Assembly: GCA_007693955.1 (NCBI GenBank)
Contig: RECR01000055.1
Coordinates: forward strand, 1 to 62,969
Source of the DNA: Gloeocapsa sp. DLM2.Bin57
Lineage (GTDB): Bacteria; Cyanobacteriota; Cyanobacteriia; Cyanobacteriales; Gloeocapsaceae
DNA length: 62,969 nucleotides
Direction of reading: 5' to 3'
Shown one piece after another: positions 1-62,969 of this stretch. The stretch's first letter is position 1. Every line of letters starts with the position of its first letter. Position numbers and translations under genes: made by a program. Under the pieces are notes generated by a model. The model worked only from the letters and a program-made list of their open reading frames with translations, was not told the origin of the DNA and ran no database searches.

Positions 1-89
1 CTAAGTATTAATTACTACCCCTCCTGACTCCCGACTCCTGACTCCTGACTACTTTTTTTCAGATTACAATTAGAAGTGCGGAATGTCGG
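1..89 (+). repeat. Dispersed repeat, left copy of an inverted pair
   Basis: This stretch reappears in inverted orientation at 8183-8249. Both copies read from CTAAGTATTAATTACTACCC to the GTGCGGAATGT end. The left copy carries 21 extra bases, three units of a GACTCCT-like heptamer, so the two copies differ by expansion of a short tandem heptamer. Heptamer repeats of this type are common between genes in cyanobacteria. No transposase ORF is attached. The stretch from here to 181 holds nothing else I can support. Confidence 0.8.
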
Positions 90-181
90 TTTAAACCAAT
101 TCATTGTCTTGTTAAATATTCTTTTTTGTAGTAAAATTTAAGATAATCTTTAGTGGAACACTAGGACATAACCCTTTGATT

Positions 182-754
182 TTATCCCTTCTTATCAGGT
201 GCTTTAACCAATAATAATTTTTTAGGACGATTAAAAAACCAATCTTCTAGACTTAAATCTGCCTTTTCAATGTGATAACCCCTACTAAAATAAAGTTGTT
301 GAGCTTGATGATTATCAGCTAAGACGTGTAAAGATAATTGTTCATAACCCCATTCCCAAGCCATTTGTTCACATCTAATCAGTAATTTACGAGCGATTCC
401 TTGACGTCTATAGGCTTGTTTAACGGCTAAATTGGAGATATAAGGGTATTTTGCCCCAATTAAGCTAAAACCAGAACTAGAACGTAAAGCAACCTCTACA
501 GTGGCGATAATCGTCTCGTCAGGAAGAGTGGCGACTAAACAGAGGTAATAGGGGCGATTTGCTTCCAGACGATTGCGCAAATCTTCGTATATACCTAATT
601 TAAATAGGGGATAAAACCAAAATAATAAACCATGAGGAGGATAAAAACTGCTAGTAAGTACGTCAACTATCCCGTGAAGGTCTTTAATAGTTGCTTTACG
701 TACAATGACAGAAGATTTGCTGTTCAAGTTATTTGCCAATATTAAATTCATCAA
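182..754 (-). CDS. GNAT family N-acetyltransferase
   Basis: The 190-residue protein has the GNAT fold pattern. A central strand region (residues 80-110) is followed by the acetyl-CoA pyrophosphate-binding signature RRQGIA near residues 116-121, and then by the C-terminal pattern in which an aromatic ring follows 'NHQAQQLYFSRGY'. It should move an acetyl group from acetyl-CoA to an amine or protein N-terminus, but the substrate cannot be read from sequence. The gene overlaps the 3' end of the phosphoesterase gene at 729-2348 by 26 bp on the same strand, so the two are probably cotranscribed. Two adjacent Met codons make the start slightly uncertain. Confidence 0.85.
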   Translation of the reverse strand: MMNLILANNLNSKSSVIVRKATIKDLHGIVDVLTSSFYPPHGLLFWFYPLFKLGIYEDLRNRLEANRPYYLCLVATLPDETIIATVEVALRSSSGFSLIGAKYPYISNLAVKQAYRRQGIARKLLIRCEQMAWEWGYEQLSLHVLADNHQAQQLYFSRGYHIEKADLSLEDWFFNRPKKLLLVKAPDKKG

Positions 755-2348
755 ACTTAATTACGGGATGATCTGGATTAGTGGTGTCAAAACGATAACT
801 ACTGAGGTTACCTGTACTAGTATCAAGGATACTAAAGACGGTTATCTCATTACTGGCGATATAGGGTAGAGGTGTACCTGATTCATCGGTTAAGGGTGCA
901 ATAGTTGGTACTATAGGCTCTAACCCGTTGGGATTACCTAACGCTGCTGACTCAGAGAGATAATCTCGGGGTTGACGTCTAGGATTATTACCCCAATGGG
1001 CACCATAACTATTACCTACATTAGACGATTCTAAGAAATGTAGTTTACTGTTGGAGTCATAAAAGCGATTCCAGAGATGAGAATGACCGTAATAAACTAA
1101 ATCTACTCCCGCGGAGGTTAATAGAGGGATTAAATCACGAATAATATAATCATTTTCTTGGGGATAGCTGTAAGTGATTGCTTCTAGTTGACCTTCACTG
1201 TTATATTGTTTGTGCTGTATGGGAGTTGTATAAGGGGGAACAACGTTACCTCCTAAACTATGGGGGGGATGATGAAACATGACTATTTTATACTTAGCTT
1301 GTTGAAAAGCTGTGCTGTTTAATTCGGTTTCTAACCAGCGATATTGTTCGCTTCCTGTTTCTATTGCGCCAAAAATATGTTGACCATATCCCCAAGACTC
1401 AGGGTTATCTAAATCAGCGATTTTTTCTTGATATCTTCCTGTTACTTCTGCTGATCTAATTGGCGATCGCCACATATTAGTTACAGACAATACTCCTAAC
1501 CAAAGGTTACCGAAACTCAAGCTATAATATTTTTGTCCTTCTGGTAAACTAAAAATCTCTTCATAGGTATCAGTATTATAGGTAAAGTTTTTTAACTCAG
1601 TTGAATTCATCTCGGGATAGATTCTTGTTGCTTGCTTACGAGGGAAAGAAGCTTTAAACTGTTCATTAAGGTTCATTTCTGCAGCAAATCTTCCCATCAC
1701 TTCATGGTTACCAACTGCGGTAAAGATGGGGATATGTTGGATTAACTCTCCACCGTGATAAATATGACCTTTGAGTTTATAATTGGCTTTTCCTTGTAAA
1801 CAGGGGAAAAAAGCGCCACCACGCTGATCATCAAACCATTCTGAAGCGCGATCGGGTATATTTACTAAATCCCCTGCTAAGAAAATACCGTCTAAATCTG
1901 TTACTGTTTTTGCTACCTTTTCTAGATTAGCAGCTGTCATGGGCATTAGTTGATGATCTGAGGTTAACAGAATTTTAATATTACTATCCTCTGAGGGTTT
2001 AGCGGTTAAACTAAATATCTTACTAGTTACCTCAGAGGTTGAATCTTTACTCACTACTTGATAAGGTAAGCGTTTACCTGAGGTTAACCCTGTCACGACA
2101 GCTTCATGACGCCAAATATTTCTAGGGGTAACTTGAGCATAGTTTTGAGTCCAATGGGATTTACTATCTTCAGCAACCTTACTCAATTTAGTTGTGGTTG
2201 CTTGAACCTTGTGTTCTAAATTGTTTCCATAGAGAACATAGTGCTCAACACCAACAAATTCTGTAAACCAGACTACATTTACAGTATTGCTAGTAGGAAG
2301 TTGTAGAAAAGGATCGCTAAGCATGACTAATTCTGGTAGAGTTGCCAT
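729..2348 (-). CDS. Metallophosphoesterase with N-terminal fibronectin/PAP-like domain
   Basis: The 539-residue protein begins with a beta-rich domain (about 20-115) like the fibronectin-like domain of purple acid phosphatases. A calcineurin-type phosphoesterase domain follows. Metal-binding motifs seen are the D131/H132 region, GD at 159-160, GNHE at 213-216, HH at 359-360 and GHSH at 421-424. The set supports a two-metal phosphohydrolase. No clear signal peptide is seen at the chosen start, so location is uncertain. The 3' end overlaps the GNAT gene. Substrate is unknown; phosphomonoesters or nucleotides are plausible from the family only. Confidence 0.85.
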   Translation of the reverse strand: MATLPELVMLSDPFLQLPTSNTVNVVWFTEFVGVEHYVLYGNNLEHKVQATTTKLSKVAEDSKSHWTQNYAQVTPRNIWRHEAVVTGLTSGKRLPYQVVSKDSTSEVTSKIFSLTAKPSEDSNIKILLTSDHQLMPMTAANLEKVAKTVTDLDGIFLAGDLVNIPDRASEWFDDQRGGAFFPCLQGKANYKLKGHIYHGGELIQHIPIFTAVGNHEVMGRFAAEMNLNEQFKASFPRKQATRIYPEMNSTELKNFTYNTDTYEEIFSLPEGQKYYSLSFGNLWLGVLSVTNMWRSPIRSAEVTGRYQEKIADLDNPESWGYGQHIFGAIETGSEQYRWLETELNSTAFQQAKYKIVMFHHPPHSLGGNVVPPYTTPIQHKQYNSEGQLEAITYSYPQENDYIIRDLIPLLTSAGVDLVYYGHSHLWNRFYDSNSKLHFLESSNVGNSYGAHWGNNPRRQPRDYLSESAALGNPNGLEPIVPTIAPLTDESGTPLPYIASNEITVFSILDTSTGNLSSYRFDTTNPDHPVIKFDEFNIGK

Positions 2349-2389
2349 AGCTAGTTTAGCGAGAAAAACAACTACCAGTAGAATAGTTA

Positions 2390-2905
2390 TTAACTGACGA
2401 GTCTGACTTTTAAATATTCTGTATTTACTCCTGATTCTCTCACTAAAGCAATTTTGCCTGTTCTAGCGATTTCTCTGATGCCAAATTTTTCTAACATTTT
2501 AATAATCGCTACCATTTTACCAGGATCTCCTGCTACTTCGATCGTCAGAGTATCTTCTGAGATATCTACAATACGTGCGCGGAATACTTGAGCTAACTCG
2601 ATGACTTCTCCTCTATTGTTAGAATTAGCGTTAACCTTGACTAACATCAATTCTCTCTCTACACAAGGAGTTTCTGTGATATCTTGAACCTTGAGAACGT
2701 TAACTAATTTATAGAGTTGTTTAGTCAACTGTTCGATGATTTGCTCATCTCCAGGTACTATCATCGTTATTCTAGAGACTCCTGATTGTTCGGCTGATCC
2801 TACGGCTAAACTTTCGATATTAAAACCTCTACGTGCAAATAATCCAGCGATTCTGGTTAAAACCCCAGCTTCATCTTCTACCAGAACAGATAATGTGTGT
2901 TTCAT
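2390..2905 (-). CDS. ilvN: Acetolactate synthase small (regulatory) subunit
   Basis: About 171 residues with an N-terminal ACT domain ([19 protein letters not shown] onward) and the IlvN C-terminal domain. It is the regulatory subunit of acetohydroxyacid synthase, giving valine feedback control to IlvB in branched-chain amino acid synthesis. The reading frame extends two codons further to a TTG at 2911, but ATG at 2905 gives the standard [10 protein letters not shown] start. ilvB lies 3 kb upstream on the same strand with infC, a glycosylase and a DUF4079 gene between them, so the subunits are close but not adjacent. Confidence 0.95.
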
Positions 2906-2931
2906 CCTCAATTAATTACCAAATTATTCCT

Positions 2932-3825
2932 CTATTTTAACCAATTTACGATAATTTGATTAAATTTTTCGGGACATTCATCATGAGGACAATGTCCAAC
3001 ATTTTCTAACTCTATTAAATCGATACTAGGGTTCAACTCAGCAAATAATTTAGCCAGACTAGGAGGTATGATCCGATCTTGTTTACCCCAAATTAATAAA
3101 GTAGGAATAGTCAACGAGGTGAGTATTGGTGCTACTGGTTGACCAAATTGCGGTTGTCGCAAGGATTTAAATAAACTTAAAAAGGCTTGACTAGCATTTT
3201 CATCGTAAGGAGGATTAGCGATAATTTCCACTAATTCATCTGTGATTCTCTCTTGATTATAATAAGCTAAACCTAACCAACGTTTAATGACTACTTTACG
3301 TCTGACGATGTTAAATACAGCGGTTAATAGGGGTGGAGAAGCGACTAGATTTTCTATTCCTGTGATAATCGGTAATAACCAACCTGGAATGACTTCTTGA
3401 CGCAAAGAGATATCAGGTAGGGTTAGCATGACCAATCTTTGCGCCATTTCAGGATATTTGGCTACTGCCATTAAGCATACCAGAGAACCAATAGAGTTAC
3501 CGATGAGAATAACTGGTTGATTAATAACCTCCGCCCAAAAATCGTGTAATTGTTCTACCCATAAATCGATACTATAGTTAGTACGAGCTTTTCTGGATGC
3601 TCCAAACCCTAATAAATCTAGAGCGTAAACTCGACGTTTTTCACTTAATACGGGTAGATTGTAGCGCCAATGTTCGATCGCCGCGCCAAATCCATGCAGA
3701 AAAATCAGGGGTGCAAGTTCAACCTCTTCTGGCTGTTTGGCTCTAAAATAACTATAACGGATTTGCCAACCTCGCCAAACCCAGTCTCTTTGTTGACCTA
3801 TTCTTTGATACCAATCGTGCTCCAC
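2932..3825 (-). CDS. Alpha/beta hydrolase
   Basis: The 297-residue protein shows the alpha/beta hydrolase layout: oxyanion motif HGFGA at about 44-48, nucleophile elbow GNSIGS with Ser111, a late Asp in the WGKQDRIIPP segment and a His in VGHCPHDE near the C-terminus. This complete Ser-Asp-His triad argues for an active hydrolase. Cyanobacterial relatives of this type are often annotated as generic hydrolases or chlorophyll-metabolism-like, but the substrate cannot be assigned. It lies 27 bp upstream of ilvN on the same strand and may share a transcript. Confidence 0.85.
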   Translation of the reverse strand: MEHDWYQRIGQQRDWVWRGWQIRYSYFRAKQPEEVELAPLIFLHGFGAAIEHWRYNLPVLSEKRRVYALDLLGFGASRKARTNYSIDLWVEQLHDFWAEVINQPVILIGNSIGSLVCLMAVAKYPEMAQRLVMLTLPDISLRQEVIPGWLLPIITGIENLVASPPLLTAVFNIVRRKVVIKRWLGLAYYNQERITDELVEIIANPPYDENASQAFLSLFKSLRQPQFGQPVAPILTSLTIPTLLIWGKQDRIIPPSLAKLFAELNPSIDLIELENVGHCPHDECPEKFNQIIVNWLK

Positions 3826-3958
3826 GCCTTTATAAAACTTTACATTTATTTCTCTTTATCTTAGCGAAAAGTTATAATAAATAGCGATAGTGTACTCACT
3901 AGTAGAATAGTAAATAAATCAATTTGAGTAAAACCATCCAAGAACATAATATAAGCCT

Positions 3959-4489
3959 GTGACAGAAAAAAAACGCTTGCAGCGTGATTTGCCGCAAATT
4001 AACGCCAATATCCGCTTTCCTAAATTACGTGTTATTGATTCAGAGGGAGAACAAGTAGGGATTATTTCCCGAGATGAAGCCTTAGATTTAGCCGACGAAA
4101 AAGGCTTAGATTTAGTCTTAGTCAGTGATACCGCTGATCCTCCTGTCTGTAGGATTATGGATCATGGTAAGTATAAATTCGAGCAGGAGAAAAAAGCTAG
4201 AGAAGCTAAGAAAAAACAACATACTTCTGATGTTAAAGAAGTAAAAATGCGCTATAAAATTGATGAGCATGATTATCAAGTCAGGGTTAGAAGTGCTGAA
4301 CGTTTTCTCAAATCAGGAGATAAGGTTAAAGCTACGATAACTTTTAAAGGTAGAGAAATTCAACACGCACATTTAGCAGAAGAATTACTCAATCGTATGG
4401 CAACAGATTTACAAGAAGTAGCAGAAATACAACAAGCCCCGAAAAAAGAGGGGCGCAATATGATGATGATGCTATCACCGAAAAAATAA
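3959..4489 (+). CDS. infC: Translation initiation factor IF-3
   Basis: The 176-residue protein has both IF-3 domains: an N-terminal part with [20 protein letters not shown], the lysine-rich linker ([11 protein letters not shown], about 75-88), and a C-terminal part ending in MMMMLSPKK. It binds the 30S subunit and controls start-codon choice. The start is GTG at 3959. Rare start codons are typical of infC, where IF-3 discriminates against them and so controls its own synthesis. It converges on the gene at 4490 with zero spacing between the stop codons. Confidence 0.95.
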
Positions 4490-5167
4490 TTAAAATTCAC
4501 ACTGATTGAGTCTCTCTTGCAGTAATCTAGGGAATTGAGCATAATATCTCTGATTCAGGGGAGAGGGATGAGGAAGGGGAAGTAAAGTAATTTGTCTTTG
4601 CTGTTTCCTTCCTTCTTCGTCGGTAGCGGTTAAGTAGATTTTTAATTGTTGTTGATAGCGATCGCTTTGACTAAAAAACTGATTAATTTCACCAGGTTTA
4701 CCATAGGGAGAAAACCATTTAAAGGCTTCATTTCCTAGGGTAATAATTTGATTTCCTTGCCAATATAATAACAATAATCGCTCTAAAAAAGGTCGAAAAC
4801 GTTCTTTAACTTTTTGAGTATAGGCTTTATTTCCTGGTGGTTTATAGGGCACAGTATTAGTTAATAAAACCCGTTGACAAACTATCTCTAATTCTTGTTT
4901 ATTAGCTGCTGCATGACCATAAATAGCCTGATATAAACCTTGACGTACAAGAGTACCTGAAGCTCCGTATAAGGGTTGATTAGCTAACACTTCATCTTTA
5001 CCTAAATCACGTCCTAAAAAGCAAATAGAACTGTTAAGATTACCTTTAGAGAGAATGGGATAGGTGGGCTCTTTGCCCACACTAGTATAAACTGGTATAT
5101 CTATGGGAAAACTAGTTTTTTTAGCTTCTTGTTGAATACTAGTTAATAAAGTTTCCAAATTAGACAT
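4490..5167 (-). CDS. Uracil-DNA glycosylase superfamily protein
   Basis: The 225-residue protein carries superfamily motifs. GRDLGKDE (about 52-59) stands in the catalytic water-activating loop, LTNTVPYKPPGNK (102-114) resembles the family 4/5 second motif, and HPSPLNQRY (200-208) is the leucine-loop motif. The four Fe-S cysteines of classic family 4 enzymes are absent, so it is a divergent member. It would remove uracil from DNA. Its start overlaps the DUF4079 gene by 8 bp on the same strand, suggesting cotranscription. Confidence in the superfamily is good; activity is inferred. Confidence 0.8.
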   Translation of the reverse strand: MSNLETLLTSIQQEAKKTSFPIDIPVYTSVGKEPTYPILSKGNLNSSICFLGRDLGKDEVLANQPLYGASGTLVRQGLYQAIYGHAAANKQELEIVCQRVLLTNTVPYKPPGNKAYTQKVKERFRPFLERLLLLYWQGNQIITLGNEAFKWFSPYGKPGEINQFFSQSDRYQQQLKIYLTATDEEGRKQQRQITLLPLPHPSPLNQRYYAQFPRLLQERLNQCEF

Positions 5168-5894
5168 AATCAGTAAAAGATTCCCTTGGTAGAAAAGATT
5201 GAGGACAGGTTTTGTTTTGAAAATCGCAGCGATAGATAACTGGTTTTTGCCAACTTAAGGGTATTTCCAATAAATCTCTTGCTCCTGTAATTCCTTGTCC
5301 AACGAATAATAAAAGGGCAAAACAGTTGAGGATAATATGGACATAGCGCCATTTTTGAGAGCGATCTTGATAGATATCTTCAATGATTGCTAAAGAGAAA
5401 ACCATTAACAAAGCAACAGCTACACCATAATAGTAATGAGACATATACCATTCATTGGTTCGGCGAAATACTCCATCTTGACAACCCAGAATCACTATTC
5501 CCATTCCCGTCAGGGTAGCAAAAATAGCGCGCCACATAACTTGTCTTCCCCGATATAAGAGAATGAGAGAAGCTAGGGTAAACAGAAAAACCAACACAAT
5601 AAAGATAACCTGAAATAAGTTTTCTTCCCAAACTTTTCTACTAATAATGTGGTCAAAAATAGGATGAGCTAAACCAATCAGAGATACAATTACGACGCTA
5701 CCAGATAACCAGCGTCCAATCTGTACGTGTTCTTTACCTACTACTGGAGGTATTTTACTCTTGTCTCCCTGTTTAGTTTGTAATCGTCTTTGACGAGTTA
5801 GCCAAGCATAATAACTAACAATACCTATAATAGGAAAAACCCAAGCAACTGCTAGAGCAGGATGCACTAGAGAAAGGATATCTACGGTATTCAT
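5160..5894 (-). CDS. DUF4079 family membrane protein
   Basis: The 244-residue protein has about five to six hydrophobic segments (roughly 8-30, 65-85, 92-113, 120-138, 155-172, 188-208). The opening VDILSLVHPALAVAWVFPII and the SHYYYGVA segment fit the cyanobacterial DUF4079 membrane family. Histidines in the early helices recall cytochrome b561-like ferric reductase folds, but heme binding is not shown. Function unknown. The 3' end overlaps the glycosylase gene. Confidence 0.8.
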   Translation of the reverse strand: MNTVDILSLVHPALAVAWVFPIIGIVSYYAWLTRQRRLQTKQGDKSKIPPVVGKEHVQIGRWLSGSVVIVSLIGLAHPIFDHIISRKVWEENLFQVIFIVLVFLFTLASLILLYRGRQVMWRAIFATLTGMGIVILGCQDGVFRRTNEWYMSHYYYGVAVALLMVFSLAIIEDIYQDRSQKWRYVHIILNCFALLLFVGQGITGARDLLEIPLSWQKPVIYRCDFQNKTCPQSFLPRESFTDYV

Positions 5895-5984
5895 GGTACT
5901 AGGATAGCTGATTGTTTGCCCCTATCTTAACAAAGCCATCCTGAATGTTGCCTGAGTTTTTCCTAAATTTTTGCTGAGTTACCC

Positions 5985-7844
5985 TTAAAGTTTAGAGCCG
6001 CATTCTGAACAGAATTTATGCTCGTAGGTGTTATGATAGCCACAGAAGCTACAAACTAAGGTAGCCTGACTTCTAGGAGTTACAGGGATAGGAATACCAA
6101 TCATTTGAGCGTTGCTCTTACCTGGTGCTACCATGGGGTAACAGTTTTCGTTTTTAGTCACTTGAGCATCAACTAAAACAGGACCGTCATGAGCGAGCAT
6201 TTCGGCGATCGCCTCGGTTAGTTGTAAGCGATCGCGGATAACCATACCTTTGATTCCATAGGCTTGAGCGAGGAGTTCAAAATCTGGCATTCCTACTTCC
6301 ATATTAGAAGAAGAGTAGCGCTCACCATAGAAAGTTTCTTGCCATTGACGTACCATACCTTGCCAACCGTTATTAATAATCACGATTTTGGCTTGAATAT
6401 CATATTGAGCTAAAGTTGCCAACTCTTGCAGATTCATTTGGAAACTAGCATCACCGCTGATACAAATAACCTGCTCATCGGGTAAAGCTACTTTCGCCCC
6501 CATAGCTGCGGGTAAACCATAACCCATTGTGCCCAAACCTGCGCTAGAAATCCAGCGACGAGGTCCATTATTGAGAAATTGGGCTGCCCACATCTGATGC
6601 TGTCCTACGTCAGTTGTATAGTATGCTTGGGGAGCTTGACGGGCTAATTCAACGATTACCTCTTGAGGGGAGATGCTATCAGGGTGTTTAGGAACAACCA
6701 AAGGATATTGTTCACGCCATCTAGAGACTTGTTTGAGCCAAGCTTGGGTTTTTTCATTATTAGCGGGTAAACCTAGTTCTCTGGCTCTTTCTAGGAGTTG
6801 TTCGAGTACGTAGCGTACATCTCCCACGATGGGGACTTCGGGGGCGCGATTTTTGCCTACTTCTGCAGGATCAATATCAATATGAATAACTTTAGCATGA
6901 CAGGCAAACTCATCCAACTTACCAGTGACACGATCATCAAATCTTGCACCTACTGCGATTAACAAATCACAATCAGTAACAGCAAAGTTAGCATAAGCAG
7001 TACCGTGCATTCCCAACATCCCTACAGAGAGGCGATGGTTTTCGTCAAAAGCACCAATACCCATTAAAGTGGTAGTCACGGGTATTTGAAAGAGTTCAGC
7101 TAGTTGCTGAATTTGAGCGTGAGCATTAGCACTAATTGCACCGCCACCGACGTAGAGTAAGGGGCGATTGGATGAGTCAATATATTCTAAAGCTGCATTA
7201 ATTTGACGAATATTCCCTTTAACCGTAGGACGATACCCAGGTAATTTCAAAGAACCAGGATTGACGGGGATATACTCACATTCTTCTGTACCTACGTCTT
7301 TGGGTATATCTACTAACACAGGACCAGGACGACCTGTACTAGCGATATGAAAAGCTTCAGCTATAATTCTTGCCATATCTTTAGCTTCTCTTACCACATA
7401 GGAATGTTTCACAATAGGTAGGGTAATGCCAAATATATCAGTTTCCTGGAAAGCGTCTGTACCAATAGCGGGTCTAGGAACTTGTCCTGTAATTACCACC
7501 ATGGGTATAGAATCTAGATGAGCCGTAGCGATACCCGTTACTAGATTAGTTGCTCCAGGACCGGAGGTAGCAAAACACACCCCAACTTGTCCTGTAGCTC
7601 GTGCGTACCCGTCTGCTGCGTGAGCCGCACCTTGTTCGTGTCTAACCAGGATATGTTTAACATCTCCCCTGGCTTCGGCACGATATAACTCATCATAAAT
7701 GGGGAGAATTGCTCCTCCTGGATAACCAAAAATATGTTTGACTCCGTGACGCTTGAGACTATCCATCAATGCAAAAGCACCCGTTCTCAGCACAGGCGCT
7801 ACATCTGAAGCTATATTATGTTCAGGTATTCTAGTGGAAACCAT
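5985..7844 (-). CDS. ilvB: Acetolactate synthase large subunit with C-terminal zinc ribbon
   Basis: The 619-residue catalytic subunit condenses two pyruvates (or pyruvate and 2-ketobutyrate) with thiamine diphosphate and FAD, the first step of Val/Leu/Ile synthesis. Family landmarks are [13 protein letters not shown], the [18 protein letters not shown] segment with the catalytic Glu, and the ThDP motif starting [15 protein letters not shown] and running to NNGWQGM. After the normal end, about 25 residues form a CxxC-x10-CxxC zinc ribbon (C598, C601, C612, C615). ATG start at 7844. A candidate -10 for this gene lies about 180 bp upstream. Confidence 0.95.
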
Positions 7845-8018
7845 TCTCTTTGATCTTCCTTCGACTTTGTTATTATCTATCTTGACATAGTCTCTGTTTA
7901 AGCGCTATAGATTTATCTTGACGGCTGTTCCGTATCTATGGTGATAAGTAAAACGGCTATCAACTTAAGACGGGACAAGCTGGTTAAGACTGGGTTTTCG
8001 GTTGTAGGTGCTATTATT

Positions 8019-8031
8019 GCTAGACATTATA
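8019..8031 (-). promoter_or_regulatory. Candidate ilvB promoter -10
   Basis: On the minus strand a perfect TATAAT (8031-8026) lies within GATCAAGTATAATG. A transcript starting near 8019 would give ilvB a leader of about 175 nt containing the small hairpin ACGGAACAGCCGT near 7920-7932. No good -35 hexamer is visible at the normal spacing, so an activator would be needed if this is real. The 7-base arms GGACAAG/CTTGTCC (7973-7979 and 8044-8050) also bracket it. Low confidence. Confidence 0.3.
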
Positions 8032-8077
8032 CTTGATCAATGCCTTGTCCATGAGTGCCTTCTCTTACATCTCTTGC

Positions 8078-8174
8078 CTCATTCTTAATTCTTAATTCCT
8101 CCTTCTACTATCGGTGCTGCGCTTTGCGCTACTCATTTTCCTCTTCCCTTTTCCCTTGTCAAGTAGCGCTATAA
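8078..8174 (+). repeat. Intergenic low-complexity repeat ending in TAGCGCTATAA
   Basis: A TTCTTAATTCTTAATTC segment, a pyrimidine-rich stretch (CCCTTTTCCCTT) and a TAGCGCTATAA end follow one another. The same order is found at 38148-38242 between gltB and gltD. The two are copies of one dispersed intergenic element. There is no coding potential. Confidence 0.6.
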
Positions 8175-8182
8175 TACTCATC

Positions 8183-8249
8183 CTACATTCCGCACGTCTA
8201 ATTGTAATAAGCGAGAAAGTAGTCAGGAGGGGTAGTAATTAATACTTAG
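8183..8249 (-). repeat. Dispersed repeat, right copy of an inverted pair
   Basis: Inverted partner of 1-89. On the minus strand it reads CTAAGTATTAATTACTACCC through ATTACAATTAGACGTGCGG. It lacks the three extra heptamers of the left copy. The pair brackets about 8.1 kb holding the ilvN-ilvB region. Confidence 0.8.
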
Positions 8250-8340
8250 TGTGCTTTAATTACACTTTAATTCATTTGGCAATCAATATAGAGTTTAGAA
8301 AAAATTTTAAGTACTTCTACTGAAAAAACAGGAAAAAACT

Positions 8341-8424
8341 ATGTATTTAAAAAAATATTCAGCACTTCTGAATTGCTGCAATTCTGACTCCTCTTCATAC
8401 TACTGTTTGAACTGCGGAAAGTGA
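8341..8424 (+). CDS. Possible 27-residue zinc-ribbon-like microprotein
   Basis: A short ATG-initiated frame encodes 27 residues with cysteines at 12, 13, 22 and 25; its tail reads YYCLNCGK. An AGGA sequence stands about 10 nt before the ATG. The tail resembles the CxxCG knuckle of the IlvB C-terminus. It may be a genuine small protein or the remnant of a longer zinc-ribbon gene, since the surrounding 700 bp is full of gene debris. Start and expression are inferred. Confidence 0.3.
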   Translation: MYLKKYSALLNCCNSDSSSYYCLNCGK

Positions 8425-8430
8425 GCTCAT

Positions 8431-8640
8431 CTAAACAATAAAAATAACTGTTTGGCGTTTCATTAAAATACCAAATCCTAACACAGTTAGAGAACCTAAA
8501 ATAGTTACGGGTTCTGGAACTGGTACTAAATAGGTGATTGATGTATCAGGACCTGCAGAGAAATTTGCTCTTAATATAATATCTCTTTATAGATCCTGAA
8601 AACTCTACCGATTCCCCATCCCGTACATTAGGAATCATTA
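8431..8640 (-). pseudogene. Remnant of a PEP-CTERM sorting-signal protein
   Basis: The minus strand encodes the C-terminal tail VPVPEPVTILGSLTVLGFGI followed by LMKRQ and a short hydrophilic end. This is the PEP motif, a membrane helix and basic residues recognised by exosortases. Upstream the frame is closed by a stop, while another frame continues as DGESVEFSGS, so the copy is frameshifted and lacks its secreted domain. Exosortase substrates are surface or exported proteins, and an exosortase gene is present at 54068. The remnant shows that at least one substrate gene once stood here. Confidence 0.7.
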
Positions 8641-8660
8641 TCTTAGAGATACTCTATACC

Positions 8661-8960
8661 TTGCAAAAGAATTTAGAAGTTAATCGAAAAACCATAGATA
8701 CAGAAGAGAGTGAGTTAATCATGAGACTAGCACCATTATATCAAGAAGATAAAGCCAGAGCAAGACAAGAAGGAAAAACTGCAGAAGCTTTAAGTCTAAT
8801 TCAGCGATTATTAACTAAAAAATTAGGAAATATTAACCCTGATTTAATAACAACAATTTCTCAATTAAATTTAGAATCTTTAGAGACATTAGCCGAAGAT
8901 TTAATGGATTTTACTAGTCAAGCAGATTTAGAGAATTGGTTGAGAAATATGAGCTCTTAA
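8661..8960 (+). pseudogene. DUF4351 fragment of an Rpn/PD-(D/E)XK transposase-like nuclease
   Basis: The frame encodes at most 99 residues from a TTG (80 from the ATG at 8721). Segment ARQEGKTAEALSLIQRLLTK and a tail containing LADLENWL-like residues match the DUF4351 domain found at the C-terminus of Rpn-type recombination-promoting nucleases and transposase-like proteins. The nuclease domain that normally precedes it is absent, so I call it a truncated remnant. Such families are abundant and often decayed in cyanobacteria. Confidence 0.65.
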
Positions 8961-9066
8961 TGGTTATAGGGAATAGATAAAGGCGCTCATGAAAAGTGCC
9001 CTAAATAATAGAAAAAACTCTAACTTTTGAGACTATTCCCTGATACCAAAAGAACTGAGGGCTTAT

Positions 9067-10656
9067 TTAACTTAAACCTAGTAATTGTCGTAACAACTTC
9101 TGGTCTTCTGTTTTAGCTTTAAAACGACCTTGTTCTAAATCTCTGACCCAACTTTGACTTTTTTTAAGTAATTCAGCTAGTTTTCTTTGACTTAGTCCTT
9201 GATTATGTCTAGCTTCAAGTATCTGTTCTGGCGAAAGTACTACTGCACGTTTAGAGCTAGTTTTTCTAGTTTGTTTCTGTTGTTTTTTCTTCTCTAATTT
9301 AGTTAGTTTTTCTTGCCATTCTAAGGGTAGTTCAAAGCTAGCTATTTTGGCTTTCATTAATAGTTGCCATTTACCACGCGGACTGATATCGGTTAAGGAG
9401 TTATTTTGACTACCATCATTAAGCCAAAATAATAGTGCTTCTTCTGGATCATCGGGAATTTCTCCAAGTTTTGCCCACATTGGTTGTAAGTTATCGGGAT
9501 AGGTGAGGGTATCAAAAATTGGTTTAATTCCATAGTGATTGAGTACTTCTAAATCACCTTCAAAGGTTTTGATTAGTCTTTTGCGTTGTTCACGCTTGAG
9601 ATTGGCTTGATTTAGCTTCTCTTCACCGTAGGCTATGCGCATCAAGGTTGGTACTGTGATACATTGTTTATTGCCCATCTTCAGCTTAAACAATAACCAT
9701 AGCATCATTCTGACTGCTCCTTGATGTTGTTGCCAAATGCTGGTAACCGCTTTGAGCATGAAATAGGGTAATGTACCGTATTGATAAAATGCGGTTTGTT
9801 GTCTATAATTATGTTTATTGAGAAAGTATTTAGACCAAAGTCCAGCTTTGATTCTAAAGGCTAATCCAGTAAGATGCTTACAGCCTTGTTCGTCTGTTTG
9901 GAAGAAGTGTTTGATTTCGAGCAGATGCCAGATTCTGTCTTCGGCAACTTGAAAAGAGTTTACTCGTCCTTGTCTGGGCCAGTGAATTTCTGCCATAATC
10001 TGACAGGGTTGTTGTACTAACGTCTTGATTAGGCTTAGTTTCGTTGCTTTACTAAGGTCTTTTCTTTTGTCTAAACCTAAGTATTTTTCGATTTGGCGAT
10101 CGCTGATCATAAACTCTTCTTCCCAGGGTTTATCTAAACTTGCTGCATAAGCTGCATAGATTAGATGTAGGGTTGCTGAGCGAATATCGATACTTTCTAG
10201 TTGTCTGGTACTAGCTATATATTCACTTGATTCGCTATTTTCTGTGAGTCTTAAAGTGATTGCTCCATTACCTTGTTTGACTTTTCTTTGATAATAGAGG
10301 GTTTTATTGGGTTCTTTTTGCCAGGGTAAAACTGTTGCGTTGGTGAGTAGTTTACACCCTTCCCATATCACCATGGCTGAAGCAAAGGGGTTACTAGTTC
10401 CATTAGCAAATAAATCAGGACTAGTAGCTATAAATTCTGGTATTTTATAACGTCCTTTTTTGGCTTGTTCAGGTGCAGGACTGTTCGTATTGCAAACAGT
10501 TATACACTGTGGTTCTGGATAATAACCTTCACAGTAGTTACAGAGTTCTGGGTCTATTGAGTATTCTCCGTTATCCACTTGAATTGCTCCTGTTGGGCAC
10601 TGGGGATAACAATTGCCACAAGCAAAACAAGTGTCATTATTAATGGTATAAGACAT
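9067..10656 (-). CDS. cnfR: CnfR/PatB-type transcription regulator (ferredoxin domain plus HTH)
   Basis: The 529-residue protein starts with a bacterial 2[4Fe-4S] ferredoxin domain (C10, C13, C16, C20 and C39, C42, C51, C55). A long middle domain follows, and an XRE-like helix-turn-helix ends it (about 475-525, containing RHNQGLSQRKLAELLKKSQS). This order matches PatB of heterocystous cyanobacteria and CnfR, which activates nif genes under low oxygen with the Fe-S clusters as probable oxygen sensor. No nif gene is in the window, so its role here may be nitrogen fixation genes elsewhere or another micro-oxic response. The divergent neighbour is preceded by a Fur box. Confidence 0.8.
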   Translation of the reverse strand: MSYTINNDTCFACGNCYPQCPTGAIQVDNGEYSIDPELCNYCEGYYPEPQCITVCNTNSPAPEQAKKGRYKIPEFIATSPDLFANGTSNPFASAMVIWEGCKLLTNATVLPWQKEPNKTLYYQRKVKQGNGAITLRLTENSESSEYIASTRQLESIDIRSATLHLIYAAYAASLDKPWEEEFMISDRQIEKYLGLDKRKDLSKATKLSLIKTLVQQPCQIMAEIHWPRQGRVNSFQVAEDRIWHLLEIKHFFQTDEQGCKHLTGLAFRIKAGLWSKYFLNKHNYRQQTAFYQYGTLPYFMLKAVTSIWQQHQGAVRMMLWLLFKLKMGNKQCITVPTLMRIAYGEEKLNQANLKREQRKRLIKTFEGDLEVLNHYGIKPIFDTLTYPDNLQPMWAKLGEIPDDPEEALLFWLNDGSQNNSLTDISPRGKWQLLMKAKIASFELPLEWQEKLTKLEKKKQQKQTRKTSSKRAVVLSPEQILEARHNQGLSQRKLAELLKKSQSWVRDLEQGRFKAKTEDQKLLRQLLGLS

Positions 10657-10938
10657 GATATTTACCTACTAGATCAGAACAGAATGACTACCAAATTTCC
10701 CTTTGTTAAATTTTCTTGAAAAAGTTTAAGTTCCGTACATTTTAGATGTCAGATTTTCTTAACTTTTACTCTAAGGGCAAATTCAGTTAATCACGGATTT
10801 CTTAATTTAATAAAATCTATCATTCCACAAAGTTTTATAACAGTTTGTTCATACTAACCATTTGAGCTTATTCTTAAGGAAAATTTAATATTTGTCGGAT
10901 TAGCTGTTAATAATTCCTCTATTTGCTTTTTCCTATAG
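10657..10938. other. AT-rich divergent intergenic region
   Basis: The stretch between cnfR and the oxidoreductase gene contains no ORF or RNA that I can support. It must hold the cnfR promoter on the minus strand, but no convincing -35/-10 pair stands out. The Fur box lies just beyond its right edge. Confidence 0.5.
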
Positions 10939-10953
10939 AAATGATTATCATTT
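10939..10953 (+). promoter_or_regulatory. Fur box
   Basis: AAATGATTATCATTT is a perfect palindrome around one central base. It agrees with the core of the classical ferric-uptake-regulator operator (AATGATAATCATT) at 12 of 13 positions. It stands 24 bp before the ATG at 10978 and overlaps an AT-rich TAATAT that could serve as a -10. This predicts repression of the downstream oxidoreductase and the coupled crcB gene when iron is plentiful. Confidence 0.75.
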
Positions 10954-10977
10954 TAATATATAGTCAAAACACTAACT

Positions 10978-12168
10978 ATGAAAAACTTATCTACAGTCTC
11001 TATAGGGATTATTGGAGCAGGTCCACAAGCTTTAACATTAGTTACACATTTATTACAGAAGAGAAAACAATGGCGCGATCGCTTAATAGTGATTGATCCT
11101 CATGGAGATTGGTTAAGGCAATGGTATCAGCAATTTGCAGCTTTAGAAATCCCCCATTTAAGGTCTCCTGTAGTCCATCACCCTGATCCTCATCCCTATG
11201 CTTTAAGAGGTTTTGCGGAGAATCGACCTGATGAATTATTTAACCCCTATGACTTACCAGGTACAAAACTGTTTGAAGATTTTTGCACCGAGGTAGTCAA
11301 AAGTTGGGGATTAGAAAATAGAGTTTACCGAGGTAAAGTAATTAAGATTGTACCATGTAGGGGTAATTTTCAGCTATGTTTAACCGATGGAGAGATAATT
11401 AATGTTCGTAGAGTCGTATTAGCTACTAATCAAGGTGAGATTCAAATACCTGCTTGGGTGAATCAAATTAAGACGAAATATCCTCAAGATAGATTATTAC
11501 ACTCTCAACAAGTTAACTTAGCTAACTTACAACTAAAAGATGAACACATATTAATTATCGGAGGAGGTTTAACCAGTGGTCATTTAGCCATAGGAGGAGT
11601 CAATAGAGGAGCTAAAATAACTTTGATGACGAGAAGAGACTTACAGATAAAACTCTTTGACGCTGATCCAGGTTGGTTAGGACCAAAATATCTCAAAGGG
11701 TTTAATGCTGAGTTAAACTGGTATCGACGCTGGGAAATGATTCAACAAGCGCGCAATGGTGGTTCAATAACTCCTAAAATAAGTTGGGAATTAAGAAGAA
11801 GTAAAAATGTGGAATTTTGGGAAAATTGTCAAGTAAAGGAAGTACAATGGGAAGAGCATAAATGGAGGGTAATTTGTAGCAATGGTATAGAGAAAGAATT
11901 TGAGCGTATTTGGTTAGCAACAGGAACAACATTTAATGTCAAAAATAATCCCTTGTTAACAGAAGTTTTAGAAGCTTATCCTACGGATATTATTCAAGGT
12001 TTACCCGTGATTGATCAATATCTACGCTTACCTAAAAGTGAATTTTACTTTATGGGTGCATTAGCAGGGTTACAAGTTGGACCTGTTGCGCGTAATTTAG
12101 CAGGAGGAAGAAAAGCTAGCGAAATGATTGTAGAGGGAATGATTAAACATAGTCAGATTGCTGTATGA
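10978..12168 (+). CDS. FAD/NAD(P)-binding oxidoreductase, ornithine/lysine N-monooxygenase-like
   Basis: The 396-residue protein has an FAD-binding GIIGAGPQALTLV motif at about 10-22 and a second dinucleotide motif IIGGGLTSGH near 193-202. It resembles the FAD/NAD(P)-binding branch that includes siderophore-type N-hydroxylases, though substrate residues cannot be judged by eye. The Fur box 24 bp upstream supports an iron-starvation role. The 3' end overlaps crcB by 4 bp (ATGA), so the genes are translationally coupled. Alternative roles include other flavin oxidoreductions of iron or sulfur metabolism. Confidence 0.7.
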   Translation: MKNLSTVSIGIIGAGPQALTLVTHLLQKRKQWRDRLIVIDPHGDWLRQWYQQFAALEIPHLRSPVVHHPDPHPYALRGFAENRPDELFNPYDLPGTKLFEDFCTEVVKSWGLENRVYRGKVIKIVPCRGNFQLCLTDGEIINVRRVVLATNQGEIQIPAWVNQIKTKYPQDRLLHSQQVNLANLQLKDEHILIIGGGLTSGHLAIGGVNRGAKITLMTRRDLQIKLFDADPGWLGPKYLKGFNAELNWYRRWEMIQQARNGGSITPKISWELRRSKNVEFWENCQVKEVQWEEHKWRVICSNGIEKEFERIWLATGTTFNVKNNPLLTEVLEAYPTDIIQGLPVIDQYLRLPKSEFYFMGALAGLQVGPVARNLAGGRKASEMIVEGMIKHSQIAV

Positions 12169-12545
12169 GACCTTTTTTAGCTATTATTTTAGGAGCAATT
12201 CCAGGAGTTTTAAGCAGATATTTATTATTTACATGGTTAAACGATCCTAATTTAGGTAATCTTTATCCTTTTGGTACTTTTTTCGTTAATGTCTCTGGTT
12301 GTTTGTTGATGGGATTTATTTCTAGTTTAATGTTAGAACGTTGGAGTATCAATGAAGAAATTCGCTTATTGTTGACTACTGGTTTTTTGGGATCTTATAC
12401 CAGTTTTTCTACCTATGAATTAGACTCTGTTAAAATCTTACTAGAAAGTAATTGGATTAAGGAGGGTTTATATTGGATTGGTACTCCTTTAATGGGGATT
12501 ATTAGTTTTAGTTTGGGGACAATTTTAGCGAAAAGATTCGATTAG
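12165..12545 (+). CDS. crcB: Fluoride channel CrcB/Fluc, first copy
   Basis: The 126-residue protein has four hydrophobic segments. Fluc landmarks are an N-terminal GAIPGVLSRY, the GTFFVNVSGC segment with the pore Asn, and GFLGSYTSFSTY with the central sodium site and phenylalanine box region. It exports fluoride by forming dual-topology dimers. It is coupled to the Fur-box gene through an ATGA overlap and has no room for its own leader, so no fluoride riboswitch controls it directly. A second crcB converges on it with a 21-bp tail overlap. Confidence 0.9.
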   Translation: MRPFLAIILGAIPGVLSRYLLFTWLNDPNLGNLYPFGTFFVNVSGCLLMGFISSLMLERWSINEEIRLLLTTGFLGSYTSFSTYELDSVKILLESNWIKEGLYWIGTPLMGIISFSLGTILAKRFD

Positions 12546-12959
12546 TCTAAACAGCAAGATTCCTGATTCAGCAGCAAGAAAACCGAGAATTAAGGTACTT
12601 AAAGAATATTTTACCGCTAGTTGATATTGTTGCGATCGCCATAAATTCATGGTATCGAGAATATAAGAAGAAAAGGTGGTATATGCACCTAAAAAACCTA
12701 CTAAAATTAACTTATCCCAAGGAAAAAATACAAACTCTTTTTGATATAGCCAAGTAGCTGAACAACCAATTAAAAACGTTCCTGTTATGTTAACAAATAA
12801 GGTACCATAAAAAACTCTATAATTAAAATATCTGGTTGCTAGCAAAATAACATAATAGCGCAGGAGAGCACCGATTATTCCACCGAGGACGATCGCTGTT
12901 ACAATCAAGATGTTTATTTTAAAATAGTCACATTGATTATAGCCAAAAATGAGTACCAA
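12525..12959 (-). CDS. crcB: Fluoride channel CrcB/Fluc, second copy
   Basis: Up to 144 residues with Fluc motifs GGIIGALLRYY, GTLFVNITGTFL and GFLGAYTTFSSY. It is a divergent paralogue of the neighbouring crcB and may form a heterodimer, as in two-gene Fluc systems. The longest frame starts at a TTG (12959) overlapping the fibrillin gene start. A downstream TTG at 12911 would give the more usual short N-terminus, so the start is unresolved. Tail-to-tail overlap with the first copy is unusual, because paired crcB genes normally stand in tandem. Confidence 0.85.
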   Translation of the reverse strand: MVLIFGYNQCDYFKINILIVTAIVLGGIIGALLRYYVILLATRYFNYRVFYGTLFVNITGTFLIGCSATWLYQKEFVFFPWDKLILVGFLGAYTTFSSYILDTMNLWRSQQYQLAVKYSLSTLILGFLAAESGILLFRLIESFR

Positions 12960-13536
12960 GACAACCTTACTAGAAGCGATCGCTGGTCAAAATCGCGGGT
13001 TACTAACTACTGAAAACGATAAAGTCCGCATTCTCTCTTTAATTCAACAACTAGAAGATGAAAACCCTAACCCTCATCCCCTAGAAGCTGCAACCCTTCT
13101 TGAGGGTAATTGGAGACTATTATATACAACTAGTCGGGGTATTTTGGGTTTAAATCGTTTTCCCCTGTTGCAGTTAGGACAGATCTATCAGTATATTAAC
13201 CCTCAAGACGCTATTTTATACAATGTTGCCGAAATTGTCGGAATTCCTTTTTTAGAGGGCTTAGTAAGCGTTAGGGCGCGGTTTGAGGCGGTTTCTGAAA
13301 GTAGGGTTAATGTGATTTTTGAGCGCTCGATTATAGCATTACAACGAGTAATTACTTATCGATCGCCCTTACAATTTATTGAAGATATCGAGAAGGGCAA
13401 AAAATACCCTCCCCTTGATTTTAACATCACTAATCGCGATCAAAAGGGATGGCTAGAAATTACTTATCTTGATCAAGATATTCGGATTGGTAGAGGAAAC
13501 GAAGGTAATGTTTTTGTTTTAGCTAAAGTAAATTAG
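12949..13536 (+). CDS. PAP/fibrillin family protein
   Basis: The 195-residue protein matches the plastid-lipid-associated protein/fibrillin family. It has the LLEGNWRLLYTTSRGILGL segment (about 48-66), a middle beta-barrel region and a C-terminal acidic-aromatic end (TYLDQDIRIGRGNEGNVFVL). The lipocalin-like fold binds lipophilic molecules. In cyanobacteria and chloroplasts members sit on thylakoids or plastoglobules and help photoprotection. The start ATG overlaps the upstream crcB start on the opposite strand. Confidence 0.85.
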   Translation: MSTKTTLLEAIAGQNRGLLTTENDKVRILSLIQQLEDENPNPHPLEAATLLEGNWRLLYTTSRGILGLNRFPLLQLGQIYQYINPQDAILYNVAEIVGIPFLEGLVSVRARFEAVSESRVNVIFERSIIALQRVITYRSPLQFIEDIEKGKKYPPLDFNITNRDQKGWLEITYLDQDIRIGRGNEGNVFVLAKVN

Positions 13537-14326
13537 TCCATAAATTCATCCTATTTAACTCTATTTCTCCAAAGATAGTTGCAAAAGAAACATCAGCAGC
13601 GTCTCTCCCTGTACCAATACGGATTAAACCCTCTAGAGGTACTAATTTAGTTGCGTCAAAAAGATACCAAGCGTTATCTAGATAAACTTCAAAGTAGGCA
13701 TGAAAATCAGGAGGATCTAATTTATAAGCATAACCTGTCACAAAACGCGCGGGAATATTTAACGCGCGACACATAGCTATAGCTAAATGAGCAAAATCTC
13801 GACAAACTCCAGCCCTACCCTTGACAGTCTCTAAAGCGGTAGTCTCATTATCACTGCTTCCTAAAACGTAGGTGATATTGTTGTGAATCCAATCGCAGAC
13901 TACTTTTACTTGTTCATAACCTGCCTCTATCTGGGCAAATCTTTGAAAGGTTAATTCAAATAACTGATCTGACTCACAATAACGGGAAGGATAAACGTAC
14001 CTTAGCATATCTAGAGGTAAAAAGCTAGGGGGTTTAGCTAAAATTTTTTGTTCAGGGTTGATTTGGGGGTAACTTAACTCAACATCTGCTTGATAATAAA
14101 GGTTAAATTTTCCTGGAGGTACATTGACGCGTAAGAAGCGATTGTGCAGAATAGGTTCTATATACTCTTCATGGGGTAAGTTAGGGGTTAAAACTAGGTT
14201 TTCGGTGAGGATAGTTTGATTGTCTGTACTAGCAACGGCTATGTTAAAGATAAAGGTACTCTCTTCGTAAACATAATATTCTAGTTCGCAACCACAATTA
14301 AATTGTTGGTGATTATTTGCCTTCAT
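13523..14326 (-). CDS. Transglutaminase-like protease-fold protein
   Basis: About 267 residues. The transglutaminase core is clear: GVCRDFAHLAIAMCRALNIP (catalytic Cys), then DFHAYFEVYL (His) and WYLFDAT (Asp). An N-terminal beta domain precedes it, as in the bacterial transglutaminase N-terminal family. The frame extends to 14377, but the ATG at 14326 avoids overlapping the divergent gene at 14366 and begins the conserved part. Function is probably a cysteine peptidase or amidase; substrate unknown. The 3' end overlaps the fibrillin gene tail by 14 bp. Confidence 0.8.
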   Translation of the reverse strand: MKANNHQQFNCGCELEYYVYEESTFIFNIAVASTDNQTILTENLVLTPNLPHEEYIEPILHNRFLRVNVPPGKFNLYYQADVELSYPQINPEQKILAKPPSFLPLDMLRYVYPSRYCESDQLFELTFQRFAQIEAGYEQVKVVCDWIHNNITYVLGSSDNETTALETVKGRAGVCRDFAHLAIAMCRALNIPARFVTGYAYKLDPPDFHAYFEVYLDNAWYLFDATKLVPLEGLIRIGTGRDAADVSFATIFGEIELNRMNLWTNLL

Positions 14327-14365
14327 GTTACACTTGATGATAGAAGCGATGCAGATAGATAAATT

Positions 14366-17300
14366 ATGACTAATCAACTAGTAGAAGATAACTCTCGTGA
14401 TGATCACCTTCTTTTAAATTACGAGGATTTGTTGAAAACTATTTTAGCAGAATTAAACAAGACAGGGGAGTTATTTAAGCTTTCTGGTGATAAACGTCGT
14501 TTAATTGTACAAATTGATACCATTGCTAAAGCGATCGCTATTCTGAATATCTCTAGTCCTATTTTAGGACGAGAAGAATTAACACGTACAGCTACTATTA
14601 ACTTTAGTCCCGAATTTGCCCCTAAATTTAATACCTACATCACCGATATTAAAGATACCCTCTCTTCTCTTTTAAAAGATTATCTAGCTACAGAAAATTT
14701 TTCTCTGACAGAATTAGTAACCAATCTCTCCCAATATAAGGCTAACCAACCTGAGTTAAATTTTCTCTATCCTTTTGCACCTTTAAATAATATTGCCCAA
14801 CAATCATTAGTAATTAATCCTGAAGCTACGGGAAGTACTTCCGCTTTAAAACTGCACAAACTAACTATTCAGGTTAAAAACTTACAACGGTTTACCAATA
14901 GTTTAAGACAGGGATTAGAGAATTATGTAGAAGACTTAACCGATGATGAAGAGGAGTTAGAAGATATCCAAGCTATTTTAGCAGAAGGAAAAGATATTGA
15001 TTACCTTAGAGAGTTTGTTAACCAGGAAACCCTAGGACAATTAAAAAAGGAAGCTTGTCTTAAATATCTTGAGTATATCGCTGAGAATATCTCCGAGTAT
15101 AATCACGACATTTTTTATTTAAAAGACTTGATTAGACGGTTAAAACTTCTCAAAGAATTTTTTAATCAAGATCATGCTGATAACTATTATAAAATCAGTT
15201 ATGAAGGTCAAGAAATTGACTTGAAAACTGCTTTAGCCCAATCTTACGCTTTTGACTGTTTACCGATTATTCCTATAGTTACTGGTAACTTGGGGGAGAT
15301 TAGCGGAGATAATCAAGACAATCCTGAGTTTGTGTTTGGCTTAAAGCTGAAGTTAAATAGTCCGGTCGAAAAAACTAAGAGTAAATCTGCTTTAGCTTAT
15401 CACCTAGACTTCATTAATCCTAACAGTCAACTATATAAGGAAGAGTTAGCCAAAGCAACTAAGAAAGAAAGATTCTATACAAAAGTTTTTCAGCGTTTCT
15501 GCGTCTATTTCTTTGTCTTAACTTCTCGTTGTCAACCCGATAGCAAGAACTATCACCAAGCGGATGAATTAAATTATGATCCTGTGGAGAGTTTTAATAG
15601 TAAATGTTTTGGGATTCTGAAAGGAAGTGATGATCAAGCCAAAAAGGACTTACTGATTAACTTTAATAAAGGTTTAAAAGATAGTAGATTTAAAATAGAA
15701 CATAAGTTAGCTAAACTAGCTAAACTCCTCAAAGAATTTCTTACCCAAGGTACAATCCTTAAACCCCAAGAATATCCTGTACATATCGAGATTCAAAGAG
15801 GTATTTTAGAGTCAGAGTGTGAAGATATCATCACCAATCAAACTTTACTTAAAAATAAACGCCAACCTAAAAAAGATCTTAGTCAAGTTGTTGTTAGTGA
15901 AGCTGCAATCAATCCCTCTGCGTTTTGTCAAATAGAAGCTAAATTGACTATTGAAGATATTCGTTATCATCTTCAGGGAGAAAAACAACTCTTTAACATG
16001 GAATATGATTTAGAAGGTATCCAGACTCTCCCGATACTTTTTTCTCCTAAACATGAAATCGTCAGAGAGAAGTATCAAAGCTTCTCTAACCAGAAACTAG
16101 TCAACTTTCCCTATAGCTTAGATATCAAAACTTATAACTCAACCCAACAGTTTAGATACTATTTTACCTTCTCTCTCCTTACTTATATCTGTTTAAAAAT
16201 TATCACCGACGAGATTAAGCTCAAGTTATTCTTACCCATACTCAGACTACACCTTCAGGGAAAAGATAATAATGCAGATACTCATAATCCCGAAAGTGAG
16301 ATGAGAGACTATTCTAAAGTACTCGCCCATTTATTGAGTATGGATCATCTCGCTAATTCCCAAGGTATCGATATTAAGAAAGGTAATAAATTTAAAACCA
16401 AAAATGCTTTAAATTCTCTCTACTCAGTTATCCCTAAAAACTTCTCCTTTCCCTCTACTCAATACACACCAACTTTAGATAAAGTAGCTTTAATCATCGT
16501 TAGTAGTCATGAATGCGATGGGAGTAAACAAGCTAGTCGAGACAATCGTCTTAGTAATCTGATTGGGGAAGTAATTACTATGGATTTACTCCCTTCGGGT
16601 AAAGTACAAGTTAAAACCTTGAAGAGTTTAAGCGCTAATTATGTCAATGAGATTATGTATCGTCAACCCACAATTATTCTAGACACCGTTACTAATCTCT
16701 ATCACCAAGGTTATCGTCATATTTTCTATGTGGCTAAAACTCCTTATACCAGCAATCTCCATCTAACTAAATCAGATAATAACGATAACCTCTTTTTCCT
16801 GTCTCGGGATTTAATTAAATATATCTATCAAGACTATCAAGACTTGTATCTCTATCCCGTCTTTTTTGAACAATATTATGTACGTAAAGTTAAGGGGGAT
16901 TTAACCCAATCTCTTTCTTTACAAGATAGTCGTCAACTGCAAGACTTATTTAATGATCCTACTCAGAAAGGGGTTATCTTTTTTAACCTGTTTAATGGCA
17001 TTACTGTTAAGGAGGATTCTTTCTATAATGGCGTTATTTCTTATTCTACTCTCGTAGGTGTCTATAAAGATCTTCTCGATGACCAAGCTATCCGTCAAAA
17101 CCTGGTTTATAACGAAGGGCAAAAAAATGATTTATTGCAATATCTGACTTTATTACATTTCTCGCGCTACGAAAAAAGTTCTAGTCAAAAGAGTCCACAT
17201 AGTCTCAAACTTAACCCCTATCAAGATATCGTCAGCGACCAATCCGTCTCCAAACTCTCTTTGTTTAAACATCCCCAAAATAAGACTGATTTTAATCTTC

Positions 17301-17371
17301 TGGCTTTTTTAACCGAAGTCCGTCGCGTTTTAACCGTTACCCCACAACCCGAAAACCATGAATCAAATTAA
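14366..17371 (+). CDS. Large protein of unknown family, first gene of candidate novel module
   Basis: 1001 residues; I do not recognise the family. The first third is helical and charged (coiled stretches near 160-260). The middle (about 270-640) is mixed alpha/beta. The last third (about 700-980) alternates hydrophobic strands and helices: VALIIVSS, then YRHIFYVAK, YPVFFEQYYV, KGVIFFNLFNG and a final LLQYLTLLHFSRY. The order of these elements loosely recalls a PIWI domain without its acidic catalytic residues; this is inference only. The gene overlaps the helicase-like gene by 14 bp, indicating translational coupling and probably a shared complex. No signal peptide or membrane segment is evident. 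Confidence 0.6.
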   Translation: MTNQLVEDNSRDDHLLLNYEDLLKTILAELNKTGELFKLSGDKRRLIVQIDTIAKAIAILNISSPILGREELTRTATINFSPEFAPKFNTYITDIKDTLSSLLKDYLATENFSLTELVTNLSQYKANQPELNFLYPFAPLNNIAQQSLVINPEATGSTSALKLHKLTIQVKNLQRFTNSLRQGLENYVEDLTDDEEELEDIQAILAEGKDIDYLREFVNQETLGQLKKEACLKYLEYIAENISEYNHDIFYLKDLIRRLKLLKEFFNQDHADNYYKISYEGQEIDLKTALAQSYAFDCLPIIPIVTGNLGEISGDNQDNPEFVFGLKLKLNSPVEKTKSKSALAYHLDFINPNSQLYKEELAKATKKERFYTKVFQRFCVYFFVLTSRCQPDSKNYHQADELNYDPVESFNSKCFGILKGSDDQAKKDLLINFNKGLKDSRFKIEHKLAKLAKLLKEFLTQGTILKPQEYPVHIEIQRGILESECEDIITNQTLLKNKRQPKKDLSQVVVSEAAINPSAFCQIEAKLTIEDIRYHLQGEKQLFNMEYDLEGIQTLPILFSPKHEIVREKYQSFSNQKLVNFPYSLDIKTYNSTQQFRYYFTFSLLTYICLKIITDEIKLKLFLPILRLHLQGKDNNADTHNPESEMRDYSKVLAHLLSMDHLANSQGIDIKKGNKFKTKNALNSLYSVIPKNFSFPSTQYTPTLDKVALIIVSSHECDGSKQASRDNRLSNLIGEVITMDLLPSGKVQVKTLKSLSANYVNEIMYRQPTIILDTVTNLYHQGYRHIFYVAKTPYTSNLHLTKSDNNDNLFFLSRDLIKYIYQDYQDLYLYPVFFEQYYVRKVKGDLTQSLSLQDSRQLQDLFNDPTQKGVIFFNLFNGITVKEDSFYNGVISYSTLVGVYKDLLDDQAIRQNLVYNEGQKNDLLQYLTLLHFSRYEKSSSQKSPHSLKLNPYQDIVSDQSVSKLSLFKHPQNKTDFNLLAFLTEVRRVLTVTPQPENHESN

Positions 17372-20300
17372 ATCACAATTACGAGATGACCAAGGTAGAT
17401 TATTTGAGGTTGGCTTTAATAGCGGTATCCTCGCTTATCTCCACCAACAACAAATTAAAACCCCTTGGGTTGATTTCTATCGCCCTGATTTAGAACAACT
17501 GCAACTTACCAAGTTAGTCAACAAATTGATTGAGCGTAGTCAAACCATTAGCACAGTCAATAAAAAAATTATCACGAGGTGGAGTCAGCTAATTCTGTTA
17601 CGAGGATTTTTGGGAGGTTTGAGTTTTGTCAGGGAATATCTCGAATCCCAAAGCTGGAATAGGTTTGAGCTAATAGAGGTGCTATACTTTCAGTGTAGCT
17701 TTTGTGACGATAATAGCTTAAACACACATAGTAAGGGCGATTATAGCTTATCATCTTCGATTTTAAACGAGTTCAGCCAAAATGTCAAGAACTTGGCTAA
17801 AAATTTAGAGGAAGTAGATATAAATAGGTATCTAGAAAAGGGGGAATTCTTAAAAGCAGATACCCTAATTTTATGGCGTTATAGAAAAGAGTATCGCTTA
17901 TTAGTTGTGGATGCTTCTTTATTTTCTTTAGACGCGACTCAAGATTTAACTAACCCTGAATTCATCGAATTAACCAAAAAAAAATTAATGAGAGAAATGG
18001 GTTATATCAGATCCAAAAGCATTTTTAATCGTTTAAGTATCGATACGGGAGAGAGGGAAGATTTGAGTTATGCGTTTACTCCGAAGATGAAAGATTACTT
18101 TAGGGCTTTTAAGGTTGAAAATAAAAACAAAGAAAGTATCAAATTAATTCAAGCGGGAAGTTATGCTTATAGCTTCTATCAATTTTTACTTAAACAACAG
18201 ATAATCGAGAAGGAAAGTAGAATAATTATGACAGCGATTGGTTATAGCGATCGCGGCATTAGTTCTTTGGTAGTTACTCCAGAGAATATAGATATACTGA
18301 AAAACTGTCATGAGATTTATAAACAAGATTACTCTAAGGTAGAAATCCAAGAAGCTAGAGAAAGAGTTTTTAATCTAATTAGACTGCAAATCAACAAAAG
18401 CTTTGACCAAGGTAAAACATTCGTTAATCAATTATTGTCAATCTCCCCAAGACAAACCGCTGCTTTTTCCCACCAAGAAAGATTAAGCAATTTTGCTAAT
18501 ACTGCAGCTAATATATCTTTTGAGTTAGCCCAAAGTTTATCCCTTGGAGATAACTCTAGTTTATCCCTTAGAAATGCTCATGCAGAATTAATTACCCAAT
18601 CCCTAACAAGTGAGGCTAATTATTTATTTCTCACGGGAAATCCTGGTATAGGCAAAACAACAGCAGTAGTTAAGTTTCTCAAAGAACATATCCCTGAAGG
18701 CTTTCTCTTTTTATACATAAGTCCGCGTATCCAAGTCAATAAAGATATCATTGAGAAATTTAAGGACAAAGAATCAGGTAAACTTTATGACGATCGCCTT
18801 TTCTGTCTGAGTAGCCATAGCCAATTAATCAATAATTATGGTGCATTACGATATCAACATATCGTTAACTATATAGCCGAAAAATATCCCGAAAACTTTA
18901 GCAGAAAATCTGTACAATTTCTTAACTTTACTCAAGAAGACTCTCCTATTAATTCCTCTTCTAAGATTAAACGTCAGAATGAAAATACCCTCAGAGTAGT
19001 TAATCAAGGTAAACCAGGAGTATTAGCTAGTATTGCCAATGCAATTTATACCCTAATCGATGAAGAAATATCTAACCAAATCGTCGCTACTACTTCTCTA
19101 CAATCTTTACGAGAAACTTATAACGGTAAAACAACTCTGGAACATTTAAACCTTATTTTTCAAAGTGCTTATAACTCTAGTCAAAACTGTGTGATTCCCC
19201 AAAATATGCGTCAAATCTCCCGACGCATTAAACACATATTTATTATGATTGATGAAATCACAGGGAGTGAAAATGGCGCAGCTTTTCTTAAAGGTATTAG
19301 CGATTTTACTAAGAGATATCAATTATGCAACCCTGAATATGGATTCAATACTAAAATCATCGTCGCTGATGCTTCTATAGTAGAACAAAGTGTTATCAAT
19401 CAGCATTTAAGTACTATTAATCCTGAACCTGATAAAATCTTTTTTAGGAAAGCGACTACTACCCCCCAAGCTTTAACCATCAATAATTTCTGCTTTCAGA
19501 AAAAACCAGCGATAATTATTAACGCCAATTCCTATCCCGCTAATAACCTAGACTTAACCTATAGAGTCTTTGTGGAAGCGAAAGAGTTTGATGCTGAAAA
19601 ACAAGACTTAAAACGAGATGATGGTAAATTACTCCATGAATTAGAAAGCAGTATTCTACAAGATATTCACTCCCTTTCGGAAGAAGATGGTCAAATTTTA
19701 ATCTATATCCAAGACAAGCAAAAACTGCAAACTATCCTAGATAAGTTAAACGCGGTTAGAAGTAAACCCCTAGAGAAAAATAAAGACTATCTCGAAGTTA
19801 GGTCTAACCTTAGTGAAAGAGAGAAAAAAGAATTACATCAATATAAAGAAGATCAAAAAATCAAATTAATTTTCATGACTTCAGCGGGAAGTAGAGGTCT
19901 TTCTTTTCCCTATGTTAAACACATCCTCGTAGTTATTCCCACCTTTCAAGTAGAACAAAATATCATGGAGATTCTCCAGGTGATTTATCGTGGTAGAGGA
20001 AAAGAAGAAATAGATAAACAAGATAAGCAAATCATTTTTTATCTCGCTGAAAAAGCTATCTATTACCCCGATACCGATGAAGAATTAGCCCGTCAAGAAA
20101 CCCTACTTAATATCCTCAATACCTTGTTAATTATTAAAGTCGCTATGATGACGAGAATCAAAGGTGCGGGAAATTTAGGTAAACAAGCAATAGTCTTGAT
20201 TCCCATTGGGGGTAAATCCACTGTCGCTGCTGGAGCAACTTTTTCTAGTAAGATTAATAATCTTCTGGATTTACTATACCAAGAATATCGACTTAATCCT

Positions 20301-21035
20301 AGTCATAAGATTTTGAAGGAAACCCATCAACAATTACAAGAATTATTGAGTAAAACCCATTTTTCTCTAAGTCCTCCCCAAGAGGCTAATTCCTATTTAG
20401 GTTCTCTAGGAACTTTCTCGGATAACTTTACTAGTGCAATTAATGATAACTTCGCGGAGTTATTAAGTTTTGGCAATCTGGAAAAAAGTTATATCGTTGG
20501 TGGTTTAATTATTGTCCCAACTAAAGAAAAACCCTTAGCTAAACAATATCATCTACGGTTAGCTAAAATTATCCAAACCAATTCTAGTCAATTATTAAAG
20601 TCTCTCCAAGCTATTAAGCTGAATCAGGAACAATATAATATTAATCTTCGTTACGCGACTCAAGATGCTATTCATTTAATCGAAGAAATTCAAACAGAGA
20701 TGAACAATAGTCAAAATTTACAAGAAACTAGTAATTATTTGGATCAATATTACGCTTTCCCTTTATTTACTCTCCTAAGTCTGGAGATTTTGTCTGAATA
20801 TTTAGAAACAGAAGACGATGAGGAAACTAGTTTTAAGCGAGTCTTGTTAATCTATATTAAATCTCTGCACAATGTTTATGATATTTTACCTATTGGTTAT
20901 AAATATCAAGATTTCCCTTTTATTTTGTTTAGGAGTTATAGTCTTGAAAAAATGCGTCAGCAATTATTTACTCAAAACTATTTATTTAATTCCACTGAGC
21001 TAAATATTGTTAATTTAATTCAATCTCAAGAATAG
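17358..21035 (+). CDS. SF2 helicase-like ATPase with extra N- and C-terminal domains
   Basis: 1225 residues. The Walker A motif GNPGIGKTT lies at about 426-434 and a DEIT Walker B near 631, unusually far apart. A motif V-like SAGSRGLSFPY is near 841 and a motif VI-like QVIYRGRG near 872-880. This supports an SF2-type nucleic-acid translocase at about 420-900. The N-terminal 400 residues hold a strand-rich block with D168 and D185 (ADTLILW, LLVVDAS) that could be a degenerate nuclease-like fold, lacking the usual lysine. The C-terminal 300 residues are unassigned. It is coupled to the gene upstream; the two probably act together on DNA or RNA. Confidence 0.7.
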   Translation: MNQIKSQLRDDQGRLFEVGFNSGILAYLHQQQIKTPWVDFYRPDLEQLQLTKLVNKLIERSQTISTVNKKIITRWSQLILLRGFLGGLSFVREYLESQSWNRFELIEVLYFQCSFCDDNSLNTHSKGDYSLSSSILNEFSQNVKNLAKNLEEVDINRYLEKGEFLKADTLILWRYRKEYRLLVVDASLFSLDATQDLTNPEFIELTKKKLMREMGYIRSKSIFNRLSIDTGEREDLSYAFTPKMKDYFRAFKVENKNKESIKLIQAGSYAYSFYQFLLKQQIIEKESRIIMTAIGYSDRGISSLVVTPENIDILKNCHEIYKQDYSKVEIQEARERVFNLIRLQINKSFDQGKTFVNQLLSISPRQTAAFSHQERLSNFANTAANISFELAQSLSLGDNSSLSLRNAHAELITQSLTSEANYLFLTGNPGIGKTTAVVKFLKEHIPEGFLFLYISPRIQVNKDIIEKFKDKESGKLYDDRLFCLSSHSQLINNYGALRYQHIVNYIAEKYPENFSRKSVQFLNFTQEDSPINSSSKIKRQNENTLRVVNQGKPGVLASIANAIYTLIDEEISNQIVATTSLQSLRETYNGKTTLEHLNLIFQSAYNSSQNCVIPQNMRQISRRIKHIFIMIDEITGSENGAAFLKGISDFTKRYQLCNPEYGFNTKIIVADASIVEQSVINQHLSTINPEPDKIFFRKATTTPQALTINNFCFQKKPAIIINANSYPANNLDLTYRVFVEAKEFDAEKQDLKRDDGKLLHELESSILQDIHSLSEEDGQILIYIQDKQKLQTILDKLNAVRSKPLEKNKDYLEVRSNLSEREKKELHQYKEDQKIKLIFMTSAGSRGLSFPYVKHILVVIPTFQVEQNIMEILQVIYRGRGKEEIDKQDKQIIFYLAEKAIYYPDTDEELARQETLLNILNTLLIIKVAMMTRIKGAGNLGKQAIVLIPIGGKSTVAAGATFSSKINNLLDLLYQEYRLNPSHKILKETHQQLQELLSKTHFSLSPPQEANSYLGSLGTFSDNFTSAINDNFAELLSFGNLEKSYIVGGLIIVPTKEKPLAKQYHLRLAKIIQTNSSQLLKSLQAIKLNQEQYNINLRYATQDAIHLIEEIQTEMNNSQNLQETSNYLDQYYAFPLFTLLSLEILSEYLETEDDEETSFKRVLLIYIKSLHNVYDILPIGYKYQDFPFILFRSYSLEKMRQQLFTQNYLFNSTELNIVNLIQSQE

Positions 21036-21039
21036 GGGA

Positions 21040-21076
21040 GTAGGGGGAGAGACGGGAGAAGGGAGAAGGGAGCTTT
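21040..21076 (+). repeat. G-rich tract with G-quadruplex potential
   Basis: Just after the helicase gene stop the plus strand has five runs of three or more G separated by 4-6 bases (GGGG, GGGGG, GGG, GGG, GGG). This satisfies the usual quadruplex pattern. A related G-rich stretch followed by similar AT-rich and CCTAATACC-type sequence stands at 45651-45770, so this is one of a family of dispersed intergenic repeats. It lies between convergent genes and could slow or end transcription. Confidence 0.5.
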
Positions 21077-21137
21077 TAAGTATATTATATGTTAATAATA
21101 ATACTTAAACCTAATACCTAAACCTTAACTCAGAACT

Positions 21138-22187
21138 TTATTTATTCTTCTGTTGGGTTTTGGCTTGTTCTAAAGCGATTTCTTTCATAGCTTCAAAAGA
21201 ATTACGATTAGACGTACCTTCAATCGCTTTAACGGCTAAATCCTGTACTTGTTTTTGGGCTAATTCTAGCTGTTTAGTCAGACTTTCTAGACGTGTTTGT
21301 TGATTAGTGATACTCTCTTCTAAAGCTTGAATGCGTAATTGATAATTCTGTTTTTCTCCCTCGATTTCTTTTTGACGTAAATCAGTTTTAACTTTAGCTT
21401 GATAAGTTCCAATTCCCTTACCTTCTTCTTGACCTTTTTTCTTTTTAGCTTCTAATTCAGCAGGAAAAGCTTCTACTTGTTGTTTAACTTCTGTATATTT
21501 AGCTTCCGATTCGGCGATCGCTTTTTCTCTTTCTTGCCATGCTTTTTCTTGTTGTTGACGAATGTCGGCTAATTCTTGATATAAAGCGTTTTTAGTTTGC
21601 TCATATTCTTCTTGACTCAAAGTTAATTCTAACTCTAGGTTGTAATTGTATTCTTCTGCTTCCCGTCTTTTCTCTTTTTCGTAGTCTTCGTTTCTACCTT
21701 TAACTTCTCTATTATGAGTTTCTTTTTCTTTTGACCAAGCTAAACGTAAATCTTGAATCTCTTGTAATAAAGTCTCGCTTTGTTCCCTCAATTCAAGTTC
21801 AAAAGCTTTAGCGCTATTTTGATACTCAATAATTAACTCGTCGAGGGTATCTTCGGTAATTTCTTCTAGTTCGTATAATTCCGTTAGTTGTGCTTTTTCC
21901 TGTGTTAAAGCTGTTTGTAACTTACCTAAACTAGTTGCTTCAGTAATCAACTGTTCTGATAAATTACTAACTGTACCACCAAAACTGAGTTTCAGTTGTT
22001 CTAAATTGGCTAAAGTGTCATTGAGATTAGTAGTCATAGTTTCAGGAGGTTGAGATGGTTGAGGAGGAGAGACTTTAGGTTGTTGTTGTAACTGTTTGAG
22101 TTGTTTTTCTATCCCTTGTTTTTCTTGTTTTAATTCCTCAAAAGCTTCTAGGATTTGTGCTTTAGTACTTTTAGAGTTAATAGTCAT
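21138..22187 (-). CDS. Coiled-coil protein, second of a paralogous pair
   Basis: The 349-residue protein is almost entirely charged heptad-like sequence (Glu, Lys and Gln rich, about 60-320). A Pro/Gln-rich break lies near 38-50 and a short C-terminal tail contains IEGTSNRNSFEAMKEIALEQ. The segment LEQLKLSFGGTVSNLSEQLI parallels MASLQLDFGNIINSLSQRLN in the neighbour at 22206, showing paralogy. Family not recognised. Long coiled coils of this kind can be filament-forming, scaffold or SMC-like accessory proteins. An AGGAG ribosome site stands 8-9 bp before the ATG, and 18 bp separate it from the upstream paralogue. Confidence 0.65.
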   Translation of the reverse strand: MTINSKSTKAQILEAFEELKQEKQGIEKQLKQLQQQPKVSPPQPSQPPETMTTNLNDTLANLEQLKLSFGGTVSNLSEQLITEATSLGKLQTALTQEKAQLTELYELEEITEDTLDELIIEYQNSAKAFELELREQSETLLQEIQDLRLAWSKEKETHNREVKGRNEDYEKEKRREAEEYNYNLELELTLSQEEYEQTKNALYQELADIRQQQEKAWQEREKAIAESEAKYTEVKQQVEAFPAELEAKKKKGQEEGKGIGTYQAKVKTDLRQKEIEGEKQNYQLRIQALEESITNQQTRLESLTKQLELAQKQVQDLAVKAIEGTSNRNSFEAMKEIALEQAKTQQKNK

Positions 22188-22205
22188 ATCTTTATTTCTC
22201 CTTTA

Positions 22206-23183
22206 CTAAACTTGACCTTGAAATGCTCTAGCTGCTAAACTTTGAGCTTGAGTATTGGCTACTTGTAATTGGGCGATGATTTCGTTAATTTGTTCTGTTT
22301 GTTTAGCTACAGTAGCTTCTAGAGATTGTAATTTTAATTCGTATCCTTGTTTAGTAGCTTCCCATTCTTTCTCGATTAAATCTGACTTGACTTTACTGTC
22401 TCTTTCTGCTTCTTTGATTCCTTCTACCCTAGCTTCTTCATAAGCTTTTTGTAACGCTGCGGGGAAACCTTCTACTTGTTTTTGTTTGGCTGCAAAATCA
22501 GCTTGATTATCTGTTAAATATTTCTCTCTTTCACTCCAGAGTTTCTCTTGACGTTGATTAGTTTCTGTTAATTCTCTCTCTTGTAAACGTTTTACTTCTT
22601 CGTATTCGTCCATCTCTATTTTGCGTTGTCTTTCTATCTCATAAGTTATATCAGCTTTGGTACGTTCTCTAGTTTGTAAAAGTAGTTCTCTTTCTTCGTT
22701 GATTCTAGCAGTAAATTCTAGTTGTTCTTTAGTCCAAACTTTATGAGTTTGCTCTTGTTCAAGGGTTATTGCTTCCCGTTGTTGATTAATTTGATTTTCT
22801 AAATGTCTGAGTCTTTCTTGATGTTCTTGTCTGAGAATGTGTAAAGCATCCGCTACCAATCTAACTTGTCGCAATTTAGCGAGGTTTTCGGTTTCAACTT
22901 GGATCGCTTTTTGTAATTGTTCTAATTTTGTTGATTCGTTGTTAAGACGTTGTGATAATGAGTTGATAATGTTACCAAAATCTAACTGTAACGACGCCAT
23001 ACCATTGACGATATTATCTAAGGTATATTCGGCAACTGTAGTTAATAATTCTTGATTTTTGGCTTTTTCGGCTTCTTCTTCTTTGGTAGCTACTTTAGAA
23101 TCACTGCTTTGATAATCTGTTAGTAGTTTAGCGAAGTCTTGGAGAATCTGTTGTTTACTGTCTTGTGGTGTTGGTTGAGTCAT
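22206..23183 (-). CDS. Coiled-coil protein, first of a paralogous pair
   Basis: About 325 residues from the ATG at 23183. The frame runs back to 23213, but that start would lie inside the operator repeat. The protein has a short N-terminus, a conserved hydrophobic-acidic segment (MASLQLDFGNIINSLS), then continuous coiled coil, ending in VANTQAQSLAARAFQGQV. It is a paralogue of the gene at 21138 and forms an operon with it. It is transcribed away from the XRE/ImmA pair across a 100-bp divergent promoter with two identical 16-bp repeats. Function unknown. Confidence 0.65.
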   Translation of the reverse strand: MTQPTPQDSKQQILQDFAKLLTDYQSSDSKVATKEEEAEKAKNQELLTTVAEYTLDNIVNGMASLQLDFGNIINSLSQRLNNESTKLEQLQKAIQVETENLAKLRQVRLVADALHILRQEHQERLRHLENQINQQREAITLEQEQTHKVWTKEQLEFTARINEERELLLQTRERTKADITYEIERQRKIEMDEYEEVKRLQERELTETNQRQEKLWSEREKYLTDNQADFAAKQKQVEGFPAALQKAYEEARVEGIKEAERDSKVKSDLIEKEWEATKQGYELKLQSLEATVAKQTEQINEIIAQLQVANTQAQSLAARAFQGQV

Positions 23184-23194
23184 CAGCCTTAGCC

Positions 23195-23246
23195 TTGATT
23201 TTTTAGTCAACAACTCTAGTCTAAATCATGTTGATTTTTTAGTCAA
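23195..23246. promoter_or_regulatory. Twin operator candidates TTGATTTTTTAGTCAA
   Basis: The 16-bp sequence TTGATTTTTTAGTCAA occurs twice without mismatch, at 23195-23210 and 23231-23246. Each has dyad ends (TTGA...TCAA), as expected for a dimeric helix-turn-helix protein. They fill the divergent promoter between the coiled-coil operon and the xre gene, so the XRE protein encoded at 23284 is the obvious candidate ligand, with autoregulation and control of the coiled-coil operon. Confidence 0.65.
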
Positions 23247-23283
23247 GATTATTTAGAATAAAATAAATAGCCAAATCACTAGT

Positions 23284-23622
23284 ATGACTGAGAGTTTTAG
23301 TAGATTAATTCGTGCATCGAGAAAAAATAAAGGGTATAGTCAGAGAGAGTTAGGGGAGCTAGTGGGTTTAGACTTTACCTACTTATCTAAATTAGAAAAC
23401 GATCGCGCCGAATATCCCCCCAAAGAGGAGATAATTAGGAAAATAGCCCATCATCTAGATTTAAACGAAGAAGAATTAGTCTTTTTAGCGGGGCGTATCC
23501 CTCAGAAAGAAGAAGACTTACTTAAACAACATTACCAAGAATTGCCCACTTTATTTCGGCGAATGCGAGAAAATCCCGAATTTGCCCGTCAAGTGTTTCA
23601 ACAAGCGTTCAAAGTAGAGTAA
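23284..23622 (+). CDS. XRE-family repressor
   Basis: The 112-residue protein has an N-terminal XRE helix-turn-helix (residues 5-65: LIRASRKNKGYSQRELGELV, then LDFTYLSKLEND) and a short helical C-terminus. It is followed after 1 bp by an ImmA/IrrE-type metalloprotease gene. In such pairs the protease can cleave the repressor after a stress signal and so derepress the regulon. Two identical operator-like repeats lie just upstream. Confidence 0.9.
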   Translation: MTESFSRLIRASRKNKGYSQRELGELVGLDFTYLSKLENDRAEYPPKEEIIRKIAHHLDLNEEELVFLAGRIPQKEEDLLKQHYQELPTLFRRMRENPEFARQVFQQAFKVE

Positions 23623-23623
23623 A

Positions 23624-24220
23624 ATGAGTTTAATCAAAGAATTTCGCTTTATATCTAAAGTCGAGATAGAGAGAATAGCTAACCAAATTATCGAGGAAAT
23701 GTCCCAAACTAGAAACTATTACCCTAAATTTCCTCTCGACGCTAGTCGTGTAGCTGAGTTTTTGGGATTAGATCTAGTCTGGGATTTTATCCCTCCCGAT
23801 GCAGAAGGAGAAATAGCCGCGAGAATTTTACCTGTACAAAGATTAATTGAAATCAACGAAAACTTAACTCAATGGGGATTAGGTTTAACAGAATCAACCA
23901 TAGCCCATGAAATAGGACATTGGGTTTTACATATTAATCATCAAGAAATAGCTAGTTATAAAGAACAAAAAATAGTCTGTCATAATCAACAACATCTTAA
24001 AGGTAGAGAATGGCAAGCCCAATATTTTGCTAGTTGTTTATTAATGCCCAAAAAAGAATTAAAAAGGGTAAGTAAAGGTAAAAATATCTATAAATGGTCT
24101 GATTTATACGCGATCGCTGCTGAATTAGGGGTAACAATTTCTAATTTAGTACATCGTCTCCAGGATCTAGGTTGGCTTGAGTTAAATTCTGATTCTCGAA
24201 AGATTTTACCTGTAAATTAA
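23624..24220 (+). CDS. ImmA/IrrE family metallopeptidase
   Basis: The 198-residue protein has the zinc-protease motif AHEIGHWVLH (His95, Glu96, His99) and the later FASCLLMPKKELKR segment typical of the ImmA/IrrE family. A winged-helix-like C-terminus follows (DLYAIAAELGVTISNLVHRL). Family members cleave XRE or DdrO repressors, which is consistent with the adjacent xre gene. The stop codon overlaps the next ATG by one base (TAATG), but the following hydrolase seems functionally unrelated. Confidence 0.9.
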   Translation: MSLIKEFRFISKVEIERIANQIIEEMSQTRNYYPKFPLDASRVAEFLGLDLVWDFIPPDAEGEIAARILPVQRLIEINENLTQWGLGLTESTIAHEIGHWVLHINHQEIASYKEQKIVCHNQQHLKGREWQAQYFASCLLMPKKELKRVSKGKNIYKWSDLYAIAAELGVTISNLVHRLQDLGWLELNSDSRKILPVN

Positions 24221-25287
24221 TGTTGTCTTTAATTGCAATTATAGCTAGTATTTGGATAGTTTTACCCCCAGCAAATATGGGGTTATTACCATTAAGAATA
24301 ATCGCCATAGAAATCAGCCCAATTTTAGTATTATTTAATCTATTTAGTCTATTTATAAGTAGCAATAAATGGTTAAGTTTATTAGCTTTAATAATTAGTT
24401 TAATCCCTTTAATTCAATTTCCTTCAACTAGAGAAAGATGTAAACAAGCAATAGAAGAAGTTATCGGGACAAAATATCTGACTCTAATCTCTGGGGTTAT
24501 TCCTCAAGAAATTGTCGTCGAAACAGATAGAGAATTTGCTCATCTCGATGGGGTTAAATTAACGTTCAATGTGTATCGTCCCCAAAGAGAGGGTAAATAT
24601 CCTACTCTGATTATGATTTATGGTGGTGCTTGGCGTAGTGGTAATCCCAATAATAACCAAGTTTTTAGCCGTTATTTAGCGAAAAGAGGTTATACAGTCA
24701 TCTCTATCGACTATCGTCACGCACCCAAATATACCTTTCCCGTACAACTAAATGATATACAATTAGCCTTATCTTATATTCATGATCACCCTGAGACTTT
24801 AGGAGTAGATTTAGAGAGAGTAGCAATCATGGGAAGATCCGCGGGTGGACATTTAGCCACTTTAGCCACTCTTCAACCAGGGGCGATCGCTTTTAAGGCT
24901 TTAATTAATTATTATGGTCCAATTAATCTCACCGAAGCTTATTTTAATCCACCTAGACCAGATCCGATTAATACTCGTGAGATACTTAAAGATTTTTTAG
25001 GGGGAACACCAGAAACTAGACCAGAATTATATCAACAAGCTTCACCGATTAGTTATACTGATATTCCTTTTGTCCCTACTTTATTAGTATATCCTAGCCA
25101 AGATCATTTAGTCCAAGCTAAATATGCACGAGAGTTATACGAAAAACTCAAAGCCAGAGGTAATCAAGTAGTATTTTTAGATATTCCTTGGTCTGAGCAC
25201 GCTTTTGATGAGGTTTTCAGGGGTTTAAGTAACCGTCTCGTTTTGTATTATACTGAAGCTTTTTTAGTTTCATTGCTCAAAATCTGA
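24220..25287 (+). CDS. Membrane-anchored alpha/beta hydrolase (esterase/HSL-like)
   Basis: 355 residues: two to three N-terminal membrane segments (about 3-18, 30-46, 52-68), then an alpha/beta hydrolase domain. It has the oxyanion-region YGGAWRSG (134-141), YRHAP, nucleophile GRSAGG with Ser207, an Asp in YPSQDH and a His in SEHAFDE. The layout fits carboxylesterase/lipase-like enzymes tethered to a membrane. The substrate is not known. It is coupled by TAATG to the upstream peptidase gene. Confidence 0.85.
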   Translation: MLSLIAIIASIWIVLPPANMGLLPLRIIAIEISPILVLFNLFSLFISSNKWLSLLALIISLIPLIQFPSTRERCKQAIEEVIGTKYLTLISGVIPQEIVVETDREFAHLDGVKLTFNVYRPQREGKYPTLIMIYGGAWRSGNPNNNQVFSRYLAKRGYTVISIDYRHAPKYTFPVQLNDIQLALSYIHDHPETLGVDLERVAIMGRSAGGHLATLATLQPGAIAFKALINYYGPINLTEAYFNPPRPDPINTREILKDFLGGTPETRPELYQQASPISYTDIPFVPTLLVYPSQDHLVQAKYARELYEKLKARGNQVVFLDIPWSEHAFDEVFRGLSNRLVLYYTEAFLVSLLKI

Positions 25288-25368
25288 AAAATTTGTCAAA
25301 ATATCTAGCTTTAAGTTGAAAAAAGATTGCAAAATGTAAAGATATCATACAAAATACTGAGCGTAAAA

Positions 25369-27710
<2,342 letters not shown>

Positions 27711-27812
27711 CTACTTTATGACAAAATCTGTCAAAATTCTAACACAAAAGCGTTAAAAATGATTTAAATGGTGTTTGAAGGGAAATTTATTTAGGGATAC
27801 ATATCAGGTAAA

Positions 27813-28712
27813 ATGCTCTTAATCGTTATTTGTGGTGCTACGGCTACTGGTAAGTCTAATTTAGCTTTACAATTGGCTAAGGCTGTGGATGGGGTGATTA
27901 TTAGTGCTGATTCTCGCCAAGTCTATCAAGATTTTAACATCGGTACGGCTAAACCATCGGCTCAAGAACAACAACAGGTGACTCATTATCTTATTGATGT
28001 TTGTCACCCAACCCAAGTGTTTACTTTAGCTCAATATCAACAACTTGCTACACAAATTATCAACTCGTTATCTCAACCCGTCTTCTTGGTGGGGGGAACT
28101 GGTTTATATATTAAGTCTATCGTTAAAGGTCTCCTCATCCCTCCTGTTTCTCCTCAACCTGAATTGCGATCGCAACTCCTGACTCTCTCTCAAACAGAAT
28201 TATATCAACAATTAACTCAATTAGACGCGATCGCCGCTAGCAAGATTCACCCTAATGACCAAGTACGTACTTTAAGAGCACTAGAAGTATATTATGTAAC
28301 TGGTATCCCTATTTCTCAACAACAGGGAGAAAATCCCCCCCCCTATAAAATTATCCAGATTGGTTTAGATTGTCTCAGTGATTCTTTAAGCGATCGCCTT
28401 ACTCAACGCACAGAAAAAATGCTGACCATGGGTTTAGTAGAAGAGGTAAAATATCTCTTAGGAAAATATGACCCTGATTTACATTTATTTAAGACCCTTG
28501 GCTACCAAGAAATCAAGGATTATCTCACAGGAAAAATCACCTTATCAGCAGCGAAAAATTTAACTATTCTACATACTCGTCAATTTGCCAAAAGACAACG
28601 TACCTGGTTTAAAGCTATTCCTGAGATTATCTGGTTAGACGCTGATTCTCCTCATCTAGTGGAACAAAGTTTAGAGCTAATAAAATTATTACAAAAAGAA
28701 AATAAACGTTAA
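27813..28712 (+). CDS. miaA: tRNA dimethylallyltransferase
   Basis: The 299-residue enzyme adds the isopentenyl group to A37 of tRNAs reading UNN codons. It has the N-terminal P-loop GATATGKS, then SADSRQVYQDFNIGTAKPS, the HYLIDV segment, VGGTGLYIK and the late TLGYQEI. Length and motif order are standard for MiaA. It is transcribed divergently from gyrB and followed by a dead toxin-antitoxin module. Confidence 0.96.
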   Translation: MLLIVICGATATGKSNLALQLAKAVDGVIISADSRQVYQDFNIGTAKPSAQEQQQVTHYLIDVCHPTQVFTLAQYQQLATQIINSLSQPVFLVGGTGLYIKSIVKGLLIPPVSPQPELRSQLLTLSQTELYQQLTQLDAIAASKIHPNDQVRTLRALEVYYVTGIPISQQQGENPPPYKIIQIGLDCLSDSLSDRLTQRTEKMLTMGLVEEVKYLLGKYDPDLHLFKTLGYQEIKDYLTGKITLSAAKNLTILHTRQFAKRQRTWFKAIPEIIWLDADSPHLVEQSLELIKLLQKENKR

Positions 28713-28747
28713 TTAATTTAAATTTTCAATTAGAAAAACGTTGACAT

Positions 28748-29044
28748 ATGAACCAAGAAGAGATTAGCAAATTTTGTCAGGGTTGGAATATACGAGAATT
28801 ATATGTTTTTGGTTCAATTTTAACAAATCGCTTTCACAATAATAGTGATCTAGATTTACTGCTTAATTTTAGTCCTAATGCAGCCCAAGGATTATTAACT
28901 CTTGCTAGAATAAAAAATGAACTAGAAGCTAAAACATTACGTTAAATATACATTGTCCTGAAACAATCTATAGAAAACAGTGAAAATTGGCTACGTCGTC
29001 AAGAAATTCTCCAAACAATGCAGTTGATTTATGCAAAGAGATAA
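28748..29044 (+). pseudogene. Decayed MntA-type nucleotidyltransferase antitoxin
   Basis: The first 65 residues keep the minimal nucleotidyltransferase motif (VFGS then SDLDLLLNF). An in-frame TAA at 28943-28945 stops it. After the stop the same frame continues with the family C-terminus (SIENSENWLRRQEILQT, then a LIYAKR end) to the stop at 29042-29044. The gene therefore has one nonsense change and probably a small upstream indel. In intact modules MntA AMPylates and silences HepT. Confidence 0.75.
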
Positions 29045-29302
29045 AGTATTTACTAAGGATATTGAGCAATCTGTTTTAATGGTTAATGAAGAAAAATAAT
29101 CAGCTATTCTCTATCAGGTCATTATGATTAGCGAAGCTACTAAACGTTTATTCACCCTCATATTCCTTGGAAAGATATTGCAGGAATGCGAGATATAGTT
29201 GTACATCAATATGAGCGAATTAATTTCTCTACTCTTTGAGATGTTGTTCAGAATGATATCCCCAAACTTTGGCAATATCTTGAACCTCTTTTAGACAAAT
29301 AG
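29031..29302 (+). pseudogene. Decayed HepT-type HEPN toxin
   Basis: Starts inside the MntA remnant, as in intact mntA-hepT operons. The frame opens with RDKVFTKDIEQSVLMVNEEK and hits a stop. Recognisable pieces continue across a frameshift: ISEATKR, then HPHIPWKDIAGMRDIVVHQY with the HEPN RNase motif RxxxxH, another stop, and DVVQNDIPKLWQYLEPLL. At least two stops and one frameshift mean no toxin is made. Confidence 0.75.
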
Positions 29303-29348
29303 CAATTCTCCTAGGGAAAATTTCAACCCTAGAAGAAATAGAGAAAAC

Positions 29349-31043
29349 TTAATCAGAAGCAGAAATAACCGCGGCTAATCTTTCCGTAGAAATTTCTCTC
29401 AAAGCAGTTAAAGCAACGTCAAAGAGTCTTTGTGGTTTTAATTCATCTTTAACTAGACTCCAGATTCTTTGTACTTCTTCAGTGTGCAGGCGATCGTCTT
29501 CGGTTAAAGCGATTAATAACTGTTGACGGAAGTATTTACCTTCCTCTGAGAGTAAGAAGGTTAAACCAAGTCTCGCGGTAGGAATAAGGTCAAATTGTTG
29601 ATCACTTTGAGCGATCGCCAGCATATTTTCTAACCTTTGCCATTGGAATTTACCATCTTTAAAGAGGATATCAATCAGACGTCTGCGTAATTGGGGGGAT
29701 TCTCCCGTAAGCAAGCGTTTAGATACGTAGGGATAGGAAACCTCTACTATTTTAAAATCTGGATTAAGGGTTAAAGCTAAACCTTCTTGAGTGATAATCG
29801 AACGAATAATTAAAGCGAATTTAGACGGTATCCTAAAGGGATACTCATACATCAATTCTGAGAAATGATCCGTAACGGTTTTAAAGTTAAAATCTTTAAC
29901 GCTTTCACCAACCGCAGTCCCCAACACTTCTTCTAAAGCAGGGATAATCGGAGTTAAATCCGTATCTGCTGTTAAAAATCCTAGCCTAACAAAATCATCA
30001 GCTAGAGCTTGATAATCTTTATTAATGAGTTGTACTACAGCGCTAGCGATGGTTTCTTTAGTTTCTTCCTCTAGTTGATCCATCATCCCAAAATCGATAT
30101 AAGCCATGCGACCATCAGGAGTAGCAAACAGGTTACCTGGGTGAGGATCTGCGTGAAAGAAACCGTGTTCTAGAAGTTGACGTAAACCAGAAGTAACCCC
30201 AATTTTAATCAGTTCGTTTAAATCTAACCCCGCAGAAGCTATTTTAGCGGTATCGGTGAGTTTAAAACCGTCGATCCATTCTAAAGTTAAAATGCGATAG
30301 CTGCTATATTTCCAGTAGATTTTAGGAACTTTGATATCACGATCATTACGGAAATTAGTGGCAAATTTTTCCGCGTTTCTACCTTCGTTTTGATAGTCTA
30401 TTTCTTCAAATAATTTAACCCCGAATTCATCAACAATCAGGGTTAAATCGTGTCCTATATTTACTGGTAATAAAGGTTTTAACCAACTAACGATTAAGCG
30501 TAACAGATGTAAATCGAGAGAAATAACAGGTCGTAAATTAGGTCGTTGAACTTTGACAGCTACTTCTTCTCCTGTATATAGTTTAGCGCGGTAAACTTGT
30601 CCTAGACTAGCTGCTGCGATGGGATTGGGGGAAATTTCTTGATATACCTGTTTGATGCTAGCTTGTAAATCTGTTTCGATGATTGTAAAGGCTGTTTGAT
30701 TATCAAAGGGGGGTAATTGATCTTGGAGTTTAATTAATTCTTCTAAAAAATCTTTACGGACTAAATCTGGTCTAGTGGATAAAGCTTGACCAATTTTAAT
30801 AAAGGTTGGTCCTAAATTAGTTAATAATTTTCTTAAAGTGGTTGCTCTTTTTTGCTTATTTTTTTCCTCTTGGTTAGTCCAACCATCCCAATATAGACTT
30901 AAAACAAAAGTAACAAAACCTGTGGTAATCCTCAAACCTCTCCAGATTACTTGCCAAGGTCTCCGACTATAATAGCGGGCGATCGCTTTTGGGTCATATT
31001 CTGTTCGGGCTTGGTTAAAAACAACTAAATCTGTATTCACCAA
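29349..31043 (-). CDS. ABC1/UbiB family atypical kinase
   Basis: The 564-residue protein has the UbiB/ABC1 signatures: an N-terminal LGPTFIKIGQALSTRPDLV (KxGQ motif), an alanine-rich loop AAASLGQVYRA, AVKVQRPNL, HADPHPGNLFA and YIDFGMMDQL. Two hydrophobic segments near the C-terminus are weak. Family members support synthesis of prenyl lipids (ubiquinone; plastoquinone and tocopherol in cyanobacteria and plastids). Cyanobacteria usually have several paralogues, so I give no symbol. Confidence 0.92.
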   Translation of the reverse strand: MVNTDLVVFNQARTEYDPKAIARYYSRRPWQVIWRGLRITTGFVTFVLSLYWDGWTNQEEKNKQKRATTLRKLLTNLGPTFIKIGQALSTRPDLVRKDFLEELIKLQDQLPPFDNQTAFTIIETDLQASIKQVYQEISPNPIAAASLGQVYRAKLYTGEEVAVKVQRPNLRPVISLDLHLLRLIVSWLKPLLPVNIGHDLTLIVDEFGVKLFEEIDYQNEGRNAEKFATNFRNDRDIKVPKIYWKYSSYRILTLEWIDGFKLTDTAKIASAGLDLNELIKIGVTSGLRQLLEHGFFHADPHPGNLFATPDGRMAYIDFGMMDQLEEETKETIASAVVQLINKDYQALADDFVRLGFLTADTDLTPIIPALEEVLGTAVGESVKDFNFKTVTDHFSELMYEYPFRIPSKFALIIRSIITQEGLALTLNPDFKIVEVSYPYVSKRLLTGESPQLRRRLIDILFKDGKFQWQRLENMLAIAQSDQQFDLIPTARLGLTFLLSEEGKYFRQQLLIALTEDDRLHTEEVQRIWSLVKDELKPQRLFDVALTALREISTERLAAVISASD

Positions 31044-31182
31044 TTTTTTCTGCCTCTTTAATGAGAATTGAATGTATCTCTATTTACATAATTTTACAAA
31101 ATTTTCGCCAAACTGTCGCAAAAAAACTGATTTAGATTAAGATAAACCCTAGAGTACTCACAAAATTAACTTTAAACTAGTT

Positions 31183-31362
31183 ATGGACTTGATTCATGGC
31201 TTATTTGCACACTTTCCTAGTATCTTCGCTCAAAGAGTAGAAGATCCCCAGGTATTAGATCAAATCAAAGAAAACTTTGACTATTTTATTCAATCAGGTC
31301 AAGTTTGGGCTTTAGGTATCGGCTTTTTCCTTGGTTATCTCTTTCGTAGTTTTACTGGCTAA
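31183..31362 (+). CDS. Small conserved-looking membrane-associated protein
   Basis: A 59-residue frame starts with ATG at 31183. Its N-terminus is amphipathic ([15 protein letters not shown]), its middle is acidic, and its C-terminal hydrophobic segment is [16 protein letters not shown]. It stands 5 bp before the argH GTG, so cotranscription with argH is likely. I do not recognise a named family. The clean frame, ATG start and tight spacing support a real gene. Confidence 0.65.
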
Positions 31363-31367
31363 ATATC

Positions 31368-32753
31368 GTGACTATCAAAAAAACTTGGAGCGATCGCTTT
31401 GAAACCGCTCTTCATCCCTTTATCGCTGAATTCAATGCTAGTATTAGCTTTGATCTCGAATTATTAGAATACGACTTAACAGGTTCAATCGCTCACGCTA
31501 AAATGCTCGCTCACTGTGGCATTATTAGTGAAAGTGAAGCTGAGCAATTAGTAACAGGTTTAGAACAAATTCGTCAAGAATATCGCCAAGGTGAATTTAA
31601 CCCTGGAATCGACGCCGAAGACGTACACTTTGCTGTAGAACGACGTCTTACGGAAATCACGGGAGATGTAGGTAAAAAATTACACACTGCTCGTTCCCGT
31701 AATGACCAAGTGGGTACTGATATTAGACTCTATCTGAGAGAAGAAATTAAGCAAATTCGCACTCACCTACGCGCTTTTCAAACAGCACTGTTAGAGCACG
31801 CTACAAATCATGTTGAGACGATTATTCCAGGTTATACCCATCTGCAAAGAGCACAACCGCTGAGTCTAGCTCATCATCTATTGGCTTATTTTTACATGGC
31901 TCAACGAGATTGGGAAAGATTAGGGGAAATCAGAGTGAGAACTAATATCTCTCCTCTCGGTGCAGGTGCTTTAGCAGGTACAACTTTCCCCATTGATAGA
32001 CACTATAGCGCTTCTTTACTAGATTTTGACCAGGTTTATCCTAATAGTTTAGACGCAGTCAGCGATCGCGATTTTGCTATTGAATTCCTTTGTAGCGCTA
32101 GTCTGATTATGGTACATTTAAGTCGCTTGAGTGAAGAAATGATTCTTTGGTCCTCCCAAGAATTCGGCTTTATTACTCTTACAGATAGTTGTGCTACAGG
32201 CTCGAGTATAATGCCTCAAAAGAAAAACCCCGATGTACCCGAATTAGTTCGCGGTAAATCAGGTCGTGTTTTTGGTCATTTACAAGCTTTATTAGTCTTA
32301 ATGAAGGGTTTACCCCTAGCTTATAACAAGGATTTACAAGAGGATAAAGAGGCTATTTTTGATACGGTAAAAACCACTAAAGCTTGTTTACAGGCTATGA
32401 CTATACTATTGAGTGAGGGTATCGTTTTTAATGTGGAACGATTAGCTACTACTGTAACCGAAGACTTTTCTAACGCAACAGACGTAGCAGACTATTTAGC
32501 AGCTCGTGGAGTACCTTTTCGGGAAGCTTATAATATAGTCGGTAAAGTGGTTAAAACTAGTTTAGCTGAAGGTAAGCTACTCAAGGATTTAACCCTAGCA
32601 GAATGGCAAAGCTTACACCCTATGTTCGCTGAGGATATCTTCGAGGCGATCGCCCCCAAACAAGTAGTCGCAGCTCGCAATAGTTACGGTGGTACTGGTT
32701 TTACCCAAGTACGCGAGAGTCTCAAAAAAGCTCAAACTCTCCTAGAATCTTAA
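31368..32753 (+). CDS. argH: Argininosuccinate lyase
   Basis: The 461-residue enzyme cleaves argininosuccinate to arginine and fumarate, the last step of arginine synthesis. Landmarks are the N-terminal [46 protein letters not shown] and the superfamily signature [12 protein letters not shown] with the mobile catalytic loop. The start is GTG at 31368, five bases after the small upstream gene. The NUDIX gene follows after 3 bp, so the three are likely one operon. Confidence 0.96.
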
Positions 32754-32756
32754 CCT

Positions 32757-33203
32757 ATGCTACGTTTTGCTAAAACCGTCTTAGGGATTATTCTGCGTCA
32801 TCCTCTCCCTGGAGTTACTATGATTCCCGTGGCTACTGATGGTCGTATCGTTTTGGTGCGACGTCGTGATACTGGTACATGGAGTTTACCAGGGGGGTTA
32901 GTGGATTGGGGAGAAGATTTAACCACTACCGCTACTAGGGAATTAAAGGAAGAAACAGGTTTAGAGCTAGTGCAAATCCGCCGTTTAGTGGGTGTTTATT
33001 CTAATATAAATCGCGATCCTCGGATGCACTCCATCGCTATTCTTGTAGAAGCCGAGATTAAAGGTGACTTACAAGTACAAGATCATGGAGAAATTACCGA
33101 AGTGGCTTATTTTACTCCCGATTCCATCCCAATTGAGAATCTTAGTCATGACCATGCTGAGCAAATCCGTGATTATTTTCAAGGCTTGACCAGATTAGCT
33201 TAA
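32757..33203 (+). CDS. NUDIX hydrolase
   Basis: The 148-residue protein has a complete Nudix box: GGLVDWGEDLTTTATRELKE followed by ETGLEL, matching Gx5Ex7REUxEExGU. It would hydrolyse a nucleoside diphosphate linked to another group, and substrate specificity is open. It follows argH after 3 bp and its 3' end is directly followed by a consensus promoter for the next transcript. Confidence 0.9.
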   Translation: MLRFAKTVLGIILRHPLPGVTMIPVATDGRIVLVRRRDTGTWSLPGGLVDWGEDLTTTATRELKEETGLELVQIRRLVGVYSNINRDPRMHSIAILVEAEIKGDLQVQDHGEITEVAYFTPDSIPIENLSHDHAEQIRDYFQGLTRLA

Positions 33204-33219
33204 TTTTTTTCTTAATTAC

Positions 33220-33248
33220 TTGACAATTTTTATCATTAAGCTTATAGT
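33220..33248 (+). promoter_or_regulatory. Consensus sigma-70-type promoter
   Basis: TTGACA at 33220-33225 and TATAGT at 33243-33248 are separated by exactly 17 bp. This is the best promoter match seen in the window. Transcription should begin near 33255, leading into a short region that ends in a strong terminator at 33278-33328. Confidence 0.75.
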
Positions 33249-33254
33249 AGATAT

Positions 33255-33328
33255 TGTGTTCTCCTCTCAAAGATCGGCAGGTTGAAGCGCTAGGGTTATA
33301 ATGTAATAGCGCTCTCCCTGTTTTTTTT
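33255..33328 (+). ncRNA. Candidate small RNA or attenuated leader upstream of gltB
   Basis: The predicted transcript is about 70 nt, from the promoter at 33220 to a terminator with eight T. Its 5' half is unstructured and carries the CU-rich TTCTCCTCTC (33259-33268), complementary to purine-rich ribosome binding sites. The 3' half is the terminator hairpin. This layout is typical of trans-acting regulatory RNAs, though it could equally be the attenuated 5' leader of gltB. The cyanobacterial RNAs Yfr1 and NsiR4 were considered; I cannot confirm either. Confidence 0.5.
33278..33328 (+). terminator. Rho-independent terminator
   Basis: Arms CAGG (33278-33281)/CCTG (33317-33320) and AGCGCT (33286-33291)/AGCGCT (33308-33313) form a two-part stem directly followed by eight T (33321-33328). 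It lies 205 bp before the gltB ATG, so transcription from the upstream promoter must end here or read through into gltB. Confidence 0.7.
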
Positions 33329-33345
33329 ATCAAAAAAATGGGTCT

Positions 33346-33435
33346 AAAACCCTCTCCTGAAGGAGGAATCGGTTTTGCCGGCGGAATCTTATCAAGCTAG
33401 GGAACGCCGACCAAGAAGATAAACCAGGGGAGGGT
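33346..33435 (+). promoter_or_regulatory. Structured leader of gltB with two alternative folds
   Basis: Fold A: ACCCTCTCCT (33349-33358) pairs with AGGGGAGGGT (33426-33435), ten pairs with one G-U. Inside it, GGT/ACC (33371-33373/33410-33412) and CGGCG/CGCCG (33379-33383/33405-33409) form a second helix. Fold B: AAAACC/GGTTTT (33346-33351/33371-33376) plus CTCC/GGAG (33354-33357/33362-33365) around a TGAA loop. The two folds share bases and exclude each other. It does not contain the conserved core of the glutamine riboswitch. No known family was recognised. Confidence 0.5.
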
Positions 33436-33532
33436 CAATGAGAATCTTATAATTTCCTTAAGAACTAGGCTAGATAAATTAGGTCGATCGCACAATGAAG
33501 ATAATAGCAGTCATAATCCCCTAAATTAAAAT

Positions 33533-36500
33533 ATGAACAATCAGCAAGGGAAACAAGGTTTATACGATCCTCAGTTCGAGCACGACTCGTGTGGTGTTGG
33601 ATTTATAGTCAACATGAAGGGGAAACAATCCCACGAGATTGTAGAACAAGCCTTAACGATTTTATTAAATCTTGATCACCGTGGCGCTTGTGGGTGTGAA
33701 GCTAATACAGGAGATGGAGCAGGGATTCTCATCCAAATACCCCACAAATTTTGCCAAAAAATAGCTCAAGAAAACCAAATAGAACTCCCAGAGCCAGGAA
33801 ATTACGGCGTTGGGATGGTTTATACTTCACCCCTAGACCCTACAAGTAAACAAAGTCAAGAAATATTTAACCGCATAGTCAGTGAAGAAGGACAACAAGT
33901 TTTAGGGTGGCGCGAAGTACCCACCAATAACTCATCCTTGGGATATACCGCTCAATCGAGCGAGCCAAGAATGCAGCAAATGTTTATCGCTAAAAATCCA
34001 GCTCTCCAAGATGATGCAGCCTTTGAACGCAAACTATACATAATCCGTAAACGCGCTTACGAAGCAATTCGCCAAAGTGGGATTAATTCTTGGTGGTATT
34101 GCCCTAGTCTATCCTGTAGGACTTTGGTATATAAAGGGATGCTCACCCCAGGACAATTACCCGAATATTATCTGGATTTACAAGATCAAGATTTAGAATC
34201 AGCTTTAGGATTAGTCCACTCACGCTTTAGCACTAATACCTTTCCAAGTTGGGAAAGAGCCCACCCCTACCGTTATATAGCTCATAATGGAGAAATAAAT
34301 ACCCTGCGGGGAAATATCAACTGGATGCAAGCCAGACAATCTCTCTTAGAATCAGAATTATTCGGCGCAGATCTAGAAAAAATCAAACCAATAGTTGATA
34401 TTAACGGTAGTGACGCCACCATTTTTGATAACGTTTTAGAATTACTGCACCAAGGAGGGCGATCACTTCCCCATAGCATCATGATGATGATACCTGAACC
34501 TTGGACGGGTAATCAATTCATGAGTGCCGAGAAAAAAGCCTTTTATCAATATCATTCCTGTTTAATGGAACCCTGGGATGGACCTGCGTCGATCGCCTTT
34601 ACCGATGGTAAAATGATTGGAGCAATCTTAGATCGCAACGGTTTACGACCCTCCCGTTACTACGTCACTAAAGATGACCTGGTAATTATGGCATCAGAAG
34701 CAGGAGTTGTCCCCATTGAACCTAGTAGAGTAGCCCATAAAGGGAGACTAGAGCCAGGTAAAATGTTCCTAGTAGATATGCAGGAAGGTCGAATTATCGC
34801 CGATGAAGAACTAAAAGAGCAAATAGCCAAAGCTCAACCCTATCAAGATTGGGTTAAAGGAAATCTGGTTGATTTAGCCGACTTACCCCCAGCTACCCCA
34901 ATTACAGAAGAAGACCCAGAAAACCTCAGAAACCAACAAATAGCCTTTGGTTATACCTTTGAACAATTGCGGTTACTGATAACACCCATGGCTAAAAATG
35001 GGGTAGAAGCAATAGGGTCAATGGGTACAGATACACCTCTAGCAGTATTATCAGATTATCCTAAACGTCTGTTTGACTACTTTAAACAACTCTTCGCTCA
35101 AGTAACTAACCCCCCCATAGACTCTATCCGAGAAGAGATTATCACCTCAGCAGCAACAACCATCGGTAGTGAAGGAAATCTACTTAAACCCCTACCAGAA
35201 AGTTGTCATCTCATTAACCTGAAAACCCCCATTCTCAATAACGCAGAATTAGCTAAACTCAAACACCTCCAAGGAGATTTTCTCTCCACCACTATCCCCA
35301 TACTCTTTGACCCCAAACAAGGCGTACAAGGCTTAGAAACAGCCTTAGAAGAGATATTTAAACGAGCAGATGCAGCCATTGCTTCTGGAGTAGCCATTAT
35401 TATCCTCAGCGATCGCGGTATCGCCGCAGATAAAACCGCTATCCCCTCACTCCTAGCCGTAGCAGGATTACACCACCATCTGATTAGACAAGGAACAAGA
35501 ACCAAAGTAGGATTAGTCCTAGAATCAGGAGATCCCCGAGAAGTACATCACTACGCAGTCTTACTAGGTTACGGTTGTTGCGCCATTAACCCCTATCTAG
35601 CTTTAGGAAGTATTCAAGCCTTAATCAACGAAGGAAGTCTCACAGGTGTAGATTATCCAACCGCCGAGAAAAACTACATCAAAGCAGCCACCAAAGGAGT
35701 AATCAAGGTAGCCTCGAAAATTGGCATCTCTACCCTCCAAAGTTATCGTGGAGCGCAAATCTTTGAGGCGATCGGCTTAAATCAAAGCCTCATCCAAAAA
35801 TACTTTACAGGTACAGCATCTCGAATTCAAGGAGCAGACTTAGCCGTAATCGCCTCTGAAGCAATACTTACCCATAATCGCGCCTATGGCGATCGCGAAA
35901 CCATCGATCATACCCTAGATGTAGGAGGAGAATACCAATGGCGTAAAGACGGTGAAGCCCACCTACTCTCGCCAGAAACCATCCACACCCTGCAAAAAGC
36001 CGTCAGAACAGGAGACTACGCAGCCTATAAACAATATTCAGCCCTAATCAACGAACACAACCGACAATACTTTACTTTACGTAACCTACTGGAATTCAAA
36101 GCCAGAGAACCAGTACCCATCGCAGAAGTAGAACCCATCGAAGCTATTACCAGACGCTTTAAAACAGGGGCAATGAGTTACGGCTCAATCTCCAAAGAAG
36201 CGCACGAAGCCCTAGCTATAGCCATGAATCGCATCGGGGGTAAATCCAACACAGGAGAAGGAGGAGAAGATCCCGATCGCTATACCTGGACAAACGAACA
36301 GGGAGACTCCAAAAATAGCGCCATCAAACAAGTAGCATCAGGACGTTTTGGGGTGACCAGTCTCTACCTCTCCCAAGCTCAAGAAATTCAAATTAAAATG
36401 GCTCAAGGAGCAAAACCAGGAGAAGGAGGACAATTACCAGGACGTAAAGTCTATCCCTGGATCGCTAAAGTGCGCTACTCCACCCCAGGTGTAGGCTTGA

Positions 36501-38113
36501 TTTCACCCCCACCTCACCACGATATCTACTCTATCGAAGACCTCGCCGAATTAATCCACGACCTCAAAAACGCTAACCGCGAAGCACGGATTAACGTTAA
36601 ACTCGTCTCAGAAGTAGGCGTAGGGACGATCGCCGCAGGAGTAGCCAAAGCCCACGCAGACGTAGTCTTAATCTCAGGTTTTGACGGTGGTACAGGAGCA
36701 TCACCCCAAACCTCGATTAAACACGCGGGCTTACCCTGGGAATTAGGCTTAGCCGAAACCCACCAAACCCTAGTTTTAAATAAACTGCGCTCTCGTATCG
36801 TGGTGGAAACCGATGGACAGATGAAAACAGGACGAGACATCGTGGTAGCAGCTTTATTAGGAGCAGAAGAATTTGGCTTCTCCACCGCACCCTTAGTTAG
36901 CCTAGGTTGTATCATGATGCGTGTCTGTCACCTCAATACCTGTCCCGCGGGAATCGCTACCCAAGATCCCTATCTACGGGAAAGTTTTACAGGAGATCCA
37001 GCTCACGTAGTTAATTTTATGACCTTTATTGCTCAAGAAGTCAGAGAATTAATGGCTCAACTCGGTTTCCGCACCTTTAACGAAATGATTGGACGCACAG
37101 ATGTATTGGAGGCTAAAGGGGCGATCGACCATTGGAAAGCTAAAAATATCGACCTTACCCCTATCTTGCATCAACCAGAAGTAGATGAAAGTGTAGGACG
37201 TTACTGTCAAATACCTCAAGACCACGGTTTAGAAAAATCCCTAGACCTCACCGTCTTACTAGATTTGTGTCAAGATACTCTCTTAAACAAAACACCCATC
37301 AAAGCTACTCTACCCATTAAAAATACTAATCGCGCTGTGGGAACAATTCTCGGCAATGAAATTAGTAAACGCTATTGGGAAGGGCTACCCGAAGATACCA
37401 TACATTTACACTTTCAAGGTAGCGCTGGTCAAAGTTTTGGTGCTTTTGTGCCAACAGGAGTAACCCTAGAATTAGAAGGAGACGCTAACGATTATGTTGG
37501 TAAAGGTTTAAGCGGTGCTAAAATCATCATCTACCCATCTCAAGAATCTACCTTTATCCCTGAAGAAAATATCATCATCGGTAACGTCGCACTTTATGGC
37601 GCTACTTCTGGAGAAATCTATATCAGAGGTAAAGCAGGTGAACGCTTCGCTGTACGTAACTCTGGAGTAACCGCAGTAGTGGAAGGAGTAGGGGATCACG
37701 GTTGTGAGTACATGACTGGTGGTCAAGTAATAGTACTTGGAGCTACTGGTCGTAACTTTGCGGCTGGCATGAGTGGCGGTGTTGCCTATATACTAGATGA
37801 AGACAACACTTTTGCTAGTAAATGCAATCAGGAAATGGTAGAGTTAGAAACCCTCTCTAATTCAGCAGAAATCGACGAACTCTATCAAATCATCCAACAA
37901 CATATTAACTATACTCAGAGTCAACAAGCTCAAAGAGTATTAGATAACTGGGAAACTTTAGTACCAAAATTCGTCAAAGTAATGCCAAGAGACTATAAAC
38001 GTGTCATTCAGGCACTGAATAAAGCTCTAGACGCAGGAATGACTCAAGATGAAGCGATGATCGCAGCTTTTGAAGAAAACGCCCGCGATGTAGCCAGAAT
38101 CGCAGGAAGTTAG
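33533..38113 (+). CDS. gltB: Glutamate synthase large subunit
   Basis: The 1526-residue protein has an N-terminal glutaminase domain with Cys20 as the exposed nucleophile after processing (HDSCGVGF). The central and FMN-binding synthase domains include the [20 protein letters not shown] region. The 3Fe-4S cysteines are in [17 protein letters not shown], and the C-terminal domain is the glycine-rich beta-helix (GXGXG). It converts glutamine and 2-oxoglutarate to two glutamates. The adjacent small subunit gltD argues for the NAD(P)H enzyme rather than ferredoxin-dependent GlsF. A structured leader precedes it. Confidence 0.93.
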
Positions 38114-38115
38114 GT

Positions 38116-38242
38116 ATTAGGGGTTAGGGGTTAGGTGTTATTCCAAATTAAGAATTAAGAATTTTTTCGCGCATTCGCTCATTCTACATTCTTCATCTCC
38201 CCCTTTTCCCTTTTCCCTTTTTCCTTGCACGTAGCGCTATAA
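38116..38242 (+). repeat. Intergenic low-complexity repeats between gltB and gltD
   Basis: TTAGGGG-type heptamers (38119-38136) are followed by an AATTAAGAATTAAGAATT segment, a pyrimidine-rich tract and TAGCGCTATAA (38232-38242). The second part matches the element at 8078-8174. A good ribosome site, AAGAGGAG, for gltD comes just after, at about 38262-38269. No coding potential. Confidence 0.6.
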
Positions 38243-38278
38243 CTTCAATCAAAATTACCAACAAGAGGAGACAATAAT

Positions 38279-39763
38279 ATGGGTAAACCCACAGGTTTTA
38301 TTGAATACGTACGAGAGTTACCAGATGATCGCTCTGCTGAAACTAGAATCAAAGACTGGGAAGAATTTCATCTTACATTAACCGAAGAAAAACTCAAAAC
38401 ACAAAGTGCTCGTTGTATGGACTGTGGGACTCCTTTTTGTCATACAGGCACTATAATAAAAGGGATGGCTAGTGGTTGTCCCATTAATAACCTAATACCT
38501 GAGTGGAATGACCTAGTTTATCGCGGTCTTTGGCGTGAAGCCTTAGACCGTCTCCACAAAACTAATAATTTCCCCGAATTTACAGGGAGAGTCTGTCCCG
38601 CACCTTGTGAGGGTTCTTGTGTCTTAGGAATTCATAACCCACCTGTGACTATAAAAAATATCGAACTCTCTATCATTGATAAAGGATGGGATGAAGGTTG
38701 GATTACTCCCCACTCCCCTACTCAACGCACAGGTAAAAAAGTGGCGATCGTAGGATCAGGTCCTGCGGGACTCTGTGCAGCTGCTCAATTGAATCAAGCA
38801 GGTCACACCGTAACGGTATTTGAACGAGCCGATCGCCCCGGGGGACTGTTAATGTACGGTATTCCCAATATGAAGCTAGATAAGGAAAAAGTTCTCCTAC
38901 GTCGTCTCGAAGTACTCGAACAAGAAGGAGTAACCTTTAAATGTAACGTGGAAGTAGGTAAGGATTTACCCGCGCAAACTCTACTTGATCAATTTGACTC
39001 TACTATCCTTTGTATCGGTGCGACTAAACCTAGAGATCTCAACATAGAAAATCGTCAACTCCAGGGTATTTACTTTGCTATGGATTTCCTCACCGCTAAT
39101 ACTCAGGCGATTTTAGACGGAAAACCTAATAGCAACTATATCTCTGCTCAAGGTAAGGATGTAGTGATTATTGGTGGCGGTGATACAGGTACAGACTGCG
39201 TGGGAACTTCTCTACGTCAGGGTTGTAATAGCGTTACCCAATTGGAGATTATGGCGAAACCTCCCCTACAACGCGCTTCTGATAATCCTTGGCCCGAATG
39301 GCCCAAAACCTATAAAGTAGATTATGGTCAAGAAGAAGCCGCCGCTAAATTTGGTCATGATCCCCGTCTCTTCCTGACTACTGCTACTAAATTTATCTCT
39401 GATGCACAAGGTAGAGTAGAAGGCGTAGAAATCGTTCAAGTAGCATGGCAAAAAAATGACCAAGGTCGCTTTATTCCTCAACCTATACCAGGTACTGCAA
39501 AAGTTTTACCCGCTCAATTAGTCCTACTAGCTATGGGATTTTTAGGTCCTGAAGATTATTTACTACAAAGTTTAGGTATCGAAAGAGACCAACGTAGTAA
39601 CGTTAACGCTCCCTACGGTAAGTATCAGACTAGTATCAGTGGTGTCTTCGCCGCGGGAGATTGTCGCCGTGGTCAAAGTTTGGTAGTCTGGGCTTTTAAT
39701 GAAGGTCGCGAAGCAGCCAGAGAATGCGATCGCTATCTTATGGGCAGTACTAAATTACCTTAA
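38279..39763 (+). CDS. gltD: Glutamate synthase small subunit
   Basis: The 494-residue NAD(P)H- and FAD-binding subunit passes electrons to GltB. Its N-terminal Fe-S cysteines are [12 protein letters not shown] and CPAPCEGSC. The FAD motif is [17 protein letters not shown] and the NAD(P) motif is [15 protein letters not shown]. The C-terminal [18 protein letters not shown] is standard. It lies 165 bp after gltB, with a dispersed repeat between. Confidence 0.95.
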
Positions 39764-39767
39764 AATC

Positions 39768-40358
39768 ATGGAAGGCAAATTTTTTAGTAAACCTGATCCC
39801 TCCTTGAGCGATCGCGTTCCCCCTGGTCAACGTGTGGCTAAGGGTTTCCCCGTCTTAACCTATGGAGAAACCCCTCTAATCTCTATTGAAGATTGGCAAT
39901 TACGAGTCTCGGGGTTAGCTACTCCTAAATCTTTTTCTTGGTCTGATTTGATTAGTTTACCTCAATCTCAGTTTACCGCTGATTTTCACTGCGTTACCCG
40001 TTGGTCAAAATTAGATGTACAGTGGACAGGAGTTAAAGTTACTGATTTTCTAACTCAAGTTGAACTTACTACTCAACCCCAACACGTTTTATTGCATTGT
40101 TACGGTGGTTATACCACTAATCTAACTTGGTCAGATTTTGCCAGAGAAGATAATTTCCTCGCCCATCAGTTATTTGCTGAACCTTTACCCCAAGAAAGAG
40201 GAGGTCCCGTACGTCTAGTTGTTCCTCACCTCTACGCTTGGAAAAGCGCAAAATGGCTCAATGGGATTGAATTTCTAACCGAGGAAAAACTAGGCTTTTG
40301 GGAAGTTAATGGTTATCATTCTCGGGGCGAACCTTGGCAAGAGCAAAGGTATAGCTAA
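39768..40358 (+). CDS. Sulfite-oxidase-like molybdopterin oxidoreductase
   Basis: About 196 residues from the ATG at 39768, 4 bp after the gltD stop. The frame is open further upstream, but that would overlap gltD. The oxidoreductase molybdopterin domain is recognisable: WQLRVSGLATPKSFSWSDL, FHCVTRWSKLDVQWTGV with the Mo-ligand Cys, HCYGGYTTNL and the KSAKWLNGIEFL end. It is the short single-domain type without heme or dimerisation domains. Substrate unknown. Tight spacing to gltD suggests cotranscription. Confidence 0.85.
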   Translation: MEGKFFSKPDPSLSDRVPPGQRVAKGFPVLTYGETPLISIEDWQLRVSGLATPKSFSWSDLISLPQSQFTADFHCVTRWSKLDVQWTGVKVTDFLTQVELTTQPQHVLLHCYGGYTTNLTWSDFAREDNFLAHQLFAEPLPQERGGPVRLVVPHLYAWKSAKWLNGIEFLTEEKLGFWEVNGYHSRGEPWQEQRYS

Positions 40359-40391
40359 TCCCTCACTTTAATTAGGACAATAGCAGTAATC

Positions 40392-41177
40392 TTGTTAGGT
40401 AAACTTAATTTAGAATATCAATATCAACACCCTAAAACTAATCTAGTTAAGGTTTATAATTCTGCTCCCCTAAAGGTACAAAGACCATTTTATCCCGAAG
40501 GTGAGCATATTTGTCATACCTTTATTTTGAATACAGCAGGTGGAATAGTCGCCAACGATCGCCTATCTCAACAGATACATCTTCACCAACAATCGCAAGT
40601 ATTAATTACTACAGCTTCAGCGGGTAAAGTCTATCGCAGCGAGACGACACAAGCTCAACAACATATTAATATTAATCTAGAATCAGGTGCTTATTTAGAA
40701 TATATTCCCTTAGAAAATATTATTTTTGCTGGAGCAAATTACTACCAAAGTTTGACTATAGAATTAGCCGAAAATGCTCAATATCTAGGTTGGGAAATTA
40801 ATAGATTTGGACGGACTGCTAGAGGAGAAAAATTTGAGACAGGTACATGGTTATCAGCTACAGAAATATGGCGTCAAGGACAACCATTATGGATAGATAG
40901 ACAAGGTTTATGGGGAGAGCAAAATCTCTATAGTAGTGCCAATGGTTTGGCTAATCAACCAGTAGTAGGAACATTAACTTGGCTAGGTTCAAAAATCAGG
41001 AGAGAACTGCTCACAGAAATGAGGTATCTAGGAGAAAATCTAGCAGGAGAAACAGGTATTACTACCTTAACAGATGGGTTAATTTGTCGTTATCGTGGAC
41101 AGACAACTACAGAAGTAAAAACTTGGTTTAAACAGATTGGTGATAGAATAAAATGTTTACATAAATCAACTGTTTAG
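40392..41177 (+). CDS. ureD: Urease accessory protein UreD
   Basis: The 261-residue protein has UreD landmarks: [42 protein letters not shown] and [16 protein letters not shown]. It is the scaffold for nickel insertion into urease with UreF and UreG, which are not in this window. It starts at a TTG (40392), the only start giving the normal N-terminus. It is followed after 10 bp by ureA. Confidence 0.93.
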
Positions 41178-41187
41178 AGCAATTGAC

Positions 41188-41490
41188 ATGCAATTATCCC
41201 CCCAAGAAAAAGATAAACTATTAATCTTTACCGCAGCTTTACTCGCCGAAAGACGTAAAGCCAAAGGTATTAAACTAAACTACCCTGAGTCAGTAGCATA
41301 TATTACAGCAGCAATACTAGAAGGAGCAAGGGAAGGACGTAGCGTAGCTGAATTGATGAGTTATGGTAAAACTATTCTGACTAAAGATGATCTGATGGAA
41401 GGAGTAGCAGAAATGATTCTAGAAGTTCAAGTAGAAGCCACCTTCCCCGATGGTACAAAGTTAGTAACGGTACATAATCCCATTAACTAA
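41188..41490 (+). CDS. ureA: Urease subunit gamma
   Basis: The 100-residue protein has standard length and sequence ([40 protein letters not shown]). It is the smallest structural subunit of nickel urease. It is separated from ureB by 586 bp containing a dead yefM-yoeB module, although these genes usually sit back to back. Confidence 0.96.
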
Positions 41491-41493
41491 ATA

Positions 41494-41513
41494 TTGTACA
41501 ATGATAGGTACAA
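41494..41513 (+). promoter_or_regulatory. Relic YefM-type operator
   Basis: TTGTAC (41494-41499) and GTACAA (41508-41513) form a perfect inverted repeat with 8-base spacing, 22 bp before the dead yefM. YefM-YoeB complexes are known to bind TGTACA-type palindromes. The site is still intact although both genes are broken. Confidence 0.55.
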
Positions 41514-41534
41514 CAAGAATCTAGGCATAGTTAT

Positions 41535-41772
41535 ATGGATACAGTAACTTACTCAGAATTTAGAAAAAAATTAGCACCGTTGTTGGCTAAAATTAATGAA
41601 AATTCAACACCCCATGAGGGTTACTCGTCAAAAAGGATCACCCGTAGTAGTGATGACATTGGATGATTTTAAAGCAGATGAAGCTACTTTCTATTTACTA
41701 TCAAGTAAAACTAATGTAGAAAGATTAAATACAGCGATCGAAGAATTACGCACAGGTGGAGGTACAGAATAA
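41535..41772 (+). pseudogene. Frameshifted YefM antitoxin
   Basis: The first frame gives MDTVTYSEFRKKLAPLLAKI, the YefM N-terminus. It then runs out of family similarity and stops at about 41667. The next frame resumes near 41617 with RVTRQKGSPVVVMTLDDFKA and continues with VERLNTAIEELRTG to the stop at 41770-41772. One frameshift near 41615 splits the gene. The order antitoxin-toxin with 14 bp between is normal for this module. Confidence 0.8.
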
Positions 41773-41786
41773 GAATTAATCCAAGA

Positions 41787-42040
41787 GTGAAAATAATATT
41801 TGCTGAAACTGTATGGGAAGATTACTTGTATTGGCAAAATATGGATAAGAAAATTCTCAAAAGAATTAACGAGTTGATTAAAGATATTTCTCGTAACCTT
41901 TGACAGGAATAGGTGATCCTGAACCTCTTAAATACAATTGGTCAGGTTTCTGGTCACGCCGAATTAATAAAGAACATAGGCTTGTTTATACTGTAGAAAA
42001 TAATGCCATTTTAATTGCTCAGTGTAGATATGATTATTAA
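41787..42040 (+). pseudogene. Frameshifted YoeB toxin
   Basis: From GTG at 41787 the frame encodes the YoeB N-terminus (IIFAETVWEDYLYWQ, then ILKRINELIKDI) and stops near 41901. In the next frame the rest is complete: DPEPLKYNWSGFWSRRINKE, then HRLVYTVE and a CRYDY end with the catalytic C-terminal region. A single missing base near 41897 explains the break. The RNase would be inactive. Confidence 0.8.
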
Positions 42041-42076
42041 ATATACTTGAACTATAAGTCAAATAAGGTAAAGATA

Positions 42077-42388
42077 ATGATTCCAGGAGAAATAATTACC
42101 CTTCCAGGTGAAATCGAAATCAATCAAAATCGCCCGACTATTAAACTAACGGTAGCTAATACAGGCGATCGCCCTATACAAGTTGGGTCACACTTCCATT
42201 TCTTTGAAGTCAATTCAGCGTTAAGTTTTGAACGAGAAGCAACTAAAGGAATGCGCTTAAATATACCCTCCGGGACAGCTATACGCTTTGAACCAGGAGA
42301 CGAAAAAGAAGTAGAATTAGTAAAAATCGGCGGAACAAGAGCGATTTATGGGTTTAATGGGCTAGTAAATGGGTTATTAGAGGAATAA
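42077..42388 (+). CDS. ureB: Urease subunit beta
   Basis: 103 residues from the ATG at 42077, the standard [20 protein letters not shown] start. The open frame begins 10 codons earlier, but that part is not conserved. It contains [14 protein letters not shown] and the late [12 protein letters not shown]. It assembles with UreA and UreC. It is followed after 2 bp by ureC and preceded by the dead toxin-antitoxin pair. Confidence 0.95.
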
Positions 42389-42390
42389 TA

Positions 42391-44082
42391 ATGAGTTATA
42401 GAATGGATCGTCGAACCTACGCAGATACCTATGGACCAACAGTAGGCGATCGCGTTCGTCTTGCGGATACAGAATTATTGATCACAGTAGAACAAGATTA
42501 CACAACCTACGGCGAAGAAGTAAAATTCGGTGGCGGAAAAACAATCAGAGACGGAATGGGACAATCACCGATTACACGCGCCAATGGTGCGGTAGATGTA
42601 GTGATTACTAACGCTTTGATACTGGATTGGTGGGGAATAGTTAAAGCAGATATCGGGATTAAAAACGGCAAAATAGTAGAAATAGGGAAAGCAGGTAACC
42701 CCTATACCCAAGATAACGTTAATATTATCATCGGACCTGGGACAGAAGCGATCGCAGGAGAAGGAATGATTCTAACTCCAGGGGGGATAGATAGTCATAT
42801 TCACTTTATTTGTCCCCAACAAATCGAAACAGCGATCGCCTCGGGAATTACTACTATGTTAGGAGGAGGTACAGGACCTGCTACAGGAACTAACGCTACA
42901 ACATGTACTCCTGGAAAGTGGCATATCCACAGAATGTTAGAAGCAGCTGAAGCTTTTCCCATTAATCTGGGTTTTTTAGGGAAAGGAAACAGCGCTAAAC
43001 CATTCGGATTAGTAGAACAAATCCTCGCAGGTGCAATGGGATTAAAACTACACGAAGATTGGGGAACAACCCCCGCAACCATCGACACTTGTTTAAAGGT
43101 AGCAGATGAATATGATCTACAAGTAGCTATTCACACCGACACCCTCAATGAAGCAGGTTTTGTGGAAAATACCATCAATGCTTTTCAAAACCGCGTCATT
43201 CACACCTACCATACCGAAGGAGCAGGAGGAGGACACGCACCTGATATCATTAGAGTATGTGGTGAAGCTAACGTTTTACCATCCTCTACTAATCCTACTC
43301 GTCCCTATACCGTTAATACCCTCGAAGAACACCTGGATATGTTAATGGTATGTCACCATCTTGACCGTAGCATACCAGAAGATGTAGCTTTCGCCGAATC
43401 GAGAATACGTCCAGAAACTATCGCCGCTGAAGATATTCTGCATGATTTAGGTGCTTTTAGTATGATCGCTTCAGACTCCCAAGCCATGGGAAGAGTCGGA
43501 GAAACCATTATACGCACTTGGCAAACCGCCCATAAAATGAAGATGCAAAGGGGAGGATTAGAGGATAACCTGCGCGCTAAACGCTATATCGCTAAATATA
43601 CCATCAATCCAGCCATTACCCATGGCATCGCTAACTATGTCGGTTCAATAGAAGTAGGTAAGTTAGCAGATTTGTGTCTCTGGAAACCCGCTTTTTTCGG
43701 CGTTAAACCTGAAATAGTTATCAAAGGTGGAATGATCGTCTGGTCTCAAATGGGGGATGCTAATGCTAGTATTCCTACTCCCCAACCTGTACATATGCGC
43801 CCTATGTTCGCTAGTTATGGGAAAGCGATCGCCTCAACTAGTTTAACTTTTGTTGCTCAAGCTGCCATAGATAACAATATTGCGAGACAATTAGATTTAG
43901 CTAAACAAGTCGTCCCTGTAGCTAATACTCGTCATCTCAGTAAAGCAGACATGAAACTTAATGATGCTTTACCAGAGATTCGAGTAGATCCTGAAACCTA
44001 CGCGGTTTACGCCGATGGGGAATTGTTAACCTGTGAACCTGCTGTTAGTTTACCTCTGACTCAGCGCTATTTTCTGTTTTGA
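42391..44082 (+). CDS. ureC: Urease subunit alpha
   Basis: The 563-residue catalytic subunit hydrolyses urea to ammonia and carbamate at a dinickel centre. Nickel ligands are visible: HIHF (about 134-136), the carbamylated lysine in GLKLHEDWG, and later His in IHTDTLNE and [15 protein letters not shown]. The mobile flap region is [20 protein letters not shown]. Length is close to the usual 567-570. Confidence 0.97.
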
Positions 44083-44097
44083 TTAGGGTAAATATTT

Positions 44098-45132
44098 ATG
44101 TCTGATTATCAACCTCATCAATACGTCTCTATGGAGTTAGAGATTATCCCTGTTACTTCCGACCAATTTGAACTCTATTTGAGTCTTCAATTTACCCCAC
44201 AATGGCAACCTGTGGGTACAGGTCGTTTACAATTATCTCTCCAAGGTGGTAATTTGCGACTTAGGCTAGATAATGCTCAAATAGTCAAGGTAATTAGTCA
44301 ACCTCAACCAGGTTGGGAGTTGATCGCTTCAGAATCTACGGGAGATTTAGTCTGGTTGGTCAAATCTCTACCCTCTTCACCCTCAAAATCTCTACTCGCT
44401 AGTTTTACTACTACAACAGCTGATTATCAGACTACGGCTACTTTTAGCCCAACACCCGCGGGAATCTCTTTTAAGGCGATCGAGGGTTTATGGCGTCATG
44501 ATTTGAGTCCTAATAAACACGCTGTCCTAGACAGACAACTTGCTTTGTGTCTGTATAAACAGATACTTTTTGACCAAATTTATGCTGTAAATAAAACCAA
44601 TCCTTCTCAAGTATTCAACCTACCTACCATCACTCCAGAAATCCTAACTCAATTAAAGGATGTGATTAACCAAGTCTATAACGCTCAAACCGATAATTTT
44701 ACCGAGTTAATGGCTATGATTACCTTAAACCCCTTAGTTGATTTAGCAGGAGGTAATTTTCTCGCTACCAATATGAATGGAATACAACTTAATAGCGCTA
44801 ATCTGAGTCAAACCAATTGGCGAGGAGCAGATTTAACCGACGCAGATTTAAGCGAAACAGACTTGAGTTATGCTAATCTCGCAGGTGCTGATCTCAGTGG
44901 CGCTTATTTCGGTAATGCTAATCTACAACACGCTGATTTACACCGCGCTAGTCTCGCTTTAGCTAACCTTATTGGAGCAGATCTCAGTTACGCTAATCTC
45001 TCTGAAACTAATCTCACTCAAGCTAATTTTAGTGGAGCTACCCTCGATGGGGCAATTTTTCAACATAATCTAGGACTAAGTTCAGAACTTAAGCAGTATC
45101 TACAAGAAAAAGGAGCAGTATTACGAAACTAA
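44098..45132 (+). CDS. Pentapeptide-repeat protein with N-terminal domain
   Basis: 344 residues. The first 210 form an unassigned domain with beta-rich start and helical end. The C-terminal part (about 235-325) has A(D/N)LxX pentapeptides folding into a right-handed quadrilateral beta-helix (GADLTDADLSETDLSYANLA). Such helices are protein-binding surfaces and function is unknown. It follows ureC after 15 bp, but I see no reason to link it to urease. Confidence 0.8.
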   Translation: MSDYQPHQYVSMELEIIPVTSDQFELYLSLQFTPQWQPVGTGRLQLSLQGGNLRLRLDNAQIVKVISQPQPGWELIASESTGDLVWLVKSLPSSPSKSLLASFTTTTADYQTTATFSPTPAGISFKAIEGLWRHDLSPNKHAVLDRQLALCLYKQILFDQIYAVNKTNPSQVFNLPTITPEILTQLKDVINQVYNAQTDNFTELMAMITLNPLVDLAGGNFLATNMNGIQLNSANLSQTNWRGADLTDADLSETDLSYANLAGADLSGAYFGNANLQHADLHRASLALANLIGADLSYANLSETNLTQANFSGATLDGAIFQHNLGLSSELKQYLQEKGAVLRN

Positions 45133-45182
45133 CCTTGTCCTACTTTCAGCTAAAATAACTAGAGTTATTCAGGATTTAAATT

Positions 45183-45632
45183 ATGTTCGACAATCAATCA
45201 GGATTAGTTTTAAGAAGACCAGTTACTCTTACCGTTATTGTAACTCCTCGCTGGAAAGAGGAAATGCAACAACAACTACAATTACAAGTTAATCAGTTAG
45301 ACGCTCAATTACAACAATTAGAAGCAAAAGCTAAACAAGCACTCGTTGAACTACAAAAACAACTACCTACCGTTACTAATCCTCAAACTAATCCTCAATT
45401 TCAAAATCTCCAAGCACAAATCAACGAACAAAGAAATCAAATACTCCAGAAGAAAAACCAAATTCTCCAACAAATGCAGCAAGCGCAAATGTGTGAGTTA
45501 AATACAGAAGTTAAACAAACTCAATTAGAAAGCTTTTTTAGGGTAGAAAAAGGCGATAATCTCGTTAATAAAATGAATATAGAGTTAGTTATGCGTGATG
45601 GTATCGTTGAAGAAATTAGGGGTGATATCTAA
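45183..45632 (+). CDS. YlqD family protein
   Basis: The 149-residue protein has a central coiled coil rich in Gln (WKEEMQQQLQLQVNQLDAQL) between a beta-strand N-terminus (LRRPVTLTVIVTP) and C-terminus (NKMNIELVMRDGIVEEIRGD). This fits the YlqD family found in cyanobacteria and Firmicutes. Function unknown; likely cytoplasmic. Confidence 0.8.
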   Translation: MFDNQSGLVLRRPVTLTVIVTPRWKEEMQQQLQLQVNQLDAQLQQLEAKAKQALVELQKQLPTVTNPQTNPQFQNLQAQINEQRNQILQKKNQILQQMQQAQMCELNTEVKQTQLESFFRVEKGDNLVNKMNIELVMRDGIVEEIRGDI

Positions 45633-45650
45633 AGTTATTGTTTGAGGTAA

Positions 45651-45770
45651 GGGGGGAGTAGGGAGACTTCCGAGAGGGAGGAGACGGGGAGACGGGGAGT
45701 ATGTTATATAGAAATAATAACGCATAACACCTAATACCGTTCAACCTAACCCCTAACCCCTAACCCCTGA
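45651..45770 (+). repeat. G-rich and telomere-like intergenic repeats
   Basis: A G-rich tract (GGGGGG, GGG, GGG, GGGG, GGGG runs) is followed by ATGTTATATAGAAATAATAA and by CCTAACCCC heptamer repeats (complement TTAGGGG). The order resembles the spacer at 21040-21120. These are dispersed low-complexity elements with no coding content, between convergent genes. Confidence 0.55.
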
Positions 45771-45785
45771 CTTGGCAGACTTACC

Positions 45786-46250
45786 TCACTCAACCATTAT
45801 ACTTAATATATAGCTGATATTACCACTACCGCTAATAACTTGAGAAATAGAAGTGGAAACCCCCTCAAAGTCAATTTTCACATTAGAATTAAGGGGTTGA
45901 TATTCTCCCCCAACCTCAATACGATTCATTCCTCTATTTAATCGAGGAGATAAATTGACACTAGTTATATTATTCTGGATATCTTGAATTTTGACACCAT
46001 TGACCTTAATTTCACCTCTGAGATAACCTTGATTAAAGTTGTTTATTTTACTGATAGTCAGAATCTGAGGTTGATTTAAGTCAACTACTCTAATATTAAG
46101 ATAATCTTCTTGGATTTGCACTGTTACATTATTTTGAGTGATTAAGGGGTTATCCCCTATTTTTGTCATCAAAGTATTGACAGACAAAAGGGTTAACCCT
46201 AAAGACACTAAAGCAACAGATTTAAATGTGTGCAATTTATAGCCTAACAT
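45786..46250 (-). CDS. Predicted secreted protein of unknown function
   Basis: 154 residues with an N-terminal hydrophobic segment (about 11-30) that can act as signal peptide or anchor. The rest is beta-rich (VTVQIQEDYLNIRVVDLNQP, GYLRGEIKVNGVKI) and its tail is ISQVISGSGNISYILSIMVE. No family recognised. It is the last of five small exported-protein genes on this strand (45786-47807). Confidence 0.5.
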   Translation of the reverse strand: MLGYKLHTFKSVALVSLGLTLLSVNTLMTKIGDNPLITQNNVTVQIQEDYLNIRVVDLNQPQILTISKINNFNQGYLRGEIKVNGVKIQDIQNNITSVNLSPRLNRGMNRIEVGGEYQPLNSNVKIDFEGVSTSISQVISGSGNISYILSIMVE

Positions 46251-46259
46251 AATTTTAAC

Positions 46260-46562
46260 CTATTTACAGTTAGAATAAGTATTGCGTCTTACCCGTCGAT
46301 GAGATCCTCTAATTCTGATAGTATCTGCATTAGGAGAGCAAACAACACTATTACGATTAAACAATATGGGTTTTCTCTTAATAGAAGTGCGAGAATGATT
46401 TCTTGATTGTCGATTTTGTCGGGAAGCGAATAAATTATCTTTTCTGATATTAGTGAGGCGATCGCCTTGTAAAGTGATATCAACTGCTGAAGCACTATTA
46501 ATATTAACAGAAATTAAAGCAACTAAACTACTAGTTAAAATGATTGTTCGGATGATTTTCAT
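46260..46562 (-). CDS. Small basic secreted protein, unknown
   Basis: 100 residues from the ATG at 46562, which has GGAG 9 bp upstream; another ATG at 46577 adds five residues. Signal peptide MKIIRTIILTSSLVALISVN with cleavage after ASA. The mature part is short, very basic (NRQSRNHSRTSIKRKP, RGSHRRVRRNTYSNCK) and has two cysteines. Unknown family. Confidence 0.5.
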   Translation of the reverse strand: MKIIRTIILTSSLVALISVNINSASAVDITLQGDRLTNIRKDNLFASRQNRQSRNHSRTSIKRKPILFNRNSVVCSPNADTIRIRGSHRRVRRNTYSNCK

Positions 46563-46627
46563 GATTATTGTCTCCATGATTGAATAGAAGTAGAGGCACT
46601 TATTAAAAGCACCTACTACAATAGTTA

Positions 46628-47032
46628 TTAAGGAAAATTAGGAATTACTGGGTTAACGTGAATTGGTCGAGTTGGAGGAGTTGGTGTTACCATAATTTGG
46701 GGATTAACAATCACCGTCGCTGTAGAGTTAATACCATCAGGGATACAATCACCAATAGTCACAACTTGTGTTGATTGAGCATTGCTTCTTCTATTTCCTG
46801 TAACTACTAGAGAAGAAGGTTGTACAACTACATTTCTTTTACACGTTCCATCATCAACAATAATTGTACCAGTTCGACAAGTTCCTCCAGTGGTATTGAC
46901 ACAGATACTAGGAGTAATGATAATATTGCCTGGAGATAAAGGTTTAGCTAAAGCTGGAGGAATAAATAAAGAAGTGATGCTAATTATCATTAGAGGGATT
47001 CCTAGAAATCCACCGCTCTTTTTTGCCTTCAT
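46628..47032 (-). CDS. Small secreted Cys/Pro-containing protein, unknown
   Basis: 134 residues: signal peptide ending PPALA (about 30), then a beta-rich mature part with four cysteines (ICVNTTGGTCRTG, DGTCKRN, IGDCIPDG) that could form two disulfides, and a proline-rich tail (MVTPTPPTRP). No family recognised. Neighbours on both sides are also small secreted proteins. Confidence 0.5.
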   Translation of the reverse strand: MKAKKSGGFLGIPLMIISITSLFIPPALAKPLSPGNIIITPSICVNTTGGTCRTGTIIVDDGTCKRNVVVQPSSLVVTGNRRSNAQSTQVVTIGDCIPDGINSTATVIVNPQIMVTPTPPTRPIHVNPVIPNFP

Positions 47033-47058
47033 AGCATTATTTTCTCTCTCTTTTTTAA

Positions 47059-47388
47059 TTAACGTCTTCTTACTGATCTTCCTCCTCTTCTGATTTCCTC
47101 AGTACGTATAACTTTGTATTGTTGGCAGGTATTATCATCACCGAGAATATCGCAATTAACGTAGCTACGAATAACTGTACCATCATTTCCTGGAGCATCA
47201 AAATAACGTTGTCTGGTGCTAGTAATATTGACACTTTGTTGAACTCTGTTCCCGTTTCCAGTAATAATAGAAACAGTTTCTGAATCAATTACTGTACCGC
47301 TATCTCTTGATTGTGCTAACACATTAGGTGCTGCTAAATTAAAAGTAGTCATTAAAGCTAAACCAGAAGCAAGTAAGATATTTCTCAT
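47059..47388 (-). CDS. Small secreted protein, tandem paralogue B
   Basis: 109 residues. Signal peptide with ANVLAQ-type cleavage near residue 26, then IDSETVSIITGNGNRVQQSV, YFDAPGNDGTVIRSYVNCDI with a conserved Cys pair, and a basic C-terminus (GGRSVRRR). The first about 95 residues are identical to the gene at 47472-47807; only the tail differs. A recent duplication or ongoing gene conversion is implied. Function unknown. Confidence 0.6.
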   Translation of the reverse strand: MRNILLASGLALMTTFNLAAPNVLAQSRDSGTVIDSETVSIITGNGNRVQQSVNITSTRQRYFDAPGNDGTVIRSYVNCDILGDDNTCQQYKVIRTEEIRRGGRSVRRR

Positions 47389-47443
47389 TTTTTTCCCTCT
47401 TTTTGTTGATGATTGCTGCTAAAATATGATTAGGTAGTTAGAG

Positions 47444-47465
47444 ACTAGGCAAAAACTTGCCTAGT
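47444..47465. repeat. Perfect hairpin after paralogue A
   Basis: Inverted arms ACTAGGCA/TGCCTAGT flank the six-base AAAACT just beyond the stop of the gene at 47472. A related hairpin with the same core GCAAAAACTTGCC occurs at 48125-48150. There is no T-run, so termination is not assured. The second copy suggests a third, decayed duplication unit. Confidence 0.6.
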
Positions 47466-47471
47466 AATTTC

Positions 47472-47807
47472 TTAGCGTCTATATCTGGTAGGTCTAGAAT
47501 TGCCTACGCGAATTTCTTGAGTACGAATAACTTTGTATTGTTGGCAGGTATTATCATCACCAAGAATATCGCAATTAACGTAGCTACGAATGACTGTACC
47601 ATCATTTCCTGGAGCATCAAAATAACGTTGTCTGGTGCTAGTAATATTGACACTTTGTTGAACTCTGTTCCCGTTTCCAGTAATAATAGAAACAGTTTCT
47701 GAATCAATTACTGTACCGCTATCTCTTGATTGTGCTAACACATTAGGTGCTGCTAAATTAAAAGTAGTCATTAAAGCTAAACCAGAAGCAAGTAAGATAT
47801 TTCTCAT
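47472..47807 (-). CDS. Small secreted protein, tandem paralogue A
   Basis: 111 residues, identical to the 47059 gene through about residue 95 and then ending in VGNSRPTRYRR. Signal peptide MRNILLASGLALMTTFNLAA. The mature chain is short, with two cysteines near 79-88 and a basic end. The conserved first part against diverged tails suggests the basic tail is under different selection. Family unknown. Confidence 0.6.
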   Translation of the reverse strand: MRNILLASGLALMTTFNLAAPNVLAQSRDSGTVIDSETVSIITGNGNRVQQSVNITSTRQRYFDAPGNDGTVIRSYVNCDILGDDNTCQQYKVIRTQEIRVGNSRPTRYRR

Positions 47808-47838
47808 TGTTTTTTCCTCTTTTTGTTGTTAGTTATAA

Positions 47839-48222
47839 TTAAAGACATTCAGGAAATATTTTTTGTTCCCTATTTTATTTAGGTTTTATTTTAGAAAAAT
47901 TGATAGCAGTACGCATCAGGAATGTTTGACATTTTTGAGTCATGAAACCTAGTATTAGCCTAAAGAGTGCAAGAGCGCGTAGCGCTATATCTAATAATTA
48001 ATCCTTATTAAAAACCTATTTTATTGTTAGGTTGCAGTTAAAGACAGTGAGAAGATATCTTTTGTTCCCGCTAGTCAAAAAAATCTTTGAATGTGATTCT
48101 AAATAAGGAGATTAAACAGGAAAATTTACAAGCAAAAACTTGCCTGTAAATATTTCTCTAGGTGTAATTAATATTTTGGATAATTTAAAGACACTGAAAA
48201 GTGATATTTTGTTCCCTGTTCT
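47839..48222 (+). repeat. Three direct repeats ending in TTTTGTTCCC
   Basis: A roughly 33-bp sequence with TTAAAGACA at one end and TTTTGTTCCC at the other occurs at about 47839-47870, 48037-48069 and 48184-48216. The first stands just upstream of the secreted protein gene at 47807 on its leader side. The others are followed by no gene and probably mark decayed duplicates of the same upstream region. Confidence 0.55.
47902..47988 (+). repeat. Dispersed repeat, copy A of an inverted pair
   Basis: Reads ATAGCAGTAC, a variable seven to ten bases, TGTTTGACATTTT, ATGAAACCTAGTA and TAGCGCTATA at the end. The reverse complement of 50483-50565 has the same order with point differences. The pair encloses the pentapeptide gene and the three-repeat gene. 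Confidence 0.65.
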
Positions 48223-48322
48223 CTATAATCACTCTTGTTTTACTTAGCACCATAGATACAGGAGAGCCTGACCATATTCTCAAAAACCTTGTCTCGCGTG
48301 AAAACCTATTCCCTATTCCGAT

Positions 48323-49315
48323 TTAACTATGTACCTTACCATCAGGTAAAGTTGCTCCTTGCCAATTAACTTCAAACATATTAGAGCTACTTATTTCAGC
48401 TCTCAAGAGATTGGCATAACTAAAATCAGCTCTAGTAAAATTAGTTCTAGCGCAAAATACCTCAATCAACATCGCTTCGGTTAAATTGGCTTCCGTTAAA
48501 TCAGCTCGACTCAAATCAACCCGACTCATCCGCGCATAACTGAGATTAGCACCCACTAGATTAGTGCGAATTAACTTAGCATCAGGGAAAATAGCTCCTT
48601 CAAGATTAGCTTTGCTTAAATTAGCTTCAGTTACATTAGCACGAGCAAATTTAGCACCCATGAGGTTAGCACCTGTTAATTTAGCACCCATGAGGTTAGC
48701 TTCGGTTAATATTGCACCTTCAAGATTAGCCTCAGTTAAATCTGCTTCTCGTAAATCTACATCCTGCAAGTTAGTTTCTTTGAGATTAGCACCACTAAAG
48801 TTAACTTTGACTAAATCTGCACCATTCATATCTGTACCTTGTAAATCAGCTTTACATAGGGAAGCACCGCGCATTGTTACAAATTGTTTCCGTTTTTCTC
48901 GACGTAAATTAGCACCTCGTAAACAAGCTCCAATCAGATTAGCACCGCTTAAATCTACTGAGCGCAAATCTGCCATAATTAAGTTAGCGTCGAGGAGATT
49001 AGCTAAACTAAGATTAGCCTCTTTAAGAATTGCTCTTTGGAGAATTGTACCATGTAAATTAGCTCCTTGAAGATTGGATCTGCTCAAATCAGCTTGATTG
49101 AGATTAGCACCGCTGAAATTGACTTCCCTGAGATTAGCGTCACTAAAATCAGCGCGATTCAAATAAGCAAAAACTAAATTAGAGTTGTGTAAATCTGCTT
49201 CTTTGAGAATAATCCCAATTAAATCAGCGCTTTCTAGATTCAGACTACTGAGATTGACGCCACTAAAATCTATTTTTCCTGATTTGTATTTACTAATTAA
49301 TTCTGATGGTTCCAT
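48323..49315 (-). CDS. Pentapeptide-repeat protein
   Basis: The 330-residue protein is built almost wholly of A(D/N)LxX pentapeptides (from residue 20, for example FSGANLNQADLSRSNLQGAN). It should form a long quadrilateral beta-helix. One insertion near 140 (RREKRKQFVTMRG) breaks the pattern, probably as a loop. The start is 5 bp after the stop of the unknown gene at 49321, so the two form an operon. Function unknown. Confidence 0.9.
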   Translation of the reverse strand: MEPSELISKYKSGKIDFSGVNLSSLNLESADLIGIILKEADLHNSNLVFAYLNRADFSDANLREVNFSGANLNQADLSRSNLQGANLHGTILQRAILKEANLSLANLLDANLIMADLRSVDLSGANLIGACLRGANLRREKRKQFVTMRGASLCKADLQGTDMNGADLVKVNFSGANLKETNLQDVDLREADLTEANLEGAILTEANLMGAKLTGANLMGAKFARANVTEANLSKANLEGAIFPDAKLIRTNLVGANLSYARMSRVDLSRADLTEANLTEAMLIEVFCARTNFTRADFSYANLLRAEISSSNMFEVNWQGATLPDGKVHS

Positions 49316-49320
49316 GTTGG

Positions 49321-50460
49321 TTAGATTTTATTTTCGTAAAATGACATTAAAGATTTAATAAGTACTGCTGCAGTTTGTTGGTATAATTCAGGCTCGGTTG
49401 ATTGTTTATAAATAGTCTCAAGTTTATTTTCTACCTGATTGACAGAATCATAACGATTGAGCACTTTAGTTAATAAGTCTTCTAGGGTACATGATTTTAG
49501 TTTTGACCAGTCTTTTTCATTATTCTGAAATTGATGATATAGTAAACAAAACATTAGTATTTTTACCCGTAAGGGATTAGTATATTGCATGATATCTAAT
49601 CGCCAATCAAAGGGAGTATAGGTAACCATACCTTTACCTTTTACTTCCTCTTCTTTTGCGGATGTTTCTGTTATATTTTCCTGAAGAATTGTTTGACGAG
49701 CTATTATTTCTGTAGTTTTTTCTTGAATAGTAGTGATTTTGTCTTCTGATTCTTTTGGTTTAACTTGAGTGACTAAACCTGTTTTATTACTAAATAGACT
49801 AGTTTCTCCTTCCTCAGATTTATAGAGTTTAATTAATTCTTGGGTAATAGCTTCAGAAACGGCTAAATAAATATGTTGTCGATTCAGAGTAGCAACCAAA
49901 TCACTAAAAGCTTGTTCTACATCACCAAAATTGGGGTATGATTCTCGTATATTGAGGATTAATTCCTTTAAACCATAGCTATCTATGACATTAACATCGT
50001 TTTCCCATTGATCTTTAGCTAGGTAAAAGATTAATTTTTTGATTCTAGCTACTTCGGGATGCTTATTGAATTTAATAACAATTTTACCGATGACATCTTC
50101 AGAAATATTGTCTCTAACCGATGGTTTAATCATGATTACTTCTGTAGAGCCAGCAGAATCTTGATACATAACCCCGATTTTAGCAATGACTAAGTTAGCT
50201 AATTCTGAGTAAACGGTTTGACGATTGAGAGTATCAACGGATTGATACAAAGCCTCACTCAATTCTTCTAAAGAGGAATTACTCTGGTATAATTGCTCTA
50301 AAAGTTTTTCTAAGCTTAAGTCATTGAGGATATTGGCATCATTTTCCCAATTACCTGTAGAGGTGTAATAAACTAGTTTTTTTAAGCGTTGCAATTGCTT
50401 ATGTCCCTGTAGTTTTTGGGCAACTGATTGTAGATTGACTGCTTCTGAGGATAATTGCAT
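49321..50460 (-). CDS. Unknown protein with three internal repeats
   Basis: 379 residues made of three related helical units of about 85-90 residues. Unit 1 (about 18-105) contains RLKKLVYYTSTGNWENDANI. Unit 2 (about 132-215) contains RIKKLIFYLAKDQWENDVNV. Unit 3 (about 290-379) contains RVKILMFCLLYHQFQNNEKD. Each ends in a pattern like VxxLNRQxxYxxxxxxxIxKL. A disordered Thr/Glu/Lys linker separates units 2 and 3. I do not recognise the family. The operon with a pentapeptide protein suggests a joint scaffold or regulatory role. Confidence 0.6.
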   Translation of the reverse strand: MQLSSEAVNLQSVAQKLQGHKQLQRLKKLVYYTSTGNWENDANILNDLSLEKLLEQLYQSNSSLEELSEALYQSVDTLNRQTVYSELANLVIAKIGVMYQDSAGSTEVIMIKPSVRDNISEDVIGKIVIKFNKHPEVARIKKLIFYLAKDQWENDVNVIDSYGLKELILNIRESYPNFGDVEQAFSDLVATLNRQHIYLAVSEAITQELIKLYKSEEGETSLFSNKTGLVTQVKPKESEDKITTIQEKTTEIIARQTILQENITETSAKEEEVKGKGMVTYTPFDWRLDIMQYTNPLRVKILMFCLLYHQFQNNEKDWSKLKSCTLEDLLTKVLNRYDSVNQVENKLETIYKQSTEPELYQQTAAVLIKSLMSFYENKI

Positions 50461-50482
50461 AAGCTTTTAGTGATTGGAGGTT

Positions 50483-50565
50483 TATAGCGCAAGGCATTCA
50501 TGCCAAAGTAGATTAGTACTAGGTTTCATAACTTTAAAATGTCAAACACCGCGAAGTACTGCTAT
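50483..50565 (-). repeat. Dispersed repeat, copy B of an inverted pair
   Basis: Inverted copy of 47902-47988, sharing TGTTTGACATTTT, ATGAAACCTAGTA and a GCGCTATA end. It occupies a third of the 300-bp spacer between the unknown gene and dnaB. In the rest of the spacer (50566-50764) I see no gene. Confidence 0.65.
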
Positions 50566-50764
50566 AGTCTATCTTCATTGTAAAAATTTTAGACCTTTTA
50601 CTATAGAATATTCCCAAATCTAGACTTAAATTAACGTTCTTGGCTGATTTTTTAAAGAAAGATTAAGGATAGGGATCAATTTAGGGCGTGCAGCGCAGCA
50701 GATCTCTTCGGAATCGCAGGTTCGGGAGTTTTTATTCTACCAAAAAATACAAAAATCTTTAACT

Positions 50765-52099
50765 TTATTTGCTAGAAGCTAAACTGAGAAACTTAGTAAA
50801 TTCGGCTTTAAATAACAGTTTAATCGTTCCTGTTGGACCATTACGATGTTTAGTAATAATAACTTCAGCAATACCACGGTCAACGGTATCGGGGTGATAA
50901 TATTCGTCTCGATAGAGCATAATAACTAAATCTGCGTCTTGTTCGATTGAACCGCTTTCACGTAAATCAGACATCATCGGGCGTTTATTGGTACGCGCTT
51001 CTACACCGCGACTAAGTTGAGAGAGTGCGAGCACTGGTACATTGGTTTCTCTAGCTAAAGCTTTGAGACTACGGGTGATGCGGGATAATTCTTGGACTCG
51101 ATTATCACTACCGCTTCCTTCCATAAGTTGTAAATAGTCTAATAAGACTAAACCGATTTTTTGGCTTTGTTCACTTTGCAGTCGTCTAACTTGCGATCGC
51201 ATTTGAGTCACGGTTAAGGTAGCATTATCGTCTATATAGACAGGTAATTCTGAAAGTTTAGCCATTGCTTCACTAAGTGGCTCTAAATCTGTTTGAGCTA
51301 TACGTCCTGAACGTAGGCGATTACTTTCTATTTCTGCTTCTGAAGCTAGAAGTCTTTGGGCTAATTGTTCTTGAGACATTTCTAGACTAAATATCGCCAC
51401 GGGTAGTTGATGTTGTTTAGCGATTTCATAGGCGATTTGTAAGCCTAACGCGGTTTTACCCATAGAAGGACGTCCCGCGAGAATAATCAAGTCTGAACGA
51501 GCAAAACCACTAGTCATAGCGTCTAAGTCGTAGAAACCTGTGGTAATTCCCGGGAGAGCGGTTTGTTGATGTAAATCTTCTATAGTATTAAAGGTAGTAA
51601 TTAAAGTATCAGCTAGGGGGGTTAAACCTTTTTGACTACGAGTTTGAGTAAGACTAAAGATTTGTTGTTGGGATTGATCGAGTACTTTATCTAATTCTAA
51701 ACTGGTATCATAACCTAAATCGACAATCTGATGACCTGTACCAATCAATTGACGACGTAGGTATTTATCCATAACTAAAGCAGCGTAGCGATCAATATTC
51801 ACCGCGGAAACGGTACGATTGACTAATTGAGCTAGTTTAGCTGTTCCCCCAATTTTAGTTAATAATCCTTGGTCGGTTAACCAGGTGGTAACGGTGATTA
51901 AGTCTGTAGGTTTTCCCTGCTCATGTAAAATAAGAGCAGCTCGATAAATCTCACGATGTGCAGATAAATAAAAGGCTTCAGGAGAAAGGGTATCGGTGAG
52001 CATAGCAATAGCATCAGGATCTAATAAAATACCACCGAGAATAGATTCTTCAGCGTCAAGATTTTGAGGGGGAAGAGATTGATGATTAATTTGGGTCAT
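50765..52099 (-). CDS. dnaB: Replicative DNA helicase
   Basis: The 444-residue hexameric helicase of the replication fork has an N-terminal DnaB domain (PPQNLDAEESILGGILLDPD), a RecA-like domain with Walker A GRPSMGKTALG near 201 and the DnaB signature VLLDYLQLM. The QLSRGVEARTNKRPMMSDLR arginine-finger region and the late LIIMLYRDEYYHPD-type end are also present. No intein. The 5' end overlaps the divergent permease gene. Confidence 0.96.
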   Translation of the reverse strand: MTQINHQSLPPQNLDAEESILGGILLDPDAIAMLTDTLSPEAFYLSAHREIYRAALILHEQGKPTDLITVTTWLTDQGLLTKIGGTAKLAQLVNRTVSAVNIDRYAALVMDKYLRRQLIGTGHQIVDLGYDTSLELDKVLDQSQQQIFSLTQTRSQKGLTPLADTLITTFNTIEDLHQQTALPGITTGFYDLDAMTSGFARSDLIILAGRPSMGKTALGLQIAYEIAKQHQLPVAIFSLEMSQEQLAQRLLASEAEIESNRLRSGRIAQTDLEPLSEAMAKLSELPVYIDDNATLTVTQMRSQVRRLQSEQSQKIGLVLLDYLQLMEGSGSDNRVQELSRITRSLKALARETNVPVLALSQLSRGVEARTNKRPMMSDLRESGSIEQDADLVIMLYRDEYYHPDTVDRGIAEVIITKHRNGPTGTIKLLFKAEFTKFLSLASSK

Positions 52100-52948
52100 A
52101 TTTGGCGTAGTCTCAGTAGAGATGTTCTGTTGTGTTTTGGTGTTTTAGTGTTATTTATAATTGTAACTAGTATTATAGTATTGCCCTATTTCTATACTGT
52201 ACCCTTTGATCGCATTGATTTGACTCAAGCTAATTTACCACCTAGTGGATTTCATCTATTTGGGACTAATGATTTAGGTCAAGATCAATTAGCGAGAATA
52301 TTAATAGGTGGGAGAATCTCTCTAACTGTAGCTATAGCTTCAGTAACCGTGGCTATGGTTGTAGGAACATTAGTAGGAGCAATCGCAGGTTTTTATGGTG
52401 GTGTGGTGGATTTATTGTTGATGCGGGTGGTGGATTTGTTTTTATCTTTACCTCAATTACCCCTATTATTATTAACTGTGTATTTATTTCGAGATAAGTT
52501 GAGAGCGATCGCAGGTCCAAATCTGGGTATATTTATCTTAGTAGTTATAGTCATTGGAGGATTAAACTGGATGTCCGTAGCTCGATTAGTAAGAGCAGAT
52601 TTTCTGAAACTGAAGGAGAGAGAATTTATCCAAGGTGCGATCGCCATGGGAGCGTCACAACCTGCAATTATTTGGCGTCATCTCCTCCCGAATGTTTTAG
52701 GAGTGATTCTGGTTGCTTCTACCCTAGGGATGGGTAATGGAATTATCATTGAATCTACCTTAAGTTTTTTAGGGTTAGGATTTCCTCCTGATTTACCAAC
52801 TTGGGGACGTATGCTTTTTGAAGCACAAAACTATTTAACTAGTTATCCCCATTTGGCTATTTTCCCTGGTTTAGCTATATTTCTAACGGTGTTAAGTATT
52901 AATGCGATTGGTAATGGTTTACGTGATTTATTCGATCCGAAAAAATGA
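52082..52948 (+). CDS. ABC transporter permease, DppC/OppC type
   Basis: About 288 residues from the ATG at 52082 (an ATG at 52064 is also open). Six membrane segments. The cytoplasmic EAA loop is seen in EREFIQGAIAMGASQPAIIW followed by RHLLPNV, and the N-terminal FGTNDLGQDQLARILIGGRI is typical of dipeptide/nickel/oligopeptide permeases. Its partner permease, ATPases and binding protein are not here. It overlaps the dnaB start on the opposite strand and the next gene by 4 bp. Confidence 0.88.
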   Translation: MINLGHIWRSLSRDVLLCFGVLVLFIIVTSIIVLPYFYTVPFDRIDLTQANLPPSGFHLFGTNDLGQDQLARILIGGRISLTVAIASVTVAMVVGTLVGAIAGFYGGVVDLLLMRVVDLFLSLPQLPLLLLTVYLFRDKLRAIAGPNLGIFILVVIVIGGLNWMSVARLVRADFLKLKEREFIQGAIAMGASQPAIIWRHLLPNVLGVILVASTLGMGNGIIIESTLSFLGLGFPPDLPTWGRMLFEAQNYLTSYPHLAIFPGLAIFLTVLSINAIGNGLRDLFDPKK

Positions 52949-54078
52949 ATTTACCCATAACTAGAGTACCTTTTGTCGATTTATTGAGTCAACATCAACC
53001 CTTAAGTCAAGAAATTACCGCAGCTATTGATCAGGTAATTAGTCGTGGTGATTTCGTCTTAGGATCTGCTTTAGAGGAGTTTGAGACTGCTTTTGCTCAC
53101 AGTTGTGGTGTAAATTATGCTGTAGGAGTAGCATCGGGAACAGATGCGATCGCTCTTGGTTTAAAAGCTAGTGGTATTGGTAAGGGAGATGAGGTAATTG
53201 TACCTGCTAATACTTTTATTGCTACGATTATCGGTATCTTAGAAACAGGAGCAACCCCTATTTTAGTGGATTGTGATGCTCAAACAGCTTTAATTGACTT
53301 GAAAGTGGCTGACAAGGTTGTTACTAATCAAACTAAAGCGATTGTAGCAGTACACCTCTATGGTCAAATGGTATCACCATCAGAATTATTAGATTTTGCT
53401 CAAAGTCATAATTTACTAATTTTTGAAGATGCAGCTCAAGCTCATTTAGCCCAAAGAGAAGGTTATCTAGCAGGTACAATCGGCATAGCTGGTGCTTTTA
53501 GTTTTTATCCTAGCAAAAATCTGGGAGCTTTTGGTAATGGAGGAATGTTGGTAACTAATTCAGAAGCGATCGCTACTGGTGTCAAAACTTTACGCAATTA
53601 TGGAGCAAAAGAAAAGTACTATCACAGTGAGATAGGTAAAAATAGTCGTCTCGATACTATCCAAGCTGCTATTCTCGGTGTTAAGTTACCCTATTTATCT
53701 GCTTGGAATCAATCTCGTTATCAACTAGCTCAACTCTATAATCAATATTTACAATCTTTACCTTTGCTTCAACCTTTGCAAAATCACTGTAATAATGGTC
53801 ATGTCTATCATCTTTACGTGATTACTTGCGCGTCGAAACGAAATGAGTTACAACATTATCTAACTAGTCAAGGAATTCAAACAGGGATACATTACCCTAT
53901 ACCTTGTCATTTACAACCAGGTTATCAACATTTAGGTTATGGTTATGGGGATTTTCCTGTTACAGAAGCTTTAGCAGAGAAAATCCTCTCTTTACCAATG
54001 TACCCTAATTTAACTGATAGTCAAGTTCAACTAGTTGGCGATCGTTTAGCTGATTTTATTAATAAACATGGAAGTTAA
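52945..54078 (+). CDS. DegT/DnrJ/EryC1/StrS family aminotransferase
   Basis: The 377-residue PLP-dependent sugar aminotransferase family protein has the SGTDAIALGLKASGIGKGDE segment, VPANTFIAT, EDAAQAH and the PLP lysine K191 in FYPSKNLGAFGNGG. The late GIQTGIHYPIPCHLQPGYQ is typical. It makes amino sugars for surface polysaccharides or glycolipids. It overlaps its neighbours by 4 bp (upstream) and 11 bp (exosortase), so a polysaccharide-related operon is likely. Confidence 0.9.
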   Translation: MNLPITRVPFVDLLSQHQPLSQEITAAIDQVISRGDFVLGSALEEFETAFAHSCGVNYAVGVASGTDAIALGLKASGIGKGDEVIVPANTFIATIIGILETGATPILVDCDAQTALIDLKVADKVVTNQTKAIVAVHLYGQMVSPSELLDFAQSHNLLIFEDAAQAHLAQREGYLAGTIGIAGAFSFYPSKNLGAFGNGGMLVTNSEAIATGVKTLRNYGAKEKYYHSEIGKNSRLDTIQAAILGVKLPYLSAWNQSRYQLAQLYNQYLQSLPLLQPLQNHCNNGHVYHLYVITCASKRNELQHYLTSQGIQTGIHYPIPCHLQPGYQHLGYGYGDFPVTEALAEKILSLPMYPNLTDSQVQLVGDRLADFINKHGS

Positions 54079-54928
54079 ATCTAAATCCTTAGTACTCAAT
54101 ACTAGTCTAATTAACTATCTAATTCTAGGCTTAATCGCTGTTTTATACGTACCTATATTATTCCATTGGGTTGATGGTTGGTTAAATAAAACTATTGGAA
54201 TTGAACACGAATATTTTAGTCATGCTTTACTAGGATTTCCCCTAGCTACTTATATTGTCTGGCAAAAGCGTAAACAATGGCAACAACTCCCTGATACTAT
54301 TAACCCTTGGGGTGGAGTTTGTTTACTGATTGCTGCTTGGTCTTATAGTACTGGTGTACCAGATTTTGTATCTTTTTCTTTTGCTTTGATGTTGACGGGT
54401 ATCTGTCTCTGGTTAAAAGGTGTACCAGGATTAAGGTTACAAGCTTTCCCTCTGGTGTTATTGTGGTTGGGAACACCTAATTTTATTCCCTATTTATTGA
54501 CTCCTTATACCTTTCCTTTACAGAGATTTATTGCTATATCTATAGGGTTTATTTTATATCTATTTGGTTTTGATATTGAGGTTCAAACCATCTATGTATC
54601 AATAAATGGACAAATAATTGAAGTTGCTCCCTATTGCGCGGGTTTGAAAATGTTATTTACTAGTATCTATGCAGCTTTGCTGTTACTGTACTGGAGAAAT
54701 AAATTAAGCTCAAAAACTATAACTATCTTACTGTTAACAGGAACAGTGCTGATTAATCTTATCGGTAATATAGTGCGCAATACCCTGTTAGCGATGTTTT
54801 CTGGTATCCAACAACAAGACTTGTTTGATTTATTACACGAGGGTTGGTGGGGTGATATTTATTCTGGTTTAACCTTGGTGTTGATTTTTTTATTACTTAA
54901 AGGGATAGAAAGACTAGAAATAAGTTAA
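54068..54928 (+). CDS. Exosortase (cyanoexosortase-like)
   Basis: The 286-residue membrane protein has about eight hydrophobic segments and the exosortase catalytic triad pattern: Cys190 in APYCAGLKMLF, Arg237 in NIVRNTLLA and His257 in LLHEGWWGD. Exosortases cut the PEP-CTERM tail of exported proteins and usually work with exopolysaccharide genes. Neighbours fit: a sugar aminotransferase before, and glmM, a polymerase-like protein and a glycosyltransferase after. The usual small partner (EpsI-like) is not adjacent. Which cyanoexosortase class this is cannot be decided by eye. Confidence 0.85.
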   Translation: MEVKSKSLVLNTSLINYLILGLIAVLYVPILFHWVDGWLNKTIGIEHEYFSHALLGFPLATYIVWQKRKQWQQLPDTINPWGGVCLLIAAWSYSTGVPDFVSFSFALMLTGICLWLKGVPGLRLQAFPLVLLWLGTPNFIPYLLTPYTFPLQRFIAISIGFILYLFGFDIEVQTIYVSINGQIIEVAPYCAGLKMLFTSIYAALLLLYWRNKLSSKTITILLLTGTVLINLIGNIVRNTLLAMFSGIQQQDLFDLLHEGWWGDIYSGLTLVLIFLLLKGIERLEIS

Positions 54929-54973
54929 GATTTAGCCAAAGTTTAGATGTGGTGTGTGAGGAGAAATTGTCTA

Positions 54974-56353
54974 ATGTTAAATTTAACCCAGAGTTTAAGT
55001 ACTCCTTTATTTGGTACTGATGGTATTCGTGGTAAAGTTGGAGAGTTATTGACTCCTTCTTTAGCGCGAGCAATAGGTTTTTGGACAGCTCAAGTATTGC
55101 AACAACAAACACAGAGACAAGGTGTGGTAATTATTGGACAAGATTCGCGCAATTCTAGCGATATGTTAGCAAGTGCGATCGCTTCGGGAATTAATGCAGC
55201 TGGTGGGGAAGTTTGGCATTTAGGATTATGTCCGACTCCTTGTGTATCATATTTAACTCATAAAACTGAAGCGATCGGGGGAATAATGGTGTCAGCGAGT
55301 CATAATCCTCCCGAAGATAATGGTATCAAAATTTTTAATAGAAATGGTCTGAAATTAGCCAAAACCTTCACTCAAGAGATAGAAAAAGGTTTACATTCAG
55401 ATAAGATAGTAAAGCAAGATATAACTACCTTACAAGCATCTCGTCATAATTTAGTACAAAACTATTTAGAAAGTGTCTTAGCTTCATTACCACCCCAAAG
55501 TAGTTTTAGTGGTTTACGCATAGTCTTAGATTTAGCTTGGGGAGCTGCAGTAGAGTTAGCACCTCAAGCTTTTCGTAATTTAGGTGCAGAGGTAATCTGT
55601 ATCAATGCTCAAGCAAATGGCGATCGCATTAATGTTAACTGTGGCTCTACCCATCTTAATCCTCTTAGAGAAGCGGTAAAAGAATATCAAGCAGATTTAG
55701 GTTTTGCTTTTGATGGAGACGCAGATAGAGTCATCGCTATTGATTCTTTGGGAAATATCGTCGATGGTGATCATATCCTCTATTTTTGGGGTAAACATCT
55801 ACAGCAACAACAAAAATTACCCGATAACCTTATAGTAGCTACAGTAATGGCTAACCTGGGGTTTGAGATGGCTTGGCGTAACTGTGGGGGTAAAATGATT
55901 CGTACCGCAGTAGGAGATCAATACGTGCAAGCACAAATGTGGGAATCAGGTGCTATGTTGGGTGGAGAGCAATCAGGACATATTCTCTGTCATCATCATA
56001 GTTTCTCGGGTGATGGGTTACAAACAGCTTTACACTTGAGCGCTTTGATTGATAATTGGGGAACTTGTTTACGAGATTTAAGACAAGACAGCTTCCCTAG
56101 TTATCCTCAGTTTTTACGCAATGTGCGGGTAAATAACCGTGAAACTCTCAGTCAATGGCAAAATTGCTCAAAAATTACGACTGCGATCGCTCTAGCTGAA
56201 ACATCCATGGGAAAAGAGGGAAGAGTATTAATTAGAGCTTCGGGAACTGAACCTGTTATTCGTGTTATGGTAGAAGCGTCTAACACTGATATAGCTAGTT
56301 ACTGGACTAATCATTTAGTTTCAGTAGTCCAACAAGAGTTAGGCGTTGCTTAA
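54974..56353 (+). CDS. glmM: Phosphoglucosamine mutase
   Basis: 459 residues from the ATG at 54974; the frame is open nine codons further, but [13 protein letters not shown] defines the true N-terminus. Active-site phosphoserine loop SASHNPP near 109, metal loop DGDADR near 247 and the sugar-binding and phosphate-binding [15 protein letters not shown] end are visible. It converts glucosamine-6-phosphate to glucosamine-1-phosphate for peptidoglycan and amino-sugar synthesis. A GAGGAG ribosome site stands upstream. Confidence 0.94.
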
Positions 56354-56409
56354 CAAAATTTAGGGTAAACTATAAAAGGTTTACCCACTCTAAAAAACTA
56401 ATTTTTAAG

Positions 56410-58134
56410 ATGACAGGTGTCAAACGCAAATCAAAATCTCTCTCAAAAGCAGAAGGAAGTTCTGTCAAAGAAACTTTGGCACAAAAAAGACGCCAAAGAG
56501 AACAATTTAGAAATGCTTTTTTAATTATTATATCTAGTTTAGTATTTATTCTCGCTGTTGGTGTTCCTTTAAGTTTATTAATTAATCCCAAAATAGGGTT
56601 AAGTATTCCTTTAGCTTTAGTAGTATTTATTTGCTCCTATAAATATCCTCGGACAGGTTTATGGATGTTTTTAATCTATATGCCATTTTCGGGAACTATA
56701 ACTTATAGTATTGGTGGTGGTAATATTGCTTTTCAATTAGCTAAAGATATTTTTTATCTAGGTGCATTAATTGGGTTAATCCAAGAGTGCAGAAGCAAGA
56801 ATAAACTCATATTTATTGAGCCTAAACTAAGGGTAACATTGATATTGTTGCTCTTTTTTTGTGCAATGACTTATTTATTTGTAAACTTGCCTAGTGAATT
56901 TTTACCCTATTGTGATTCTTTAGGTGAAGAAGATAGATTTTTACGAGATGCAACTGGTGCTTATATTTTAAATCCTCGAACAGGTCTAGTGATTGCTACT
57001 CCCTGTAAGCAAGGTTTAACCTCTTTACAAGGACTTTTGGGTTTAAAAGTTTTATTGGGGTATATTCCTTTAATCTTTTGTGCTTATCATTTAATTGAGA
57101 CGAAAAAAGACCTCATTTTTTTAGGACGTCTTTTATTAGTCTTAACGATTATTTGTTGTTTATTAGGATTATATCAATACCGTTTATTAGCTTCAGGTGC
57201 TTGTGATGGTACTCGTTTTATGACAGCGGTAGATATCTATAAACCCCAATTAGAGGCGAGGTGTTTTGTTGGAGGAGCAGTAGCTTTTAATCCGAACCAT
57301 GCTGTAATACGATTACCCGGTACATTTGTATCACCGTGGCACTGGGGATGGTTTTTAATCGCTAACGCGGGTATTACTTTTGCTACAACTTTTAGCGATC
57401 CTTCCTGGAAATGGCGCATAGCAGGGTTAGGAGGAATGACTCTAGTATTTATAAATGCAATAATTTCTGGTCAAAGAATTGCTCTAGTTTTAGTTCCTGT
57501 CTTTTTTCTGGTAATGTTGATTTTAACGGGACAAATTTTTAAACTCAGAGCTTTTCTACCTATCGGGTTAGGATTCACTGTATTATTATTCATTGTAGCT
57601 ACTAGTAATCCTGAGATTTTTCAACAAAGGGTAGATAGTTTTGTGGATCGTTGGAATGCTGCTCCACCCTACATATTTATGCTCAATCAATATAACTGGG
57701 CGTTATCACAATCACGAGGTATTTTAGGTAGTGGTTTAGGTTTAGCGACTTCTTCGGGTAGATTTTTAGGAGATATTTTTTTAGTAGAAACTTTCCACGC
57801 TCGGATTTTTTATGAAATTGGACTTTTTGGGTTGTTAGCTTTTATGGCTTTTATAACTAGTTTAGTTGTTTATACTTTTAAGAGTTATCGCATTATTCTT
57901 GACCCCGTAATTAAAAACTATGCTTCTAGTTTCTGGGTGTTTATTTTGTTGATTAGTTATTTTCCTTATTGGTATCCTTTAGATACTGATCCAGTAGCGG
58001 TTTATTATTGGTTTTTTGCGGGAGTCATTTTTAAAGCCGGTTTTCTACAAGAACAGGTAAATAAAGAAACAAAAGCCGAAAAAATTAAAGGTAGGAGGTT
58101 TAAACTCAGAAGTCAAAAACAGGGAGTTGTATGA
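56410..58134 (+). CDS. O-antigen-ligase/polymerase-like membrane protein (HpsL-like)
   Basis: The 574-residue integral membrane protein has about eleven hydrophobic segments, a basic N-terminal tail and a large soluble loop near 155-210 with several Cys. The WHWGWFLIANAG segment and RIFYEIGLFGLLAFMAF resemble the Wzy/O-antigen ligase superfamily. Its layout fits the protein named HpsL in cyanobacterial hormogonium-polysaccharide sets, but I give this only as a likely relation. It overlaps the glycosyltransferase start by 4 bp. Confidence 0.75.
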   Translation: MTGVKRKSKSLSKAEGSSVKETLAQKRRQREQFRNAFLIIISSLVFILAVGVPLSLLINPKIGLSIPLALVVFICSYKYPRTGLWMFLIYMPFSGTITYSIGGGNIAFQLAKDIFYLGALIGLIQECRSKNKLIFIEPKLRVTLILLLFFCAMTYLFVNLPSEFLPYCDSLGEEDRFLRDATGAYILNPRTGLVIATPCKQGLTSLQGLLGLKVLLGYIPLIFCAYHLIETKKDLIFLGRLLLVLTIICCLLGLYQYRLLASGACDGTRFMTAVDIYKPQLEARCFVGGAVAFNPNHAVIRLPGTFVSPWHWGWFLIANAGITFATTFSDPSWKWRIAGLGGMTLVFINAIISGQRIALVLVPVFFLVMLILTGQIFKLRAFLPIGLGFTVLLFIVATSNPEIFQQRVDSFVDRWNAAPPYIFMLNQYNWALSQSRGILGSGLGLATSSGRFLGDIFLVETFHARIFYEIGLFGLLAFMAFITSLVVYTFKSYRIILDPVIKNYASSFWVFILLISYFPYWYPLDTDPVAVYYWFFAGVIFKAGFLQEQVNKETKAEKIKGRRFKLRSQKQGVV

Positions 58135-59066
58135 GTGATTTAGTTGTTTCAGTGATCATTCCTACCTATAGTCGTGAAGAGGTTTTAAAAAATACCATAG
58201 AATTTGTTCTGCAACAAGATTATTATGCTTTTGAGGTCATAGTTGTAGATCAAACTCAAATACATCAACCAGAGATCGAGAGTTATCTAACCACACAAGC
58301 TAGTTTAAATAAAATTCGCTGGTTTCGGGTAGATTGGGCGAGTTTACCTCAAGCCAGGAATTATGGTGTAAGACAAGCTCAAGGTGATTTAATTTTGTTT
58401 ATTGATGATGACGTGGAATTACCCGAGGGATATCTCAGCGCACACGTTCGTAACTATCTAAATTCTAATGAGATTGGGGCGGTTGCGGGTAGAGTATTGG
58501 ATCGTTTAAAACTTTCTGAGTCTTCTATAGTAATTGAAGATTTACCACCAGAAGCGATGGATCCCGGTATTGCTTGGTATTATCTAGATTTGGTACACAC
58601 AATTAAGCCACAGCAGGTAATCTCAGCGCGAGGTTGTAATATGTCTTTTCGTCGAGAAATTTTTACTAAGTATAATCTGTGGTTTGATCAAAGGTTTCGA
58701 GGTTCAGCTGTACGGGAAGAATCAGATTTTTGTTTAAGGTTACGTCAAACTGATTATAAAATTTGGTATGACCCCGAAGCTTATTTAGTACATTTAGGGG
58801 AAGAGACTGGAGGATGTCATGATCTCAATACGCGATCGCTTCGGTATCAGATTACTTTTTATCACAATCATTTCCTCATGGCTTTGCAAAATTTAACTTT
58901 TTCTCAACAATTACGTCTTTACGCTAAGTTATTTGATTGTCATGTTTTGGGGAATCCACCTTGTTATAAGAGTGGTTCTCCTCTAAAAATTATGGTACGT
59001 GGTATTTTCTATGTGCTTGGGTTTGTTGATGCTCTCAAAACGTTTCTTTTAGGTAGAATAAGATGA
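58131..59066 (+). CDS. Family 2 glycosyltransferase
   Basis: The 311-residue GT-A glycosyltransferase has the N-terminal VVSVIIPTYSREEVLKNTIE, metal-binding DDD in ILFIDDDVELP near 95-98, ARGCNMSFRRE and the catalytic-acid region VREESDFCLRLRQT. It is coupled to the polymerase-like gene by ATGA overlap. It probably adds a sugar to the surface polysaccharide made by the neighbouring gene set. Donor and acceptor unknown. Confidence 0.88.
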   Translation: MSDLVVSVIIPTYSREEVLKNTIEFVLQQDYYAFEVIVVDQTQIHQPEIESYLTTQASLNKIRWFRVDWASLPQARNYGVRQAQGDLILFIDDDVELPEGYLSAHVRNYLNSNEIGAVAGRVLDRLKLSESSIVIEDLPPEAMDPGIAWYYLDLVHTIKPQQVISARGCNMSFRREIFTKYNLWFDQRFRGSAVREESDFCLRLRQTDYKIWYDPEAYLVHLGEETGGCHDLNTRSLRYQITFYHNHFLMALQNLTFSQQLRLYAKLFDCHVLGNPPCYKSGSPLKIMVRGIFYVLGFVDALKTFLLGRIR

Positions 59067-59276
59067 TTACTAAAGGGATGAGATTTTCAAGTCGCGAAAC
59101 CCATTACTGCCATACCTAATGGGAATATAGTTTTACTATTAATCTTAGTAGGATTACACCTATTCTTAGCCAACTTGGTATCAAAATGGTATCATCTGGT
59201 ATCAGGTATCCTAGATTAGATTCAATAAGGATAGCTAATAGCTGAAGTGCTTACTAGATAAAGGTTAGGCTCACAA
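59067..59276. other. Intergenic region with TGGTATCA repeats
   Basis: No gene is visible. TGGTATCA occurs at 59176-59183, 59187-59194 and 59197-59204, followed by GGTATC at 59205-59210, an iteron-like cluster. The remainder is AT-rich and shows nothing I can support. Confidence 0.4.
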
Positions 59277-59350
59277 TCGGGATGACAGGATTTGAACCTG
59301 CGACTCCTTCGTCCCGAACGAAGTGCGCTACCAAGCTGCGCTACATCCCG
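59277..59350 (-). tRNA. tRNA-Pro (anticodon CGG)
   Basis: The minus strand folds as a cloverleaf. Acceptor arms are CGGGATG/CATCCCG with discriminator A at 59277, the D arm is GCGC AGCTTGGTA GCGC, and the anticodon stem is CTTCG/CGAAG around loop TTCGGGA. The T arm is GCAGG TTCAAAT CCTGT. Anticodon CGG reads CCG. No CCA is encoded. Confidence 0.95.
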
Positions 59351-59398
59351 TTTTTGGTTAGAATTTAAATATTATATCACACTAGGAGAAAACTATCA

Positions 59399-60271
59399 GT
59401 GACGGTTAAACCGAGTTGGCTAAGGGTAAAAGCCCCTCAAAATCAGCGCGTTGGTAAAGTTAAGGATATTTTAAGAGATTTAAACCTCAATACCGTTTGT
59501 GAAGAAGCTTCATGTCCTAATATTGGGGAATGTTTCCACGCAGGGACAGCGACTTTTTTAATTATGGGTCCTGCTTGTACTCGCGCTTGTCCTTATTGTG
59601 ATATAGATTTTGAGAAAAAACCTTTACCCTTAGATAGTACAGAACCAACGCGTTTAGCGGAAGCGGTAAAACGTCTCAATCTTAATCATGTGGTAATTAC
59701 CTCTGTGAATAGAGATGATTTAGCAGATGGTGGAGCTACTCAATTTGTACGGTGTATTCAAGAAGTGCGGCAAATTTCGCCAAACACGACTATTGAGGTA
59801 CTTATTCCTGATTTATGTGGAAATTGGGAAGCTTTAGGGGTTATTCTCTCGGCTAAACCAGAAGTTTTAAACCACAATACAGAAACAATACCTAGACTTT
59901 ATCGTCGGGTTCGTCCTCAAGGTAATTATCAGCGATCGCTTGAATTGTTACAACGTACTCGCGAATTAGCTCCTACTGTTTATACTAAATCAGGAATCAT
60001 GGTAGGTTTAGGTGAAACCGATGACGAAGTACGTCAAGTCATTAAAGATTTACGTCAAGTAGATTGTGATATTCTTACCATTGGACAATATTTACAACCA
60101 TCAGCCCAACATCTAGGAGTTCAAGCTTTTATTACTCCCGAACAATTTGACGCTTGGCGAGAATACGGCGAATCGATAGGCTTTTTACAGGTAGTTTCCT
60201 CACCTCTGACTCGTAGTTCTTATCACGCTGAACAAGTACAAAAGTTGATGGTAGAATATCCCAAAAGTTAA
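59399..60271 (+). CDS. lipA: Lipoyl synthase
   Basis: The 290-residue radical SAM enzyme inserts two sulfurs into octanoyl chains. The auxiliary cluster cysteines are in [12 protein letters not shown] and the SAM cluster in [12 protein letters not shown]; the C-terminal RSSYHAEQ supplies the conserved Ser. The start is GTG at 59399. Cyanobacteria often have two lipA genes, and I cannot tell which this is. It is transcribed away from the tRNA-Pro gene. Confidence 0.95.
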
Positions 60272-60347
60272 GTAAAATCACTCTGTTAACTAAAATCTAG
60301 TCAGTTGTTATACTAGAGAGTTGTTGTTAACTAAACCAGTAACTGAG

Positions 60348-60953
60348 ATGAAAATGATCCCTACTGGTAGATATTACCTGAAAACCTGGAGTAAGTATTT
60401 ATTACTCAGTTTCTTGGCGATCGCCCTTTGTTTCGTTATAGAAACTTTACAATTTACGGACGTCACCGCTTTAGAGATAGAATTAGCCACTAACTGGCAA
60501 CAAGCATCATTTCCAGTCGAAAATTTTCAGGGTTACACCTCTGGTTTTGGTTACCGTATTTCTCCAACTACAGGTCAGAGAGAGTTTCACAATGGATTAG
60601 ATATAGCTGCTCCTTTGGGTAGTTACATACGTAATTGGTGGGGAGGACAAGTGGTGATTTTATCTGACCATACTAACTGTGGTACTCAGATAACTATACA
60701 ATCGGGAGATTGGCAACATACATATTGTCATCTAGATGGTTATGTAACAGTAACGCCTCAAGGACGTTATCTAGTTGACCCCCAATTAGGGGTAACCGTC
60801 ACCGAGGGACAATACGTCTCTACAGGTGCAAGAATAGCGAGAGTAGGAATGACCGGACGTACAACAGGACCACACTTGCATTGGGGTTTAAAACATGGTC
60901 AACAAGACATTGATCCAGGCGTAATTATCCGTGCTATGTATCGCAGTTCGTGA
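60348..60953 (+). CDS. M23 family metallopeptidase (LytM/peptidoglycan hydrolase type)
   Basis: About 201 residues from the ATG at 60348 (a TTG at 60321 is also open). An N-terminal membrane segment (YLLLSFLAIALCFVI) is followed by the LytM domain with zinc motifs HNGLD and HLHWG, and the GYTSGFGYRISPTTGQREF opening. It would cut peptide bridges in peptidoglycan or regulate amidases. Envelope location is expected. Confidence 0.88.
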   Translation: MKMIPTGRYYLKTWSKYLLLSFLAIALCFVIETLQFTDVTALEIELATNWQQASFPVENFQGYTSGFGYRISPTTGQREFHNGLDIAAPLGSYIRNWWGGQVVILSDHTNCGTQITIQSGDWQHTYCHLDGYVTVTPQGRYLVDPQLGVTVTEGQYVSTGARIARVGMTGRTTGPHLHWGLKHGQQDIDPGVIIRAMYRSS

Positions 60954-61004
60954 GATTAATTGGTTAGAATAAAAGTATATGATATATCAATAATCTAAAC
61001 TAAT

Positions 61005-62264
61005 ATGCTCAACGAAAATCAGACAGAAGCAGAAACAGATACCATCAAATCTTCTTGGCTAAAAAATCTCCAAAATCGGTTAAGACAAATTGTAGCAGTA
61101 GAGAAAGTTTCCGAAAAAGTAGGAAGTTGGTTTAACGTCTCGGAAAAAGAAATAGAAGAAATCCTCACCAAAGTACGCGCAGAATTACCTACTACAGAAG
61201 CTTTTTTAATCGGGAAACCCCAAACAGGAAAAAGTTCTCTTGTTCGGGGTTTAACTGGAGTATCAGCAGAGATAGTTGGACAAGGATTCCGCCCCCATAC
61301 CCAGAATACCCAAAGGTATAATTATCCCTGTGACGATCTACCCCTATTAGTCTTTACCGATACCGTAGGTTTAGGAGACGTTCAAAACAACACAGAAAAT
61401 ATTATTCAAGAATTAACCACAGAATTAGAACAACCAGATCGAGGAGCTAAAGTCTTAATTCTAACTGTGAAAATAAACGACTTTGCTACTGATAGTTTAA
61501 GGGAAATTGCTCAACAACTGCGTAAAAAATATAGTAATATACCCTGTATTTTAGCAGTTACCTGTTTACACGAGTTATATCCCCCTGAAATTACCGAACA
61601 TCCCTCTAATCCCCTAGCAGATGAAAACATTAACCGCGCTTTTACGGCTATAACTAAAGACTTTGCTAACCTATACGATCGCGTAGTCTTAATCGATTTT
61701 ACCCTAGAATCTGATGGTTATACCCCCGTATTTTACGGCTTAGAAGCACTCACAGACAATCTAGCGGAGTTATTACCCGAAGCTGAATCACAAGCAATTC
61801 ATCAACTCCTCGATAACAGTGTTGCTAACCAAATTGGTAACGTTTATCGAGATGTAGCTAGACGTTATATACTCACTTTTTCAGTGATCGCAGGTACTAT
61901 CGCCGCTGTACCCTTACCCTTTGCTACTATGCCAGTACTTACTACCCTACAAGTATCTATGGTAGGCTTAATCGGTAAAATCTATGGACAAACCATTAGT
62001 CCTTCTCAAGCAGGAGGGATTATAAGTGCGATCGCAGGTGGTTTTTTAGCCCAAGCAGTAGGTAGAGAATTAATTAAATTTATCCCTGGTTTAGGTAGTG
62101 TTGTCGCAGCTTCTTGGGCTGGGGCTTATACTTGGGCTTTAGGTGAAGGAGTATGCGTTTATTTTGGTGACTTAATCGGTGGTAAAAAACCAGATCCCCA
62201 AAAAATCCAAGCAGTTATGCAAGAAGCTTTCACAGCAGCTAAAGAAAAGTTCAAAAAACAATAA
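61005..62264 (+). CDS. Membrane-associated GTPase
   Basis: 419 residues: a P-loop GTPase domain with G1 GKPQTGKSS at about 70-78 and G3 DTVG at 119-122. A C-terminal hydrophobic region (about 290-390) has three glycine-rich segments of DUF697/YcjF-like type. The G4 motif is not the standard NKxD, so nucleotide specificity is uncertain. Likely acts at a membrane; function unknown. Its stop lies 1 bp from the convergent neighbour. Confidence 0.75.
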   Translation: MLNENQTEAETDTIKSSWLKNLQNRLRQIVAVEKVSEKVGSWFNVSEKEIEEILTKVRAELPTTEAFLIGKPQTGKSSLVRGLTGVSAEIVGQGFRPHTQNTQRYNYPCDDLPLLVFTDTVGLGDVQNNTENIIQELTTELEQPDRGAKVLILTVKINDFATDSLREIAQQLRKKYSNIPCILAVTCLHELYPPEITEHPSNPLADENINRAFTAITKDFANLYDRVVLIDFTLESDGYTPVFYGLEALTDNLAELLPEAESQAIHQLLDNSVANQIGNVYRDVARRYILTFSVIAGTIAAVPLPFATMPVLTTLQVSMVGLIGKIYGQTISPSQAGGIISAIAGGFLAQAVGRELIKFIPGLGSVVAASWAGAYTWALGEGVCVYFGDLIGGKKPDPQKIQAVMQEAFTAAKEKFKKQ

Positions 62265-62265
62265 T

Positions 62266-62766
62266 TTAACTAATTTGATTAAAAAGAGGATTTTTCCTAG
62301 CAGCACTACTCACAGTGTTATCAGCATCGCTAGCTAGTTTTGCCAAGATGTGTTTAGGTGTCTTGGGGTTTTCCGCTACAGCCGAGTGTACAGATAATGA
62401 AATATCAGTGGCAAGTATTGCTAAGATACTCACTGGTGTATTGGGGTTTTTGGCTAAAACCGAGCGCACATTTGGCTCAGCATCATTAGCTAGTACTACT
62501 AAAATACTCACTGGTGTATTGGGTTTTTTGGCTACTATTTTCCTAACGTAACTATCATAATGATTAGCGAGTTCTTGAAGAATATTGATAGGAATGTTTT
62601 TACTGTGATAATATTCAGTAAACAGGGATATTTTGGCTTGAATTTCTGCTGTTGTCTGGGGATTTTGTGCTACACCACGGCGTACATATTGATCAGCATC
62701 GGTAGCTAGTCTTTCTAATACATCTCTCGGTGTATGAGGGTTGTGTGCTAATCTCTCTATCCTCAT
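62266..62766 (-). CDS. Variant leucine-rich repeat (LRV) protein, possibly the 3' part of a split gene
   Basis: 166 residues of repeats of about 24 residues with the pattern NPxTPxxILxxLAxDxxxxVRxxVAxN (AHNPHTPRDVLERLATDADQ, NPNTPVSILVVLANDAEPNV). These are LRV or HEAT-like alpha/alpha repeats for protein binding. The ATG lies inside another frame whose end (62693) overlaps by 74 bp. Together the two read as one longer protein broken by a frame change near 62755-62766. Confidence 0.6.
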   Translation of the reverse strand: MRIERLAHNPHTPRDVLERLATDADQYVRRGVAQNPQTTAEIQAKISLFTEYYHSKNIPINILQELANHYDSYVRKIVAKKPNTPVSILVVLANDAEPNVRSVLAKNPNTPVSILAILATDISLSVHSAVAENPKTPKHILAKLASDADNTVSSAARKNPLFNQIS

Positions 62767-62911
62767 CCTCGTATTTAATCGCCCAATCTCTAATCGATTC
62801 GGGTAAGTTTTCCAAACTCAATAAATCTTCCAGATCAGGATCAGACATTTGGACCAATAAATTGAGATTATTTGATAACTCTGCTAAATGATCTGGGTTA
62901 ATTGGTGACAT
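62693..62911 (-). CDS. Short N-terminal ORF overlapping the LRV gene
   Basis: 72 residues. The first 50 are acidic and helical (HLAELSNNLNLLVQMSDPDL, LESIRDWAIKYEDED-like) and read as a plausible N-terminus. After about residue 52 (EDEDRE) it runs out of frame with the LRV repeats, giving a nonsense-like tail ending CIRKTSYRC. I think this is the 5' part of the same gene, cut off by a frameshift at the GAGGATGAGGAT stretch. Confidence 0.45.
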   Translation of the reverse strand: MSPINPDHLAELSNNLNLLVQMSDPDLEDLLSLENLPESIRDWAIKYEDEDREISTQPSYTERCIRKTSYRC

Positions 62912-62969
62912 AATTTAGCTTAACCGCGAGAAGCCTCAAGCTTTATTTTCTCAAATAAGCGTGAGATGA

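What the first reader, a model, noticed from the sequence alone, without database searches (positions are those of the whole stretch)
14366..24220. Candidate undescribed module: 1001-aa unknown + helicase + two coiled-coil proteins + XRE/ImmA switch
Two very large translationally coupled genes converge on a two-gene coiled-coil operon, which diverges from an XRE repressor and ImmA-type protease. Seen directly: the 14-bp overlap, Walker and helicase motifs, coiled-coil composition, and two perfect operator repeats in the divergent promoter. Known: XRE/ImmA pairs control stress- or damage-induced mobile and defence functions. Inference: the region is a regulated nucleic-acid-processing system, perhaps antiviral, sitting between ordinary housekeeping genes. 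I match it to no named defence system.
Basis: partly seen in the sequence, partly recalled or inferred. Interest (0 to 1): 0.85.

Follow-up and report, generated by a model that had tools for sequence, protein, structure and literature searches.

The report
Hidden Argonaute paired with helicase-nuclease
Two large unannotated neighbouring genes look like a divergent, probably non-cutting Argonaute protein and a partner that unwinds and cuts nucleic acid, a likely bacterial defence against plasmids or viruses that standard domain searches miss; the other four genes in the reported block form a separate unit.

Summary
In detail: six ORFs, a 14-bp overlap, two perfect 16-bp repeats. The six-gene module does not: two independent conserved units lie side by side. 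Unit 1 (14366-21035) is a pair, A (1001 aa) and H (1225 aa); A lies within 1 kb upstream of H in 55 of 60 assessable loci from cyanobacteria, Chloroflexota, Firmicutes and Proteobacteria. No credible domain match was found for A, but its AlphaFold model (pLDDT 87.5) matches Argonautes: Foldseek ranks 1-25 and, in VIA-align, best Z 10.7. Its catalytic positions appear lost (my mapping); a QG in its MID domain is invariant (60 of 60). H joins an SF2 helicase to an N-terminal region with RecB/Cas4-like nuclease residues (60 of 60). At least 8 of 15 examined non-syntenic loci carry known defence genes nearby (no random-locus control). Best reading: a guide-dependent anti-plasmid or anti-phage system working like DdmDE/ApsAB, with an N-terminal nuclease; ApsAB sequences could not be compared. 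Unit 2 (21138-24220) is a coiled-coil pair under an XRE/ImmA switch; relatives of that switch face a Cas4-like nuclease and a true Argonaute in five other genomes.

The parts
14366..17371 (+). Gene A, 1001 aa: divergent Argonaute-like protein, predicted non-cutting
   Evidence: No credible Pfam/PADLOC/NCBIfam/PHROGs match; AlphaFold model pLDDT 87.5; Foldseek ranks 1-25 are Argonautes; VIA-align best Z 10.7, 406 residues
16028..16450 (+). MID-like domain of A (about residues 555-695) with invariant Q666-G667
   Evidence: Secondary structure of the model; Q666 and G667 in 60 of 60; boundaries are my estimate
16463..17335 (+). PIWI-like (RNase H fold) domain of A (about residues 700-990)
   Evidence: Model and fold matches; boundaries are my estimate; tetrad positions appear substituted (my mapping)
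17358..21035 (+). Gene H, 1225 aa: SF2 helicase with N-terminal nuclease-like region
   Evidence: Helicase_C 1.6e-7; helicase fold matches; motifs
17358..18407 (+). N-terminal nuclease-like region of H (about residues 1-350): E17, D168, D/E185, K258, K262, Q265, Y269
   Evidence: Each kept in 60 of 60 relatives, acidic at 185 in 60 of 60; no profile match
17358..17371 (+). 14-bp overlap of A and H
   Evidence: 43 of 55 pairs elsewhere overlap or lie within 30 bp
21138..22187 (-). Coiled-coil protein 1 (349 aa); separate unit 2
   Evidence: phrog_29668 4e-16; conserved beside the second coiled-coil gene
22206..23213 (-). Coiled-coil protein 2 (335 aa as listed; likely start at 23183); unit 2
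   Evidence: phrog_29668 6e-10; start read
23195..23210 (.). Operator-like repeat 1, TTGATTTTTTAGTCAA; unit 2
23231..23246 (.). Operator-like repeat 2, identical; unit 2
23284..23622 (+). XRE-type repressor (112 aa), CapH-like; unit 2
   Evidence: HTH_3 6e-12; capH 6e-10
23624..24220 (+). ImmA/M78-type protease (198 aa), CapP-like; unit 2
   Evidence: Peptidase_M78 3e-11; capP 2e-17

Best explanation
A and H are a two-protein, guide-dependent defence system against foreign nucleic acid (plasmids, phages or other mobile elements). A is a divergent Argonaute whose PIWI domain no longer cuts. It binds a short guide through its MID pocket and finds matching foreign DNA, then recruits or activates H, which unwinds and degrades the target with its SF2 motor and its N-terminal RecB/Cas4-type nuclease. 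Shown by computation: strict pairing of the two genes, the Argonaute fold of A (prediction plus fold comparison), helicase motifs and fold, invariant nuclease-type residues in H, defence genes near at least 8 of 15 examined loci. Inferred: guide binding, loss of cutting by A, nuclease activity and recruitment of H, foreign DNA as the target. The coiled-coil pair with its XRE/ImmA switch is a second unit that happens to lie next door.
For: Pairing: 55 of 60 H genes have A within 1 kb upstream, 43 of the 55 overlapping or within 30 bp; distances of A and H correlate at 0.986 (48 pairs) and 0.946 (29 of subfamily I). Fold of A. QG in MID 60 of 60, K706 54 of 60, like the Y-x3-K..QG..K motif of ApsB, where K413A abolished activity (PMC11096173). 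Nuclease-type residues of H 60 of 60. Neighbours: type I restriction, DrmA/DrmB, HmaB/HmaC, HamB, SngA/SngB, Cas10b, a whole pPIWI-RE system. Copies on plasmids.
Against: No profile links A to Argonautes or H's N-terminus to nucleases. H lacks a lysine two residues after the second acidic residue. In cyanobacterial subfamily I the pair often sits at fixed chromosomal places beside housekeeping genes, unlike typical defence islands. The defence-neighbour count has no random control and 10 of 25 listed loci were left out. No experiment.
Confidence: 0.68

Rival explanations
1. A-H is a distant member of the published ApsAB/DdmDE family rather than a separate arrangement; the nuclease moved and the gene order was swapped within one family.
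For: Same two kinds of protein; the same QG in the MID motif; the paper places some ApsAB-like systems in cyanobacteria and some in islands with Shango genes (PMC11096173), and one locus here has SngA and SngB.
Against: ApsA and DdmD carry the nuclease at the C-terminus; H carries it, by motif, at the N-terminus. Published ApsA motifs GFGKS, DELH, QAVGRVER differ from GNPGIGKTT, DEIT, QVIYRGRG in H. ApsB is said to lack the PIWI RNase H fold; A appears to have it. No ApsA or ApsB sequence could be fetched for a direct test.
Confidence: 0.3
2. A-H is a chromosomal maintenance system: a guide-bound Argonaute-like protein and a helicase-nuclease that help finish replication or resolve recombination intermediates.
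For: Fixed chromosomal positions in many cyanobacteria beside purS/purQ/fur-like or pheT-like genes (names my reading); TtAgo is said to decatenate chromosomes and two cyanobacterial pAgos to help division under topoisomerase inhibitors (PMC10269773, start of abstract in the listing).
Against: Patchy presence (33 strong matches in 291 cyanobacterial genomes), copies on plasmids, broken copies and defence neighbours elsewhere.
Confidence: 0.15
3. One reading: all six genes are one module, with XRE/ImmA controlling the large pair.
For: They are adjacent here; in L097 an XRE/ImmA-like pair also lies directly downstream of H, but there it faces a pPIWI-RE operon.
Against: 0 of 36 other A/H regions had the other four genes; 0 of 20 regions of the other unit had A or H; in the other genome of the genus they are on different contigs.
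Confidence: 0.04

Closest known systems
DdmDE of Vibrio cholerae (passages of PMC12409362 read)
   Same: A catalytically inactive Argonaute-like protein paired with an SF2 helicase that also carries a PD-(D/E)XK nuclease; two genes
   Different: DdmD has its nuclease at the C-terminus, H by motif at the N-terminus; no sequence match to any PDB chain named as DdmD or DdmE
ApsAB of Escherichia coli ST38 (passages and outline of PMC11096173 read)
   Same: Argonaute-like protein with a Y-x3-K..QG..K-type MID motif plus helicase-nuclease; broad distribution
   Different: Nuclease C-terminal in ApsA; different helicase motif strings; ApsB sought downstream of apsA while A is upstream of H; ApsB reported without PIWI fold
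pPIWI-RE system (abstract and first part of section 6 of PMC3702460 read)
   Same: PIWI-type protein with a helicase and a restriction-type nuclease in one operon
   Different: Three genes in the order REase, DinG helicase, PIWI; A and H match none of its models, and in L097 a complete pPIWI-RE system stands beside A-H
Long-B pAgos with partner nucleases (passages of PMC6299218)
   Same: Inactive PIWI with nuclease partners
   Different: A is not recognised by the Piwi model PF02171; the partner is a combined helicase-nuclease
CapH/CapP regulators (for unit 2)
   Same: XRE repressor plus M78 protease; PADLOC capH 6e-10, capP 2e-17
   Different: No CBASS model among the matches of the six genes; the switch faces a coiled-coil pair

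Membership tests
Argonaute/PIWI superfamily (protein A) | MID-PIWI fold | tested here: met
   AlphaFold model and PDB fold searches: Foldseek ranks 1-25 Argonautes, best E 2.2e-5; VIA-align best Z 10.7, 406 aligned
Argonaute/PIWI superfamily (protein A) | Recognised by the Piwi model PF02171 | tested here: not met
Argonaute/PIWI superfamily (protein A) | Guide 5'-end pocket in MID (Y/H/R-x3-K, Q, K) | tested here: inconclusive
   QG 60 of 60, K706 54 of 60; Y647 in 20 of 26 of subfamily II, K651 in 26 of 34 of subfamily I; residue mapping is mine
Argonaute/PIWI superfamily (protein A) | DEDX catalytic tetrad (needed for active members only) | tested here: inconclusive
   By my mapping the positions are S/T714 (59 of 60) and A/S790 (60 of 60); no residue-level structural alignment was available
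DdmDE | Argonaute-like gene paired with an SF2 helicase gene | tested here: met
DdmDE and ApsAB | Nuclease at the C-terminus of the helicase | tested here: not met
   Nuclease-type residues lie at 17-269, before the helicase core at about 400-950; that this region is a nuclease rests on motifs
DdmDE | Sequence kinship with DdmD/DdmE | tested here: inconclusive
   Profiles of A and H against PDB chains at E 10 listed none under those names; I could not confirm that the chains are in the copy
ApsAB | Sequence kinship with ApsA/ApsB | not tested
   No ApsA or ApsB sequence could be fetched; pattern search found none
ApsAB | QG in the MID motif | tested here: met
   60 of 60; motif
DdmDE and ApsAB | Elimination of plasmids | not testable with these tools
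   Needs an experiment
pPIWI-RE | Match to pPIWI-RE models | tested here: not met
   No match for A or H in Pfam (E 1) or PADLOC (E 1); three relatives of A and two of H none at 0.01
pPIWI-RE | Gene order REase, DinG helicase, PIWI | tested here: not met
   Two genes, A then H
RecB/Cas4-like nuclease (N-terminus of H) | E, D, (D/E)xK, QxxxY residues | tested here: inconclusive
   E17, D168, D/E185, K258, K262, Q265, Y269 in 60 of 60, but no K two residues after 185; no profile match

The most novel reading that the evidence does not exclude
A-H is an undescribed class of Argonaute defence, separate in origin from DdmDE, ApsAB and pPIWI-RE: a PIWI-bearing, non-cutting Argonaute that sequence models do not see, coupled to a helicase with an N-terminal nuclease whose lysine lies on the QxxxY helix. 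It is spread over several bacterial phyla and held for long times at fixed chromosomal sites in filamentous cyanobacteria.
Probability: 0.4. Interest if true: 0.82.

Novelty: new variant of a known kind. Interest (0 to 1): 0.7.

Why it matters
A widespread two-gene Argonaute system that the domain libraries searched here do not see would enlarge the set of guide-dependent bacterial immune systems. It would show that pairing a non-cutting Argonaute with a helicase-nuclease exists in more than one domain arrangement. It gives cyanobacterial genetics a concrete candidate barrier to plasmid and phage entry, and makes the question of where such Argonautes get their guides testable in new hosts.

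Tried and rejected
Six-gene module: rejected by neighbourhood comparison. Membership in pPIWI-RE: rejected on models and gene order. Profile-profile alignment of A to 14 cyanobacterial pAgos and 4 pPIWI-RE proteins (one of them a 189-aa fragment) found nothing, but pAgo versus pPIWI-RE, a published relation, also failed, so the test has no power. hhalign of H's N-terminus to five Cas4-like nucleases found nothing, nor did Pfam on 32 N-termini. A third conserved gene was looked for: kinases, purS/purQ/fur-like and pheT-like genes near A-H look like lineage synteny. A DNA pattern for the published ApsA motif matched in 0 of 3 and 4 of 321 genomes; no hit lies in an ORF reading that motif. No row of the fold lists is named DdmD or DdmE; the lists are capped at 50 rows, so this proves nothing. 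I could not confirm that the coiled-coil pair is alr4504/alr4505 of Nostoc 7120 (that these are ZicK/ZacK is recall only).

Papers: PMC11096173 passages, abstract and outline; PMC12409362, PMC6299218, PMC8147232 and PMC7766704 passages; PMC3702460 abstract, outline and the first of two parts of section 6; PMC10269773 start of abstract in a listing. No paper on this A-H pair turned up in searches; these cover open-licence PubMed Central papers only.

Controls not run: density of defence genes at random loci. Selection: one search listed 194 neighbour proteins from 25 loci; I scanned 100 from 15 of these loci, leaving out nine cyanobacterial loci and Ramlibacter (L103, L119, L120, L122, L124, L127, L132, L134, L135, L141), and 20 of the 100 singly, chosen mostly by length. 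One search shows 25 of 180 families, so its absences say nothing.
Full report
Check of the observation. The ORFs, the 14-bp overlap, the helicase motifs, the coiled-coil pair, the XRE and M78 genes and the two perfect 16-bp repeats are present as described. GC content over the region is 0.33-0.36, a little below parts of the flanks, without a sharp break.

Two units, not one. I fetched regions of up to 20 kb around 36 A or H matches from unnamed cyanobacterial genomes. In none did the coiled-coil, XRE or ImmA genes match above 40 bits, while 33 of 36 show H (in L057 and L061 the contig ends in or just after A, L032 has A alone). Conversely, 20 regions around the coiled-coil or ImmA genes showed neither A nor H; in 12 of them the coiled-coil pair lies divergent from XRE, in 9 of these 12 with ImmA beside XRE; 4 have the coiled-coil pair without XRE and 4 have XRE/ImmA without the pair. 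In the other genome of the same genus the units are on different contigs. Each occurs without the other: G019 and G024 have the coiled-coil pair and no A, G022 and G119 have A and no coiled-coil match.

Distribution of A-H. Of 291 cyanobacterial genomes 44 match A at E 0.001: 33 strongly (E below 1e-60) and 11 weakly, 8 of these with stop codons inside. Of 65 H genes over 1000 aa, 5 begin at a contig edge; of the other 60, 55 have A within 1 kb upstream on the same strand, 43 of these overlapping or within 30 bp. The five exceptions are L067, L070, L092, L135 and L138; in L070 and L092 A lies further upstream. Distance matrices of A and H correlate at 0.986 (48 pairs) and 0.946 (29 of subfamily I); shared host ancestry contributes. 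Seven plasmid records match A, six over at least 80% of it; PLSDB calls six of the seven conjugative. In the two that I opened H follows A, annotated helicase-related or helicase-like. No phage record matched A.

What A is. Pfam, PADLOC, NCBIfam and PHROGs give nothing credible. I suspected a PIWI-like C-terminus from the sequence and folded A with 59 relatives from related-loci loci. The model has mean pLDDT 87.5 and pTM 0.87. Foldseek against the PDB gives Argonautes at ranks 1-25 (best E 2.2e-5; 12 rows at E 0.001 or better), then a jump to E 0.39 for other folds. All but a few of the 50 VIA-align titles name an Argonaute or PIWI protein (4kpy and 8xih say only protein-DNA complex, 8u72 says SPARTA); the best is 1yvu, Z 10.7, rmsd 6.3, 406 residues over 159-987, and MID-PIWI structures reach Z 8-9.6. 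Elements after residue 700 fit an RNase H fold (my reading). Comparing by hand with AGO2 as I remember it, the first catalytic aspartate falls on S/T714 (59 of 60) and the one after beta-4 on A/S790 (60 of 60), so A is probably non-cutting; D718 is kept in 53 of 60 but seems to lie beyond the catalytic position. Q666-G667 is invariant (60 of 60) and K706 kept in 54 of 60. Zongo et al. give Y-x3-K..QG..K for ApsB and found that K413A abolished its activity (PMC11096173). Here subfamily II keeps the Y (20 of 26) and subfamily I the K (26 of 34) of the first pair.

What H is. The core is an SF2 helicase (model pLDDT 85.3 for residues 1-1199). The first 350 residues carry E17, D168, K258, K262, Q265 and Y269 in 60 of 60 sequences and an acidic residue at 185 in 60 of 60. 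I read this as a RecB/Cas4-type nuclease whose lysine has moved to the QxxxY helix; the Cas4-like partners of true pAgos show DxK and QAxxY in a similar order. No profile supports it, so it stays a motif argument.

Context. In cyanobacterial subfamily I A-H often sits at fixed places: 20 fetched loci beside purQ- and fur-like genes and 12 beside a pheT-like gene (gene names are my reading, and some contigs were fetched twice). Elsewhere the neighbours differ. Of 194 neighbour proteins from 25 such loci I scanned 100 from 15 loci, then 20 singly. At least 8 of the 15 loci have a defence gene at E 1e-15 or better: L093 type I restriction enzyme and a QatC-like protein below the NCBIfam cut-off, L096 DrmA, DrmB and MkoC, L097 a complete pPIWI-RE system, L099 HmaB and HmaC, L116 type I methyltransferase, L130 HamB, L131 SngA and SngB, L142 Cas10b and a CARF protein. 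Of the other 7, one protein each of L098, L106, L121 and L129 gave nothing singly; L113, L133 and L139 were not scanned singly. Housekeeping genes such as tRNA ligases are also among the neighbours. There is no random-locus control.

Mechanism. In DdmDE an inactive, DNA-guided Argonaute recruits an autoinhibited helicase-nuclease to plasmid DNA (PMC12409362). The simplest reading of A-H is the same division of labour. It differs in the place of the nuclease and, from ApsAB, in gene order; no kinship in sequence was detected to solved chains, and ApsA/ApsB could not be compared. I therefore say that A-H works like DdmDE/ApsAB and do not file it as a member.

Unit 2. The XRE/ImmA pair resembles CapH/CapP. 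TTGA-N8-TCAA (coiled-coil loci, one N9 site in L176) or TTGA-N9-TCAA (pAgo loci) lies upstream of XRE in 20 of 22 loci searched. Piwi-model matches were found in 14 of 146 cyanobacterial genomes; on five of these contigs, opened because one search had placed an ImmA match nearby, relatives of this switch face an operon of a nuclease-like gene and the pAgo; three of the five nuclease-like proteins were scanned and match PDDEXK_1. A lead: two neighbouring hypothetical proteins of Nostoc, alr4504 and alr4505, rise about 4- and 20-fold under BMAA (PMC8147232); whether they are this coiled-coil pair is not shown.

Noticed in passing
window 23284-24220; L214, L215, L217, L220, L222: Relatives of the window's XRE/ImmA switch face a Cas4-like (PDDEXK_1) gene plus a true pAgo in five cyanobacterial genomes, with operator-like TTGA-N9-TCAA palindromes; the same kind of switch faces the coiled-coil pair with TTGA-N8-TCAA.
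   Followed up: partly
L178, L180, L181, L182: Between XRE and the coiled-coil pair lie three further unknown genes (about 86-110, 233-251 and 122-135 aa) in the orientation of the pair, suggesting a larger operon; the three from L181 match no Pfam or PHROGs family.
   Followed up: partly
L097 6669-22742: In Thermosporothrix hazakensis A-H stands beside an XRE/ImmA-like pair and a complete pPIWI-RE operon (REase, DinG, PIWI), two different PIWI-type systems in one island.
   Followed up: partly
L059, L062/L114, L063, L118, L143: Broken copies: A or H split by stops or deletions, and in L062/L114 one ORF that joins the first half of A to the last part of H.
   Followed up: no
L068, L088: Tandem copies: a second A follows H directly, in L068 with the start of a second H at the contig end.
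   Followed up: no
window 12165-12959: Two small convergent membrane proteins that look like CrcB/Fluc fluoride-channel homologues (my reading; no search run).
   Followed up: no
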